A stretch of DNA of 64,000 nt from NCBI GenBank assembly GCA_943737045.1, contig CALSFV010000231.1, positions 946,343 through 1,010,342 of the forward strand. The letters are read 5' to 3'. Positions 1 to 64,000 of this stretch are shown one piece after another (position 1 is the stretch's first letter; the number at the start of each line of letters is the position of its first letter). This stretch comes from Parapristionchus giblindavisi. Taxonomy: Eukaryota > Nematoda > Chromadorea > Rhabditida > Diplogasteridae. The notes below the pieces were generated by a model. That model saw nothing but the letters and a program-made list of their open reading frames with translations. It ran no database searches and was not told the origin of the DNA. The position numbers and the translations under genes were made by a program.

Positions 1-1488
1 GATAGAGATTGTGGTGTAGATGGCTACAGTAATCTAGTAAACGTCGATCATTACAGAGTGTATTCGATAGAGATTGTGGTGTAGATGGATACAGTAATCT
101 AGTAAACGTCGATCATTACAGTGTTTATTCAATAGAGATTGTGGTGTAGATGGATACAGTAATCTAGTAAACGTCGATCATTACAGAGTGTATTCGATAG
201 AGATTGTGGTGTAGATGGATACAGTAATCTAGTAAACGTCGATCATTACAGAGTGTATTCGATAGAGATTGTGGTGTAGATGGATACAGTAATCTAGTAA
301 ACGTCGATCATTACAGAGTGTATTCGATAGAGATTGTGGTGTAGATGGATACAGTAATCTAGTAAACGTCGATCATTACAGAGTGTATTCGATAGAGATT
401 GTGGTGTAGATGGATACAGTAATTTAGTAAACGCCGATCATAACACTGTGTATGCGATATAGATTGTAGTGTAGAGGGCTACAGTAATCTAGCAAACATC
501 GATCATTACAGAGTGTATTCGATAGAGATTGTGGTGTAGATGGATACAGTAATCTAGTAAACGTCGATCATTACAGAGAGTATTCGATAGAGATTGTGGT
601 GTAGATGGATACAGTAATCTAGTAAACGTCGATCATTACAGAGTGTATTCGATAGAGATTGTGGTGTAGATGGATACAGTAATCTAGTAAACGTCGATCA
701 TTACAGAGTGTATTCGATAGAGATTGTGGTGTAGATGGCTACAGTAATCTAGTAAACGTCGATCATTACAGAGTGTATTCGATAGAGATTGTGGTGTAGA
801 TGGATACAGTAATTTAGTAAACGCCGATCATAACACTGTGTATGCGATATAGATTGTAGTGTAGAGGGCTACAGTAATCTAGCAAACGTCGATCATTACA
901 GAGTGTATTCGATAGAGATTGTGGTGTAGATGGATACAGTAATCTAGTAAACGTCGATCATTACAGAGAGTATTCGATAGAGATTGTGGTGTAGATGGAT
1001 ACAGTAATCTAGTAAACGTCGATCATTACAGAGTGTATTCGATAGAGATTGTGGTGTAGATGGATACAGTAATCTAGTAAACGTCGATCATTACAGAGTG
1101 TATTCGATAGAGATTGTGGTGTAGATGGATACAGTAATCTAGTAAACGTCGATCATTACAGAGTGTATTCGATAGAGATTGTGGTGTAGATGGATACAGT
1201 AATCTAGTAAACGTCGATCATTACAGAGTGTATTCGATAGAGATTGTGGTGTAGATGGATACAGTAATCTAGTAAACGTCGATCATTACAGAGTATATTC
1301 GATAGAGATTGTGGTGTAGATGGATACAGTAATCTAGTAAACGTCGATCATTACAGTGTTTATTCAATAGAGATTGTGGTGTAGATGGATACAGTAATCT
1401 AGTAAACGTCGATCATTACAGTGTTTATTCAATAGAGATTGTGGTGTAGATGGATACAGTAATCTAGTAAACGTCGATCATTACAGTG
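1..1488. repeat. 65-bp satellite array, about 23 copies
   Basis: A 65 bp unit beginning GATAGAGATTGTGG repeats head to tail from the window edge, so the true start is outside. Most units are nearly identical. Two divergent units (near 415-490 and 805-880) share the same variants, which points to higher-order amplification. Each unit contains GATCATTACAG, and the last unit runs directly into the first LMBR1-type exon, so the unit looks like an amplified 3' intron end. The same unit recurs at 19771-20196 and as a remnant beside the copy near 8400. Confidence 0.97.
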
Positions 1489-1767
1489 TGTGACGTCACT
1501 GGCGGAATCGATTGGAAGTATTGCCCCTGCTGCCATTCTCGGTCTTGGGCGCGGAGTTACTCCAGAGGTAGGATACATTATTGTTTCTCGAACGAAAAGA
1601 CCAGCATTGGTTTACGTCGATTGCATCGCTGGTTTAATATGCATCTGCTACGAGAAATCGCCTAGTTTGAAAGCCAAACTATCTCTACTTCTGAAACTGA
1701 TCGCATATTGATAAATATCGATTCATTGGCCACTAATCGATAATTTCTCTCAATTATTGATTATCCA

Positions 1768-1856
1768 TGACAAACTACGAAGCCCGACAGCATTTTGGTT
1801 TTTTTTTAAATCCGACCACATTTTGCAACTGTGGAACGTAACTATTCGACCCATGA
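1768..1856. mobile_element. Degenerate CATAGGTCGAA-family element in intron
   Basis: This intronic block reads ACAAACTACGAAGCC at one end and TATTCGACCCATGA at the other. It matches the small inverted-repeat family seen intact at 51722-51831. It is shared by the LMBR1 copies near 8.7 kb and 20.5 kb, so it inserted before those copies separated. Confidence 0.6.
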
Positions 1857-2397
1857 TCCATGAATATCGATTGATTATTCTTCCAGGGTGTCCTCCAACG
1901 TACCTACGAGACATCTGCAGTGTGTGCCCTCCTCGTGATCATTCTTCTCTGTCTATCAGATCTCATATTCATCCTCATACTACCATCGATGACGTCATCC
2001 TCTAAGGATTCTCGTATTGTCATGTTCGGTATGATTTGGCTCTTTGTACGTAATTCGGTCATCTAGCGCTCGATATTAGTTTCCTTGATCTTTGATGAGA
2101 GCCTGAAACGGCAATTCACAGGGTTGATTAGGATATATGAGTGTGTTAGTATCATGCGAAAGCAACTAGCTGGAGACGTCACCATCGACCAATTTTTTTA
2201 CATTTTCGTTCGGTATGATTAGGTTATTTCCACGAATCAATCAATCAGTTCAGTGTTCTTTTTTTAGTTTGTCCACTGTTTGGTATGAGTGCGAAACGGC
2301 AATTCACCGGGCTTGCTGTGATCTTAGTTTAATGTGAAATGTACCTAGCAAGCTACGAAATAGTGTGTGAGATCGAGAGATCGTTGACCATTCTAGG

Positions 2398-2557
<160 letters not shown>

Positions 2558-2686
2558 GCAGGTCTATCATCCCTCTCAGTTCCTCTTCTCTATTCTATCG
2601 TCTCACTTCTCAGTGTCCTCCTTCTCATCTCCATCCCTCTTGGATTCACTAAGATGTTTGGCATTGTGGCGGTTGAGCTAGCACAG

Positions 2687-3013
2687 GTACACTACGGTAA
2701 TTATTGATTAGTTCGCAGTAATATATTGATTAGTCCAATCATTGTTTATTCGATTATTCTGAACCGACTATAACAATTGGTGAATTCGTATTGGTTTTCG
2801 TGCTGATGATTGTTCATATGTGAAACGGACGAAACAACAATTCACTAGGATTAAAGTTTTTTTCTCAATCTGCTTGCATTTGCACGTATGAATTAAAAAT
2901 TACAAATATACTAACTGTTATATATTGAGGTCGTCCCCGTTGGCGTGTAATGTAGTGAGGGTGATGTACAAGGGTGATACTTAGGCTTTATTAGCAGAGA
3001 CGAGAAATATAGA
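2687..3013. other. Intron-like sequence after LMBR1 copy A
   Basis: No coding signal is seen. The sequence to about 2920 is nearly identical to 21359-21590, and is related to 9292-9570 after an element insertion there. It marks how far the direct LMBR1 duplication extends. Confidence 0.7.
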
Positions 3014-3593
3014 GTAGAGAATAGGAAGACTAGATGAACTGCATGAACTGACTACAGAGATAACACATCTCCTTATATACTATTCAGGACCTAACGTGGT
3101 GAACGATGATTGGTCTAGACAGAACGTGGGCACAGAGCACAGTATTCTGGTCCAAGCCATTTTTCTTCCAAAGCAAGACAAAGGAGAGACCATTGTATTC
3201 GAGAGAGTTTGTATGTTGAGCGGTCGTTCTTGCTTTGAAAGTCATGAGAACGCTGTGAGAGTGGTTTGACAGACAAAGTAATGTCACTGACAGACAATTC
3301 AGTGTATACTGTCACAACCTACCGCACCTTCTTGTTTAGCTGACAAGGGAATGCCACGAGGCCACACTCACCGATCAGGTCCAAATTTTTACTGGAAGTA
3401 CATCTCATATATGTAGGGATGATATTTGGCGGTATCAGAAATTGCTTAGCTTTTCTTTGAAATTTTAAAATTAAAAAAAAAGGCTAAAAACCCTTACTTC
3501 AACAAGAGTATTTGTTTGCCAACAGTTGTTTTTAGGAAATGAAAACCAATAAGCATAAAATTATTTGTTCGAAAGAATCAATCGATAACTTAC

Positions 3594-3771
3594 TTGAAAC
3601 TGCTGATGCGTGCAGACCGAGCAGATCGAATGGCGTCATGTGAAAATGGGAATGGAATGGAGGAAGATGAGGCAGAGGACGAGGAGTCAGAGGAGGATGA
3701 GGATCATATTGTAGTGATCAACGTGCGAATGGATGTGGTGGTTTGTGTGAGACGCGTAGATGAAGTACCAC
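3594..3771 (-). pseudogene. Decayed LMBR1 downstream exon, inverted copy
   Basis: This is the mirror image of 4458-4635 and shares its TTTCTAG acceptor and GTAAGT donor. The acidic open frame on the opposite strand is a shadow. See the 4458-4635 entry for the coding reading. Confidence 0.35.
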
Positions 3772-4457
3772 CTAGAAATCAATCAATATTCTACAACAAT
3801 TAGGTATGATATAGGGCAGTATTAAGGAAACTAGAATTACGCATTAAGAGTAAATAAAAAAATGTAATAAAGTTTGTTAGTGTTGTGTAGATGCCCTATT
3901 CCTATGTATATCGATCACCTCTATTCCTTATGCAGTATGCTAATATAACTATGCTAATGTAACTATACCAATCACCGTTCCCCACGTTCTGTCTAGACCA
4001 ATCATCGTTCACCACGTTAGGTCCTGAATAGTATATTCAGGAGCATACTGCATAAGGAATAGAGGTGATCGATATACATAGGAATAGGGCATCTACACAA
4101 CACTAACAAACTTTATTACATTTTTTTATTTACTCTTAATACGTAATTCTAGTTTCCTTAATACTGCCCTATATCATACCTAATTGTTGTAGATAGTATA
4201 TTCAGGACCTAACGTGGTGAACGATGATTGGTCTAGACAGAACGTGGGGAACGGTGATTGGTATAGTTACATTAGCATAGTTACATTAGCATACTGCATA
4301 AGGAATAGAGGTGATCGATATACATAGGAATAGGGCATCTACACAACACTAACAAACTTTATTACATTTTTTTATTTACTCTTAATACGTAATTCTAGTT
4401 TCCTTAATACTGCCCTATATCATACCTAATTGTTGTAGAATATTGATTGATTTCTAG

Positions 4458-4635
4458 GTGGTACTTCATCTACGCGTCTCACACAAACCACCACATCCAT
4501 TCGCACGTTGATCACTACAATATGATCCTCATCCTCCTCTGACTCCTCGTCCTCTGCCTCATCTTCCTCCATTCCATTCCCATTTTCACATGACGCCATT
4601 CGATCTGCTCGGTCTGCACGCATCAGCAGTTTCAA
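4458..4635 (+). pseudogene. Decayed LMBR1 downstream exon
   Basis: A TTTCTAG acceptor and GTAAGT donor bound a segment that also occurs at 10001-10165 and 21814-21991. One frame gives the hydrophobic LLVLCLIFLHSIPIFT, another then gives TPFDLLG. Together they resemble the LSSALPVFS...FDLLG region of LMBR1 proteins, but stops and a frame change interrupt it. Its place downstream of LMBR1 exons in copies B and C supports the call. The match is weak. Confidence 0.35.
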
Positions 4636-5411
4636 GTAAGTTATCGATTGATTCTTTCGAACAAATAATTTTATGCTTATTGGTTTTCATTTCCTAAAAA
4701 CAACTGTTGGCAAACAAATACTCTTGTTGAAGTAAGGGTTTTTAGCCTTTTTTTTAATTTTAAAATTTCAAAGAAAAGCTAAGCAATTTCTGATACCGCC
4801 AAATATCATCCCTACATATATGAGATGTACTTCCAGTAAAAATTTGGACCTGATCGGTGAGTGTGGCCTCGTGGCATTCCCTTGTCAGCTAAACAAGAAG
4901 GTACGGTAGGTTGTGACAGTATACACTGAATTGTCTGTCAGTGACATTACTTTGTCTGTCAAACCACTCTGTGCCCACGTTCTGTCTAGACCAATCATCG
5001 TTCACCACGTTAGGTCCTGAATAGTATATAAGGAGATGTGTTATCTCTGTAGTCAGTTCATGCAGTTCATCTAGTCTTCCTATTCTCTACTATTCATGTT
5101 TCAATCATTTTCTAATATCAGCAATGAATCGTTGCGATGATCGGATCGTAATTGGCTTTTGGTATAATTCAAACAATCTAATGTTTTAAAGATATAATGG
5201 TATAATTCAAATATTCGGAAGAGGCCTGTTTTTGGCACGGGCTATTTGGTAATTCAAATATTCACTCATTTTGTGACTGATTGACCGCGCAGAAGAGAAT
5301 GAAGAAAGAGAGATTAGAGGAGAATGCAGAGAATATTCTAATGTTTCAAGGATATAATTGTTCTTTAATTCTAATAATTTAATATAATGATAGTAGTAAA
5401 TTTTGTTGCAG

Positions 5412-5499
5412 CATCTAATCGCTGAGATCGAAGGCGCAGACAACGGACGCGGCGCCAATCGAATGGGATGGCGTTATAGAATCCGCTGAGGATGAGAAG
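5412..5499 (+). pseudogene. SRP68: SRP68 exon fragment (LIAE exon), broken copy
   Basis: A TTGCAG acceptor and GTACGG donor flank a degraded copy of the exon intact at 6272-6364. A short internal deletion removes the MRS codons and the frame is lost. The downstream intron begins with the same TTTGATCTTTGATCTTTTG run as the other copies. Confidence 0.7.
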
Positions 5500-6271
5500 G
5501 TACGGTAGTTTGATCTTTGATCTTTTGTCAAGCAGAGCGCATTTATTTATAATAATATCTATAATAATAATTTTTTTATTACTTGTACTCATTAAGTATA
5601 ACGCATTTGTAATAATAGCATTAATAATTTTAATATTTTTGTTATTATTTCTGTTCATTCTTATTCGTTTGTCTACTAGTTGAATCTTCTTTTTCAAACT
5701 TTATTCATATCTTGAGCGGACTTATTTGAATGACGATGCGTAAGGTATAATTTGGCATTGAAACCTCGATTAATACCCTATCCTTATCATTATCATTTAT
5801 AGTACCTTTGATCTTTGATCTTGGATCTCCCAAATATTGATCGCTTGTTTCTATCATTGAAAAATGTACGTTAAAGGGAGGGTGACCTCTCCCAATGACC
5901 TCTTCATTGCACACACTATTTCTCTGTTCTCTAACAACGAGAGCGCGTTGGCCGTTGAAGAGGCCCTTGACAAAGATTCCGGTCCCTTTAACGTTCTTTG
6001 TAATTGCTTGTTGAATAAGTGTTTCAGTCATTTGAAATAAAGCATGGATGTCCGCATGATAGTGATACTGTGGTATTGTCTAATGCGGAAGAAATAATTA
6101 TCCGTCAGAGCATTATCAATTGTCCCTCGGGTAGGATTAAAACTTTTCTGAATATAATATATTGATTTTGTGATTTATAGTAATTTGTAGTGACATCATA
6201 GGTTTCTGAGATGTAATTGTTCTTAAATTCTAATAATTGAAATATAATAATAGTAATAAATTTTGTTTCAG

Positions 6272-6364
6272 CATCTAATCGCTGAGATGCGCTCGAAGGC
6301 GCAGACAACGGACACGGCGCCAATCGAATGGGATGGCGTTATAGCACTCGCTGGAGAGGAGAAG
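6272..6364 (+). CDS. SRP68: SRP68 exon (LIAEMRSKAQ), open
   Basis: This 93 nt exon has a TTTCAG acceptor, a GTACGG donor and 31 sense codons starting HLIAEMRSKAQTT and containing PIEWDG. It matches the SRP68 segment that in human reads LEALITQTRAKQ followed by VEWRG. SRP68 is the large protein subunit of the signal recognition particle and works as a heterodimer with SRP72. The exon is intact but its neighbours are out of gene order: the exon that should precede it (EWASA) lies after it at 6677-6885. It is therefore part of rearranged copies, not a working gene. Confidence 0.75.
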
Positions 6365-6676
6365 GTACGGTGGTTTGAACTTTGATCTTTTGTCAAGTAT
6401 AGCGTATTTATTTATAATAATATCAATGATAATTTTGTTTTCATACTCATTCATATTTGTTTATCCGCCAGTTGAAACTTCGTTTCAAAATATTGCCATA
6501 TTTTGAGCGGACTTATTTTAATGATGAATGAGACGTATTTCGGCATTGAAACCTTTATTAATACCCTGTCATTATTATTATCATTCTATCTTATCATATC
6601 TTTGATCTTTGATCTATGGTCAAAGAAAGGGGGATAAAATATTGATCATTGCCTATCATTGAAATAGTTTCCTTCG

Positions 6677-6885
6677 ATGGATCGTTCTTTTCTTCTCGAA
6701 ACGCTTAAATACACCAAGTCAGAAACCAGAACTCAACTGGTCAATTTGTATATCGTTGATAAACGGATTGCATTTTCTAGAGAATGGGCTTCGGCGCCGG
6801 TGAATCTGAAGGCGGCTCAGGACGTCTACGAGAGACTAAAGGGCGCCACGCCCAATTCTACCCTCGCATCGCTCTACAAGGCCAA
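6677..6885 (+). pseudogene. SRP68: SRP68 exon (SETRTQL...EWASA...YERL)
   Basis: The open frame contains KSETRTQLVNLY, then FSREWASAPVNLKAAQDVYE, then a serine/threonine-rich stretch up to LYKAK at a GTATGT donor. It aligns with human SRP68 from DAKTKLEAQAY through HQEWKAAIEAF to IYEKL, part of the TPR-like helical region. An ATG opens the frame at 6677, but the homology suggests an internal exon whose acceptor I could not place. Related copies on - at 47691-47873 and 60776-60902 carry stops or insertions. Confidence 0.72.
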
Positions 6886-7453
6886 GTATGTGACGTGTAT
6901 ATATTCGTATTTACATATAATAACTCTTTTAAATGGTAGAAAACCGAAATCGGCAGCGCACAGTTGAAAGCCAAAACTAGAATTACCTCACTTTAAACAA
7001 ATAGCCGTTTAAAATATGTAAGTAGATTACGCCACGGTGGGTTTGGGTATTGCAATAACTAACAAGAAATTTTCGTACAATCAGATTTATGTTTCACAAT
7101 CCTTGTCCAAGAAGGTCCTTTTGTCATAAGAAATTTATATTAGCCCAGCCATTTCTTGTTTCAATCTCCTTCTAAAATCAGTAAATCATTGCCCTGATCG
7201 GTTTTCGTTTAGCTTTTCGTAGAATTCAAATAATCTAATTTTTCAAAGAAACATTCATATAATTCAAATATTCGGAACTGTCCTGTTTTTGACACGGGCT
7301 ATTTTGGTAATTCAAATATTCACTCATTTTGTAAGTGATCGGCTGCGCAGAACAGCATAATTAGTGAAGAATGTGAGGGGGATGTTTTAAAGATTTAATT
7401 GGTCTTTAATTCTAATAATTATAATATAATTATAGTAATAAATTTTGCTGCAG

Positions 7454-7544
7454 GATCTAATCGCTGAGAAAACCGAAGACGCAGACAACGGACGCGGCGT
7501 CAATCGAATGGGATGGTGTTATAGCACCCACTGGAGAGGAGAAG
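7454..7544 (+). pseudogene. SRP68: SRP68 exon fragment (LIAE exon), frameshifted
   Basis: The same exon as 6272-6364 with acceptor and donor preserved, but it is 91 nt instead of 93, so the frame is lost. It starts the longest + strand copy, which continues to about 16.9 kb. Confidence 0.7.
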
Positions 7545-8149
7545 GTACGGTAGTTTGATCTTTGATCTTTTTTCAAGCAGAACTTATGAAATAGCAACAA
7601 TTTGTAAAAAATTACTATTGGAACCTTTCATATTTGTTTATATACCAGTTGAATCTTCGTTTCGAACTGTTTTCATATTTTGGGCTGACTGAACGATTTC
7701 CATAGAATATCTTTGATCTTTGTTCAATGATCTCCCAAATATTGATTACTTGGGTATATCATTGAAAATGAACGTTTACGCTCTTTGTAATCGCCCGTTC
7801 AATCGGTGTTTCAATCATTTGAAATAAAGAATGGATGTCCGAATGATAGTGATCCTGTGGTGTTGTCTAATGGGGAATAAATAATTGTGCGTCAGAGCAT
7901 TATCAATTGTCTCTCGGGTAGGATTGAAACTTTTCTGAATATAATCTATTGATTTTATGATTGATAATAATTTGTAGTCGCATCATAGGATTGAAAGTAT
8001 ATCCCTTTATGCATCAATTTTACTTTACGCATTGTCAATACTCTCGTAGGTAAAGAAAACGAAAGAGTGTGGTCAGAGCGGAGAGTTGATAAATTTAACT
8101 CTGGTTCATAGCTGATAGAAATCATCACTTATTTTCTTTTCTTTTTCAG
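7545..8149 (+). other. SRP68 intron, duplicated
   Basis: Non-coding. It carries the GATCTTTGATCTTT runs and is closely matched by 19140-19655, showing that the intron and its flanks were copied together. A TTTTTCAG acceptor ends it. Confidence 0.6.
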
Positions 8150-8228
8150 GTTCATCACGGAAGAAAGATGTCGTGCCAAGCGAAGTCTCTAAAGCTGCTT
8201 CGCCAAGATGAACAGGGGATAAATAACA
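8150..8228 (+). pseudogene. Exon-like segment after SRP68 intron
   Basis: Begins after TTTTTCAG with GTTCATCACGG and opens an ATG frame MSCQAKSLKLLRQDEQ. The copy at 19656 begins ATTCATCACGGGAG but then encodes a different, hydrophobic sequence. I do not recognise the product. Confidence 0.3.
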
Positions 8229-8430
8229 GGTCCGATTTTGTCCGATTGTTTTGTGGGGGTTTTAATGAGATCACTCATCATTTCTTCCAATACACCAATC
8301 GAAAGAAGAAGACAAACTTATGGGATACGTCAGGGATAATTTACAAAAGTGTATTAAAAGTTGAAATGTCATTGGAAAAGTTTTGGCACTTCCAGGGCGT
8401 CTAGTAAACGTCGATCATTACATTGTGTGA

Positions 8431-9291
8431 CGTCACTGACGAGATCGATTGGAATTATTGCCCCTGCTGCCATTCTCGGTCATGGGCGCGGAGTTACTCC
8501 AGAGGTATGGTACATTATTGGTTTGAACCCGCGATTGCAACATTGGTTTACGTCTATTGCGTCACGGGTTTAGTATCTATCTTCTACGAGAAATCGCGTA
8601 GTTGGAGAGCCAAAATATCTCTAAGTCTGAAACTGATCGCATATTGATCAATATCGATTCATTTGCAACTAATCGATGATTTCTCTCAATTATTGATTAC
8701 CCATGACAAACTACGAAGCCTGACAGCATTTTTTTTTTGAAAATCCGAAGTCAACTGTGAAACGTAGATATTCGGCCTATGATCCATGAATATCGATTGA
8801 TTATTCTTCCATGGTGTCCTCCAACGTGCCTACGAGACAGGTGTGCACTCCTCGTGCTCCTTCTTCTCTGTCTATCAGATCTCATCTTCATCCTCATACT
8901 ACCATCGACGACGTCATTTTGTATTCTCTTGTTCGGTATGATTCCGCTCCTTGTGTTTCATTAAACGCTCGATATTAGTTTCCTTAATCTTTGCTGAGAG
9001 ACCGAAACGGAAATTCACCGGGCTTGTTGTGATTTTGGTTTAATGTGAAATGTACCTAGCAAGCGACGAAATAGAGTTTGAGATCGTGAGATCGTTGACC
9101 ATTCTAGGAATTATTATTATTATTATTATTATTTTTTTTTTTTATTAATCATTATTATTATTGCAGATCCCCATCCTTCTCAGTTCTTCTTCTCTAATCA
9201 ATCTTCCCGCTTCTCAGTGTCCTCCTCCTTCTAATATCCGCCTCTCTTGGATTCACTAAGATCTTCGGCATTGTGGTTGCTGAGCTAGCAC
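8431..9291 (+). pseudogene. LMBR1L: LMBR1-family fragment, copy B (three decayed exons)
   Basis: Block 1 (8431-8504) reads LELLPLLPFSVMGAELLQ with its GT donor kept. Block 2 starts at 8813, but its acceptor AG has become AT, and after GVLQRAYET a deletion shifts frame. Block 3 (about 9168-9291) keeps the acceptor and donor but is also frame-disrupted. The intron ATT tract is very short here. Only one remnant of the 65 bp satellite unit precedes block 1, so this copy shows the state before amplification, or after its loss. Confidence 0.72.
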
Positions 9292-9349
9292 AGGTACACT
9301 GCGGTAGTTATTGATTAGTCCAATTATTGTTTATTTGATTATTCTGAAC

Positions 9350-9486
9350 CATACGTGGTCGCTGGAAAATAAAATCAGGTGGATCGGATGCAAAAATCGG
9401 GTTGATGGGACATAAAAATGTCATTTTTGTGCGAATTGCCAAAACCGGGTGGGTTTTGCCGCTATTGACAATGCCGCCCACGTATC
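9350..9486. mobile_element. CATACGTGG-family inverted-repeat element, 137 bp
   Basis: Ends read CATACGTGG and CCACGTATC. An exact 8 bp duplication TTCTGAAC flanks it (9342-9349 and 9487-9494). The LMBR1 copies A (near 2760) and C (near 21430) carry the empty site with a single ATTCTGAAC, which proves insertion. Related: 52226-52428, 55009-55191 and parts of 15400-15585 and 33112-33175. Confidence 0.9.
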
Positions 9487-9798
9487 TTCTGAACATATTA
9501 TTTGGTGAAGTCTTATTGGTTTTCGTGCTGACATATCGTTTATATGTGGAACGGACGAAACAACAAAATAAATAAATATAAATAGTTGAATGTACCCTAT
9601 ATGTATCTATACTTAAAGGTGGTGTCCCACGAATATTTTCGTGAACAAACTGTGAAGACAGAAAGGTAGCAAAAGTTATTCTACGTACAGTACACTATTT
9701 ATTTTGTGCTGATTTAGTCTATTGATCGCTAGAAACATTAATGAACCATCAGGCCCGGTTCAGGGAAGTGCGCGCTTTTTGAAAATTGAGGAAATTCG

Positions 9799-9864
9799 GC
9801 AATAGGTTTCGAACTTGCGTCAAACGGGTAACGAGTCTGAACGTTTACCACTGCGCTATGGGAT
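9799..9864 (-). repeat. tRNA-like module
   Basis: On - the sequence reads CCCATAGCGCAGTGGTAAAC (box A-like) and then AGTTCGAAACC (box B-like), about 40 nt apart. An anticodon stem CAGAC/GTTTG can form, but with a 9 nt loop. It looks like a tRNA pseudogene or SINE head rather than a functional tRNA. Confidence 0.6.
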
Positions 9865-10000
9865 AGATGAGAGGCTGTGCTAACCCTTCGCATATCACTT
9901 TGCATTCGCACAAGAGGGGTGTAGTGATTTATCTGAACATTCGCGGGCCACCATCTTTAATTGTTGTATATTATTGATTGATTTATTGAATGATTTCTAG

Positions 10001-10165
10001 GCCAAACTTCATCCGCGCGTCTCGTACCATCCACATCCACTCGCACGCTGATCACTACAATAGGAGCCTCATCCTCCTCTGCCTCTTCATTCCATTCGTA
10101 TCCTCATCTCCCCTTTCACAAGACGGCATTCGATCTGCTCAGTCTGCACTCATCAGCAATTTCAA
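10001..10165 (+). pseudogene. LMBR1 downstream exon, copy B
   Basis: Homologous to 4458-4635, with a TTTCTAG acceptor and GTGAGT donor. One frame is open across much of it (HYNRSLILLCLFIPFVSSS), unlike copies A and C. Its assignment to LMBR1 rests on position and weak similarity. Confidence 0.35.
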
Positions 10166-10671
10166 GTGAGTTATCGATTGATTCTTTCCAATCGATAATT
10201 TGTTGCTTATTGGTTTTCGTTTCCGAAAAACAACTGTTGGCGAAAAACTACTCTTGTTTGAGTAGGGTCTTGTGAGATTTGCAAAACATGAATGTCAATG
10301 TTCTCTATAGGTCGAATAGCTACGTTATAGATTTGCATAATGAGGTCTGGTTTTCACAAAATGCGCTTGTACTTTCACACTATTTGATTGGTGGCAGGGA
10401 TTATACTAACAATAAGAACAATTCCTTTTGTCTTCACTTGGTTTTTGGTTCTATTCTGAAACATGAATGTGATTGCGCTAAGAATCAAACTGTGTCTAAT
10501 TTTCGCAATAGGTCCAAAAGTACTTTGCAAACGACGAAACATGACCGCATTTTGGATTTTTTTTTGTGAAAACCCGACCGAAACAGTTGAAATAAAATTG
10601 TGAAATAATCTTAAATATTGTATTAGTATTATTATTACAAATGTTTATAAAATTGTTATTATATTGTTCAG
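10166..10671. other. Intron-like stretch with CATAGGTCGAA-family remnants
   Basis: Holds pieces GTCGAATAGCTACG (near 10311) and GGTCCAAAAGTACTTTGC (near 10512) of the small element family. The same stretch recurs around 22.1-23.6 kb, where a LINE splits it, and in reverse near 59.1 kb. A 96-codon frame (10279-10569) covers it but is not conserved. Confidence 0.5.
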
Positions 10672-10760
10672 GTACTATACTCGAACAGTATGGGCCTCGA
10701 TAAACGACTACCGTAACCGCCCAATTACACTACTCTGGTTACCGTTTCGCCCTCGTCTAT
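10672..10760 (+). pseudogene. Conserved exon-like segment (RTVWASIND)
   Basis: After a TTGTTCAG acceptor one frame reads YYTRTVWASINDYRNR up to a stop at 10759. The copy at 23612 is open further, and an inverted copy ends at 58898. It lies downstream of the LMBR1 exons in copies B and C and may be the gene's last exon. The product is not recognised. Confidence 0.35.
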
Positions 10761-11235
10761 AGTCATTACTACGCTCATTTATTGTTAAATTTCCTCTCGA
10801 AATAATATTCGTTTCTCATTTTCTTTTCAATTTCGTGCCTTTTCTTGTACTTCTTACATCATCATCATTCCGTATTCCATTGATTTTGACTCATTATATT
10901 GTGTAGAATGTGTGTGTGTCACCCAGTATGTGCAGAGAATCAATCGAAGCCCTCACACATTGCTCTCCATACAGTCCCGCATTTTTCTTCCAACACATAT
11001 TTTGTCGGCCAATCGTTGTGTTGTCACTTAATTCATCGCATAAATAATTAATATCATTTGATGTGTGTACATTATAGTGATATATCACTAAAAATTGAGT
11101 TATTTCATTATCATTTCATGCACCCTTTACTACATCCTAGACAAAAAAAATGAAAAACACAGGAAAAAAACTAGCAACAAGTGACAACCATCACCTATAT
11201 CTTCACCCCCCCCCCTTATCTTTCGCCAATCACTC

Positions 11236-11330
11236 TGGGGACTTGCCCGCCGAAACACCCACGGGGTTGGTAGTTCGGCCTGTTAATTAGCCACTAGACC
11301 ACATTGCTACAGAAGTTAGCGATCTATATA
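11236..11330 (-). repeat. tRNA-like SINE module (GGTCTAGTGG family)
   Basis: On - it contains AATGTGGTCTAGTGGCTAA, a good box A, followed by AACTACCAACCCC and GTGTTTCGGCGGG. Copies lie at 58090-58180 and 63610-63690. Box B is degenerate. Confidence 0.55.
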
Positions 11331-11364
11331 TATACTCACAGCACTGTACCGATGTAAGGCTCCG

Positions 11365-11450
11365 CCCCTTTTCAGAACCCCAATTATAAAGCGATTCGAT
11401 CTCCGCCCATTTAAGTGCGCGGGGATGGATACAGAACAACATTTACATAT
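11365..11450 (-). promoter_or_regulatory. Dispersed GC-box/TATA-like module
   Basis: On - a GCACTTAAATGGGCGGAG block is followed by ATCGCTTTATAATTGGGG. Related blocks lie near 19030-19085, 57985-58035 and 62490-62550, always beside the same flanking repeat. It may be the promoter-bearing end of a repeat family; function is inferred only. Confidence 0.35.
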
Positions 11451-11554
11451 CCGACCACGGGAATGAAAAAGTTTATACTAGCGAAAACGTAAAGCAGGAA
11501 AGAGATAAAGCCAATTCTCCAGGCACGAAACACGAGGAATAACAGCAACTCAGC

Positions 11555-11680
11555 ACGATGGGCGGTGGCCCTTGTATGAGAAGATCGATGAGCGGTGGTT
11601 CCCGTATGAGAAGATCGATGAGCGGTGGTCCTCGTATGAAGAGAGCGACGGGCGGTGGTGAGCGATGCGAGTCCTGGCAT
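11555..11680. repeat. Tandem repeat, about 30 bp unit
   Basis: Three to four imperfect copies of a unit containing CGATGAGCGGTGG and CGTATGAGAAG. The inverted counterpart near 57820-57860 has fewer copies. Confidence 0.75.
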
Positions 11681-11699
11681 TAGCGATGGGAACTGCGAC

Positions 11700-12812
11700 G
11701 GGCGCTACGCCCGTATGAGCGATGAGATGAGTGACGGGCGGAATTTCTCGCTTGAGCGAACGACCAGACACTGAGCGAAGACTTGACGAAAACCTAAAAT
11801 CAAAAATAAATTACACAATATGAATAGAGGTTATAAAAACAACAGCAAGATTTCACAATATCTATATTTAGCGCTTCTTCGAAGACTGCTTTCGCTTCGG
11901 GCCATTTTGAAACGGTACAAATCGGGGTCTGCTGATTTGAAAATCTTGTTCTCTGAAGTCCCAAGTGCAAAAAGAGAACCAGAAAAGATCCGTAAGTTTA
12001 ATACTCTATCAACAGTACTGTAAACAACACGTCAACCCACCTGAGACACCATCGTAGTAGGTGCAGTCATCGTAGACGAATGGCCGAAATGGCGAGGAAG
12101 ACTTCTCACGGAAGGGTCACCGTACCGAAAGAGGCGATGCGACCTATAGTCAAACGATAATTTATAATCTAGAACCACAGAGAAGCAAATCCACCATAGG
12201 TTAGGTTCGGTTCACGTTTAACTAACCTCTCAGGTAGCCATTGTGGAGAGGAGTCCGGCGACCGTCGGTCTGTGGGCGACCATCACCGACCGATATCGAG
12301 AAGCTGACCGACCGATATCGAGAAGCTGAAGGCTAGAAGCCACGAATGATCGATAGCGGGAAGCTGAAGTGAAGTGAATTAGAAAAGATGAAGTGACAAA
12401 ATGAATATGAAACCAAAATTAATAACGAATGTGAAGAAAAATACGATATGAATACAAAAAGGGGATAAAGGGTAGGTGAACAGAGGGGCGATAGAAAAGA
12501 GTTCAAAAAAAGAATAGAATTGTAATACGTGATGAGCGCGAGAGGATGACCAAAGACTGACGAATGGAGGTAGAATAAAAAAAGCACCGTGACGAAAAGC
12601 GGACATAATATAGGCAATGAAGCGGAAAAAAAGGTAAAAGAACAATTGTTGAGAAGACAATTAGGAATATCTAACACAAGGTGGAATAAAAAATGTGAAC
12701 GACAACTAAGAAACGGCAATAAAATAACAAAGGCACAGCAAACAAGAAGACAAGATTCTTCGAAATGAAAAGTTTCCACTAACAATTACAATAGATGTGC
12801 AGGCATAAAACA
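11700..12812. other. Non-coding segment shared with 56824-57790 in reverse
   Basis: The segment is collinear in inverted orientation with the right side of the window. On - it contains CCATCGTAGTAGG-type 5'-leader-like sequence with a possible GTGGGT donor near 12040, and a tandem 22 bp duplication at 12286-12328. Long pyrimidine-rich frames on - are compositional. Confidence 0.4.
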
Positions 12813-13195
12813 TTACAGAATTTTATAGGAATTAGCTCTTGCAACTTGTCCGACAGTACGGTGGATTTCAAATTTTGGCAATTTGCCAGGATTGAGTGAC
12901 TTCACTTTGTTAATTTTTTCGAAACCCATTTTTGCGTCGTAATTTGCTGTTTTCCTTTGTTTCGTTATCACTTGTTGTTGTTGTTGCCTTCCTGACATAA
13001 TTTTACTGCTCTGCGAGTAGTATTTTGACAAGGTTGCTCGCTAAATAATGAGTGCGATCGCGATTCCAGTAGTTTTTCTTGACTGACCAATCGATAGTCA
13101 TATTTCGCCTCCAATATAGCCCATCTATTTGCCACTTCTCTGCCAATATGCACTGAATTTACTTGTGCTCGATCATGTTGTGTAATTATTGATTT
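12813..13195 (-). pseudogene. Conserved unknown coding-like segment
   Basis: On - one frame reads QVNSVHIGREVANRWAILEA then KYDYRLVSQEK. A second frame downstream reads TANYDAKMGFEKINKV and EIHRTVGQVA. The reverse-oriented copy at 56440-56823 keeps most residues of both. Conservation of two frames hints at a former two-exon or frameshifted gene. The product is not recognised. Confidence 0.4.
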
Positions 13196-13204
13196 TCATA
13201 AGCT

Positions 13205-13923
13205 GCCCTTGCATCCTGCCCACTCGGTTTCTCGCTAAGAGCGTGTGATCGAACGAAACTCCACTATGATTCGATTCGACGAGGTTAGTTTTTGTGTTGA
13301 ACGCAATATGCTGGATGTCTTACGATTGTAAATTGCTCACCGATTCTTTATCAGAAAGAAATGAGCATTCTCTTTGCTTTATCTAATGCGTATTGTTCGT
13401 CTCAATTCTACATCTAGAAATTGTGTTCAATAGTATATTACATCTATTGCTAGTCTGTTGGAAACTATGAGCCAATCATGTTTGGTAGGACTTTCGGGAT
13501 GTAAGGGAATTATTGATTGGTTTCACGAAAAAACTAAAGGTACAACCCGTTATTCAAGGCACACAAAGTCCTGCGGGTGATCACTGCTACGCCAGTGGTG
13601 CTAGTGATAATTTCACAGATACAGACTTAATGATTTGATGCTTCTTCAGATATGTCGTACTCTCGTTGTATGATGGAGTTTCTCAGTCTCGACTGGATCG
13701 ATGACTATGGCTCGATTGTGACGGACAACGCACCTGAGGATTATCAATCACCTCTCCGGTATATTCTTTCATAATCTATTCGTTTTTAGAGTGAGAGTAA
13801 TTTATAGTCACAATGATTTTTGTTTATCTCTACGTATTTTCAACTAAACTTGATCAATATTTTTTCAGTCCTCTTTTCTCGTCATCCATGTATGAGTATT
13901 GGAGGTCCGACACACCATCGTGA
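13205..13923 (+). pseudogene. Unrecognised gene end: three phase-consistent exons and a stop
   Basis: Exon 1 (to 13283, donor GTTAGT) reads CDRTKLHYDSIRR. Exon 2 (13650-13758, acceptor CTTCAG) reads MSYSRCMMEFLSLDWIDDYG and continues to QSPL. Exon 3 (13869-13923, acceptor TTTCAG) reads YEYWRSDTPS and ends in TGA. Both junctions split codons consistently (G|AT and CG|T). The inverted copy at 55718-56437 has the same splice sites, exon lengths (109 and 55 nt) and stop, reading YEYWRFASPS. Such preserved architecture argues for a genuine protein C-terminus. The 5' part is missing and I do not recognise the family. Confidence 0.55.
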
Positions 13924-14897
13924 TAAGGAACTCTAGGAGTGTGCTCAGCCCAAGGTTTATTTATTCATTGTTATTACGCTCTTCATTATTGATCTCTAAT
14001 TCGGTTTTGTGTTGTCTGCCTTTTGACTCTCTGTGTAAAAACAATCCTTTGTTCACGCTTACATATTTGATTGATACATTCTTACCAGCTATTATTATAA
14101 ATGTTATCAATATTCAGAACCTTTTTTTCAGGCTTCATCATTACCGTATACCCTGTGCTAAGCGGGTTCTACTCGAGAAACAGGTCGCGGGTACCCATGA
14201 CGGCGCGGAGCTCAGATGTCCCGAAACGAAAGGTGGCAGAGGGAACAGGAGGTAATCGTTGATCTTTCAACTATTCGTTCTATCCCTGACCTTTATTAAT
14301 GCTACGAAAGATTGGGAGATGTACATGTACATCTGAAGCCGTATGCGTGAACGTTTGCAAACCGTTTCAATTCAAACGTGACATCACAAGCGTAGTTGAA
14401 AGATTTTTGGCAAACGCCTTCGCCTACTCTTTTAACGCCTAATTGTCGGCAACGGTTAGATGGCATTCATGCATAGGTCTTTTCCAATGTAACTATTTTC
14501 TTGATGTGGTAGTAGTGGAAGATTTACCTATTCAAAATGTAATCGACAACTTAGTCATACGTGGGCAACCATTCGAGAAATTTTCTTCAGATATCCGTAA
14601 ACTTGTAAGGTGCTGTAATAAGCAAAAAGACTTAAGAATGATTGAAAAGTTTAAGGCTTTCCCACATTCACAACTTGCTATTTAAAATTTGCAGCCAGCC
14701 TTACTGTGCGTGTATGTGAATCACATAATATCGTAATTTTTGTGTGTATTGCCTATGTATGATTTATATGGCACATTTGAGATTCTTTCGATGTCAGAAT
14801 GTAATAGATAAATCTATAATCTTTCGTCTCGATTTTTCAGTTAATCAGTATTTTAAATAATTTAATGAGTAAATCAATAAATCGATTGTCCATTCAG
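13924..14897. other. Conserved non-coding stretch with element remnant
   Basis: Collinear with 54915-55717 in reverse. It includes a block near 14136-14254 (YRIPCAKRVLLEKQ in one frame) and an 80-codon frame at 14443-14685. Most of that frame lies within a CATACGTGGGC-bounded segment that is a discrete element in the right copy (55009-55191). No host product is recognised. Confidence 0.4.
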
Positions 14898-15278
14898 GTA
14901 TCGATTCACAAGAGGCTACTCGTCTGAAATCTCGACTTTGTTTGCGTGTCTCCGAGGGATATCTCGTCATCATTGAACATAACAAGTAAGGAGCTTTCAA
15001 AATAATATTGTCATGTGCAAATTTAATACTTAATTAACTTCACATAATGCTGTAGTTGGCAGATGAATATTTCCTGTAATAATAAGAGTGGAGATGGGTA
15101 GCAAATACTAAACATTTGCTATAAGATATTTCTGTATTCTGTGAAGCATGAATTAAAGTGGTAGAATATCTCAATGAGAATATTTTGAAAATAATTAATA
15201 TAATTAGTAGAATATTTAATGAAGTGAGAACATTACCAGTTGGTTATTGTGATATACTCAGTAAATATTTATTGTAAT

Positions 15279-15302
15279 TAATTAATTAATTAATTAATTA
15301 AA
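15279..15302. repeat. (TTAA/ATTA)n tract
   Basis: A short tetranucleotide run immediately upstream of the SRP68 exon 2 acceptor; the mirror copy is at 52570-52598. Confidence 0.9.
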
Positions 15303-15399
15303 CAGTGCAGATTGAAGAACAAGTACAAGACGCAAGATCTACTTCGTCTCTATGATTCAGTCATCGAAATCCTCAAGGAGGTTTGGTGTTACAGACTAT

Positions 15400-15585
15400 T
15401 TTCATTTGCTCAATGCCCCCTGTAAAATTAGGGCTTTTCGAAAATTTGTGGAATACCCCATGTAAAAATGATGTTTAGATGTAATTTTTGAAAAAAAAGT
15501 GAAGGCCCACTGTAAAATTAACCATTTTTCGTTCGGATGCCCCCTCTAAAATGGAGCTCCAGGTACCCCGCCCATGTATGATGTC
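15400..15585. mobile_element. CATACGTGG-related element in SRP68 intron
   Basis: The block TGCCCCCTGTAAAATTAGG ... CCCGCCCATGTATG sits between exons 2 and 3. Its right end, reversed, matches 33112-33175. The left end and target duplication are unclear. Confidence 0.5.
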
Positions 15586-15981
15586 AATCATGAAATGCGT
15601 TTTATTTGCGTTAACTCTCGTGGTGAAAGTTGCATATTATTGATTGATTGATCCATTTATCGATTGATTTCAGATCCTGAATCCAGACGAAGCTGACAAC
15701 AAGAACCAGCAGACGGCGTAAGATGCACGTATCGAGTACTACCGTACCTTCCGGTGAGCATACTGTAGTTTTGTATGGTATTCAAGATGTGATGGTTTTT
15801 TGGGTCTTTATGAAATGCATTAAACGGCCTGTGCCCAACTGTGATAATGATTATCGTCTAATAACTGATCATTGTTATTAAAAGTGTTATTAAGAACATT
15901 TGAGAGTGAAATTGTCCTAGGGTATTTGAAACAATTGGAAAAGAAGTAAAGCAATGGAGTCGGACTAGCGTGGTACGGAAA

Positions 15982-16102
15982 CATAGGTTGAATAGCTAGA
16001 TTACACATTTTCAAAATGATGTCAGGTTTTTCGATTTTTTGGGAATTTTCTGCTTAAAATGCGGTCAGGCTTCGTAGTTTGTAACGTACTTTTCGACCTA
16101 TG
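15982..16102. mobile_element. CATAGGTCGAA-family element, 121 bp
   Basis: Ends CATAGGTTGAATAGCTA and ACTTTTCGACCTATG form a terminal inverted repeat around AT-rich sequence. The counterpart at 51722-51831 occupies the matching place in the inverted duplication, so it inserted before that duplication. Confidence 0.75.
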
Positions 16103-16416
16103 ACAACCCCCCCCCCCCTTGTTGATTAAGAGTACCATGCGGATGAAAAAGTAACTATAGATGAGAACAAAGTGGAAAAGATCGAAGAGAGGTTTTTTAA
16201 AGTTTAATTTATTCGTTTATGCTTTAAACTTTATAGTGATTCAAAGATGGGTTCGGATTAGAATAGTGGCCAGTGGGTTTAGTGTTTCGATGATGTATCG
16301 AAAAGGGATTCACATTTATGAATTGTGCTTATTCCGCATTATGCGCTAATAATCGATAGTAATGATCAGAATATTGTTACATGTGATTTATATGTTTCCA
16401 ATAATTAATAGTAATA

Positions 16417-16611
16417 ATGGTATTAAAATTTTTGTTCATGATTAATGTTAATACTTTCAAGGCCGTAATGGGTACGATGGATGAATGGAGAGAGATGAAG
16501 TTGTCCGGTTCTGAAGGTGATTCAACAACGGCTACTACACAAAGAGCTACAGTACTCCCACCCCCCTTATGTGTACAATATATTGGAGCTTCCAAAAGCC
16601 CAAATATTGGG
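16417..16611 (+). pseudogene. Conserved exon-like segment (FKAVMGTMDEWREMKL)
   Basis: An open frame reads FKAVMGTMDEWREMKLSGSE and continues through ATVLPPPLCVQYIGASKSPN to a GTAATT donor. The inverted copy at 50398-50643 keeps most residues. In both copies it follows the SRP68 exons in gene order, so it may be a C-terminal SRP68 exon, but I see no convincing sequence match. Confidence 0.4.
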
Positions 16612-17130
16612 TAATTTCACAAAATTATAAAATTGATTTCCCTCATTATTGCTTACTTTGTGTGTTATCGTTGCTTTTCATTTCATTGTTTCGTGAAATG
16701 TTTGTCACTAGATTAGAATGAAGTATTGATTAGACGCAGTATTATGAAATATAATCAGATCAGGGAGAGGAATCTCATTCACACTCGAATAGAGTTAAGG
16801 TTAAGAAGAATCAGTGATGAACCTAGATCAATCAATAATGATGGGCCTACAGTAATCAAATCATTAAATCTGTCTCACATACAGTTTACTTCGTCCTATA
16901 TCACTAGTAATCATTCCCTAGGTTGAAGAAGGCATAATGAGCTCGCAGAGAAGAATGAGAAGAATAACGAGGAGGTGTAGATGAGATTTCGAAGTTGATG
17001 AAGTGAGAAAGATCAAAAGACCAGAGATCCATATAACACACTATCTGAGAGAATTCAACAACCGATTTTTTTCTTGGTATTGACGAAAAATGAATTTTCC
17101 GGTTTTATGTATGATAATTACAGGCTCCCA
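16612..17130. other. Intron-like sequence, partly shared with 50150-50400
   Basis: The match to the right side fades at about 16.93 kb, which is the inner limit of the recognisable large inverted duplication here. No coding signal was seen. Confidence 0.5.
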
Positions 17131-17245
17131 CAGTGTTCTGGTTCAAGCCATTTTGTTTCCATAGCCAGACAAGCGAAAGACGATTGCATTTGAGAGATTT
17201 TCTATGTTGAGCGGTCGTTTTCGCTTTCAAAGTCTATAGAACATT
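17131..17245. repeat. Dispersed block related to 3139-3260
   Basis: It contains CAGTGTTCTGGTTCAAGCC and TATGTTGAGCGGTCGTTTT, matching the block in the left arm of the 3.0-5.1 kb inverted duplication. No terminal structure was seen. Confidence 0.6.
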
Positions 17246-17312
17246 GTGCTCCATGAGTGAAGTACATTGGTACTTGGAAATATCTTCCAATTGAAAATTC
17301 GCCTCAGGGGGT

Positions 17313-17800
17313 GCGTTTGGTGTTGTTTGGCGCTGTTTCCTAATAAGTTTATTTCGAATCCAATCGATTCGGGAGTGGGCGTAATCGACTCCTTGGCCAA
17401 TTCTAAGAAACTATTGCCGAGGAGAGTTTTTCGAGCAAAGGTCAACGAACGTTGGAATTGGAAAAAAAATTACATTAAATTAATTCTCACTATTTTCCCA
17501 TGGCGAACTACAATTTTTTATTTGCTTAATAGCTTCTACATGTCATTACACATCTTCAATTTAAAAAGTATAATTTTTAAAAAATTACAAGTTTGTGAAC
17601 GAATCAATTTTGTTCGCTGTATTCAATTGTGGTGAGGATTGGCGAGGTTTCCTAAAAAGTTTATTTCGAAACCAATCGATTCGGGAGTAGGCGCATTCGA
17701 ATCGTTGTCTAATTCTAAGAAACTATTGCTAAGGAGAGTTTTTCGATCAACGGTCAACGAACGCTGATATTGGGAATTTTCGAAAAAAATGTTTACATTA
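17313..17800. repeat. Tandem duplication, unit about 330 bp
   Basis: AGTTTATTTCGAATCCAATC at 17345 and AGTTTATTTCGAAACCAATC at 17657 begin two related copies with differing downstream spacers. Small open frames across them are not conserved between the copies. Confidence 0.7.
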
Positions 17801-18497
17801 AATTAATTCTCACTATTTTCCATAATTCTCTCTATGTTGAAGCGATTGAGCAAATAAAAAGTTTACATTCCGTGATATATTCATTATATCTTTCAATCAA
17901 AATGTCAGTGATAATTAAAGAAATGTCAAACATAATAGATCAAAGAATACCGACTAGCGAATGTGTTAAATATATATATATATATTCAATTCATAAGAAA
18001 GAACAACCCTTCCATATCTGTTCACGGGAACGAAAAACTTTATGCTAACGAAGGGTTAAAGCAGGAAAGAGAAAAAGCCAGGACGAGGGATAGCAGCCAC
18101 TCATCAGGACGAGCTGTAGTCCTCGTGTGGCAGTGGTCCCCTTCTATAGTGAAGAGGAGTAGTAGTTTTGTAGTGGATTTCATACTTTAAGTGTTCCAAT
18201 TCGGATTTGAATATATATTTATCACATGCTCACGCATGAACGATACTGTCGAAAAAATTGTTATTTTATGACTTTTGTTTGTTTACAACAATCAATTGCT
18301 AATGTTATCTTAATTTGCCCATAGAATGCTCTTATAGTTAAAGGGATACCCCAGGCTTTTTTCTCGAGTGAGAATAGTTCACGAAGGTCTCGTATGGAAT
18401 TCCACAAACCTTAGTATGAAAGAATACTGTATCTCCGTTAGGAGAAAGTCACGGATAAAGTCGAGAGTCGAGAGACAAACAACTGATCAAAAATCAC
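17801..18497. other. AT-rich stretch and repeat fragment
   Basis: Includes a (TA)n run at 17969-17985. A block near 18015-18120 (ACGGGAACGAAAAACTTTAT) matches the family at 11455-11560 and 57870-57960. No gene is seen. Confidence 0.4.
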
Positions 18498-18570
18498 TGC
18501 TCGAGGGGAAACTCGAACCCGCGGGGTGCGGAGGGAACATTGGACATTTAACCTCTGAACCACGAAGCGA
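18498..18570 (-). repeat. tRNA-like module
   Basis: On - TTCGTGGTTCAGAGGTTAAA (box A-like) is followed by GCGGGTTCGAGTTTCCC (good box B) and CTCGAGCAG. The T-arm can pair. The acceptor stem is not evident, so a tRNA-derived SINE or pseudogene is likelier than a tRNA. Confidence 0.65.
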
Positions 18571-19024
18571 TAGTATCAGTGACCCTTATGTGTCTATCTA
18601 TCCATTACTTTCTCTCTCAACTCGGATCGACACTGTCTCTTGATAATCACTTATTATATATCTATTATTTATCTGAATATCTATATAAATTCCTCCAATT
18701 CTCCTTCTTTATTCAATCCCAACCGTTCTCTCTCTCTAGTCATTTCTCTGTCGTTCTTTATTTAAATTGCAATAACAACAATAAGTACAAGAAACAACAT
18801 CAATTATTTATTCACGAATAAATAACAAAACAGTCCTAGCGTATTCGCTTGATATGAACCAGAGTCGCCCTTGCATAACTGAGTCATCTGAAGTAGAAAT
18901 ATTATATCATAAAACCTAATCAATCAATGTGTGATATCTGTCTTACTCAATATAAGCGTCTTACTCAGAGAAGAAAAGGATAAAATACTGAAAGAAGAAT
19001 GTACCTGTGAATGAATGTACCTGT

Positions 19025-19100
19025 GTACCCAATTATAAAGCGATTCGAGCTCCGCCCATTTAAGTGCGCGGGGATGGATACAGAGAGCACTTGCACAAGC
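19025..19100 (-). promoter_or_regulatory. Dispersed GC-box/TATA-like module, second copy
   Basis: Same block as 11365-11450, here followed immediately by the duplicated SRP68 intron (from 19140). Confidence 0.35.
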
Positions 19101-19139
19101 AGCGAAAACGGAAAGCATTATACTAATGAAGCGATCTTT

Positions 19140-19655
19140 GATCTTTCGTTCAAGCAGAACGTTTTTTTAAAATAATAGCAATATTATTATTATTATTATT
19201 ATTATTTGCGCTCATTCATATTTGTTTATCCATCTGTTCAATCGTCGTTTCAAACTATTTTCATATTTTGAGCGGACTTATTTGAATGATGTATGAGTCG
19301 CTTGGATTGAAATATCGACTAATACTCTGTTCTTATCATTATCATATTTAGTATCTTTCATCTATGATCTCCCAAATATTGATTACTCATTTTTGCCATT
19401 GAAAATGTACGTTAACATTTTTTTAAATAGCCTGTTGAATCGGTGTTGCAATCATTTGAAATAAAGAATGTGTGTCCGAATTATTGCGATTCAGTTCCGT
19501 TATAGTTAGGTAAAATAAATAATTACGTGTCATAGGAATACCTCTCGGGTAGGATTACAATTTATGATAGGAGATATGCAGACTAGCTCGAAATATCACT
19601 TTCACTGTAGTTCATAGCTGATCGGAATCATCTCTTATTTTCTATTTTTGTTCAG
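19140..19655 (+). repeat. Duplicated SRP68 intron segment
   Basis: Matches 7555-8149, including GATCTTTGATCTTT and the terminal TTCAG acceptor. This copy lacks the SRP68 exon that precedes the intron at 7.5 kb. Confidence 0.65.
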
Positions 19656-19770
19656 ATTCATCACGGGAGAAGGATGTCGGGAACCACATCCACCAATGGA
19701 ATCAGTGCTATTATTATTATTATGTCTTTCTTATTCTTCTTAATTATCAAAGTTTATGAGTTTCTAGAGA
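19656..19770 (+). pseudogene. Possible first membrane exon of LMBR1 copy C
   Basis: After TTCAG the frame opens at an ATG (19674), reads MSGTTSTNGISAIIIIMSFL and continues hydrophobically (FFLIIKVYE) until the satellite starts. A short polar N-terminus then one helix would fit the start of an LMBR1-type protein just upstream of LMBR1 exons, but the similarity is only in character. Confidence 0.3.
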
Positions 19771-20196
19771 TACTAGAGATAATACTAGTAAACGTCGATC
19801 ATTACAGAGTGTATTCGATAGAGATTGTGGTGTAGATGGATACAGTAATCTAGTAAACGTCGATCATTACAGAGTGTATTAAATAGAGATTGTGGTGTAG
19901 ATGGATACAGTAATCTAGTAAACGTCGATCATTACAGAGTGTATTCGATAGAGATTGTGGTGTAGATGGATACAGTAATCTAGTAAACGTCGATCATTAC
20001 AGAGTGTATTAAATAGAGATTGCGGTGTAGATGGATACAGTTATCTAGTAAACGTCGATCATTACAGAGTGTATTCGATAGAGATTGTGGTGTAGATGGA
20101 TACAGTAATCTAGTAAACGTCGATCATTACAGAGTGTATTCGATAGAGATTGTGGTGTAGATGGATACAGTAATCTAGTAAACGTCGATCATTACA
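19771..20196. repeat. 65-bp satellite array, about 6.5 copies
   Basis: Same unit as 1-1488, again ending at CATTACAG directly before the LMBR1 exon. Two units have AAATAG in place of CGATAG, variants not seen in the first array, so the arrays have amplified separately. Confidence 0.95.
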
Positions 20197-20204
20197 GTGT
20201 GTGA

Positions 20205-21358
<1,154 letters not shown>

Positions 21359-21813
21359 GTACACTACGGTAATTATTGATTAGTTCGCAGTAATATATTG
21401 ATTAGTCCAATCATTGTTTATTCGATTATTCTGAACCGACTATAACAATTGGTGAATTCGTATTGGTTTTCGTGCTGATGATTGTTCATATGTGAAACGG
21501 ACGGAACAACAATTCACTAGGATTAAAGTTTTTTTTCTCAATCTGCTTGCATTTGCACGTATGAATTAAAAATTACAAATATACTAACTGTTATAGGGAA
21601 ATGCATTCTAATCACTCGATGCTATATTAGCATAGTTACATTAGCATACTGCATAAGGAATAGAGGTGATCGATATACATAGGAATAGGGTATCTACACA
21701 ACACTAACAAACTTTATTACATTTTTTTTATTTACTCTTAATACGTAATTCTAGTTTCCTTAATACTGCCCTATATCATACCTAATTGTTGTAGAATATT
21801 GATTGATTTCTAG

Positions 21814-21991
21814 GTGGTACTTCATCTACGCGTCTCACACAAACCACCACATCCATTCGCCCGCTGATCACTACAATATGATCCTCATCCTCCTCTGACT
21901 CCTCGTCCTCTGCCTCTTCTTCCTCCATTCCATTCCCATTTTCACATGACGCCATTCGATCTGCTCGGTCTGCACGCATCAGCAGTTTCAA
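21814..21991 (+). pseudogene. Decayed LMBR1 downstream exon, copy C
   Basis: Nearly identical to 4458-4635, with TTTCTAG acceptor and GTAAGT donor kept and the same frame breaks. Confidence 0.35.
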
Positions 21992-22141
21992 GTAAGTTAT
22001 CGATTGATTCTTTCGAACAAATAATTTTATGCTTATTGGTTTTCATTTCCTAAAAACAACTGTTGGCAAACAAATACTCTTGTTGAAGTAAGGGTTTTGT
22101 AAGTTTTGTGAAACACGAATGTCAATGTTGTTCTCATAGGC

Positions 22142-22245
22142 GGTGTTACATTTTCAAAAGGGGCACCACGTGCATTTTACTAACTGACAAAATGGTTTCA
22201 AAAGGGGCACCACGTGCATTTTACTAACTGACAAAATGGTTCCAC
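22142..22245. repeat. Two-copy tandem repeat at a GGTGTTACATTTTC end
   Basis: GGTGTTACATTTTCAAAA is followed by GGGGCACCACGTGCATTTTA repeated twice. The first block equals the terminal repeat of the element at 59997-60616, so this is probably a deleted relative. Confidence 0.55.
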
Positions 22246-22574
22246 ACAATGGTTGTGGTGAACCGAACGACATTGTCTGCCAGAGCTCACAAGAAAGTGT
22301 TTACGCTGCATTTTTTTTTATTTTAAAATTTCAAAAAAAGCTAAGCAATTTCTGATACCGCCAAATATCATCCCTACATATATGAGATGTACTTCCAGTA
22401 AAAATTTGGACCTGATCGGTGAGTGTGGCCTCGGGGCATTCCCTTGTCAGCTAAACAAGAAGGTACGGTAGGTTGTGACTGTATACACTGAATTGTCTGT
22501 CAGTGACATTCCTTTGTCTGTCAAACCACTCTGTGACAGTCATCTATTCTATTTGATTGGTGATAGGGATAAAG

Positions 22575-23335
22575 TGAAGAACATCTTGAATATCCCCTTG
22601 AATATCGACGATTTATTAGAGATTTGCAATTTATCCATAGTACCATTCATGGCCATTACGAGTACGACTATTCAAACCTTTTTGTTGTATCTCCTCTTAA
22701 CCGCGATCACAGATTCTCCCATCCTTACCGTATATCTCTCCCTTATCGTATTAATTCTACATTATCTACCTGTGCATCTAGAGCAATAGATATATGGAAC
22801 TCTTTACCCATCGAATTAGTTAAATCCCCACCATCCCCTTTCCGTGCAGGGCTAGTTAAAGATGGAGACCCACGAGTTTTTTTCGTAATAAGACTGTTCG
22901 GATAGTATGATAGAGATTCATCACACGAATCGAAAGACATATATGATATTGATTCCCGATATGTTTAAAGCTCACTATGGGCATTGAAAGTATAACTTTC
23001 AAGGCATGTAGAGAGTGCTCATCGAATTTGCATACTTTCTCTCTCATTTTCTCATTATCCCTTACGCCACTTACCATATAATATAAACAATAGCCAGCAT
23101 GCTTATCGTGGCGGGAGTCAGTCATGCCAACTCATGGGTCCCCTTCTTTAAGATCTCCCCAGATATAATTATACCTTCTTCTAAGATTCGCCCATAGCTC
23201 CCAAACTGCCACTGTACCCAAGAACCCACACCGATATCGCTACATTAGCAATGGACATCCATCACTCCCTTTATGTACTTATTTTTCTTGTTATGCATAT
23301 TATGATGGAATAAAGAATAAGAATAAGAATAAGAA
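22575..23335 (+). mobile_element. LINE 3' fragment (reverse transcriptase tail)
   Basis: Frames give RDHRFSHPYRISLPYRINS followed by ASRAIDIWNSLPIELV, the pattern at the C-terminus of CR1/Jockey-type LINE proteins. The segment ends in a GAATAAG repeat at 23305-23335. It splits sequence that is continuous around 10390-10425, so it is an insertion. Protein frames are broken and the 5' end is truncated. Confidence 0.7.
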
Positions 23336-23611
23336 CAATTCCTTTTCTCTTTACTTGGTTTTTGATTCTATACTGAAACATGAATGTGACTGCGCTAACA
23401 GTCAAACCGTGTCTTTAATTTTCGCAGTAGACCCAAATGTATAATACTTTGCAAACTGCGCAGCCTGACCGCATTTTGGATTTTTTTTGTGAAAATCCGA
23501 CCGCATCAGTTGAAAAAAACATAAGTTAAAATGAAAATTCTGAAATAATCGTAAATATTGTATTAGTATTATTATTACAAATGTTAATAACATTATTATT
23601 ATATTGTTCAG

Positions 23612-23846
23612 GTACTCTACTCGAACAGTATGGGCCTCGATAAATGACTACCGTAACCGTCCAATTACACTACTCTGGTTACCGTTTCGCCCTCGTCTAC
23701 AATCAAGACTACGCTCACTTATTGTTAAATTTCCTCATAAAGTTGTATTCTCCCCGATACCGTATTCGTTTCTCATTTTCTTTTCAATTTCGTGCCTTTT
23801 ACGGTGCCAAGCCTTTAATTTTTGTGCTCTTGAATCCTATTTATAA
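23612..23846 (+). pseudogene. RTVWASIND exon-like segment, copy C
   Basis: After TTGTTCAG the frame reads YSTRTVWASIND and stays open past the stop seen in the 10672 copy, to 23846. Product unknown. Confidence 0.35.
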
Positions 23847-24161
23847 ATAAATAGATTCTAATAGTAATTTCTATATCTCTGTTCTATTCTTACTTTGTTC
23901 CTAGTTCGACACAACGTCGATTTTGTCTTCTAATCTTCTCCCGCCATTACGATACATACCGCACTCCCGGCCTCTTTTTGTACTACTTATATCATCATCA
24001 TTCCGTATTCCATTGATTTCGACACATTATATTATGTAGAATGTGTCACCCAGTATGTGTACAGAGTCACTCGAGACCCTCACAGATTTCTCTACATACA
24101 GTTCCTCGTTTTTCTTCCAACTCATATTTTCTCCAATTCACTCCACAGAAACCGTGGACAC

Positions 24162-25271
24162 CAGGGCTGGCTGGGATTTCCGATTATCCGATTTTCCGAA
24201 TTTTCCGATTTTCCGACCTTTTTCGAAAAAATTTGATTTTCCGATTTTCCGAAAAATTTTCGAAAAATTCGGAAAATTTCTAGTGACTAAAATACATGAA
24301 TACAATATTTTTCTGATGAAAATATACATTTTAAAAAAACAAAAATCAGTACTATATTTTTTTCATTACGATATATTGTGTTTATGCTGATCAAAGTATA
24401 CTGTAGTTGAAATTACCATCAATCTTGATAGGTGGCAACTCTTTCCCAGTGAGATTCGCACCCCTTGACTTAACGGTACGACAAAATCAGTTGTGCTTTC
24501 TCCCCTATTCGCTCTCGCCTTTCTCCTAAATATCATTGTTCTTCTCCTTTACCTGTGTAGATCGAGGATGTTTAGTTCTGATGAGAACATTATTTCGCTC
24601 AATCGCTCTCGACTATGAAAATACTGAATAGTTGCTCATTCTCAAAATTAACACCATGGAATACCAACTCAATATTTCACCAACGATGCTGTTATATTTT
24701 TATATTTTAACGAGGGGATGCTCCCAACTTGTACTGGAAAAAATTTTCGATACTTATTACGAATCCGTATTCAGAAAGTGCCTAATCGACCTCTGTATCG
24801 AGAAAATCGGAATTGAAATTTAGCTTGTTAATTCGAAAATTCGTGTAGTTTCCCTCACAAACTATCTGGATTGCATCGGAAAGATCCGGTGATGAAAGGT
24901 AGACTACTGCGAGAGTTCATAGATGAATTCACTAGCCCACCCGGACGGTTTGCACAGGAAACCACACGAATTTCAGAATCAAAATATCGATTTCCTCCAA
25001 ACTCAGGTCGATTAGGCACCTTCTGAAAACGGATTCGTAATCAGCATAGAAATCTGATCCTAGTAATGCTATTGCCATCTCATATGGCCAGGACAAGTTG
25101 CGAGCATACCCATGTAAGTTTCAAAATATACTTGTTGCTAATATTGCTTTTAGTATTTGTAGAAAAATAACAACTTAAATATTTTCCGAAAATTTTCCGA
25201 ATTTTCCGAAAATATCTTCGGAAATTTCCGATTTTCCGATTTTCCGAAAATATTTTTTCCGAACAGCCCTG
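24162..25271. mobile_element. hAT-type element, 1110 bp
   Basis: Ends CAGGGCTGG and CAGCCCTG lie inside an exact 8 bp duplication GTGGACAC (24154-24161 and 25272-25279), the hAT signature. The ends continue as repeated GATTTTCCGA arrays that can pair with each other. The middle (24650-25050) holds a partial inverted repeat and one 63-codon frame. No transposase is seen, so it is non-autonomous. Confidence 0.9.
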
Positions 25272-25458
25272 GTGGACACCCCCAAAAACTAATCTTTCAT
25301 AGGATATCCAGTCGTAGATTTAGATGCTTCTTGTCTAATAGAGTTGTTAATAAATGGAATACTCTTGAACCATTTGTGAAAACCAGACCGTTTTTTGCAA
25401 CTGTGAAACGTAGATATTCGGCCTATGATCCATGAATATCGATTGATTATTCTTCCAG

Positions 25459-25600
25459 GGTGTCCTCCAACGGGCTTACGAGACAGATGCAGTGTGTGTG
25501 CCCTCCTCGTGCTCCTTCTTCTCTGTCTATAAGATCTCATATTCATCCTCATACTACCATCGATGACGTCATCCTCTAAGGATTCTCGTATTGTCATGTT
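25459..25600 (+). pseudogene. LMBR1L: LMBR1 fragment D (block 2 only)
   Basis: TTCCAG acceptor then GVLQRAYETDAVC, frameshifted by a GT expansion. Flanks resemble copy A's introns with the CATAGGTCGAA-type remnant upstream. Confidence 0.65.
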
Positions 25601-25946
25601 CGGTATGATTTGGCTGTTAGTATATCAATCAATCCTAGCGCTCGATATCGGTTTCCTCAATCTTTGATGAGAGCCCGAAACGGCAATTCACCAGGTTGAT
25701 TAGGATATATGAGTGTGTTGGTATTATATAAAACAACTGGCCAGAGACGCCACCCTCGACCACTGGCGCCAAAATGTGGGCGTCTCATGTAAAATTATAG
25801 CTTTTCGAAATTTAGATGAAAAAAAAAAATAAAATTTAGATAAGTGAAGGAAACGGATGAAACAACAATTCACTAGGATTAAAGTTTTTTTTCTTTTCGT
25901 TGCCTTTTGATACCTTTGAATACAAAAGTATATGTTTGCTTATTTA

Positions 25947-26890
25947 CAGTACTGGCCAAAAGGTTATTGACTTTTGGTTTTTTCGCCATAACTTTTTTCA
26001 AACTCAACCAATCGAGTCCAGCTTTTCAGGGATTATTTTGAGAGTATTTTTACGTGTCTTATACAAGCCCTTCCGGTGAATTTTATTTCGATTTTATCAA
26101 AAGTCACAAAAATGAGATTTTCGTTTTCTTCGATTTCTTCGATTTTTTCAACTTATTTTGCCACCAATGTCTGCTATATCGTTTTAAAAAACGTGACACG
26201 GATTCTTGGGAGCAAGAATCTACTGATATCCGAGCGAGAATCCATTCGTTGTGGACGTCAGATGGGATTGTCGGAGGCACTCTGTCACAGCAGTTCCGAG
26301 TATCTGTTTCGACTATCCTGAAGGTCATCAAAACTTCAATCCGCGTTCAAACAATGAAGAAGGTTAATGTACGACCTCGCAAGACGATCACGACATCTGA
26401 TCGTCTGATTATCTGCATCTCGAAGGAGAAACTGAGGCTCACTACAATGGACATCAAGCGAGCTCTAGCGGAGTTTCGCTAAATTGAGGTAGCTAAAGAT
26501 TCAAAACTTGACTGAAAAGATGTTTGAGGTGTCCGTGGACAATGTACACCATCATCGTCGTGCGTCAGATCTGTTCTGACGTCGTCCTGTCAAGAAACCG
26601 CTGATCTCCGAGAAGAATCGCAAATCAAGGATCACATGGGCAAAATAACACTTGCATTGGACCCTCTAACAATAGAAGTAGGTCTTATTCTCAGACGAAA
26701 ACAAGTTTCTGATGATTGGTACGGTGGAAATAAATCATGTTCGTCTTCCTGTTGGCACTGGATAGGATGTGAAATACCAGTATATAGGATGTGAAAAAAA
26801 TGAATCATTGGAGAGGATCCTTGATGCTGTGGGGTTTCCACTCTGAAGCTGGGGTTGACCCCCTCGTACTAGTGAAGAGAACTACCGTCA
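25947..26890 (+). pseudogene. Tc1-like transposon with decayed transposase
   Basis: The left end CAGTACTGGCCAAAAGG follows TA, as in Tc1 elements. A frame to 26481 contains GGTLSQQFRVSVSTILKVIK (helix-turn-helix) and VRPRKTITTSDRLI. Broken frames downstream give RRPVKKPLISEKN, VLFSDETSF (catalytic Asp region) and HWRGSLMLWGF. Several stops and shifts make it inactive. The right end is missing: from about 26897 the sequence instead resembles the inside of the hAT element at 50841-51361. Confidence 0.8.
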
Positions 26891-27176
26891 AAACGAAAAA
26901 AAGTGAAACATTTGTGACAAATTGTGACAAATTGTCACAAAAGTTCACAAAGTTCCTATTTTTAGCGTTTTTCACGCACTTGAAGATGTATTTTCTCAGG
27001 TATTTTAGTGTGGATGTGTTTACCAAATGCAGTAATGTATGACAAAAGTAAAATAATTAATCGGGAGCGCCGCGGTGAAAAATTGGTATACTGTAGCATA
27101 CTGTAGATTCTTACTGTAAAACTACTACCATCGCGCTTTCTTCTAATCATGGATGTACCTTTCATTACATGACTTA
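26891..27176. other. hAT-internal-like fragment and AT-rich spacer
   Basis: AGTGAAACATTTGTG and related motifs match 50980-51120, in the same order. No hAT terminus is seen nearby. Confidence 0.5.
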
Positions 27177-28841
27177 CCACGGGTCTTCTGTAAAAGTGTA
27201 GAAACGATTGCCACTAGGAAAAATTTTTTGTCTCCGATTTCAATGAAAGTCGGTCAGTGGGTGTGGTTGGGGGTCATGAGAAGGCCTAGTCACTTGATTT
27301 GGCCAAAATTGCAGATTATCGATTTTTTGTGATCTACCCTGAAAATGATCATAACTCGGTTCATTTTCATCGGACAGCGAGCTGACAGGTGTCATTCGAA
27401 CCGTATTCTAATTCTATTCAGAAAAGTTGTTTATGTCTCGTTCGCTGCTAAGTCGTCTTCAGGGCGCAAAACGCGAAAACCTGATTTTTTTACCAAAAAG
27501 GTGACCTGTTCTCGAAAATTTTTTCTTGGGTATATCCGTTTTATTGCAAAAATGATGTCTACAAACCACGCACAATATCACTATCTAGTTCATTGCCCGT
27601 ATCTCTTGGCCCGGAGGGTCGATTACTAGATCGCTCATGGACTTAGTCGATTTTTTATCACTTTCCGTTTTTTGATCGTATCTCGCTTCAAAGTTATCCA
27701 ATTACCTTTTCAAAAAAAAAGAAATGATTCTCTCGAAAAGGAGATTGAAAAGTTTAGTATTGTCCAAATTGTTATATCAAGCCGTTTTCGAGTTATTAAA
27801 ATAAAACTTCTCCAATTTCGATTTTTTACCGCTTTCATGTGAAAACATATGTTATTTCCTATCAGAATTCAAACAATTCGACAAATATGTTTGCTTCATA
27901 ATAGAAACCGTAATATAATTGAGCAAGCACTGTGCAGATATCAACATAACAGGTCAAATACGATTATTTCTTGCGGCGTAGAACTCCTCGAAGAGATCCA
28001 CCACCATCTGCTTGGCCACTGGGTCGTAAGGTGCACTCTTCTTCCGAATGCGAAGTCGCATTGGCAGATAGAGGAGAGGAGGGGGAGTTCTCGAACAAAT
28101 GCAATACATGAAAATACAAAAAAATCAAACTATTATTATCGTGCGAATGCTATATGGTCGTTGTTCAACACATGAAAGCGGTAAAAAATCGAAATTGGAG
28201 CAGTTTTCTTTTAATAACTCGAAAACGGCTTGATATAACAATTTGGACAACGCTAAACTTTCAATCTCCTTTTCGAGAGAATCATTTCTCTTTTTTGAAA
28301 AGGTAATTGGATAACTTTGAAGCGAGATACGATCAAAAAACGGAAAGTGATAAAAAATCGACTAAGTCCATGAGCTATCTAGTAATCGACCCTCCGGGCC
28401 AAGAGATACGGGCAATGATCTAGATAGTGATATTGTGCGTGGTTTGTAGACATCATTTTTGCAATAAAACGGATATACCCAAGAAAAAAATTTCGAGAAC
28501 AGGTCACCTTTTTGGTAAAAAAATCAGGTTTTCGCGTTTTGCGCCCTGAAGACGACTTAGCAGCGAACGAGACATAAGCAACTTTTTTGAAGAGAATTAG
28601 AATACGGTTCGAATGACACCTGTCAGCTCGCTGTCCGATGAAAATGAACCGAGTTATGATCATTTTCAGGGTAGATCACAAAAAATCGATAATCTGCAAT
28701 TTTGGCCAAATAAAGTGGCTAGGCCTTCTCATGACCCCCAACCACACCCACTGACCGACTTTCATCGAAATCGGAGACAAAAAAAATTTTCCTAGTGGCA
28801 GAAACGGGCGTTTTTGCTACACTTTTACAAGAGACCCATGA
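27177..28841. mobile_element. Foldback element A (GGGTCTTCTG family)
   Basis: Terminal repeats CCACGGGTCTTCTGTAAAAG and the reverse of CTTTTACAAGAGACCCATGA flank the element within a TA duplication (27175-27176 and 28842-28843). The arms mirror each other around position about 28004 over roughly 780 bp each. The centre holds a short coding-like cargo. Element B (31004-33011) shares the outer few hundred bases but not the core. Confidence 0.9.
27954..28061 (-). CDS. Small coding-like cargo in foldback A loop
   Basis: A 35-codon frame from an ATG at 28061 reads MRLRIRKKSAPYDPVAKQMV then VDLFEEFYAARN. The frame is also open upstream toward the arm. Its composition is protein-like and less AT-rich than the arms. 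It may be a captured gene piece or a transposase relic; not recognised. Confidence 0.35.
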   Translation of the reverse strand: MRLRIRKKSAPYDPVAKQMVVDLFEEFYAARNNRI

Positions 28842-28989
28842 TAAAGTATATTATTATAATAGTATTAATAGTAGTCTGTAAGGTAACGAGGGCCACCATT
28901 CACTACTAATATTAGAAAATGATTGAAACATGAATCGACGGGGCTAATATAAATTTCTAATGACAAAGGGCTCAACCTTGGAATTTAGC

Positions 28990-29082
28990 TTTAAAATCAC
29001 TTGGACAGGAGCATAAAATCAGTAAACTCTCACGAAAAGGCAGAACACCTACATCAATGGAGTCAGTGTTACTGGTGCTCAT
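28990..29082 (-). pseudogene. SRP68: SRP68 exon (SELMALRDEM), 3' part
   Basis: On - it reads AGTAACACTGACTCC and the following exon/intron sequence, matching 47524-47640. It is severed from its 5' half (30891-31003) by the element at 29083-30890. Confidence 0.6.
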
Positions 29083-30890
29083 TTCCTGGGGGGGGGGGGG
29101 TGACATTTCCGCAACCGACATTTCCGCAACCGACATTTCCGCAACCGACATTTCCGCAACGGGGAATAACTCGGTTCGTAGGGGTCATAGAAACTTGGGA
29201 TGGGTATCATTGTGATCAGCATCAGTAGCACTACCGTAATCTACCGTAACCTAGTTCGGTGTTTCAGATCAAGTTCGGTGGGTCAGATCGGGGCATAACT
29301 CGGTTCGTAGGGGTCATAGAAACACGAGATGGGTATCAATGTGATCAGCATCAGCAACACTACAGTAATCTACCGTAACCCGGTTCGGTGGGTCAGATCA
29401 AGTTTGGTGGGTCAGATTTGACTAAAAATTGTCGGAATGGCCATTACGTGTGCGTTATCATTTTGAGCTATTGTAAAATACCGTAATCTACCGTAACCCG
29501 GTTCGATGGGTCAGATCAAGTTCGGTGGGTCAGATTTCACTACAAACTGCCGGAATGGCCACTACATGTGCGAAATCATGATGAGCTATTGCAAACTACC
29601 GTAACCAGGTTCGGTGGGTCAGATCAAGTGCGGTGGGTCAGAACTCAGTATAAATTGTCCAAATGGTCACTATGTGCGGGGTATGATTATAAGTTATTTT
29701 AAATTACCGTAATCCACCGTAATCCGGTTCGGTGGGTCAGATCAAGTGCGATGTATCATATTTCACTAAAAAGTGTCCAAATGGTAGTTTACAATTACTC
29801 ATAATCATACCACGCGCATAGTAATCATTTGGACATTTTTTAGTGAAATCTGAGCCACCGAACTTAATCTGACCCACCGATCCGGGTTATGGTAGATTAC
29901 AGTAGTTTGCAATAGCTGATAATGATATCGCACATGTAGCGGCCATGCAGACAATTTTTACTGAGATCTGACCCGCCGCACTTGATCTGACCCACCGAAC
30001 CTGGTTACGGTAGTTTGCAATAGCTCATCATGATTTCGCACATGTAGTGGCCATTCCGACAATTTTTAGTTAAATCTGACCCACCGAATTTGATCTGACC
30101 CACCGAACCGGGTTACGGTAGATTACTGTAGTTTACAATAGCTCATAATGATATCGCACACGTAGTGGCCATTCCGACAGTTTGTAGTGAAATCTGACCC
30201 ACCGCACTTAATCTGACCCGCCGAACTGGGTTACGGTAGATTACGGTAGTCTACAATAAGTTATAATCATATCACTCACGTATTAGTTATTCCTGCAATT
30301 TAAACTCAAATCTGACCCTTCGCACTTGATCTGACCCACCGAACCGGGTTACGGTAGATTACGGTAGCTCACCATCGCTTGGACGCGTGTGCGGGTGTCG
30401 CGAGGATCTTGGCAGCAAGTCGAGTCTCTGAGGTCTCTGGGGGCGCGTTTGGCGTTCGGAAAACGGCATTGAGGAACGCGATGCAAGGCTCCACCCCGCA
30501 TTAACATTCGAGTGTTGCATCCATTTTAGGACCTCGCTTTCACATGGTTCCGGAAATGGTACCGACTTCGGACCGATTGAGCGCATGGCCGATATGTGGC
30601 CGAGTAGGAAAAGATCAAAGGTCAATTATTGGTTGGATAAATACATGTGATGAGGAGTCGAACGATACCCTTTCCGCTCGTCTTGGATGATTTTGAGCGA
30701 AATCACGCCTCACTGCAAAAATGTAGCGGAGTTAGCAAAGATCCAAGATCAATATGTGACATGATAGTGCTACCGATGCTGATCACAATGATACCCATCC
30801 CATGGTTCTAGGACCCCGACGAGCCGAGTTATTCCCCGTTGCGGAAATGTCGGTTGCGGAAATGCCGTTGCGGAAATGTCACCCCCCCCC
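29083..30890. mobile_element. Foldback element with G/C-run ends
   Basis: The left end is a 13-G run then four copies of a CGACATTTCCGCAAC unit; the right end is the mirror, with three copies and a 9-C run. The arms pair around position about 29991 and consist largely of GGTTCGGTGGGTCAGATCAA units in opposite orientations. It interrupts an SRP68 exon; CTCAT occurs at both edges as a possible target duplication. A GC-richer unique segment (30365-30760) sits inside the right arm. Confidence 0.85.
30359..30625 (-). CDS. Unique ORF inside foldback arm (possible captured gene piece)
   Basis: An 88-codon frame includes SIGPKSVPFPEPCESEVLKW and ends near CCAAGCGATGGTGAGC, which would provide a splice donor. 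The segment has no mirror copy in the other arm and is GC-richer than its surroundings. The product is not recognised. Confidence 0.3.
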   Translation of the reverse strand: MTFDLFLLGHISAMRSIGPKSVPFPEPCESEVLKWMQHSNVNAGWSLASRSSMPFSERQTRPQRPQRLDLLPRSSRHPHTRPSDGELP

Positions 30891-31003
30891 TCATCTCATC
30901 TCTCAGTGCCATTAACTCACTGACTGTCGCCTTGTTTCCACCCTCACGAGAGTTGAAGTCGCACAGACAAAGCTGGGGCTGGATCTCGAGACATCTGCCC
31001 ATA
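30891..31003 (-). pseudogene. SRP68: SRP68 exon (RCLEIQPQL...SELMALRDEM), 5' part
   Basis: On - the frame reads GRCLEIQPQLCLCDFNSREG then NKATVSELMALRDEM. It aligns with human SRP68 VEEISPNIRYCAYNIGDQ followed by INELMQMR. It is bounded by two insertions: foldback B at 31004 and the G/C-run element at 30890. This is among the clearest SRP68 matches here. Confidence 0.8.
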
Positions 31004-31782
31004 ACACGGGTCTTCGGTAAAAGTGTAGCAACGCCTGCCACTAGGAAAACAATTTTGTCTCCGATTTCGATGAAAGTCGGTCAGTGGGTGTGGTTGGGGG
31101 TCATGAGAAGGCCTAGCCACTTGATTTGGCCAAAATTGCAAATTATCGATTTTTTGTGATCTACCTTGAAAATGATCATAATTCGGTTCATTTTCATCGT
31201 ACAATGAACGGACACGTGTCATTCGAACCGTATTCTAATGCTCTCCAAAAAAGTTCTCAAATGTCCGTTCGCTGTTAAGTCGTCTTCAAGGCGAAAAACG
31301 CGAAAAACGAATTTTTTGAACAAAAAGGTGACCTGTTCTCGAAAATTTTCTCTTGAACCCTTCGGTATTATTGCAGAAAACAATTTGTCAGATGACGTAC
31401 AAAGTCGGTATGTAGTTCATTCACCGTATCTCTGTCCCCCCAATACCGTTTAATAGAGTACATGGGACTGCCTTTTTTTTTCGCCTAAGCAGTTTTTTGA
31501 TCGTATTTGTCTTCAAAATGGTCCAATCGACTATATTAAAAAAGGAAAATTATGCTCTCGGAAAGGCGAATAAAAAGTTCTTTCATGATCGAATAGCTAT
31601 GGCAACCCATTTTCGAGTTATTCGAGGAAAAGCACTACACTTTCTCCATTTTCATCGATTCAAATGAATGAATGGAAAGGAAATTATTCATTGTACTACT
31701 AAAAACCATCCAATCGACTTTATTTTTCATTTTACATAAGAAACTGTTATAAAAACAAGCAATCAATATGGAATTATCAACA

Positions 31783-31980
31783 TCAATGATCGAAAACGAG
31801 GGATGTTGACAAGTCAGGGACCTCATCCGTGAACAGAGTGTCTCTCTTGGCTCTTGTGGTGCTCTTCAGCTTCTTCTTTGTCTCCTCCTTCTCCTTCGCT
31901 AGCAGAGTCCGAATGCAGTTCTTGATCTGATCGTGTGACATTCGGTTAGCGGGAATTGGTCCACTATCGGAATCAGTCAA
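31783..31980 (-). CDS. Cargo frame 1 in foldback B (ends TLFTDEVPDLS)
   Basis: A 65-codon frame has a charged core (KEKEETKKKLKSTTRAKRD) and ends TLFTDEVPDLSTSLVFD plus a stop. The last part lies in the arm and is shared with the opposite frame. Its N-terminal half is unique to the loop. Not recognised. Confidence 0.4.
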   Translation of the reverse strand: MTDSDSGPIPANRMSHDQIKNCIRTLLAKEKEETKKKLKSTTRAKRDTLFTDEVPDLSTSLVFDH

Positions 31981-32014
31981 TTAGTACGAGAAGGCACCGA
32001 AGCATCCGAGACCC

Positions 32015-32224
32015 ATGGGATGGGCACTGGACATGGATTTCATCAACGAATGGGAGAAGGAATACGATGAGGAGGGAGGTGGAATTGAGGATGAAGTGAA
32101 AGTACATGAGGATAATCTGACTATCTCCTCCGATGCAATCTACAACTGTATGAAAACCGAGATGAACACTCTGTTCACGGATGAGGTCCCTGACTTGTCA
32201 ACATCCCTCGTTTTCGATCAGTGA
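32015..32224 (+). CDS. Cargo frame 2 in foldback B (ends TLFTDEVPDLS)
   Basis: A 69-codon frame opens MGWALDMDFINEWEKEYDEE, passes an acidic stretch, and ends with the same TLFTDEVPDLSTSLVFD as the opposite-strand frame. The two unique halves may be different parts of one protein, joined to the same tail by arm duplication. Confidence 0.4.
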   Translation: MGWALDMDFINEWEKEYDEEGGGIEDEVKVHEDNLTISSDAIYNCMKTEMNTLFTDEVPDLSTSLVFDQ

Positions 32225-33111
32225 TGTTGATAATTCCATATTGATTGCTTGTTTTTATAACAGTTTCTTATGTAAAATGAAAAATAAAGTCGATTGGATG
32301 GTTTTTAGTAGTACAATGAATAATTTCCTTTCCATTCATTCATTTGAATCGATGAAAAAGGAGAAAGTGTAGTGCTTTTCCTCGAATAACTCGAAAATGG
32401 GTTGCCATAACTATTCGATCATGAAAGAACTTTTTATTCGCCTTTCCGAGAGCATAATTTTCCTTTTTTAATATAGTCGATTGGACCATTTTGAAGACAA
32501 ATACGATCAAAAAACTGCTTAGGCGAAAAAAAAGGCAGTCCCATGTACTCTATTAAACGGTATTGGGGGGACAGAGATACGGTGAATGAACTACATACCG
32601 ACTTTGTACGTCATCTGACAAATTGTTTTCTGCAATAATACCGAAGGGTTCAAGAGAAACTTTTCGAGAACAGGTCACCTTTTTGTTCAAAAAATTCGTT
32701 TTTCGCGTTTTTCGCCCTGAAGACGACTTAACAGCGAACGGGCCATTGAGAACTTTTTTGGAGAGCATTAGATTACGGTTCGAATGACACGTGTCCGTTC
32801 ATTGTACGATGAAAATGAACCGAATTATGATCATTTTCAAGGTAGATCACAAAAAATCGATAATTTGCAATTTTGGCCAAATCAAGTGGCTAGGCCTTCT
32901 CATGACCCCCAACCACACCCACTGACCGACTTTCATCGAAATCGGAGACAAAAAATTTTTCCTAGTGGCAGAACCGACCGTTTTTGCTACACTGTTACAG
33001 GAGACCCGTTATAAAGAATATAATAGTCAAATTATTGTATTATTTTATTTAAACAATCAACAAGATCAAATAAAAAATTCAAAGTATTAACAGTTTTGAC
33101 AGGATTGTGAA

Positions 33112-33175
33112 CATACGTGGGCGGGGTACCTGGAGCTCGATTCTACAGGGGTCATCCGAATGAAAATTGGTTAAA
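33112..33175. mobile_element. CATACGTGGGCGG element fragment
   Basis: CATACGTGGGCGGGGTACCT and following bases match the reversed right end of 15400-15585. Only one end is seen. Confidence 0.5.
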
Positions 33176-33189
33176 TTGGTTTAAAACGA

Positions 33190-33365
33190 GATACAAATTG
33201 ACCAGTTCAGTTCTGGTTTCAGACTTGATGTGTTTTTTTTCAACACTACAATGCATTGCAATGATTTTAATGAATTAATATTGGAGCAGCGACTGGGCGA
33301 TTTACTTGTTCTTTGAACTTTTAAACTATCCTTACCTCAATTCATCACGCTGAATAATCGTCATT
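33190..33365 (-). pseudogene. SRP68: SRP68 fragment (SETRTQL and QRDEL pieces)
   Basis: On - AAACCAGAACTGAACTGGTC encodes the SETRTQLV segment. A second piece ends QRDELR at a GTAAGG donor (33336). The same two pieces lie at 62173-62400. The 13 kb palindrome inserted at 33366, and the continuation resumes at 46450. Confidence 0.6.
33360..33365. repeat. Target-site duplication GTCATT (left)
   Basis: The exact 6 bp match to 46444-46449, immediately outside the two ends of the giant palindrome. Confidence 0.85.
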
Positions 33366-33409
33366 AGTAGTATAGGTCTGTCTCCCGACCAGAAAAAACA
33401 GCTGTCTAT

Positions 33410-33500
33410 AGGATGTTTTTTTGAGATGTTTTTTGAGATGTTTTTTGTTTGTTTTTTAAGTTGTTTTTTGTTTGTTTTTTGAGATGTTTTTTAAGTTGAT
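33410..33500. repeat. Subterminal GTTTTTTGAGAT-type tandem repeats (left)
   Basis: About six imperfect copies of a 12-16 bp T-rich unit lie 45 bp inside the left end; the mirror is at 46310-46400. Subterminal repeats like these are common transposase-binding candidates. Confidence 0.65.
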
Positions 33501-33784
33501 TTTTTTTTGTTTACTTTATCGATTTTTTTGTAGATCAATCAAAATGATAATAATGATTGACAACTCTTATCAGCCAATCAATAAAATCACTCTAATCAAT
33601 TACTACAATAATCAACAGTAATAAACAATAATAAACAGTAATAAACAGTAATCAATAATACAGTAATCAATTTGAAAATCATCACATTATCGATTTTTTG
33701 TAGATCAATGATTCATATTATCGATTATTTGAAGATAAAAAAACAATTGAAATCACAGTAATCAACAAAGACTTACCAGACAGA

Positions 33785-33840
33785 CGCAACCGCACGGTCG
33801 ACTAATGAAGCTATAGACTGAGCTACCTAGGGGCGGGGCC
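33785..33840 (-). repeat. tRNA-like segment in left arm
   Basis: On - CCTAGGTAGCTCAGTCTATA resembles a D-arm/box A; no good box B follows. The mirror copy is at 45970-46025 (+). Confidence 0.35.
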
Positions 33841-34331
33841 TCCTCCCACACATCGAAACTCCGCCCACCCTCTTGCTTTTACATTATCTATCTGCCTAAT
33901 AGAAAAGAGAGAGAGAACCAACAATACTGCCCAGATAGCTTATATAGCAATCACTCCAGTTACCAGTCATAACGAACTGTATACATTATAGTATATAATA
34001 TATACTGAAGCTAAAGGGTGAATGATAGAGAGAGAGATAGGTGTCAAGAGGTACGGAGAGGTACCAAGATAAACGAAGGCCCGGATTAAAGAGGTTAAAG
34101 TCTTTCCCGCTCATCGGTATTGAGAGATATAAACACTCAAACCAGACAACTTGCGAGGCCTTGATTATATGGGTACAGCAAGAGTCATTTCGTAAAAATG
34201 AAGACGGGATTGTGGCAGTACTCGGGATTGTGGCAGTGTCAGAGAGATACAGCAGCCAAATCATTTATTCACTTTCTTTGATGACACACATAATAAACAA
34301 ATCCATTAAATATAAACTGCGACAACCATAG

Positions 34332-37300
34332 TAAAACCCATCTAACTAGTGATTACGTAACTAGGATATTCCAACTGAAATTAGTAGAGATAAAGTATAA
34401 TATAAATACTTAAACCAGACAGCTCTCCAAAAAGCGTAATGCCATATATCGTGGTTGAGAAAGAGAAGCGGAGAAGCAGAGAGGGTCATAAAACCAATGA
34501 AAGAGACAAAAAAAAATAAACGTGTAAATCATTAATTCATAGAAAGAGCACATCTCTACAGTGATTCATTCCTTTTTAGTAACTAAATCAGACCATCATT
34601 CTATGAACATGGAAATCTAGAAACATCAACTCAACTGGAGCACCGATAATGCAAATGTATGAAAAGTTATATTATTGATATAGAGGTGAAATTAACGGTT
34701 TATGAGTGAAGACACATCTCCAATTAGTATGACCATACAAAAAAATACAGTCCACTATTATTACTCCGAATTCACACAGACGCTACTCAACACTAACTAA
34801 TAAGGAAAATGTTTTGATGAATAGTGCATTGCATACGAATTATATATTGATTTGATCAAGCTACTGAAATCAAAAGAGACAAAGCTCAATGCAAATGCGC
34901 GAAAAATATTACGGGAAAAGATTACACGAAGGAATATAACAGGAATATTACAACCATACAAGTGTCATATCCTTACTTTCAAAGTTCGACCCTATCCAGC
35001 GCTACTTCTCGGTTGAATCGACGAGTGGCCAATTCACATTCTCCTCAGAATGTTCCAACAAAAAATCATATTTTTACTAGAGTACATTTGCATGCTTTTT
35101 ATATACTGTACTTCACGTTGAATTATCGTTCCTTTCTTTATTCATAGGGTCAGAGATCGACCTCGAATCATCGCCTTGGGACTTTATTTATTCATACAGA
35201 GCGAATTCAGCCCGGATCAAATAAAGGTGGCGGTAAATAAGAAGTGAGAGAGATAAACCCCTCAACAATACTAAAAAATCTAGAAAGCAACCACTAATGA
35301 TGCATTTGTGCGTTAGAAACAATACATATTGGAAATCTTAATAGTAGACATACGCTAAGATAGTTATTTATTTGTATAATAGTACTAACGCTGTGGCACA
35401 CAACTATGTTTCTGTTCATTTCACTGGATTTGCATGGGATATAACTAAAGGTGAATAACTAAAGAATGTAGATCTTGCAGTACACACCCTATCGATATTG
35501 GATGATCGGTGGTGGTTGATATGCTGAGTTTATACACTTTCCATTATGTAAATACACTTATATGAAACATAGTCCAAACCTGTTGTCCCGTTTGTTTTTT
35601 CTATTATTTTGAGATGTGCTCTGATGAAATACATGTATATGGCACACTGTCTATAGGTGAAATCATGGTCTTCTATAGTGTTTTCGTTGTCAAAGTCTTT
35701 TCAGGTAACGAACGTCCAAACATCACTTATTGATATAGTGTACATAGCTATTCTAACTAGAATGATCAGAACCCCTTATTTATATAACGATGTTTCTTGA
35801 TGATGAACACTAGGCGTATTTACATTTTTACGATATCTAAAGTTGATTAAACATCGTAATACTACATATAAACACCATCTCTGCCTCTTTATCTATATCG
35901 TAACATCGCATTTATGCGGACTGAACTAATCATGCACTGCACAATACTACTCATATTTTAGCGGCAGATACACTCTACTTTTCCACAACATAAAGTGTGT
36001 TTTTATTATTGTTTCGTATGCAGTAATAAACGGGCAAAAATTATTCTACATATCGTGCACTAATTCATTCAAGTTATTGTCCGCTAGAATCATGAATGAA
36101 TAACACTGAATGTTAATTTCTATAACCGGTAAAAAGCACGATTTTGAATGGTAAAGATATCGAAAATGTAAGTGGGAACTCTCCCGGTACGGTACTTTCT
36201 ACTTACTGAGCTACACTGATGCCTCTCGAATCTAGTAGTAGTAAACATAAATCAACATTGTTGGACCCATATATTACACCAAATCAGCCTTTAATACTTC
36301 ATTACCACGATTAACTTTCACAATGTAGGACATCTTAACTGTTTCAATCAACACAAACAATCATGACAAATCTTTATAATTATTTGATCACATACTGATT
36401 TATGTAATATAGTATAATCATGAACCATTTAATTGTTGAACTATGTACTAATTTATGTAGTCAAACATTGCTATATAGAACCACGGATGTATATCGCGCA
36501 AGAGTGTACAGAACCGCTCAACCCTTCGTAATGATATGATGAAATGCATATCATTACATGATCAAACACGACATTAACGCGATCATACATGAAAATACCA
36601 AAATCCTGTTTAAGTTTGCATTTATCCATGGTAATTCAAGCATCTAAGTTCTAAATGATTTATCGAACAATATGTAGATAGATTCGCTTTGCATGGAGTT
36701 ATATGTATATGTTTGCATACGTTTGCTACAGATATACCTACTATTTCATTGTTTAGCCTAGCATGAGGCTATTGTAAAACCGATAACGTTGAAATGGTTA
36801 TGCTTAAAGCCAATCATGTTCAAATTACAAAATTAAAGAATAATAACATGTCAAAATCTATCGCGTGTGGTTGAATACTCAGTAAAATGTATAAGTTTAG
36901 ATCTAATACAGCATTATAGTCTATCATTCATATTCTCAATGCAATGTGTTACAAATTTATCTTATTCTTGGAGAATCATGAGGTTTTTACTCGAACAACT
37001 ATGTTGTCTGATTAATAATTCAAACAATATGCTTTTCTATTATAAGAAATGGCCCAAAATATGGATTCATAGTTTTTAAGTAATGGTCTCTTGAAAATCG
37101 TCATATTGTAAGTTCCGGGTACAACCAACCAGTTTCCGATATACTATGCTATTAACTTGAACAGGACCTTCCAACAGATTACCTAGAACATCACAACCGC
37201 ATAGCTCAATCATCACAACTTCAGTTCATTTCAAGAAAATGAGACACCATTGAAACCGTTAATTTATGATATAAAGTGAGAAAGGCTTCCGGTTTTATAT

Positions 37301-37913
37301 ATTACACATCACCAATCTGTTTAGAAAAGCAATCTGCAATCGTTTACTCCAACACCGGTTGTTCAGAGAAGAATTTCAAGAACAGGTTCTTCAAGAATAC
37401 AAAAATATACCATCGAGATTAGTGATTTCTACGCTAACAACACATCCTATTAGTTAACTGACTACATATTTAAAAGATGCATGAGTAGTGATATTACAGA
37501 AATAGACTCTTTATGTATGGCTAAGTTTGTCAAACTTTTGAATAATCCATATTATAACCATGAATTAATAAACAAAATAGAATTACAAGTATATCATTGA
37601 TTATGTAATGCAGCTATACATTACACACTAATGAACACCTTTCAATCCTTTCAATAGTTGCCTTATTTATTGATGAGGAGAGAAATATCCACAAATCTTA
37701 CATTTATTCGATCAATAGTTTGGTTTACTTTTGATAGGAAACACCAATGAATCTATTACTATATACCGATTACATCTAAATATTGTCTAAGATGCTTATT
37801 AAAAATGATCAATATGCAACACGTGTTGTGTGCTCAACGCAGACACAAAGATGTATGGTCTATTAACAAATCTTCAATTAAACTCTAAATATTATATGTT
37901 ATCTGCTATGCAT
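34332..37913. other. Non-coding interior of left arm
   Basis: AT-rich sequence of even composition without long frames, splice patterns or homology that I can recognise. A second tRNA-like D-arm (TGTAGCTCAGTAAGTAG on -) lies near 36190-36225. The exact mirror is 41900-45478. Confidence 0.6.
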
Positions 37914-39494
37914 TCAGACGTAAAGATATGTCAAAATCTTTCACGGTACACATAATAACCAATACATAACCATGACATGACCAAACAGAGCATAACCATA
38001 ACCACAACATGACATTGATTACTGTAATATATTTTATCTGCTATGCACTCACACGTAAAGATATACCAAATTCTTTCATGGCACACATTATAACCGTTAC
38101 ATAACCATGACATGACCAAACACAGCATAACCATAACCATAACATGACATTGATTATTGTATTCTCTTTTATCTGCAATGCACTCAGACGTAAAGATATG
38201 TCAAAATCTTTCAAGGTACGCATGATAACCACTACATAATCATGACATAACTAAGCCTAAGCCTAAGCCAATACATAACCATGACATAACCAAACATAAC
38301 ATAACCATGACATAACCATAACATGACCAAACATAGCATACCCATAACCACAACATGACATCGATTATTGTATTCTATTTTATCTGCTATGCACTCACAC
38401 GTAAAGATATACCAAATTCTTTCAAAGTATACATAATAACCAATACATAACCATGACATAACCAAACATAGCATAACCATGACATAATCAAACATAGCAT
38501 AACCATGACATAACCAAACATAGCATAACCATGACATAACCAAACATAGCATAACCATGACATAACCAAACATAGCATAAACATAACCATTACATGACAT
38601 TGATTACTGTATTCTATTTTATCTGCTATGCACTCACACGTAAAGATATACCAAATTCTTTCAAAGTATACATAATAACCAATACATAACCATGACATAA
38701 CCAAACATAGCATAACCATGACATAACCAAACATGTCATAACCATGACATAACCAAACATATCATAACCATGACATAAACAAACATAGCATTACCATAAC
38801 CATTACATGACATAGGTTACTGTATTCTATTTTATCTGCCATGCACTCACACGTAAAGATATACCAAATTCTTTCATGGCACACATTATAACCGTTACAT
38901 AACCATGACATGACCAAACACAGCATAACCATAACCATAACATGACATTGATTATTGTATTCTCTTTTATCTGCAATGCACTCAGACGTAAAGATATGTC
39001 AAAATCTTTCAAGGTACGCATGATAACCACTACATAATCATGACATAACTAAGCCTAAGCCTAAGCCTAACCATAACATGACATTGATTATAGTATTCTA
39101 TTTTATCTGCTATGCACTCAGACGTAAAGATATGTCAAAATCTTTCAAGGTACGCATGATAACCACTACATAATCATGACATAACTAAGCCTAAGCCTAA
39201 GCCTAACCATAACATGACATTGATTATAGTATTCTATTTTATCTGCTATGCACTCAGACGTAAAGATATGTCAAAATCTTTCAAGGTACGCATGATAACC
39301 ACTACATAATCATGACATAACTAAGCCTAAGCCTAAGCCTAACCATAACATGACATTGATTATTGTATTCTCTTCTATCTGCTATGCACTCAGACGTAAA
39401 GATATGTCAAAATCTTTCAAGGTACGCATGATAACCACTACAAAATCATGACATAACTAAACCTAAGCCTAAGCCTAACCATAACATGATATTG
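37914..39494. repeat. 136-bp satellite with telomere-like triplets, left arm
   Basis: Mirror of 40316-41896. On + the units contain CTAAGCCTAAGCCTAAGCC, the reverse of the nematode telomere repeat. Confidence 0.93.
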
Positions 39495-39842
39495 ATTGCT
39501 CTACGTTTTTTATCGGATAGTTAACCTGAGATGTCATTTGATTGATTTGCAAAAATTGATAATGCGGTAAACATTGTTCTTTCAACGACATGGTATTAAT
39601 AAGTGTATTACTGTACTGGGATTGCCCCTTATGATCATTTGGTTAAAAAATAGTTACTTACAAGTAGCCTCAACCTCAACCTTTATCTTTTTTTACAGAA
39701 ACTGTAAACCGACACAAAAAACTGTTTACTCAAGACTCATTAGCGTTAAAGGCACATCTGAACTATTTTTTACCCTCCGCTCTGGCACACTCTCTCGCAG
39801 ACAAAGAAAGAGAGAGAGAGTGGTCAGTGCGGGGAGTTTCAA

Positions 39843-39967
39843 ATCATTTAAGAGCGAAAAAAGCATTTAAGAGTAACCTTATCAACCACTAACTCTCTCT
39901 CGTAATCAGAAAACGAAGAAACAGTGTGTGAAATAAAGAGATGGATTGAAATTAGGAGAAGTCTAAC
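39843..39967. other. Palindrome spacer
   Basis: These 125 bases separate the arms and are the only unique part of the element. They include two direct AGCATTTAAGAG/ATCATTTAAGAG motifs and no open frame of note. Confidence 0.85.
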
Positions 39968-40315
39968 TTGAAACTCCCCGCACTGACCACTCTCTCTCTC
40001 TTTCTTTGTCTGCGAGAGAGTGTGCCAGAGCGGAGGGTAAAAAATAGTTCAGATGTGCCTTTAACGCTAATGAGTCTTGAGTAAACAGTTTTTTGTGTCG
40101 GTTTACAGTTTCTGTAAAAAAAGATAAAGGTTGAGGTTGAGGCTACTTGTAAGTAACTATTTTTTAACCAAATGATCATAAGGGGCAATCCCAGTACAGT
40201 AATACACTTATTAATACCATGTCGTTGAAAGAACAATGTTTACCGCATTATCAATTTTTGCAAATCAATCAAATGACATCTCAGGTTAACTATCCGATAA
40301 AAAACGTAGAGCAAT

Positions 40316-41896
40316 CAATATCATGTTATGGTTAGGCTTAGGCTTAGGTTTAGTTATGTCATGATTTTGTAGTGGTTATCATGCGTACCTTGAAAGATTT
40401 TGACATATCTTTACGTCTGAGTGCATAGCAGATAGAAGAGAATACAATAATCAATGTCATGTTATGGTTAGGCTTAGGCTTAGGCTTAGTTATGTCATGA
40501 TTATGTAGTGGTTATCATGCGTACCTTGAAAGATTTTGACATATCTTTACGTCTGAGTGCATAGCAGATAAAATAGAATACTATAATCAATGTCATGTTA
40601 TGGTTAGGCTTAGGCTTAGGCTTAGTTATGTCATGATTATGTAGTGGTTATCATGCGTACCGTGAAAGATTTTGACATATCTTTACGTCTGAGTGCATAG
40701 CAGATAAAATAGAATACTATAATCAATGTCATGTTATGGTTAGGCTTAGGCTTAGGCTTAGTTATGTCATGATTATGTAGTGGTTATCATGCGTACCTTG
40801 AAAGATTTTGACATATCTTTACGTCTGAGTGCATTGCAGATAAAAGAGAATACAATAATCAATGTCATGTTATGGTTATGGTTATGCTGTGTTTGGTCAT
40901 GTCATGGTTATGTAACGGTTATAATGTGTGCCATGAAAGAATTTGGTATATCTTTACGTGTGAGTGCATGGCAGATAAAATAGAATACAGTAACCTATGT
41001 CATGTAATGGTTATGGTAATGCTATGTTTGTTTATGTCATGGTTATGATATGTTTGGTTATGTCATGGTTATGACATGTTTGGTTATGTCATGGTTATGC
41101 TATGTTTGGTTATGTCATGGTTATGTATTGGTTATTATGTATACTTTGAAAGAATTTGGTATATCTTTACGTGTGAGTGCATAGCAGATAAAATAGAATA
41201 CAGTAATCAATGTCATGTAATGGTTATGTTTATGCTATGTTTGGTTATGTCATGGTTATGCTATGTTTGGTTATGTCATGGTTATGCTATGTTTGGTTAT
41301 GTCATGGTTATGCTATGTTTGATTATGTCATGGTTATGCTATGTTTGGTTATGTCATGGTTATGTATTGGTTATTATGTATACTTTGAAAGAATTTGGTA
41401 TATCTTTACGTGTGAGTGCATAGCAGATAAAATAGAATACAATAATCGATGTCATGTTGTGGTTATGGGTATGCTATGTTTGGTCATGTTATGGTTATGT
41501 CATGGTTATGTTATGTTTGGTTATGTCATGGTTATGTATTGGCTTAGGCTTAGGCTTAGTTATGTCATGATTATGTAGTGGTTATCATGCGTACCTTGAA
41601 AGATTTTGACATATCTTTACGTCTGAGTGCATTGCAGATAAAAGAGAATACAATAATCAATGTCATGTTATGGTTATGGTTATGCTGTGTTTGGTCATGT
41701 CATGGTTATGTAACGGTTATAATGTGTGCCATGAAAGAATTTGGTATATCTTTACGTGTGAGTGCATAGCAGATAAAATATATTACAGTAATCAATGTCA
41801 TGTTGTGGTTATGGTTATGCTCTGTTTGGTCATGTCATGGTTATGTATTGGTTATTATGTGTACCGTGAAAGATTTTGACATATCTTTACGTCTGA
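40316..41896. repeat. 136-bp satellite with telomere-like triplets, right arm
   Basis: Units start TCAATGTCATG and recur at 40451, 40587, 40723 and 40859, exactly 136 bp apart. Units nearest the centre contain GGTTAGGCTTAGGCTTAGGC; the next ones carry GGTTATGCTATGTTTGG in the same position, with internal 26 bp sub-repeats of GGTTATGTCAT type. One telomere-like unit reappears at 41541. Frames of up to 122 codons here are repeat artefacts. Confidence 0.95.
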
Positions 41897-44800
41897 ATGC
41901 ATAGCAGATAACATATAATATTTAGAGTTTAATTGAAGATTTGTTAATAGACCATACATCTTTGTGTCTGCGTTGAGCACACAACACGTGTTGCATATTG
42001 ATCATTTTTAATAAGCATCTTAGACAATATTTAGATGTAATCGGTATATAGTAATAGATTCATTGGTGTTTCCTATCAAAAGTAAACCAAACTATTGATC
42101 GAATAAATGTAAGATTTGTGGATATTTCTCTCCTCATCAATAAATAAGGCAACTATTGAAAGGATTGAAAGGTGTTCATTAGTGTGTAATGTATAGCTGC
42201 ATTACATAATCAATGATATACTTGTAATTCTATTTTGTTTATTAATTCATGGTTATAATATGGATTATTCAAAAGTTTGACAAACTTAGCCATACATAAA
42301 GAGTCTATTTCTGTAATATCACTACTCATGCATCTTTTAAATATGTAGTCAGTTAACTAATAGGATGTGTTGTTAGCGTAGAAATCACTAATCTCGATGG
42401 TATATTTTTGTATTCTTGAAGAACCTGTTCTTGAAATTCTTCTCTGAACAACCGGTGTTGGAGTAAACGATTGCAGATTGCTTTTCTAAACAGATTGGTG
42501 ATGTGTAATATATAAAACCGGAAGCCTTTCTCACTTTATATCATAAATTAACGGTTTCAATGGTGTCTCATTTTCTTGAAATGAACTGAAGTTGTGATGA
42601 TTGAGCTATGCGGTTGTGATGTTCTAGGTAATCTGTTGGAAGGTCCTGTTCAAGTTAATAGCATAGTATATCGGAAACTGGTTGGTTGTACCCGGAACTT
42701 ACAATATGACGATTTTCAAGAGACCATTACTTAAAAACTATGAATCCATATTTTGGGCCATTTCTTATAATAGAAAAGCATATTGTTTGAATTATTAATC
42801 AGACAACATAGTTGTTCGAGTAAAAACCTCATGATTCTCCAAGAATAAGATAAATTTGTAACACATTGCATTGAGAATATGAATGATAGACTATAATGCT
42901 GTATTAGATCTAAACTTATACATTTTACTGAGTATTCAACCACACGCGATAGATTTTGACATGTTATTATTCTTTAATTTTGTAATTTGAACATGATTGG
43001 CTTTAAGCATAACCATTTCAACGTTATCGGTTTTACAATAGCCTCATGCTAGGCTAAACAATGAAATAGTAGGTATATCTGTAGCAAACGTATGCAAACA
43101 TATACATATAACTCCATGCAAAGCGAATCTATCTACATATTGTTCGATAAATCATTTAGAACTTAGATGCTTGAATTACCATGGATAAATGCAAACTTAA
43201 ACAGGATTTTGGTATTTTCATGTATGATCGCGTTAATGTCGTGTTTGATCATGTAATGATATGCATTTCATCATATCATTACGAAGGGTTGAGCGGTTCT
43301 GTACACTCTTGCGCGATATACATCCGTGGTTCTATATAGCAATGTTTGACTACATAAATTAGTACATAGTTCAACAATTAAATGGTTCATGATTATACTA
43401 TATTACATAAATCAGTATGTGATCAAATAATTATAAAGATTTGTCATGATTGTTTGTGTTGATTGAAACAGTTAAGATGTCCTACATTGTGAAAGTTAAT
43501 CGTGGTAATGAAGTATTAAAGGCTGATTTGGTGTAATATATGGGTCCAACAATGTTGATTTATGTTTACTACTACTAGATTCGAGAGGCATCAGTGTAGC
43601 TCAGTAAGTAGAAAGTACCGTACCGGGAGAGTTCCCACTTACATTTTCGATATCTTTACCATTCAAAATCGTGCTTTTTACCGGTTATAGAAATTAACAT
43701 TCAGTGTTATTCATTCATGATTCTAGCGGACAATAACTTGAATGAATTAGTGCACGATATGTAGAATAATTTTTGCCCGTTTATTACTGCATACGAAACA
43801 ATAATAAAAACACACTTTATGTTGTGGAAAAGTAGAGTGTATCTGCCGCTAAAATATGAGTAGTATTGTGCAGTGCATGATTAGTTCAGTCCGCATAAAT
43901 GCGATGTTACGATATAGATAAAGAGGCAGAGATGGTGTTTATATGTAGTATTACGATGTTCAATCAACTTTAGATATCGTAAAAATGTAAATACGCCTAG
44001 TGTTCATCATCAAGAAACATCGTTATATAAATAAGGGGTTCTGATCATTCTAGTTAGAATAGCTATGTACACTATATCAATAAGTGATGTTTGGACGTTC
44101 GTTACCTGAAAAGACTTTGACAACGAAAACACTATAGAAGACCATGATTTCACCTATAGACAGTGTGCCATATACATGTATTTCATCAGAGCACATCTCA
44201 AAATAATAGAAAAAACAAACGGGACAACAGGTTTGGACTATGTTTCATATAAGTGTATTTACATAATGGAAAGTGTATAAACTCAGCATATCAACCACCA
44301 CCGATCATCCAATATCGATAGGGTGTGTACTGCAAGATCTACATTCTTTAGTTATTCACCTTTAGTTATATCCCATGCAAATCCAGTGAAATGAACAGAA
44401 ACATAGTTGTGTGCCACAGCGTTAGTACTATTATACAAATAAATAACTATCTTAGCGTATGTCTACTATTAAGATTTCCAATATGTATTGTTTCTAACGC
44501 ACAAATGCATCATTAGTGGTTGCTTTCTAGATTTTTTAGTATTGTTGAGGGGTTTATCTCTCTCACTTCTTATTTACCGCCACCTTTATTTGATCCGGGC
44601 TGAATTCGCTCTGTATGAATAAATAAAGTCCCAAGGCGATGATTCGAGGTCGATCTCTGACCCTATGAATAAAGAAAGGAACGATAATTCAACGTGAAGT
44701 ACAGTATATAAAAAGCATGCAAATGTACTCTAGTAAAAATATGATTTTTTGTTGGAACATTCTGAGGAGAATGTGAATTGGCCACTCGTCGATTCAACCG

Positions 44801-45969
44801 AGAAGTAGCGCTGGATAGGGTCGAACTTTGAAAGTAAGGATATGACACTTGTATGGTTGTAATATTCCTGTTATATTCCTTCGTGTAATCTTTTCCCGTA
44901 ATATTTTTCGCGCATTTGCATTGAGCTTTGTCTCTTTTGATTTCAGTAGCTTGATCAAATCAATATATAATTCGTATGCAATGCACTATTCATCAAAACA
45001 TTTTCCTTATTAGTTAGTGTTGAGTAGCGTCTGTGTGAATTCGGAGTAATAATAGTGGACTGTATTTTTTTGTATGGTCATACTAATTGGAGATGTGTCT
45101 TCACTCATAAACCGTTAATTTCACCTCTATATCAATAATATAACTTTTCATACATTTGCATTATCGGTGCTCCAGTTGAGTTGATGTTTCTAGATTTCCA
45201 TGTTCATAGAATGATGGTCTGATTTAGTTACTAAAAAGGAATGAATCACTGTAGAGATGTGCTCTTTCTATGAATTAATGATTTACACGTTTATTTTTTT
45301 TTGTCTCTTTCATTGGTTTTATGACCCTCTCTGCTTCTCCGCTTCTCTTTCTCAACCACGATATATGGCATTACGCTTTTTGGAGAGCTGTCTGGTTTAA
45401 GTATTTATATTATACTTTATCTCTACTAATTTCAGTTGGAATATCCTAGTTACGTAATCACTAGTTAGATGGGTTTTACTATGGTTGTCGCAGTTTATAT
45501 TTAATGGATTTGTTTATTATGTGTGTCATCAAAGAAAGTGAATAAATGATTTGGCTGCTGTATCTCTCTGACACTGCCACAATCCCGAGTACTGCCACAA
45601 TCCCGTCTTCATTTTTACGAAATGACTCTTGCTGTACCCATATAATCAAGGCCTCGCAAGTTGTCTGGTTTGAGTGTTTATATCTCTCAATACCGATGAG
45701 CGGGAAAGACTTTAACCTCTTTAATCCGGGCCTTCGTTTATCTTGGTACCTCTCCGTACCTCTTGACACCTATCTCTCTCTCTATCATTCACCCTTTAGC
45801 TTCAGTATATATTATATACTATAATGTATACAGTTCGTTATGACTGGTAACTGGAGTGATTGCTATATAAGCTATCTGGGCAGTATTGTTGGTTCTCTCT
45901 CTCTTTTCTATTAGGCAGATAGATAATGTAAAAGCAAGAGGGTGGGCGGAGTTTCGATGTGTGGGAGGA

Positions 45970-46025
45970 GGCCCCGCCCCTAGGTAGCTCAGTCTATAGC
46001 TTCATTAGTCGACCGTGCGGTTGCG
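45970..46025 (+). repeat. tRNA-like segment in right arm
   Basis: Mirror of 33785-33840: TAGGTAGCTCAGTCTATAGC followed by GTCGACCGTGCGGTTGCG. Confidence 0.35.
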
Positions 46026-46443
46026 TCTGTCTGGTAAGTCTTTGTTGATTACTGTGATTTCAATTGTTTTTTATCTTCAAATAATCGATAATATGAATCA
46101 TTGATCTACAAAAAATCGATAATGTGATGATTTTCAAATTGATTACTGTATTATTGATTACTGTTTATTACTGTTTATTATTGTTTATTACTGTTGATTA
46201 TTGTAGTAATTGATTAGAGTGATTTTATTGATTGGCTGATAAGAGTTGTCAATCATTATTATCATTTTGATTGATCTACAAAAAAATCGATAAAGTAAAC
46301 AAAAAAAAATCAACTTAAAAAACATCTCAAAAAACAAACAAAAAACAACTTAAAAAACAAACAAAAAACATCTCAAAAAACATCTCAAAAAAACATCCTA
46401 TAGACAGCTGTTTTTTCTGGTCGGGAGACAGACCTATACTACT

Positions 46444-46449
46444 GTCATT
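46444..46449. repeat. Target-site duplication GTCATT (right)
   Basis: Matches 33360-33365. Confidence 0.85.
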
Positions 46450-47210
46450 GATCGAGTTTCGTGTCTGGAGAATTGCTTTACCTGTTGCTTCATAGTATAA
46501 AGCCTTCTGTCTTGTTAATTCGACAAAATGGGGAGTAGATAGAAAATAAGTGATCATTTCGATTAGCTATGAACCAGAATGTGAGTACCAGAGTACCAGA
46601 GTAACCAGTATGATATGAGTCAGAGTGACACTTCGGGCTAGTTTGAAACTCTAGTCACACTCTCTCGCTTTCTTTGTCTACGAGAGAGTATTTATAATGC
46701 GGAGAATGAAATGGGCATGAAGTTCGCCTTTAAGCAGAGACGGCGATAAAATGGAGAAAATAACATGTTATCGTACCCGAAAGGTAATAGATAATACTTT
46801 GATAAGTAATTATTTATTCCGACCAATTGAAGAATTGTGAATCACTATCATTCGTACATCCATGCTTTATTTCAAATTATTGAAACACCGATTCAACAGG
46901 AGATTATAAAGAACGTTTAAGAACATTTTTTCAATGATATACACCAAATATCAATATTTGGGAGATCAAAGATCAAAGTTATAATAAACGATAATGATAG
47001 GGACAGAGTCTTAGTCGAGGATTCAACGCCAAATTAGTTTTCCATGACATTCAAATAAGCCCGCTCAAAATGTGAATATAGTTTGAAACGAAGATTCAAC
47101 TGGTCGATGAACAAATATGAATGACTACAAATAATAATAATAAAAATATTCATGCTATTATTATAAATACGCTCTGCTTGAAAAAAAGATCAAAGATCAA
47201 ACTACCGTAC
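46450..47210 (-). other. SRP68-flanking non-coding sequence
   Basis: The first 100 bp (TTTCGTGTCTGGAGAATTG) match 62390-62450, continuing the SRP68 copy interrupted at 33365. 46800-47190 is SRP68 intron with GATCTTTGATC runs, the reverse of the intron at 5.7-6.1 kb. Confidence 0.6.
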
Positions 47211-47302
47211 CTTCTCCTCCCAGCGGGAGTTATAACACCATCCCTTTCGATTGGCGCCGCGTCCGTTGTCTGCGCCTTCGAGCGCATCTCAGCGATTAGA
47301 AG
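47211..47302 (-). pseudogene. SRP68: SRP68 LIAE exon, frameshifted
   Basis: Same exon as 6272-6364 but 92 nt, so the frame is lost near its 3' end. GTACGG donor kept; the acceptor reads TTGCAG. Confidence 0.72.
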
Positions 47303-47523
47303 CTGCAACAAAAGTTATTACTATCATTATATTAAGATTATTAGAATTTAAGAACAATTATCTCTTTGAAACATTAGATTATTCGAATAACAAGGACAAC
47401 AGCAAATAACAACAACAATAACAGATTAAGGCTTAACGCTCAACTTTAATGGAATTAGGGCCACTATTCACTACTGATATTAGAAAATGATTGAAACATG
47501 AATCGGCTGGGCTAATATAAATT

Positions 47524-47671
47524 TCAAATGACAAAGGGAACCTCCTTGGAACGGAGTTCATAAATCACTAAAATCTCACGAAAAGGCATAAAACGTACAT
47601 CAATGGAGTCAGTGTTACTAGCGCCCATCTCATCTCTCAGTGCCATTAACTCACTGACTATCGCCATTATA
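47524..47671 (-). pseudogene. SRP68: SRP68 SELMALRDEM exon
   Basis: Reads MAIVSELMALRDEMGASNTD then SIDVRFMPFREI. The RCLEIQP part present at 30891-31003 is missing: the exon is joined abruptly to the donor region of the preceding EWASA exon, which indicates a deletion. Confidence 0.72.
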
Positions 47672-47690
47672 TATGAACACGTCACATACT

Positions 47691-47873
47691 TGGTCTTGTA
47701 GAGCGATGTGAGGGTAGAATTAGTCGTTGCTCTCTCTAGTCTCTCGTAGACGTCCTGAGCCGCCTTCAGATTCACCGACGCCGAAGCCCATTCTCCAGAA
47801 AATGCAATCTATTTATCAATCATCTACGAGGTACAAATTGACCAGTTGAGTTCTGGTTTCAGAACTCAACTGG
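47691..47873 (-). pseudogene. SRP68: SRP68 SETRTQL-EWASA exon
   Basis: Contains TQLVNLYLVDD followed by stops, then EWASASVNLKAAQDVYERLE. The 5' edge is a small perfect palindrome (47831-47882) where the SETRTQL segment is copied in reverse, marking a rearrangement junction. Confidence 0.72.
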
Positions 47874-48175
47874 TCAATTTGCTTTTTTTATGTTATTTAT
47901 TATAATAATTGACATGGTCTATTCTGTTTTAGCTGTCCATTGTGTTATGATCATTGAGCGATAACGAGATCGATATATTCAAATATTTATTAATTTTTCT
48001 TTTTTTCTCCGTATTTCACTATCTGAGGGGATCATTGATAGTCCCACAGATCTATGAACTGAATTTAAATTTAACTAGTCTGTATTCTTTGATCAATGAT
48101 CCTTGAGATTTCGTTAATCATCTCTGGCATTTTGGTTGAAAGATATAATAAATATCGGTCTTTGGTCTTTCTCAG

Positions 48176-48247
48176 GTCGTCAACTTATCATCTACACCCT
48201 CCTCGTCATTCTTCTCGTTCTCCTCTACAAGCTCATTATAATGCATA
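48176..48247 (+). pseudogene. Membrane-helix exon, copy 1 (interrupted)
   Basis: After CTCAG the frame reads RQLIIYTLLVILLVLLYKLI, a clear membrane helix. Foldback C cuts it at 48248 and the tail resumes after 49537. The tandem copy at 49878 is uninterrupted. Family uncertain; LMBR1 is possible. Confidence 0.45.
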
Positions 48248-49537
48248 ACAGGCATCTTTCCTAAGAATTGACCGATTCTACTACACACTTTTGAGTTGAC
48301 CCCTCTTTTCTCCACAGTTTTCGATGCCCCTTGGGTAGGACATCCCAGATCTAGAGTAGCAAGGATGGTAGATCAAACGTCTCTCCAGGAGCTCACGTTA
48401 AAGTTCCTCGTTGAGGCTCCTTCCGATGCGATTATCACGGTTCACAGTAGAGCTATAAAAAAGTTTCCAACAGATGAAATGTGTATTTTCTCGAGTACTT
48501 TCAGATAAAAATGTGAAAATGCAACTTTTTAATTTTTCGTTCCCTAAGGAATTGATCGCGTTTCATAGTCCCGGGAAAGATTTTTTTAAAGGGTCAATCG
48601 ATAGAGCTCGTTCACAGCTTTCATTTAAGCTCTTGAGAGACTGAGGATCATTCTGACGTTGATTCGCAGCCAATCCAGCGAAAAGAGTCCCTTCTGAAGG
48701 TTCCTGGTATTATTTGACTGGTGAGTACTGCAGATATTAGAGAATCTCCCTGTTCGAACCTGTAAATGAGCATCCAAGATGTCTACGTCGAATGGGATAG
48801 ATTCAGTCCAACGATAATTCGCTTTGGAATTATTCGAGGGGCATCGATCACTTCGCCAGAGAGCGAGATAGCTATTACTTGAATATATCTTCGATATTCA
48901 ATACCAGGAACCATCAGAAGGGACTCTTTTCGCTGGTTTGGCTGAAACGAGAGCAACACGAACATAAGTGAGCGAATCAACGTCAGAATGATCCTCAGCC
49001 CATTCTCTCGTATGTTACAGGACAATCCTGTCAAGGAGCCGACAATTTTGAGTAGATCAAAGTTTTCATTAGTGATCTACCAGCATTCAAATGCAGTTTT
49101 TTGGACGTAGTTCAGTCAAATCCCCATGAAAATCGTCTCTCAAGAGCTTAAATGAAAGCTGTGAACGAGCTCTATCGATTGACCCTTTTAAAAATCTTTC
49201 CCGGGACTATGAAACGCGATCAATTCCTTAGGGAACGAAAAATTAAAAAGTTGCATTTTCACATTTTTATCTGAAAGTACTCGAGAAAATACACATTTCA
49301 TCTGTTGGAAACTTTTTTATAGCTCTACTGTGAACCGTGATAATCGCATCGGAAGGAGCCTCAACGAGGAACTTTGACGTGAGCTCCTGGAGAGACGTTT
49401 GATCTACCATCCTTGCTACTCTAGATCTGGGATGTCCTACCCAAGGGGCATCGAAAACTGTGGAGAAAAGAGGGGGTCAACTCAAAAGTGTGTAGTAAAT
49501 CAGTGGTTTTTGGTCAATTCTTAGGAAATATGCCTGA
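48248..49537. mobile_element. Foldback element C
   Basis: The ends ACAGGCATCTTTCCTAAGAA and the reverse of TTCTTAGGAAATATGCCTGA lie within TA (48246-48247 and 49538-49539). Arms pair nearly throughout around 48893, with a loop of about 170 bp. The 83-codon frame at 48783-49034 spans loop and arm and is not recognised. Confidence 0.88.
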
Positions 49538-49877
49538 TAAATGCCCTTCTTCAACACTCCCCACTATCCCTTCTACAATTACTTCTTCTTCTACTTGCCC
49601 AATTATACATTGATCTTTTGACCAAATAAATGAACTACATACTTCTTCTTAAATCTTACTGTAAATAGAATAATCAATGAAATGATGAATAGAACCTAAA
49701 GAATATTACCTAGCGAAATAGAAGATAAATGATCTACAGTAACCCATATCATGGTACCCAATCTAACACTAGTCTGTATTCGTTGATCTATGATCTCTCA
49801 CGTTTCTTTAATCATCACTGACATTTTGGTTGAGAAATGTAATAAATATTGATCTTTGATCTTTTGATCTTTCTCAG
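49538..49877. other. Tail of interrupted exon and intron
   Basis: 49540-49640 matches 49935-49990 (CTTCTTCAACACTCCCCACT), completing the exon cut by foldback C. The rest is intron-like with a GATCTTTTGATCTTTCTCAG acceptor. Confidence 0.5.
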
Positions 49878-50145
49878 AGCGTCAACTTCTAAATCTCATC
49901 TACAACCTTCTCGTTCTCCTCTACGATCTCATTTTGTCCTTCTTCAACACTCCCCACTATCCCTTCCACAATCACCTGCCCAATTATATATACCGCTGCG
50001 TCCTTCTCCCGCTATTTTCACCCTAAACAACCGCCGAAAGTTCCTATCCCTTTTGTATTTACAGAAAATTTCTCCCAAATTTTCATTACAAAATAGACCA
50101 GGAAATATTATTAGTGAGATGGAACAAAGGAAAATGTATGTATGA
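49878..50145 (+). pseudogene. Membrane-helix exon, copy 2
   Basis: After TTTCTCAG one frame reads RQLLNLIYNLLVLLYDLIL then SFFNTPHYPFHNHLPNY. It could be compared with the FYSSPLF helix end of LMBR1 proteins, but the similarity is slight. A longer overlapping frame (to 50145) is serine/proline-rich and less convincing. Confidence 0.4.
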
Positions 50146-50397
50146 CAGATTTAATGATTTGATTACTGTAGACCCATCATTATTGATTGATCTAGACTCA
50201 TCACTGATTCTTTTTAGCTATGGCTCCACACGATGTTGTGCATCTATTTGATCAGAGTATATATCATGATAGTCCGTCTAATCAATGCTTCATTCTCATC
50301 TAGTGACAAATATATCACGAAACAATCAAATGATAGGCAACGATAACATGCACAGTAAACAACAATGAGGGAAAATCAATACTATAATTTTGTGAAG

Positions 50398-50643
50398 CTA
50401 CCAAATATTTGGGCTTTTGGAAGCTCCAATATATTGTACACATAAGGGGGGTGGGAGTACTGTAGTTCTTTGTGTAGTAGCCGTAGCTGAAGCAGCTTCA
50501 GAATCGGACAACTTCATCTCCCTCAATTCATCCGTCGTATTCAATACGGCCTTAAAAGCATTCATATTAATCATGGATGATACTAAAAACATTATTACCA
50601 TTATTATTATATATTCTTGTATGCATTTGAAATCAAGTACCAA
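50398..50643 (-). pseudogene. FKAV exon-like segment, right copy
   Basis: Inverted counterpart of 16417-16611. Reads FKAVLNTTDELREMKLSDSE then TVLPPPLCVQYIGASKSPN. The frame is open in both copies. Confidence 0.4.
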
Positions 50644-50840
50644 TCAAACCGAGGACATATATTAATTGAGCACCGATGGAAACACAAAAGTCACAGGTAA
50701 CAATATTCTGACCATTACTATCGATTATTAGTGCATACTAGAAAAAGAGTACTACCGAGCACCATTTCATAAATGTATCCCATTTCGATACATCATCGAA
50801 ACACAAAACCCATTGGTCACTTTACGCTACTTATCCGAAG

Positions 50841-51361
50841 CAGGGCTGGGATTTTTTGATTTTGATTTTTTGAATTTTTTGACCATTTCAAAAAATTCAA
50901 AATCAAAAAAAGTTTTTTGAATTTTTCTCAAAAAATCAAAAAAAAATTAAGTGTAAAAAAGTACCGCTAAAACGACAGAAAGTGAAACATTTGTGGAAAA
51001 TTGAGACAAGATTTGACAAAACCTAACAAGATTCCCTTTTTTATCATTTTTCACGGTCTTGTTGAAGAGGATTCTAAGTGTTTTAGTGTGGGTTAGTGTG
51101 CCCAATGCACTGACGTAGAATTTTTTTAAAGTGAAAAAATATTGTGTCATGTTTTTTATGTTTCAGAATTCGGTTAATTGCGTAATTGACTGTTTTACCC
51201 ACTTTTCAGGCAAATGTTGTGTATGAATTGCTTTTTATCCTTTTAAACAGAGTAAAGAATTTTTTGAAACATTTTTTGAATTCAAAAAAATTTTTGAGCC
51301 ATTTTTTGAATTTTTTGATCAAAAAATTTTTTGAAAATATTTTCAAAAAATCCCAGCCCTG
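50841..51361. mobile_element. hAT-type element, 521 bp
   Basis: Ends CAGGGCTGGGATTTTTTGA and TCAAAAAATCCCAGCCCTG (imperfect inside) lie within an exact 8 bp duplication ATCCGAAG (50833-50840 and 51362-51369). No coding capacity. Confidence 0.92.
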
Positions 51362-51385
51362 ATCCGAAGCTATTTTTATATCGCT

Positions 51386-51620
51386 TTTATGTGGTGTTAA
51401 AATCTTGTAAAAGTAGATGGAAAAGTGAAAAGTAGTGTTAATTTTGTGCTTGTAAAAGTACGTGGAAAAGTAGCACATCTTCGTAATTGACAAACTTTTA
51501 CAATACTTTTCCTATACGCGAGTGTTGGATTGCTACTTATCCAACTACTTTTACAATCACAAAATTAACACTACTTTTCACTTTTCCATCTACTTTTACA
51601 ATATTTTAACACCGCATAAA
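51386..51620. mobile_element. Inverted-repeat element (GGTGTTAAAAT ends)
   Basis: TTATGTGGTGTTAAAATCTT and its reversed partner (TATTTTAACACCGCATAAA) bound arms that both contain GTAGATGGAAAAGTGAAAAG. Target duplication not determined. Confidence 0.7.
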
Positions 51621-51721
51621 TGAAAAAAAGGATTTTTTAAACCCTCTCATCGATCTTTTCAGGCTTGTTCTCATCTACAGTTCCTTTCATCCGTATCTCC
51701 TCTTAATCAACAAGGGGGTGT

Positions 51722-51831
51722 CATAGGTCGAAAAGTACGTTACAAACTACGAAGGCTGACCGCATTTGAGCCGAAAATTCTCCAAACCTGACAGAATTTT
51801 GAAAATGTGTAATCTAGCTATTCGACCTATG
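51722..51831. mobile_element. CATAGGTCGAA-family element, 110 bp
   Basis: Perfect ends CATAGGTCGAA / TTCGACCTATG, flanked by GGGGGTGT and GGGGTTGT, a near-match 8 bp duplication. This is the cleanest copy of a family with remnants at 1768, 8700, 10311, 15982, 20480, 25330, 52700, 53042, 54660 and 59489. Confidence 0.85.
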
Positions 51832-52225
51832 GGGGTTGTTTCCGTACCACGATAGTCCGAGCTCATTGCTTTACTTCTTTTGCAATTGTTTCAAATACCC
51901 TAGGACAATCTCACTCTTACATCTCCCTAATATCAATTTTGATGCTGATCACTATCATAGTTGGACAGCCCTTTTATCACGCAATGCATAAAGATCCATA
52001 AAACAGTCACATCTTGAATACCATACAAAACTACAGTATGCTCACCGGAAGGTACGGTAGTACTCAGGTTCTTGTTGTCAGCTCCGTCTGCATTCAGGAT
52101 CTGAAATCAATCGATAAATGGATCAATCAATCAATAATATGCAACTTTCACCATGAGAGTTAACGCAAATAAAACACATTTCATGATTGACATTGTTCAC
52201 TACAAGAATTTCCCTGGGCAAGAAT

Positions 52226-52428
52226 CATACGTGGGCGGAATTGCCGCTAGCGACAATACCCACCCGATTTTGGCACCTAACACACCCGATTTTGCCAATA
52301 TTCACCGAAAAATTGAAAACGATTTGGGCAAATTTCATTCGAAAATGAATTTTTGTGTCAAACCTACCCGATTTTGACAACCGATCCACCCGAATTTCAT
52401 TTCCAGCGGCAATGCCCGCCCATATATG
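52226..52428. mobile_element. CATACGTGGGCGG element, 203 bp
   Basis: Ends CATACGTGGGCGGAATTGCC and the reverse of GGCAATGCCCGCCCATATATG; exact 8 bp duplication GCAAGAAT (52218-52225 and 52429-52436). The inside holds repeated CACCCGATTTTG units. Confidence 0.92.
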
Positions 52429-52705
52429 GCAAGAATTCAACAGAAAACATTCTACAATTGAATAAATGAAAATAGTCTGAAACACCAAACCTCCTTGAGG
52501 ATTTCGATGACTGAATCGTAGAGACGAAGTACAATCTTGTATCTTGTACTTGTTCTCCAATCTGCATTTTAAAAATTAATTAATTAATTAATTAATTACA
52601 AGAAATATTTACTGAAAATATCACAATAATCAAAAGCTAATGTTCTCACTTCATTAAATATTCTACTCTAAGTAATTTATTATAATTAAATCTAAATCTT
52701 CATAT

Positions 52706-52808
52706 ACCGAATAGCTACGTTGTAGATTTGCAAAATATGGTCAGATTTTCACAAAAAATCGCAAATGCGGTCAGGCTTCATAGTTTGCAACGTGCTTTTC
52801 GACCTATG
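52706..52808. mobile_element. CATAGGTCGAA-family element copy
   Basis: CCGAATAGCTACGTTGTAG to TGCTTTTCGACCTATG; the left terminal bases are eroded. Confidence 0.65.
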
Positions 52809-53065
52809 ATTATCTTTCTCATTGAGATATTGTACCAGTTTAATTCATGCTATACGGAATACAGAAATATATGATCAGACAGTACCAAATGCTCAATAAT
52901 GTTCAATGTTCAATAGTATCCACTCTTATTGTTACAGGAAATATTCATCCCAATTGCATCTTTATGTGAGATTAATATGTATTAAATTAGCGCATGATAA
53001 TATTATTTTGAAAGCTCCTTACTTGGTGTTCAAAGATGACGGCATAGGTCGAAAAGTATGTAACA

Positions 53066-53522
53066 AAGTCTTCCAGTTCGTACAGACCCATATCACTCAC
53101 CTGTTCCACTTCTAAAGTATTCGAGCGCCTAATCGTATCCGCCTTATCTAAGTACTTAGAAGACAATAATCTTCTTTGTCCACAACAACATGGTTATCGT
53201 CCTTTCCGCTCTTGCAACTCTGCTTTACTTTCATCTTTTTCTCACTGGTATCCTGCTCTCGACAAAAGCCAATTTATTTCCGTCGCGTTCATCGATTTCT
53301 CAAAAGCTTTCGATTCAATTCCAATTGATCTACTCTTATACAAATGCTCGCGTCTGGGAATTCAGGGTTCACTTCTTAATTGGATTCGTTCGTTTCTATC
53401 CAACCGTTCTCAAGCTGTTGTTGTGGGTGATTCTCTCTCTGATCCCTTTTATGCTCTATCAGGTGTCCCACAAGGTAGCTGTTTGGGGCCACTTCTCTTC
53501 TCCATCTATATCTCTGATCTTC
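53066..53522 (+). pseudogene. LINE reverse transcriptase, fingers/palm part
   Basis: The frame reads SSYRPISLTCSTSKVFERL, then VAFIDFSKAFDSIPIDLLLY (first catalytic Asp), then SGVPQGSCLGPLLFSIYIS. These are the conserved blocks of non-LTR reverse transcriptases, which copy their RNA into DNA at a nicked target. It is cut by the 170 bp insertion; the +1 frame shadow opening at 53190 is not the coding frame. Confidence 0.88.
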
Positions 53523-53692
53523 ATATATTCTCATTCCATCCATTGTAGGTAATCCAATCTCACTGATGATGAGGAAATAATCCTCGAAACGTCTGAGTAA
53601 TAAAGTTTCTCTCTTCATACTAACTGGTCTCACACAGCATCCACAAGTCACACCAAATATACACCAAAATGAAGATAACTGAGTATTCTAAA
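53523..53692 (+). mobile_element. 170-bp retroposon-like insertion with hammerhead-like core
   Basis: A 13 bp duplication ATCTCTGATCTTC (53510-53522 and 53693-53705) flanks it and the insert ends in AAA, as in target-primed insertion. Removing it restores ISDLPLILPHN across the reverse transcriptase. It includes the ribozyme-like motif at 53559-53597. Confidence 0.85.
53559..53597 (+). ncRNA. Candidate minimal hammerhead ribozyme
   Basis: The order is CTCA, CTGATGA, stem GAGGA-AATAA-TCCTC, GAAAC, GTC, TGAG. CTCA/TGAG can form helix I, GAGGA/TCCTC helix II, and AC/GT a two-pair helix III before the GTC cleavage triplet. That is the layout of minimal type I hammerheads of Penelope-like elements and animal retrozymes. 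One extra T before helix II is non-canonical. Confidence 0.5.
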
Positions 53693-54541
53693 ATCTCTGA
53701 TCTTCCTCTCATTCTTCCTCACAACGTACGATGCACTATATATGCTGATGATGTCAAGCTCTATTCCTTTAATGACCCTTCTTCACTTCAAACCGCATTA
53801 GACTCTCTCCATCAGTGGTCTCTAGACTGGGGTCTATCCATCTCTTTATCCAAAACTGTAGTAATGCATTTAGGCAACAGACACCCTACCCTCGATCTTC
53901 ATATCAATGGTATCAAACTTCCTGTAGTTAAAGAGTTCACTGATCTCGGTATATCATACGATAATCGACTATCTTTCTCATCTCATATCCAATCTATTGT
54001 AGCCAGAGCAAATTCCAGATGTGCATATATTTATCGCATTTTTCACACCTCTTATCTCAAGCTTTATTCACGTCTTTTCATCACTTATGTAAGACCTATT
54101 CTTGAATACGCGTCTGAACTGTGGTCACCTCATGAAGGTCATCTAATAAAGCTCATTGAAAACGTACAAAGGACTTACACTCGTCGCGTTTTCTACAAAT
54201 GCAAGCTACCGTATGCTTCATATCCTGATAGATTATCATTACTCAAACTAGAGCCTCTTGAATCGCGCCGCAAACTATCTGATCTTTGTTTTACCTATAA
54301 AGCTACACATGGACTTATTGATCTTGACAATCCTTCTTTCTTTATTCCCTCTATAAATACTAGATCTTCCCGCAGACACGCATTCCAATATCGTAAACAC
54401 AATGCTAAATCTACTCGCTTCTCGAACTTCATATCAAATCGTGTTGTTAGTAATTGGAATAAACTTAGTAATAATTCTATTATCTGCCCCTCAGTTAAAT
54501 CTTTCCGGAAATGTATAAATTTGTCGTTACTCGAAATGTAA
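53669..54541 (+). CDS. LINE reverse transcriptase, C-terminal part (YADD)
   Basis: The 290-codon frame is real from about PLILPHN onward (53706). It contains TIYADDVKLYSF (catalytic YADD), HLGNRHPTLDLHINGIKL, the TDLGISYDNRLSFSSHI block, and VRPILEYASELWSPHEG followed by NVQRTYTRRVF, typical of CR1/Jockey-like proteins. The first 12 codons come from the 170 bp insertion. It ends normally at a TAA near 54542. It is probably immobile because the 5' half is missing. Confidence 0.9.
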   Translation: MKITEYSKISDLPLILPHNVRCTIYADDVKLYSFNDPSSLQTALDSLHQWSLDWGLSISLSKTVVMHLGNRHPTLDLHINGIKLPVVKEFTDLGISYDNRLSFSSHIQSIVARANSRCAYIYRIFHTSYLKLYSRLFITYVRPILEYASELWSPHEGHLIKLIENVQRTYTRRVFYKCKLPYASYPDRLSLLKLEPLESRRKLSDLCFTYKATHGLIDLDNPSFFIPSINTRSSRRHAFQYRKHNAKSTRFSNFISNRVVSNWNKLSNNSIICPSVKSFRKCINLSLLEM

Positions 54542-54659
54542 TAATTAATTGTTATTTCTTTGCTACCTAAGTTGTGGCATCGTATTTTATGTAATTCTTA
54601 CGATATCAATTATTCGCTATTATAATTTATCCTTGTAATGCATAAATTATTATTATTAA

Positions 54660-54838
54660 AGTACCAAGCCTGACCGGATTTTGAGCCAAAATTTCACAAA
54701 AATCGAAAAACCTGACCGGATTTTGAGCTAAAATTTCACAAAAATCGAAAAATCTGACCGGATTTTGAGCTATATTTGCAAAAAATCGAAAAACCTGACC
54801 GGATATAGAAAACCGATAACCTAGCTATTCGAACTATG
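54660..54838. repeat. Expanded CATAGGTCGAA-family element
   Basis: Three tandem copies of a CCTGACCGGATTTTGAGC unit with AAAATTTCACAAAAATCG between them, ending CTAGCTATTCGAACTATGG. It truncates the SRP68 exon at 54839. Confidence 0.7.
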
Positions 54839-55008
54839 GATGACGGGATATCCCTCGGCGCGCCAAACGAACAAGGTCGAGATTTCAGACGAGTAGCCTC
54901 TTGTGAATCGATACCTGAATGGAAAATGGATTTATTCATTAAATTATTTAAAATATTGATTAACTGAAAAATCTAGACGAAAGATTATTGATTTATCTAA
55001 AACAGTCA

Positions 55009-55191
55009 TACGTGGGCAGCATAAAAAGTAAAAAATTGCATAAGGCTGGCTGCAAATTTTAAACGACTAGTTGTGTAGGGGGGGGGGGGGACTGGAAACT
55101 TTTCAAGCATTCATCAAGTCTTTTTGCTTCTTGGAACACCCTGCAAGATTACGGCTGTCTGAGGAAAATTTGTCGAATGGTTGCCCACGTA
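55009..55191. mobile_element. CATACGTGGGC element, 183 bp
   Basis: Ends CATACGTGGGCAGC and GGTTGCCCACGTATG are inverted repeats. The same element in the left copy (about 14555-14730) has an eroded right end. Includes a 15-G-type run at 55078-55091. Confidence 0.65.
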
Positions 55192-55717
55192 TGACATAAA
55201 TTATTATGGTGTCGATTACATTTTAAATGATCAGGGGCTGTTTCCGATAAACGCGACGTTAAAAGCGTAGGCGACTGAGTTTGCCAAAGATCCTTCTACT
55301 AAGCGTGTAACGTCACGTTTGAAGGGAAACGGTCTGTCAACGTTCATGCATACGACTTCAGATGTCTCCCTCTCTAAATCCTACGTAGCATTGATAAAGA
55401 TCAGGGATAGAACGAAGAGTTCAAAGATTAAAGATCATGACATCATGGGTACCCGCGACCTGTTTCTCGAGTAGAGCCCGCTTAGCACAGGGTATACGGT
55501 AATGATGAAGTCTGAAAAAGGTTCTGAATATTGATAACATTTATAATAATAGCTGGTAAGAATGTATCAAACAAATATGTAAGCGTGAACAAAGGATTGT
55601 TTTTACACAGAGAGTCAAAAGGCAGACAACACAAAACCGAATTAGAGATCAATAATGAAGAGCGTAATAACAATGAATAAATAAACCTTGGGCTGAGCAC
55701 ACTGCTCGAGTTCCTTA

Positions 55718-56437
55718 TCACGATGGTGAGGCGAACCTCCAATACTCATACTTGGATGACGAGAAAAGAGGACTGAAAAAGATATTGATCATGTTTAGTT
55801 GAAAATATGTAGAGATAAACAAAAATCAAGGTGACTATAAACTCCTCTCACTCTAAAAACCAATAGATTATGAAAGAATATACCCGAGAGGTGATTGATA
55901 ATCCTCAGGTACGTTGTCCGTCACAATCGAGCCATAGTCATCGATCCAGTCGAGACTGAGAAACTCCATCATACAACGGGAGTACGACATATCTGAAGAA
56001 GAATCAAATCATTAAGTCTGTATCTGTGAAATTATCACTAGCACCACTGGCGTAGTAGTGATCACCCGCAGGACTTTGTGTGCCTTGAATAACGGGTTGT
56101 ACCTTTAGTTTTTTCGTGAAACCAATCAATAATTCCCTTACATCCCTAAAGTCCTACCAAACATGATTGGCTCATAGTTTTCAACAGACTAACAATAGAT
56201 GTAATATACTATTGAACACAATTTCTAGATGTAGAATTGAGACGAACAATACGCATTAGATAAAGCAAAAAGAATGCTCATTTCTTTCTGATAAAGAATC
56301 GGTGAGCAATTTACAATCGTAAGACATCCAGCATATTGCGTTCAACACAAAAACTAACCTCGTCGAATCGAATCATAGTGGAGTTTCGTTCGATCACACG
56401 CTCTTAGCGAGAAACCGAGTGGGCAGGATGCAAGGGC
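55718..56437 (-). pseudogene. Unrecognised gene end, right copy
   Basis: Exons 56359-56437, 55884-55992 and 55718-55772 mirror 13205-13923 with identical phases and stop. Compared with the left copy it reads NVPEDYQSPL (V for A) and SSKYEYWRFASPS. The donor after exon 2 and the acceptors are intact. See the left entry for the reading. Confidence 0.55.
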
Positions 56438-56439
56438 AG

Positions 56440-56823
56440 CTTATGAAAACAATAATTACACAACATGATCGAGCACAAGTAAATTCAGTGCATATTGGCA
56501 GAGAAGTGGCAAATAGATGGGCTATACTGGAGGCGAAATATGACTATCGATTGGTCAGTCAAGAAAAAACTACTAAGATCGCACTCATTATTTAACGAGC
56601 AAGCTTGTCAAAATACTACTCGCAGAGCAGTAACGTTATGTCAGGAAGGCAACAACAACAAAAAGTGATAACGAAACAAAGGAAAACAGCAAATTACGAC
56701 GCAAAAATGGGTCTCGAAAAAATTAACAAAGTAATGTCACTCAATCCTGGCAAATTGCAAAACTTTGAAATCCACCGTACTGTCGGACAAGTTGCAACAG
56801 CTAATTTCTATAACATTCTGTAA
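56440..56823 (+). pseudogene. Conserved unknown coding-like segment, right copy
   Basis: Counterpart of 12813-13195: QVNSVHIGREVANRWAILEA in one frame to a stop at about 56575, and TANYDAKMGLEKINKVMSLN in the next. It is head-to-head with the unknown gene end on the other strand, about 80 bp apart, as in the left copy. Confidence 0.4.
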
Positions 56824-57799
56824 CGGTTTTATGCCTGCACATCTATTGCAATGTTGAGTGATAACTTTTCATTTCTAAGAATTTTGTCATTTTGTTTGCT
56901 GCGCCTTTTTTTTTATTGCCGTTTCTTAGTTGTCGTTCACATTTTTTTCCACCTTGTGTTAGATATTCCTAATTGTCTCGCGCTCATCACGTATTACAAT
57001 TCTATTCTTTTTTTGAACTTTTGAACTATCGCCCCTCTGTTCTCCTACCCTTTATCCCCTTTTTGTATTCATATCGTATTTTTCTTCACATTCGTTATTA
57101 ATTTTGGTTTCATATTCATTTTGTCACTTCATCTTTTCTAATTAACTTCACTTCAGCTTCCCGCTATCGATCATTCGTGGCTTCTCGCCTTCAGCTTCTC
57201 GATATCGGTCGGTGATCGCCCACAGACCGACGGTCGCCGGACTCCTCTCCCCAATTGCTACCTGAGAGGTTAGTTAAGCGTGAACCGAACCTAACCTATG
57301 GTGGATTTGCTTCTGTGTGGTTCTAGATTATAAATTATCGTTTGACTATAGGTCGCATCGCCTCTTTCGGTACGGTGACCCTTCCGTGAGAAGTCTTCCT
57401 CGCCATTTCGGCCATTAGTCTACGATGACTGCACCTACTACGATGGTGTCTCAGGTGGGTTGACGTGTTGTTTACAGTACTGTTGATAGAGTATTAAACT
57501 TACGGATCTTTTCTGGTTCTCTTTTTGCACTTGGGGCTTCTTCAGAGAACAAGATTTTCAAATCAGCAGACCCCGATTTGTACCGTTTCAAAATGGCCTG
57601 AAACGAAAGTGGTCTTCGAAGAAGCGCTCAATACAGATATTGTGAAATCTTGCTGTTGTTTTGATAACCTCTATTCATATTGTGTAATTTATTTTTGATT
57701 TTAGGTGTTCGTCTAGTCGATCGCTCAAGCGAGAAATTCCGCCCGTCACTCATCTCATCGCTCATACGGGCGTAGCGCCCTTCGCAGTACCCATCGCTA
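56824..57799. other. Non-coding segment mirrored at 11700-12812
   Basis: Contains CTCGATATCGGTCGGTGATC and a leader-like block ending ATGACTGCACCTACTACGAT with a GTGGGT donor near 57454. The ATG is also present on - near 12070 in the left copy. No further coding support. Confidence 0.35.
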
Positions 57800-57984
57800 A
57801 TGCCCGGACTCGCATCGCTCACCACCGCCCGTCGCTCTTCATACGAGGACCATCGTGCTGAGTGGCTGTTATTCCTCGTGTTTCGTGCCTGGAGAATTGG
57901 CTTTACCTCTTTCCTGCTTTATCGCTTCGTTAGTATAAAGTTTTTCGTTCCCGTGGTCAGATATGTACGGGTTGTTCTGTATCC

Positions 57985-58035
57985 ATCCCCGCGCACTTAA
58001 ATGGGCGGAGCTCGAATCGCTTTATAATTGGGGTT
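57985..58035 (+). promoter_or_regulatory. Dispersed GC-box/TATA-like module, third copy
   Basis: GCACTTAAATGGGCGGAGCT then ATCGCTTTATAATTGGGG; counterpart of 11365-11450. Confidence 0.35.
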
Positions 58036-58089
58036 CTGAAAAGGGGCGGAGCCTTATATCGGTACAGTGCTGTGAGTATATATAGATCT

Positions 58090-58180
58090 CTGACTTTTGT
58101 AGCAATGTGGTCTAGTGGCTAATTAGCAGGTCGAACTACCAACCCCATGGATGTTTCGGCGGGCATGTCCCCATAGGGAT
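58090..58180 (+). repeat. tRNA-like SINE module
   Basis: GCAATGTGGTCTAGTGGCTA followed by CGAACTACCAACCCCATGG; second member of the 11236-11330 family. Confidence 0.55.
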
Positions 58181-58779
58181 TGGCAAAAGATAAAGGGGGA
58201 GTGAAGATATAGGTCAAGGTTGTCACTTGTTGCTAGTTTTTTTTTTCTGCGTTTTTCATTTTTTTGTCTAGGATGTGGTACAGGGTGCATGAAATGATAA
58301 TGAAATAACTCAATTTTTAGTGATAATGTACACGCATCAAATGATATTAATTATTTATGCGATGAATTAAGTGACGACACAACGATTGGCCGAGAAAATA
58401 TGTGTTGGAAGAAAAATGCGGGGCTGTATGGAGAGCAATGTGTGAGGGTCTCGCATGGCACATACTGGTGACACATTCTAAACAATATAATGTGTCCAAA
58501 TCAATGGAATACGGAATGATGATATAAGAAGTACAAGAAGAGGCCGGGAGTACGGTAGGTATCGTAATTGTGGGAGAAGAATAGAACACAAAATCAACGT
58601 TGTGTCGAACTAGGAACAAAGTAAGAATAAAATAGAGATATAGCAAGTACCATTAGAAGCTATGAATAGGATTCAATAGCACAAAAAGTAAAGGCTTGGC
58701 ACCGTAAAAGGCACGAAATCGAAAAGAAAATGAGAAACGAATAGGGTATCGGGAGAACACGACATTATTTCGAGAGGAC

Positions 58780-58898
58780 GTTTGACAATAAATGAGCGTA
58801 GTCATGACTGAAGACGAGGGCGAAACGGTGACCAGAGTAGTGTAATTGGGCGGTTACGGTAGTCGTTTATCGAGGACCATACTGGTCGAGTAGAGTAC
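58780..58898 (-). pseudogene. RTVWASIND-type exon segment, right copy
   Basis: On - TTGTTCAG is followed by GTACTCTACTCGACCAGTAT, the counterpart of 10672 and 23612; residue identities are reduced. Confidence 0.35.
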
Positions 58899-59241
58899 CT
58901 GAACAATATAATAACATTTTTATTAACATTTTTAATAATAGTACTAATAGAATATTTATGATTATTTCACAATTTTATTTCAGCTGCTGTTTTTTCAAGC
59001 GATGTGGTCGATTTTTCACAAAAAAAATCCAAAATGCGGTCAGGCTTCGTAGTTTGCAAAGTGCGAAAATTGAAGAAACAGCTTGAATGTTAGCGCAGTC
59101 GCATTCATGTTTCAGTATAAAACAAAACCAAGTAAAGACAAAAGGAATTGTTTATGATATGAATGACTGTTACAGAGTAGTTTACAGACATAGGAATGCG
59201 ACTGACAGACAATTCAGTGCATTCTGTCAAATCGACCGTAC

Positions 59242-59335
59242 CTCTTGAGTAGCTGAGCTCTGACCAAGTCGTTCGGTTCACCACAACCATTGTGTGATGA
59301 CAATAGCCAAGAAGATGATATAGGCCACTACCAAT
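59242..59335 (-). pseudogene. Small membrane-helix exon
   Basis: Between a GATTGTAG acceptor and GTACGG donor, one frame reads LVVAYIIFLAIVITQWLW then a stop. A related piece (CAATGGTTGTGGTGAACCG) lies at 22243 in the LMBR1 copy C region. It may be an LMBR1 C-terminal helix; this is inference. Confidence 0.35.
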
Positions 59336-59488
59336 CTACAATCAATCAATAAAATCAATATTCATGAGACATTTTGATCGATCATAAATCTTCCGATAGA
59401 CTGATATTTTATTAATCGATGCATTGATCAACACATCAAGTAGATAGACAAAGGGTACATTCAAAGCGAAGACATAGAACAACCATAT

Positions 59489-59635
59489 GTCGAAAAGTAC
59501 TTTCCAAACTCAGCTTTTAAAAAAAAAAAGACAAGCGCATTTTCTGAAAACCTGACATCATTTTGTAATCGCATTTTTTGCGGCTATGGTTCGGGGCTCA
59601 TAGTTTGTAACGTACTTTTCTAAGGTTTCATTGCT
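59489..59635. mobile_element. CATAGGTCGAA-family element, diverged
   Basis: CATATGTCGAAAAGTACTTT at the left and TCATAGTTTGTAACGTACTT at the right, with GCGCATTTTCTGAAAACCTG inside. Confidence 0.6.
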
Positions 59636-59807
59636 AAACTATGCGAGTTAATAATCATTTAAATAAGTCCGCTCGAAATATGAAAATTTTGAAACGAAGA
59701 TGCAACTTGTATATATACAAAGATGAATGAGTACAAATAATAATAATATATTTATTATTGCTATTATTAAAAATACGTTCTGGTTAACAAAGATCAAACT
59801 ACCGTAT

Positions 59808-59900
59808 CTTCTCCTCCCCAGTGGGTGCTATAACGCCATCCCATTCGATTGGCGCCGCGTCCGTTGTCTGCGCCTTCGAGCGCATCTCAGGGATTAGATG
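59808..59900 (-). pseudogene. SRP68: SRP68 LIAE exon with lost splice donor
   Basis: The 93 nt reading frame is fully open (HLIPEMRSKAQTTDAAPIEW and so on to GEEK), but the donor GT has become AT. The acceptor reads TTTTCAG. It sits in proper gene order on - between the EWASA exon (60776) and the C-terminal-half exons. Confidence 0.78.
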
Positions 59901-59996
59901 CTGAAAATAAATTTCGTTATATTAAAATTATTAGTATTTAAGAAAAATTATATCCTTGAAACATTATAATATTCGAATTAGAAAAAAGTATAAGAT

Positions 59997-60616
59997 GGTG
60001 TTACATTTTCAAAACGTGCGCACCAGGGTTGGGCGGTAAAATTTTCCGTTACCGATTTTTTTACCGGTTTTACCCGTCCCTTACCGTAAAATTTATCGAC
60101 CGGTAAATTTTACGGTTTCTCACCGGTAATTACCGAAATTTACACTAGATATTCTGCGTTATTTTTTTTGTAAAATTATGTTCGATATCTTGCGAAATTG
60201 TCCGTATCCCAATGCGATTTTATGTCTCAACAGACAGTTACTCTCTCAATAAATAACACTTATCAAATATATCAATACAACAAAGGAAATGAAAACATTT
60301 GTTGCTACAACTACGGTCAAAGAAGAACAAATTAGCCGTTTGTCACATATATGTAGTTTGAGACAGGATATCGCTGTTTGATGTAATGAATAAACGCTAA
60401 GACAAACTTGGGAAAAAAATTAGCGGTTTTAAATTGTTTTTAAGAGTTTTACCGTTTTTACCGTTTTACCGGGTATGTTAGACCGGTAAATTACCGTTAC
60501 CGAATTTTTTACCGGTCACCCTTTTCCGCCCAACCCTGGTGCGCACGCCGTAACCTCCGCCGTAACGACGGAGACGCGGCTGTTACGGCTTGCGCCCGTT
60601 TTGAATATGTAACACC
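59997..60616. mobile_element. GGTGTTACATTTTC element hosting a nested hAT
   Basis: Ends GGTGTTACATTTTCAAAACG and the reverse of CGTTTTGAATATGTAACACC. Without the nested hAT it would be about 97 bp, with a GC-rich self-complementary core (GCCGTAACGACGGAGACGCG). A deleted relative begins at 22142. Confidence 0.8.
60024..60538. mobile_element. hAT-type element, 515 bp, nested
   Basis: Ends CAGGGTTGGGCGG and CCGCCCAACCCTG within an exact 8 bp duplication GTGCGCAC (60016-60023 and 60539-60546). Subterminal arrays of TTACCGGT-type motifs. No coding capacity. Confidence 0.93.
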
Positions 60617-60775
60617 ACCTAAGAATTATACAATGTTAGCTGCAATCAAATCAGGACATGGATTCACTACTGATACTATAAAATGACTGAAACATGAATC
60701 GACTTGGCTAATATAAATTTCTAATATCAAAGGGCACATCTTTGAACGGGAGCTTAAAATCTACACTTGACATAC

Positions 60776-60902
60776 TTGGCCTTGTAGAGCGATGCGAGGG
60801 TGGAATTCGGAGTGTCGCCCGCTAGTCTCTCGTAGACGTCCTGAGCCGCCTTCAGATTCACCGACGCAGAAGCCCATTCTCTAGAAAATGCAATTAAATT
60901 AA
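60776..60902 (-). pseudogene. SRP68: SRP68 EWASA exon, right copy
   Basis: Reads FSREWASASVNLKAAQDVYE and RLAGDTPNSTLASLYK to a GTATG donor. Foldback E inserted at 60903, cutting it from the SETRTQL part at 62173. Confidence 0.75.
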
Positions 60903-61106
60903 CAAGGGAAGTGTAAGAAATATCTAGTATTTTTCCTCGATAGCTATACGCAATATAAGGTCGGAACCAAAAAATCAGCGGCTGGCATGCACTTTCCGAT
61001 TTTATATAATTAATCAAATTTTGTACATTCGAACGCGCTGTTTTCAGGCTGTGTATGCTATGAAATATGACACCTCTGATAGAGCCCTTGACAGATGAGT
61101 GAGAAC

Positions 61107-61176
61107 ATGGCGACGTGGTATAGTGGTAGTGTGTTCTCTTCTTGATCACTATGTGGGTGGTTCGAATGCACCTATG
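61107..61176 (+). repeat. tRNA-like module in foldback E, left arm
   Basis: GACGTGGTATAGTGGTAGTG (strong box A) and GGTGGTTCGAATGCACC (strong box B with a pairable T-arm). The anticodon stem is imperfect. Likely tRNA pseudogene/SINE head. Confidence 0.65.
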
Positions 61177-61878
61177 GACATTTTTCTTTTGCTAATTTCT
61201 AAACGTTCCGGACAACGTTCCAATTTTGATCAGAAAAAAATTTAAAATCGTTTTCACATTTTTTATGCAGCTGTTGAACTTGAATTTCATCATTTAGGAA
61301 AACAAAAAATAAAGCAACATTTCGTTTACCAGCATAGTGATCATTTAATTTTGGGAGAGTTCATCTGTACCAAGCGGCTACGGAATAATAACATTTTGAT
61401 AACTTGTGCATACAATGTTTGGTCAAACTTTCTAAACTACTCTTCCTGTCCACGGGGACAATTAATCAGTGAGATTATTTATGAAAACCAAATTTTAATG
61501 AATAGCCGATTGCAATACGGCAAAGTTATGGCCACAGGTTTATGACAAAATTATAATATTATGCCCGTTGATAGGTTTGGATTCACCTTTGAGACAACAC
61601 CTATGTCCCCTTGCAAAGGAAGAGTAGTTTGGAAAATTTGATCAAACATATTTGCAGAAGTTATTAAAATGATATTCTTCCGCAGCAACTTGGCTCTCCC
61701 AAAATCACATTATCACTATGCTAGTAAACGTAATGTTGGAAAAGATTTATTTTTGTTTTCCTAAATGATGAAATTCAAGTTCCACAGCTACATAAAAAAT
61801 GTGAAAACGATTTTAAATTTTTTTTCTGATCAAAATTACAAGTCCGGAACGTTTAAAAATTAGCAAAAGAAAAATGTC

Positions 61879-61948
61879 CATAGGTGTATTCGAACAACCA
61901 ACATAGTGATCAAGAAGAAAACACGCTACCACTATACCACGTCGCCAT
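61879..61948 (-). repeat. tRNA-like module in foldback E, right arm
   Basis: Mirror of 61107-61176. Box B has decayed to TTGTTCGAATACACC. Confidence 0.6.
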
Positions 61949-62172
61949 GTTCTCACTCATCTGTCAAGGGCTCTATCAGAGGTGTCTTATTTCATAGCAT
62001 ACACAGACTGAAAACAGAGCGTTCGAATGTACAAAATTTGATTAATTATATAAAATCGGAAAGTGCATGCCAGCCGCTGATTTTTTTGGTTCCGACCTTA
62101 TATTGCGTATAGCTATCGAGAAAAAATACTCTCGTCAATAGGTCTAAAAGATATTTCTTACACTTCCCCTGT

Positions 62173-62400
62173 AAGCGATCATCAACTAGATGCACATCGA
62201 CCAGTTGAGTTCTGGTTTCAGACTTGGTGTATTTAAGCGTTTCGAGAAAATGGAAATGATGGGTATTTCGCTTTTTTTCAACACCACAATGATTTGAATG
62301 AATTGATATTAGAGCAGCGACTGGGCGATTAACTTGATCTTTGAACTTTTAAATAATCCTTACCTCAATTCATCACGCTGAATGATCAACAGTTTCGTGT
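62173..62400 (-). pseudogene. SRP68: SRP68 SETRTQL and QRDEL exons, right copy
   Basis: On - KLLIIQRDELR ends at a GTAAGG donor (62364), and further on TPSLKYTKSETRTQL-type sequence leads to the foldback insertion. This is the most 5' SRP68 sequence seen. Upstream is the GC-box module (62490-62550). Confidence 0.6.
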
Positions 62401-62489
62401 CTGGAGAATTGGCTTTACTTGTTGCTTCGTTAGTATAAAGCCTTCTGTTTTTACTGCTTGTTGTGTCAGTGTTCTCTGTATCCATCCCC

Positions 62490-62550
62490 GCGCACTTAAA
62501 TGGGCGGAGCTCGAATCGCTTTATAATTGGGGTTCTGAAAAGGGGCGGAG
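62490..62550 (+). promoter_or_regulatory. Dispersed GC-box/TATA-like module, fourth copy
   Basis: GCACTTAAATGGGCGGAGCT then ATCGCTTTATAATTGGGG, near-identical to 57985-58035. Confidence 0.35.
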
Positions 62551-62588
62551 CCTCGCATCGGTGCAGAACGGTGAGTGGCGTAGGTATA

Positions 62589-63596
62589 TGAGGCCGTTTG
62601 CGTAAGAATCGACTAAAAGAAATAAAATTTGGCACAGTAAAAAAATCAAATTTCGGATATCGAGGTTCTCAAGGGTGCTTATGACGATGGTCACGTTCAT
62701 TTTGCACCTAGAGACAGCGTTGAGGCCAGACTACGTCGCGTTAAAATCGCGTTTTTCGTCATTTCTCGTGATCCGATAGTGCTAAAAATTGCAAAATATA
62801 CCCTCAGGGGCAGAATTGGATGGCGACCACGTCTAATTCATTTTTCATGGAAAAATTTCAGAAATTTTCAAAATTGGAAATTCAGTCGATGGAAAAAGTC
62901 CGTTTTGCGAGATACATAGATCGGACCGGAATGGCATCAGGATTCCATAAAAAAAATTTCAGCCAATTTGCGGCCGAGTCATTCGAGATAATCAACTTTT
63001 AGTGTAGTTTATTTTACCGTTGATGCGGAGGCAAGAGACGAGAGTGTGGTGGGGCGAGAGAGCAAAGAGGCAGGTGAGACGATCAGGATGGGAATGAAGG
63101 TGAGTGGACGGGATGCCCTTCCCTTCAACCTTCTCTGCTCTCTCACAATTCCATACTCTCTAGCCTCTGTCCTACTCTTCAACGGCAAAATGACTACACT
63201 AAAAGTTGATTATCTCGAATGACTCGGGCGCAAATTGGCTGAATTCTTTTCTATGGAATCCTGATGCCATTCCGGTCCGATCTATGTATCTCGCAAAACG
63301 GTCTTTTCCCATCGACTGAATTTCCAATTTTGACAATTTCTGAATTTTTTCCATGAAAAATGAATTAGACAGGCGTGATCGCCATCAAATTCTGCCCCTG
63401 AGGGTATATTTTGCAATTTTTAGCACCATCGGGTCACGAGAAATGACTAAAAACGCGATTTCAACGCGACGACGCCTGGCCTCAACGGTGGCTCTAGGTG
63501 CAAAATGAACGTGGCCATCGTCACAAGCACCCTTGAGAACCCCGATCTCCGAAATTTCATTTTTTTACTTAGTCGAGTCTTACGCAAACGGCCTCA
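62589..63596. mobile_element. Foldback element D
   Basis: Ends TGAGGCCGTTTGCGTAAGA and the reverse of TCTTACGCAAACGGCCTCA lie within TA (62587-62588 and 63597-63598). Arms pair around about 63092; the loop of about 170 bp is purine-rich then pyrimidine-rich. It splits a repeat that is continuous at 58060-58095. No coding capacity. Confidence 0.88.
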
Positions 63597-63609
63597 TATT
63601 TAGATCGCT

Positions 63610-63690
63610 GACATGTGTAACATTGTGGTCTAGTGGTTAAATAACAGGTCGAACTACCAACCCCATCGGTGTTTCGGAAAGTTCCCAGAG
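63610..63690 (+). repeat. tRNA-like SINE module
   Basis: Third member of the GGTCTAGTGG family: ACATTGTGGTCTAGTGGTTA and CGAACTACCAACCCCATCG. Confidence 0.55.
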
Positions 63691-64000
63691 GAATCAGCAA
63701 AGGATAAAGGGGGGAGTGATGATACAGGTCGAGGTTATTGTAGTTTTTTCTTTTATTTTTTTTCCGATGCTAATGTCTAGGATGTGGTCTAGGAATTTTT
63801 AGTAATAATGTACAGGCAACAAATGATATTAATTAATTTTATGCGATGAATTAAAATGCGATCTCTGTAAGAACGTCGGAGGGTGGTGCACAGTATTTTC
63901 AAAATGGTCCGATTTCGCCCAAACTTTCAGGGCAGAGTGCATAGGGGTGGGATACACTTCAGCCAAAAAATTGGACCCGTAGGCTGATCTTTGATCTTTG
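63691..64000. other. Repeat tail and unassigned sequence
   Basis: To about 63850 it follows the copy at 58180-58370. The last 140 bases show nothing recognisable beyond a closing GATCTTTGATCTTT run. Confidence 0.5.

What the first reader, a model, noticed from the sequence alone, without database searches (positions are those of the whole stretch)
33366..46443. 13-kb near-perfect palindrome with 6-bp target duplication: a gene-less Maverick/Polinton-like element
Seen directly: arms of 6477 and 6476 bp around a 125 bp spacer, ends starting AGTAGTATAGG on both sides, GTCATT on both sides, and host sequence that resumes across the insertion. Known: Maverick/Polinton elements make 6 bp duplications and start with AG. 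Inference: this is a non-autonomous derivative, perhaps two long terminal repeats fused after loss of the coding core, or a new class of giant foldback element. The few arm differences imply recent origin or gene conversion.
Basis: partly seen in the sequence, partly recalled or inferred. Interest (0 to 1): 0.92.

Follow-up and report, generated by a model that had tools for sequence, protein, structure and literature searches.

The report
Giant palindromic satellites of Polinton viruses
This 13-kb stretch is an almost perfect DNA palindrome with the ends and 6-base target duplication of a Maverick/Polinton virus-like element, one of at least 25 such palindromic places in what is likely a roundworm genome, and it is likely a gene-less freeloader that full Polintons in the same genome would copy and insert; it matters because it suggests that an ordinary copying error of viruses can become a lasting family of jumping DNA.

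Summary
In detail: arms of 6477/6476 bp (99.95% identical), a 125-bp asymmetric spacer, AGTAGT...ACTACT ends, GTCATT on both sides. It belongs to a family: a probe across the centre finds 28 places in this genome, 25 of them two-armed, and 11 of 13 inverted loci whose ends I read carry perfect 6-bp duplications, all different. The genome also holds full-type Polintons (PolB, integrase, weak protease and capsid matches). One Polinton's end shares the AGTAGTATAG start with the palindromes, 91-92% identity over 960 bp with copy C29 and about 74% over 432 columns with the window. C29 carries integrase and PolB-side fragments in both arms; PolB (PF03175) matches lie at Polinton loci, none at the palindromes. 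New: a copy's two arms match each other better than any other copy (26 of 30 comparisons, 3 ties, 1 reversed), copies are mosaics, and C281 mirrors a captured high-copy repeat around a different centre. One arm is thus re-copied into the other. I read them as snap-back satellites homogenised during replication; chromosomal arm-to-arm gene conversion is the main rival. No replication or movement was observed.

The parts
33360..33365 (.). left 6-bp target duplication GTCATT
   Evidence: read directly
33366..39842 (+). left arm, 6477 bp, starting (AGT)2 ATAGG
33487..33862 (+). subterminal block shared with the right end of full-type Polinton C583 (74.5% over 432 columns; its first 154 bases 87%)
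35264..35752 (+). arm block 1899-2387; in relative C29 its counterpart starts at the base after the DNA match to the integrase segment, in C12 two bases after the integrase frame
   Evidence: C12 5137-5629; C29 5542-6036
37893..39497 (+). tandem-repeat region of the left arm (units of about 11 to 239 bp)
39843..39967 (.). conserved 125-bp asymmetric centre (spacer/loop)
39968..46443 (-). right arm, 6476 bp, mirror of the left, ending ACTACT
40313..41920 (-). mirror of the tandem-repeat region
44058..44546 (-). mirror of arm block 1899-2387
45948..46322 (-). mirror of the subterminal block shared with Polinton C583 (74.3%)
46444..46449 (.). right 6-bp target duplication GTCATT
   Evidence: read directly
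62287..62448 (+). paralogous empty site: host sequence running through the insertion point without the element (88%, 8 bases missing at the junction)

Best explanation
The block is an almost perfect palindrome with Maverick/Polinton-type ends, a 6-bp target duplication and no open frame of 150 codons, one of at least 25 palindromic centres in this (likely nematode) genome, and it is likely a snap-back satellite of the full-type Polintons present there: predicted to be replicated by a Polinton's protein-primed PolB from its end sequence and inserted by a Polinton's integrase. Shown: the anatomy; the family; ends, duplications and gene fragments shared with Polintons; absence of PolB matches at the palindromes; arms of one copy homogenised with each other while copies differ; mosaic relations between copies; a captured high-copy repeat mirrored in both arms of C281 around a different centre. 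Inferred: (1) the first palindromes arose when a displaced or broken Polinton strand folded back and was copied, leaving one end as two mirror-image arms; (2) because each single strand of such an element could fold into a hairpin of about 6.5 kb, differences between arms would be erased by copying or repair in the hairpin when it replicates; (3) Polinton integrase recognises (AGT)2 ends and inserts the copies with 6-bp duplications. Untested: that any step occurs today.
For: Family: 25 two-armed centres among 28 places matching over at least 150 bases (lower bound, 40 of 1549 candidates scored). Ends and duplications: (11 of 13 inverted loci read). (AGT)2//(ACT)2 ends with perfect 6-bp TSDs are a published Maverick signature (PMC8097293, passages). 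Full-type Polinton C583: 363-aa integrase frame with rve (E 3.2e-9) and a weak Chromo match, adenain-like protease (E 0.014, below cut-off) and DJR capsid (E 0.018, below cut-off); PF03175 over its cut-off at C583, C66, C312, C3, C32, C163, C35 (and at C384, C106, C203, C272, C478), none at the palindromes. Shared ends: C583 right end starts AGTAGTATAG; its first 960 bp match both arms of C29 at 91.2% and 91.9%, starting 368 bases inside C29's own termini, and bases 86-367 of C29 match C583 at 99.3%; about 74% over 432 columns with the window. Fragments in both arms: integrase in C29 with the same stop in each arm; PolB-side block of C583 at 75% in C29 arms and 92% in C103 arms. Homogenisation: 26 of 30 copy-block comparisons closer within than between copies, 3 ties, 1 reversed; the window's nearest relative changes along the arm (C103, C363, C655). 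Re-copying: C281 carries a 315-bp piece of a high-copy repeat as two mirror copies identical to each other and at most 96% like the 38 other scored copies.
Against: No replication, hairpin or movement was seen. Arm homogenisation alone is equally expected from gene conversion in the chromosome. Some arms are not homogenised: C363's outer 500 bp differ by 4.9% between arms, C211 has a LINE frame in one arm and a 2.4-kb block in the other only, C37 has a rearranged right arm. Two of 13 inverted loci (C326, C12) are symmetric beyond the element ends, so no duplication can be read, and another mechanism or an assembly fault is possible there. Most centres share one spacer, so fresh snap-back events would be rare. 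The outermost 85 bases of C29 differ from C583 apart from AGTAGTATAG and short stretches, and C29 has two stacked terminus copies per arm, which a single snap-back does not explain. Only one end of one Polinton was read, so its two-ended structure and TSD are untested.
Confidence: 0.6

Rival explanations
1. The palindromes are Polinton-derived, but their arms are kept identical after insertion by gene conversion between the two arms in the chromosome, as in primate Y palindromes (recalled).
For: Arms within a copy 97.8-99.95% identical in their longest aligned blocks while copies differ; shared arm-to-arm mosaics; explains homogenisation without any replication intermediate.
Against: Symmetry stops at the element ends in the 11 clean copies; large one-arm differences persist (C211, C37, C363); mirrored capture with a new centre in C281 is not explained by conversion between existing arms alone.
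Confidence: 0.28
2. A separate foldback-type DNA transposon family, with its own unknown transposase, that acquired Polinton-like end sequences and fragments.
For: Long, internally tandem-repetitive arms resemble Foldback/Galileo elements; C29 has a DDE transposase match far below cut-off (E 0.23).
Against: (AGT)2 ends with 6-bp TSDs are a Maverick signature; 91-92% identity over 960 bp of end sequence with a full-type Polinton; no transposase match above cut-off in the frames tested from the copies, other than the LINE frame in C211.
Confidence: 0.05
3. Host-kept hairpin loci that make long double-stranded RNA and small RNAs against Polintons; the palindrome is selected for its RNA.
For: A transcript across the centre would be a 6.5-kb hairpin; snap-back AAV genomes are proposed to allow dsRNA transcription (PMC8235507, abstract).
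Against: Scattered insertions with different target duplications point to mobility; no RNA data; no Rfam match.
Confidence: 0.04
4. Assembly artefact: missed-adapter fold-back reads or collapsed inverted haplotypes.
For: C12 and C326 are symmetric past the element ends, as an artefact would be.
Against: Matching 6-bp duplications, unlike flanks and a recurrent asymmetric spacer in many contigs.
Confidence: 0.02

Closest known systems
Maverick/Polinton elements (virus-like, PolB plus rve integrase)
   Same: (AGT)2 ends, 6-bp target duplications, subterminal sequence and gene fragments shared with Polintons in the same genome.
   Different: No PolB, integrase, protease or capsid match in the window; the whole element is two mirror arms around a short asymmetric centre, so the terminal repeat is the entire arm.
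Snap-back (self-complementary) defective genomes of adeno-associated virus
   Same: One end of a viral genome duplicated as an inverted repeat; such genomes replicate with helper functions (PMC8235507, passages).
   Different: Those are subgenomic particles of a parvovirus; these are chromosomal insertions with target duplications and a shared lineage.
Foldback/Galileo-type transposons
   Same: Long, internally repetitive inverted repeats (papers seen only in a search listing).
   Different: Those belong to other transposase superfamilies with other target-duplication lengths (recalled); here 6 bp and Polinton-type ends.
Arm-homogenised chromosomal palindromes such as those of the primate Y (recalled)
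   Same: Arms near identical within a palindrome, round a unique spacer.
   Different: These are dispersed copies with target duplications, not segmental palindromes.

Membership tests
Maverick/Polinton | terminal (AGT)2//(ACT)2 or (AG)3//(CT)3 motif | tested here: met
   AGTAGT...ACTACT in the window; AGTAGTAT at both ends of nine more copies and of C211; motif published for vertebrate Mavericks
Maverick/Polinton | 6-bp target-site duplication | tested here: met
   11 of 13 inverted loci read; the other two are symmetric into their flanks
Maverick/Polinton | encodes protein-primed PolB | tested here: not met
   no PF03175 match at any palindrome; only PolB-side fragments in arms of C29 and C103 and in the C12 arm read
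Maverick/Polinton | encodes rve integrase | tested here: not met
   no integrase match in the window; broken fragments in both arms of C29; C12, whose flanks are also mirrored, keeps a 102-aa frame below the rve cut-off
Maverick/Polinton | encodes capsid and protease | tested here: not met
   C583 capsid and protease frames have no match in the window or the palindrome pieces held; genome-wide capsid search did not complete
Maverick/Polinton | encodes packaging ATPase | not tested
   not looked for
Non-autonomous Polinton derivative | ends shared with an autonomous-type element in the same genome | tested here: met
   C583 right end: 91-92% over 960 bp with C29 arms, about 74% over 432 columns with the window; only the right end of one Polinton was read
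Non-autonomous Polinton derivative | mobilised in trans by Polinton proteins | not testable with these tools
   needs experiment
Foldback/Galileo | long internally repetitive inverted repeats | tested here: met
Foldback/Galileo | target-duplication length and transposase of that superfamily | tested here: not met
   6-bp duplications; no such transposase above cut-off in the frames tested; lengths for those families recalled

The most novel reading that the evidence does not exclude
These are defective-interfering genomes of an endogenous virus that became a self-sustaining transposon family: snap-back palindromes that live off Polinton PolB and integrase, re-copy one arm into the other at every replication cycle through a 6.5-kb hairpin, swap arm segments with each other, and capture host repeats, so that each copy is a fresh two-sided print of one strand.
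Probability: 0.42. Interest if true: 0.87.

Novelty: new variant of a known kind. Interest (0 to 1): 0.74.

Why it matters
How Polintons replicate is inferred, not watched (recalled), and their particles have not been observed (PMC8097293, abstract). A family whose shared content is Polinton ends in mirror image would be a natural reporter: what is kept (ends, centre) is what replication and insertion need, and homogenised arms point to a fold-back intermediate. It would also be a case of a viral copying error turned into a heritable mobile element, with at least 25 palindromic places that could destabilise chromosomes or make long double-stranded RNA.

Tried and rejected
Assembly artefact: rejected for the window (6-bp duplications, unlike flanks, recurrent asymmetric spacer), left open for C12 and C326. 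C211 as an autonomous partner: rejected, its 722-aa frame is a non-LTR reverse transcriptase lying in one arm. C12 as the clean autonomous partner: rejected, its symmetry extends into the flank and it has no PF03175 match. RNA gene in the element: no Rfam match. Pfam on single PolB pieces gave no PolB match; the exonuclease motifs that made me take them for PolB are recalled; the PF03175 genome search then placed PolB at C583. Paper searches listed no paper that I recognised as describing a palindromic or non-autonomous Polinton; the library holds only open-licence papers, the listings are cut, and I read passages of two papers only. The capsid search of the whole genome did not complete, so capsid copy number is unknown; in the protein collection the C583 capsid frame had one relative (71% identity, 60% covered, no Pfam domain). 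On checking the draft I found that the match of C583's end to C29 starts at an inner terminus copy, 368 bases inside C29's own ends, and corrected the text.
Full report
What is there. Window 33366-46443 is a near-perfect palindrome: arms of 6477 and 6476 bp at 99.95% identity (two substitutions and one one-base gap), a 125-bp asymmetric spacer at 39843-39967, AGTAGTATAGG at both ends and GTCATT on both sides. Neither of the window's two frames of 150 aa or more lies inside; no RNA family reaches its gathering score. The window lies in a 251-Mb, 703-contig genome. The exact 22-base SL1 spliced-leader exon occurs 351 times there (80 forward, 271 reverse; reversed control 0), which from recalled knowledge makes it a nematode. 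A paralogous host stretch at 62287-62448 runs through the insertion point without the element (88% over 170 columns, 8 bases missing at the junction).

It is a family. The end probe finds 42 matches in the genome (40 of 120 candidates scored), many as inverted pairs 13-24 kb apart; the 65-base terminus finds 24. I read both ends of 13 inverted loci. In 11 (window; C37, C1, C36, C363, C8, C103, C655, C281, C29; C211) the 6 bases on the two sides are identical to each other and differ between all copies. In the other two (C326, C12) the inverted symmetry continues into the flanks, so no duplication can be read. A probe over the centre matches 28 places over at least 150 bases; at 25 both arms are present, by my reading of the rows, and at three (C203, C320, C273:162152) only one (40 of 1549 candidates scored, so a lower bound). 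The spacer is conserved: 19 of 29 matches cover at least 123 of 125 bases at 90-100% identity, in either orientation. Eight centres read directly, the window's included, have spacers of 96-132 bp. C8, C1 and C281 have altered or different centres.

Relation to Polintons. (AGT)2//(ACT)2 termini with perfect 6-bp duplications are a published end signature of vertebrate Mavericks (PMC8097293, passages). Locus C583 of the same genome is a full-type Polinton: a 363-aa frame with rve (E 3.2e-9) and weak Chromo (E 0.06) matches, a frame with an adenovirus-endoprotease match below cut-off (E 0.014; best structure hit adenain, E 0.14, not significant) and one with a double-jelly-roll match below cut-off (E 0.018). 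The integrase has 590 relatives in the protein collection; of the 120 listed nearly all carry rve and most also chromo, and two bear an organism name, Caenorhabditis remanei (36% identity) and a cyanobacterial MAG (38%). PF03175 PolB matches over the cut-off occur at C583, C66, C312, C3, C32, C163 and C35, loci that each have a single, unpaired match to the integrase piece, and at C384, C106, C203, C272 and C478. None lies at a palindrome that I describe; C203 and C3 also carry centre matches, but more than 1 Mb away. A PolB-side piece of C583 gives the same picture: 9 matches, none at a palindrome.

Shared sequence. C583's right end starts AGTAGTATAG. Its first 960 bp align with both arms of palindrome C29 at 91.2% and 91.9%, but they begin 368 bases inside C29's own termini: C29 has a second, inner terminus copy there, and its bases 86-367 repeat C583 bases 49-330 at 99.3%; the outermost 85 bases of C29 share with C583 the AGTAGTATAG start and short stretches only. 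So each C29 arm carries two stacked Polinton ends. With the window, a subterminal block aligns at about 74% over 432 columns, the outer part of it at 87% over 159 columns. Arms of relatives are patchworks of Polinton pieces: C29 has an integrase N-terminal fragment in both arms with the same stop codon; a PolB-side block of C583 lies in both arms of C29 (75%) and of C103 (92%); C12 has integrase segments on both sides and the PolB-side block in the arm that I read. In C29 the block homologous to window 35264-35752 begins at the base after the DNA match to the integrase segment. So the palindromes descend from Polinton material and have lost the genes.

One arm is copied from the other. I aligned four arm blocks (two of them overlapping) from 11 copies; not every copy has every block, and arms covering less than 85% of a block were dropped. 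In 30 copy-block comparisons with both arms, measured from the left arm, the two arms of a copy are closer to each other than to any other copy in 26, tie in 3 (all in the close pair C36/C363) and are further apart in 1 (C363, outer 500 bp, 4.9%); measured from the right arm, C36 would also tie in the outer block. Apart from these, values are 0-0.4% within a copy and, outside the C36/C363 pair, 0.8-6.9% to the nearest other copy. The window's nearest relative changes along the arm (C103, C363, C655), and its two arms are identical in these blocks, so segments appear to be exchanged between copies and then made equal in both arms. In nine copies aligned over the outer arm, seven have 0-0.23% substitutions and no indel of 30 bp or more between arms, although only 12-73% of these outer left arms align to the window's arm; C37 (rearranged) and C363 are the exceptions. 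C281 is the most telling: around its own centre lie two mirror copies of a 315-bp piece of a high-copy repeat (best Pfam matches below cut-off: HTH_5, E 0.048; Mos1-type HTH_48, E 0.16). They are identical to each other but at most 96% like the 38 other scored copies (40 of 332 candidates scored). A single capture followed by mirror copying explains this; two independent insertions do not. C8 instead carries a 365-bp high-copy repeat once, at its centre.

Mechanism. I infer that a Polinton strand, exposed by protein-primed strand-displacement replication, folded back and was copied, turning one end into two mirror arms with two usable ends. Snap-back defective genomes of adeno-associated virus are built in this way (PMC8235507, passages). 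The palindrome would need only its ends: PolB and integrase would come from full Polintons. Because each strand could fold on itself, differences between arms would be erased during replication. Arm-to-arm gene conversion in the chromosome would also equalise arms and cannot be excluded; the stop of symmetry at the element ends in 11 copies and the surviving large one-arm changes in C211 and C37 lean against it as the sole cause. Not shown: replication, hairpin intermediates, mobilisation in trans, current activity.

Verdict. Class: non-autonomous, palindromic Polinton derivatives, a new variant of a known kind. The paper searches listed nothing that I recognised as describing such a family, but the library is partial.

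Noticed in passing
window 1-1491 and 19780-20202: The same 65-bp satellite unit occurs in both, each followed 908 bp later by an ATT microsatellite (2399-2557, 21110-21263): probably a larger duplicated block.
   Followed up: no
window 29102-30880: A second, smaller inverted repeat: 15-bp and about 118-bp tandem units mirrored round about 29783.
   Followed up: no
window 53669-54541: 290-aa frame with a reverse-transcriptase match (PF00078, E 1.4e-7): retrotransposon remnant.
   Followed up: partly
window 38255-39467 and 40332-41544: Both arms contain TTAGGC runs, the nematode telomere unit (recalled); eight overlapping matches of the double unit in each arm, in opposite orientations.
   Followed up: partly
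L026 142 and 509 (C29), mirrored in L027: Two stacked terminus copies per arm: an inner AGTAGTATAG end like that of Polinton C583 lies 368 bases inside the outer one.
   Followed up: partly
G000:C45 667821/676603 and C218 68404/69622: Further integrase frames in inverted pairs (67-71% aa identity), without PolB matches on those contigs: palindrome formation may recur in other Polinton families.
   Followed up: partly
L055 3-2168 (C211): A non-LTR reverse-transcriptase frame lies in one arm only of the 24-kb palindrome.
   Followed up: partly
G000:C12 756900-803250 and L023 (C326): Inverted symmetry runs past the element ends into the flanks; C12 also has an integrase-bearing unit in three tandem copies on one side.
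   Followed up: partly
first 30 bp of the ends (L029-L052): The terminal 30 bp vary between copies as if made of swapped short modules behind a nearly constant AGTAGTAT, while both ends of one copy agree.
   Followed up: no
G000:C145: Long tandem array (unit about 1.17 kb) carrying the SL1 exon.
   Followed up: no
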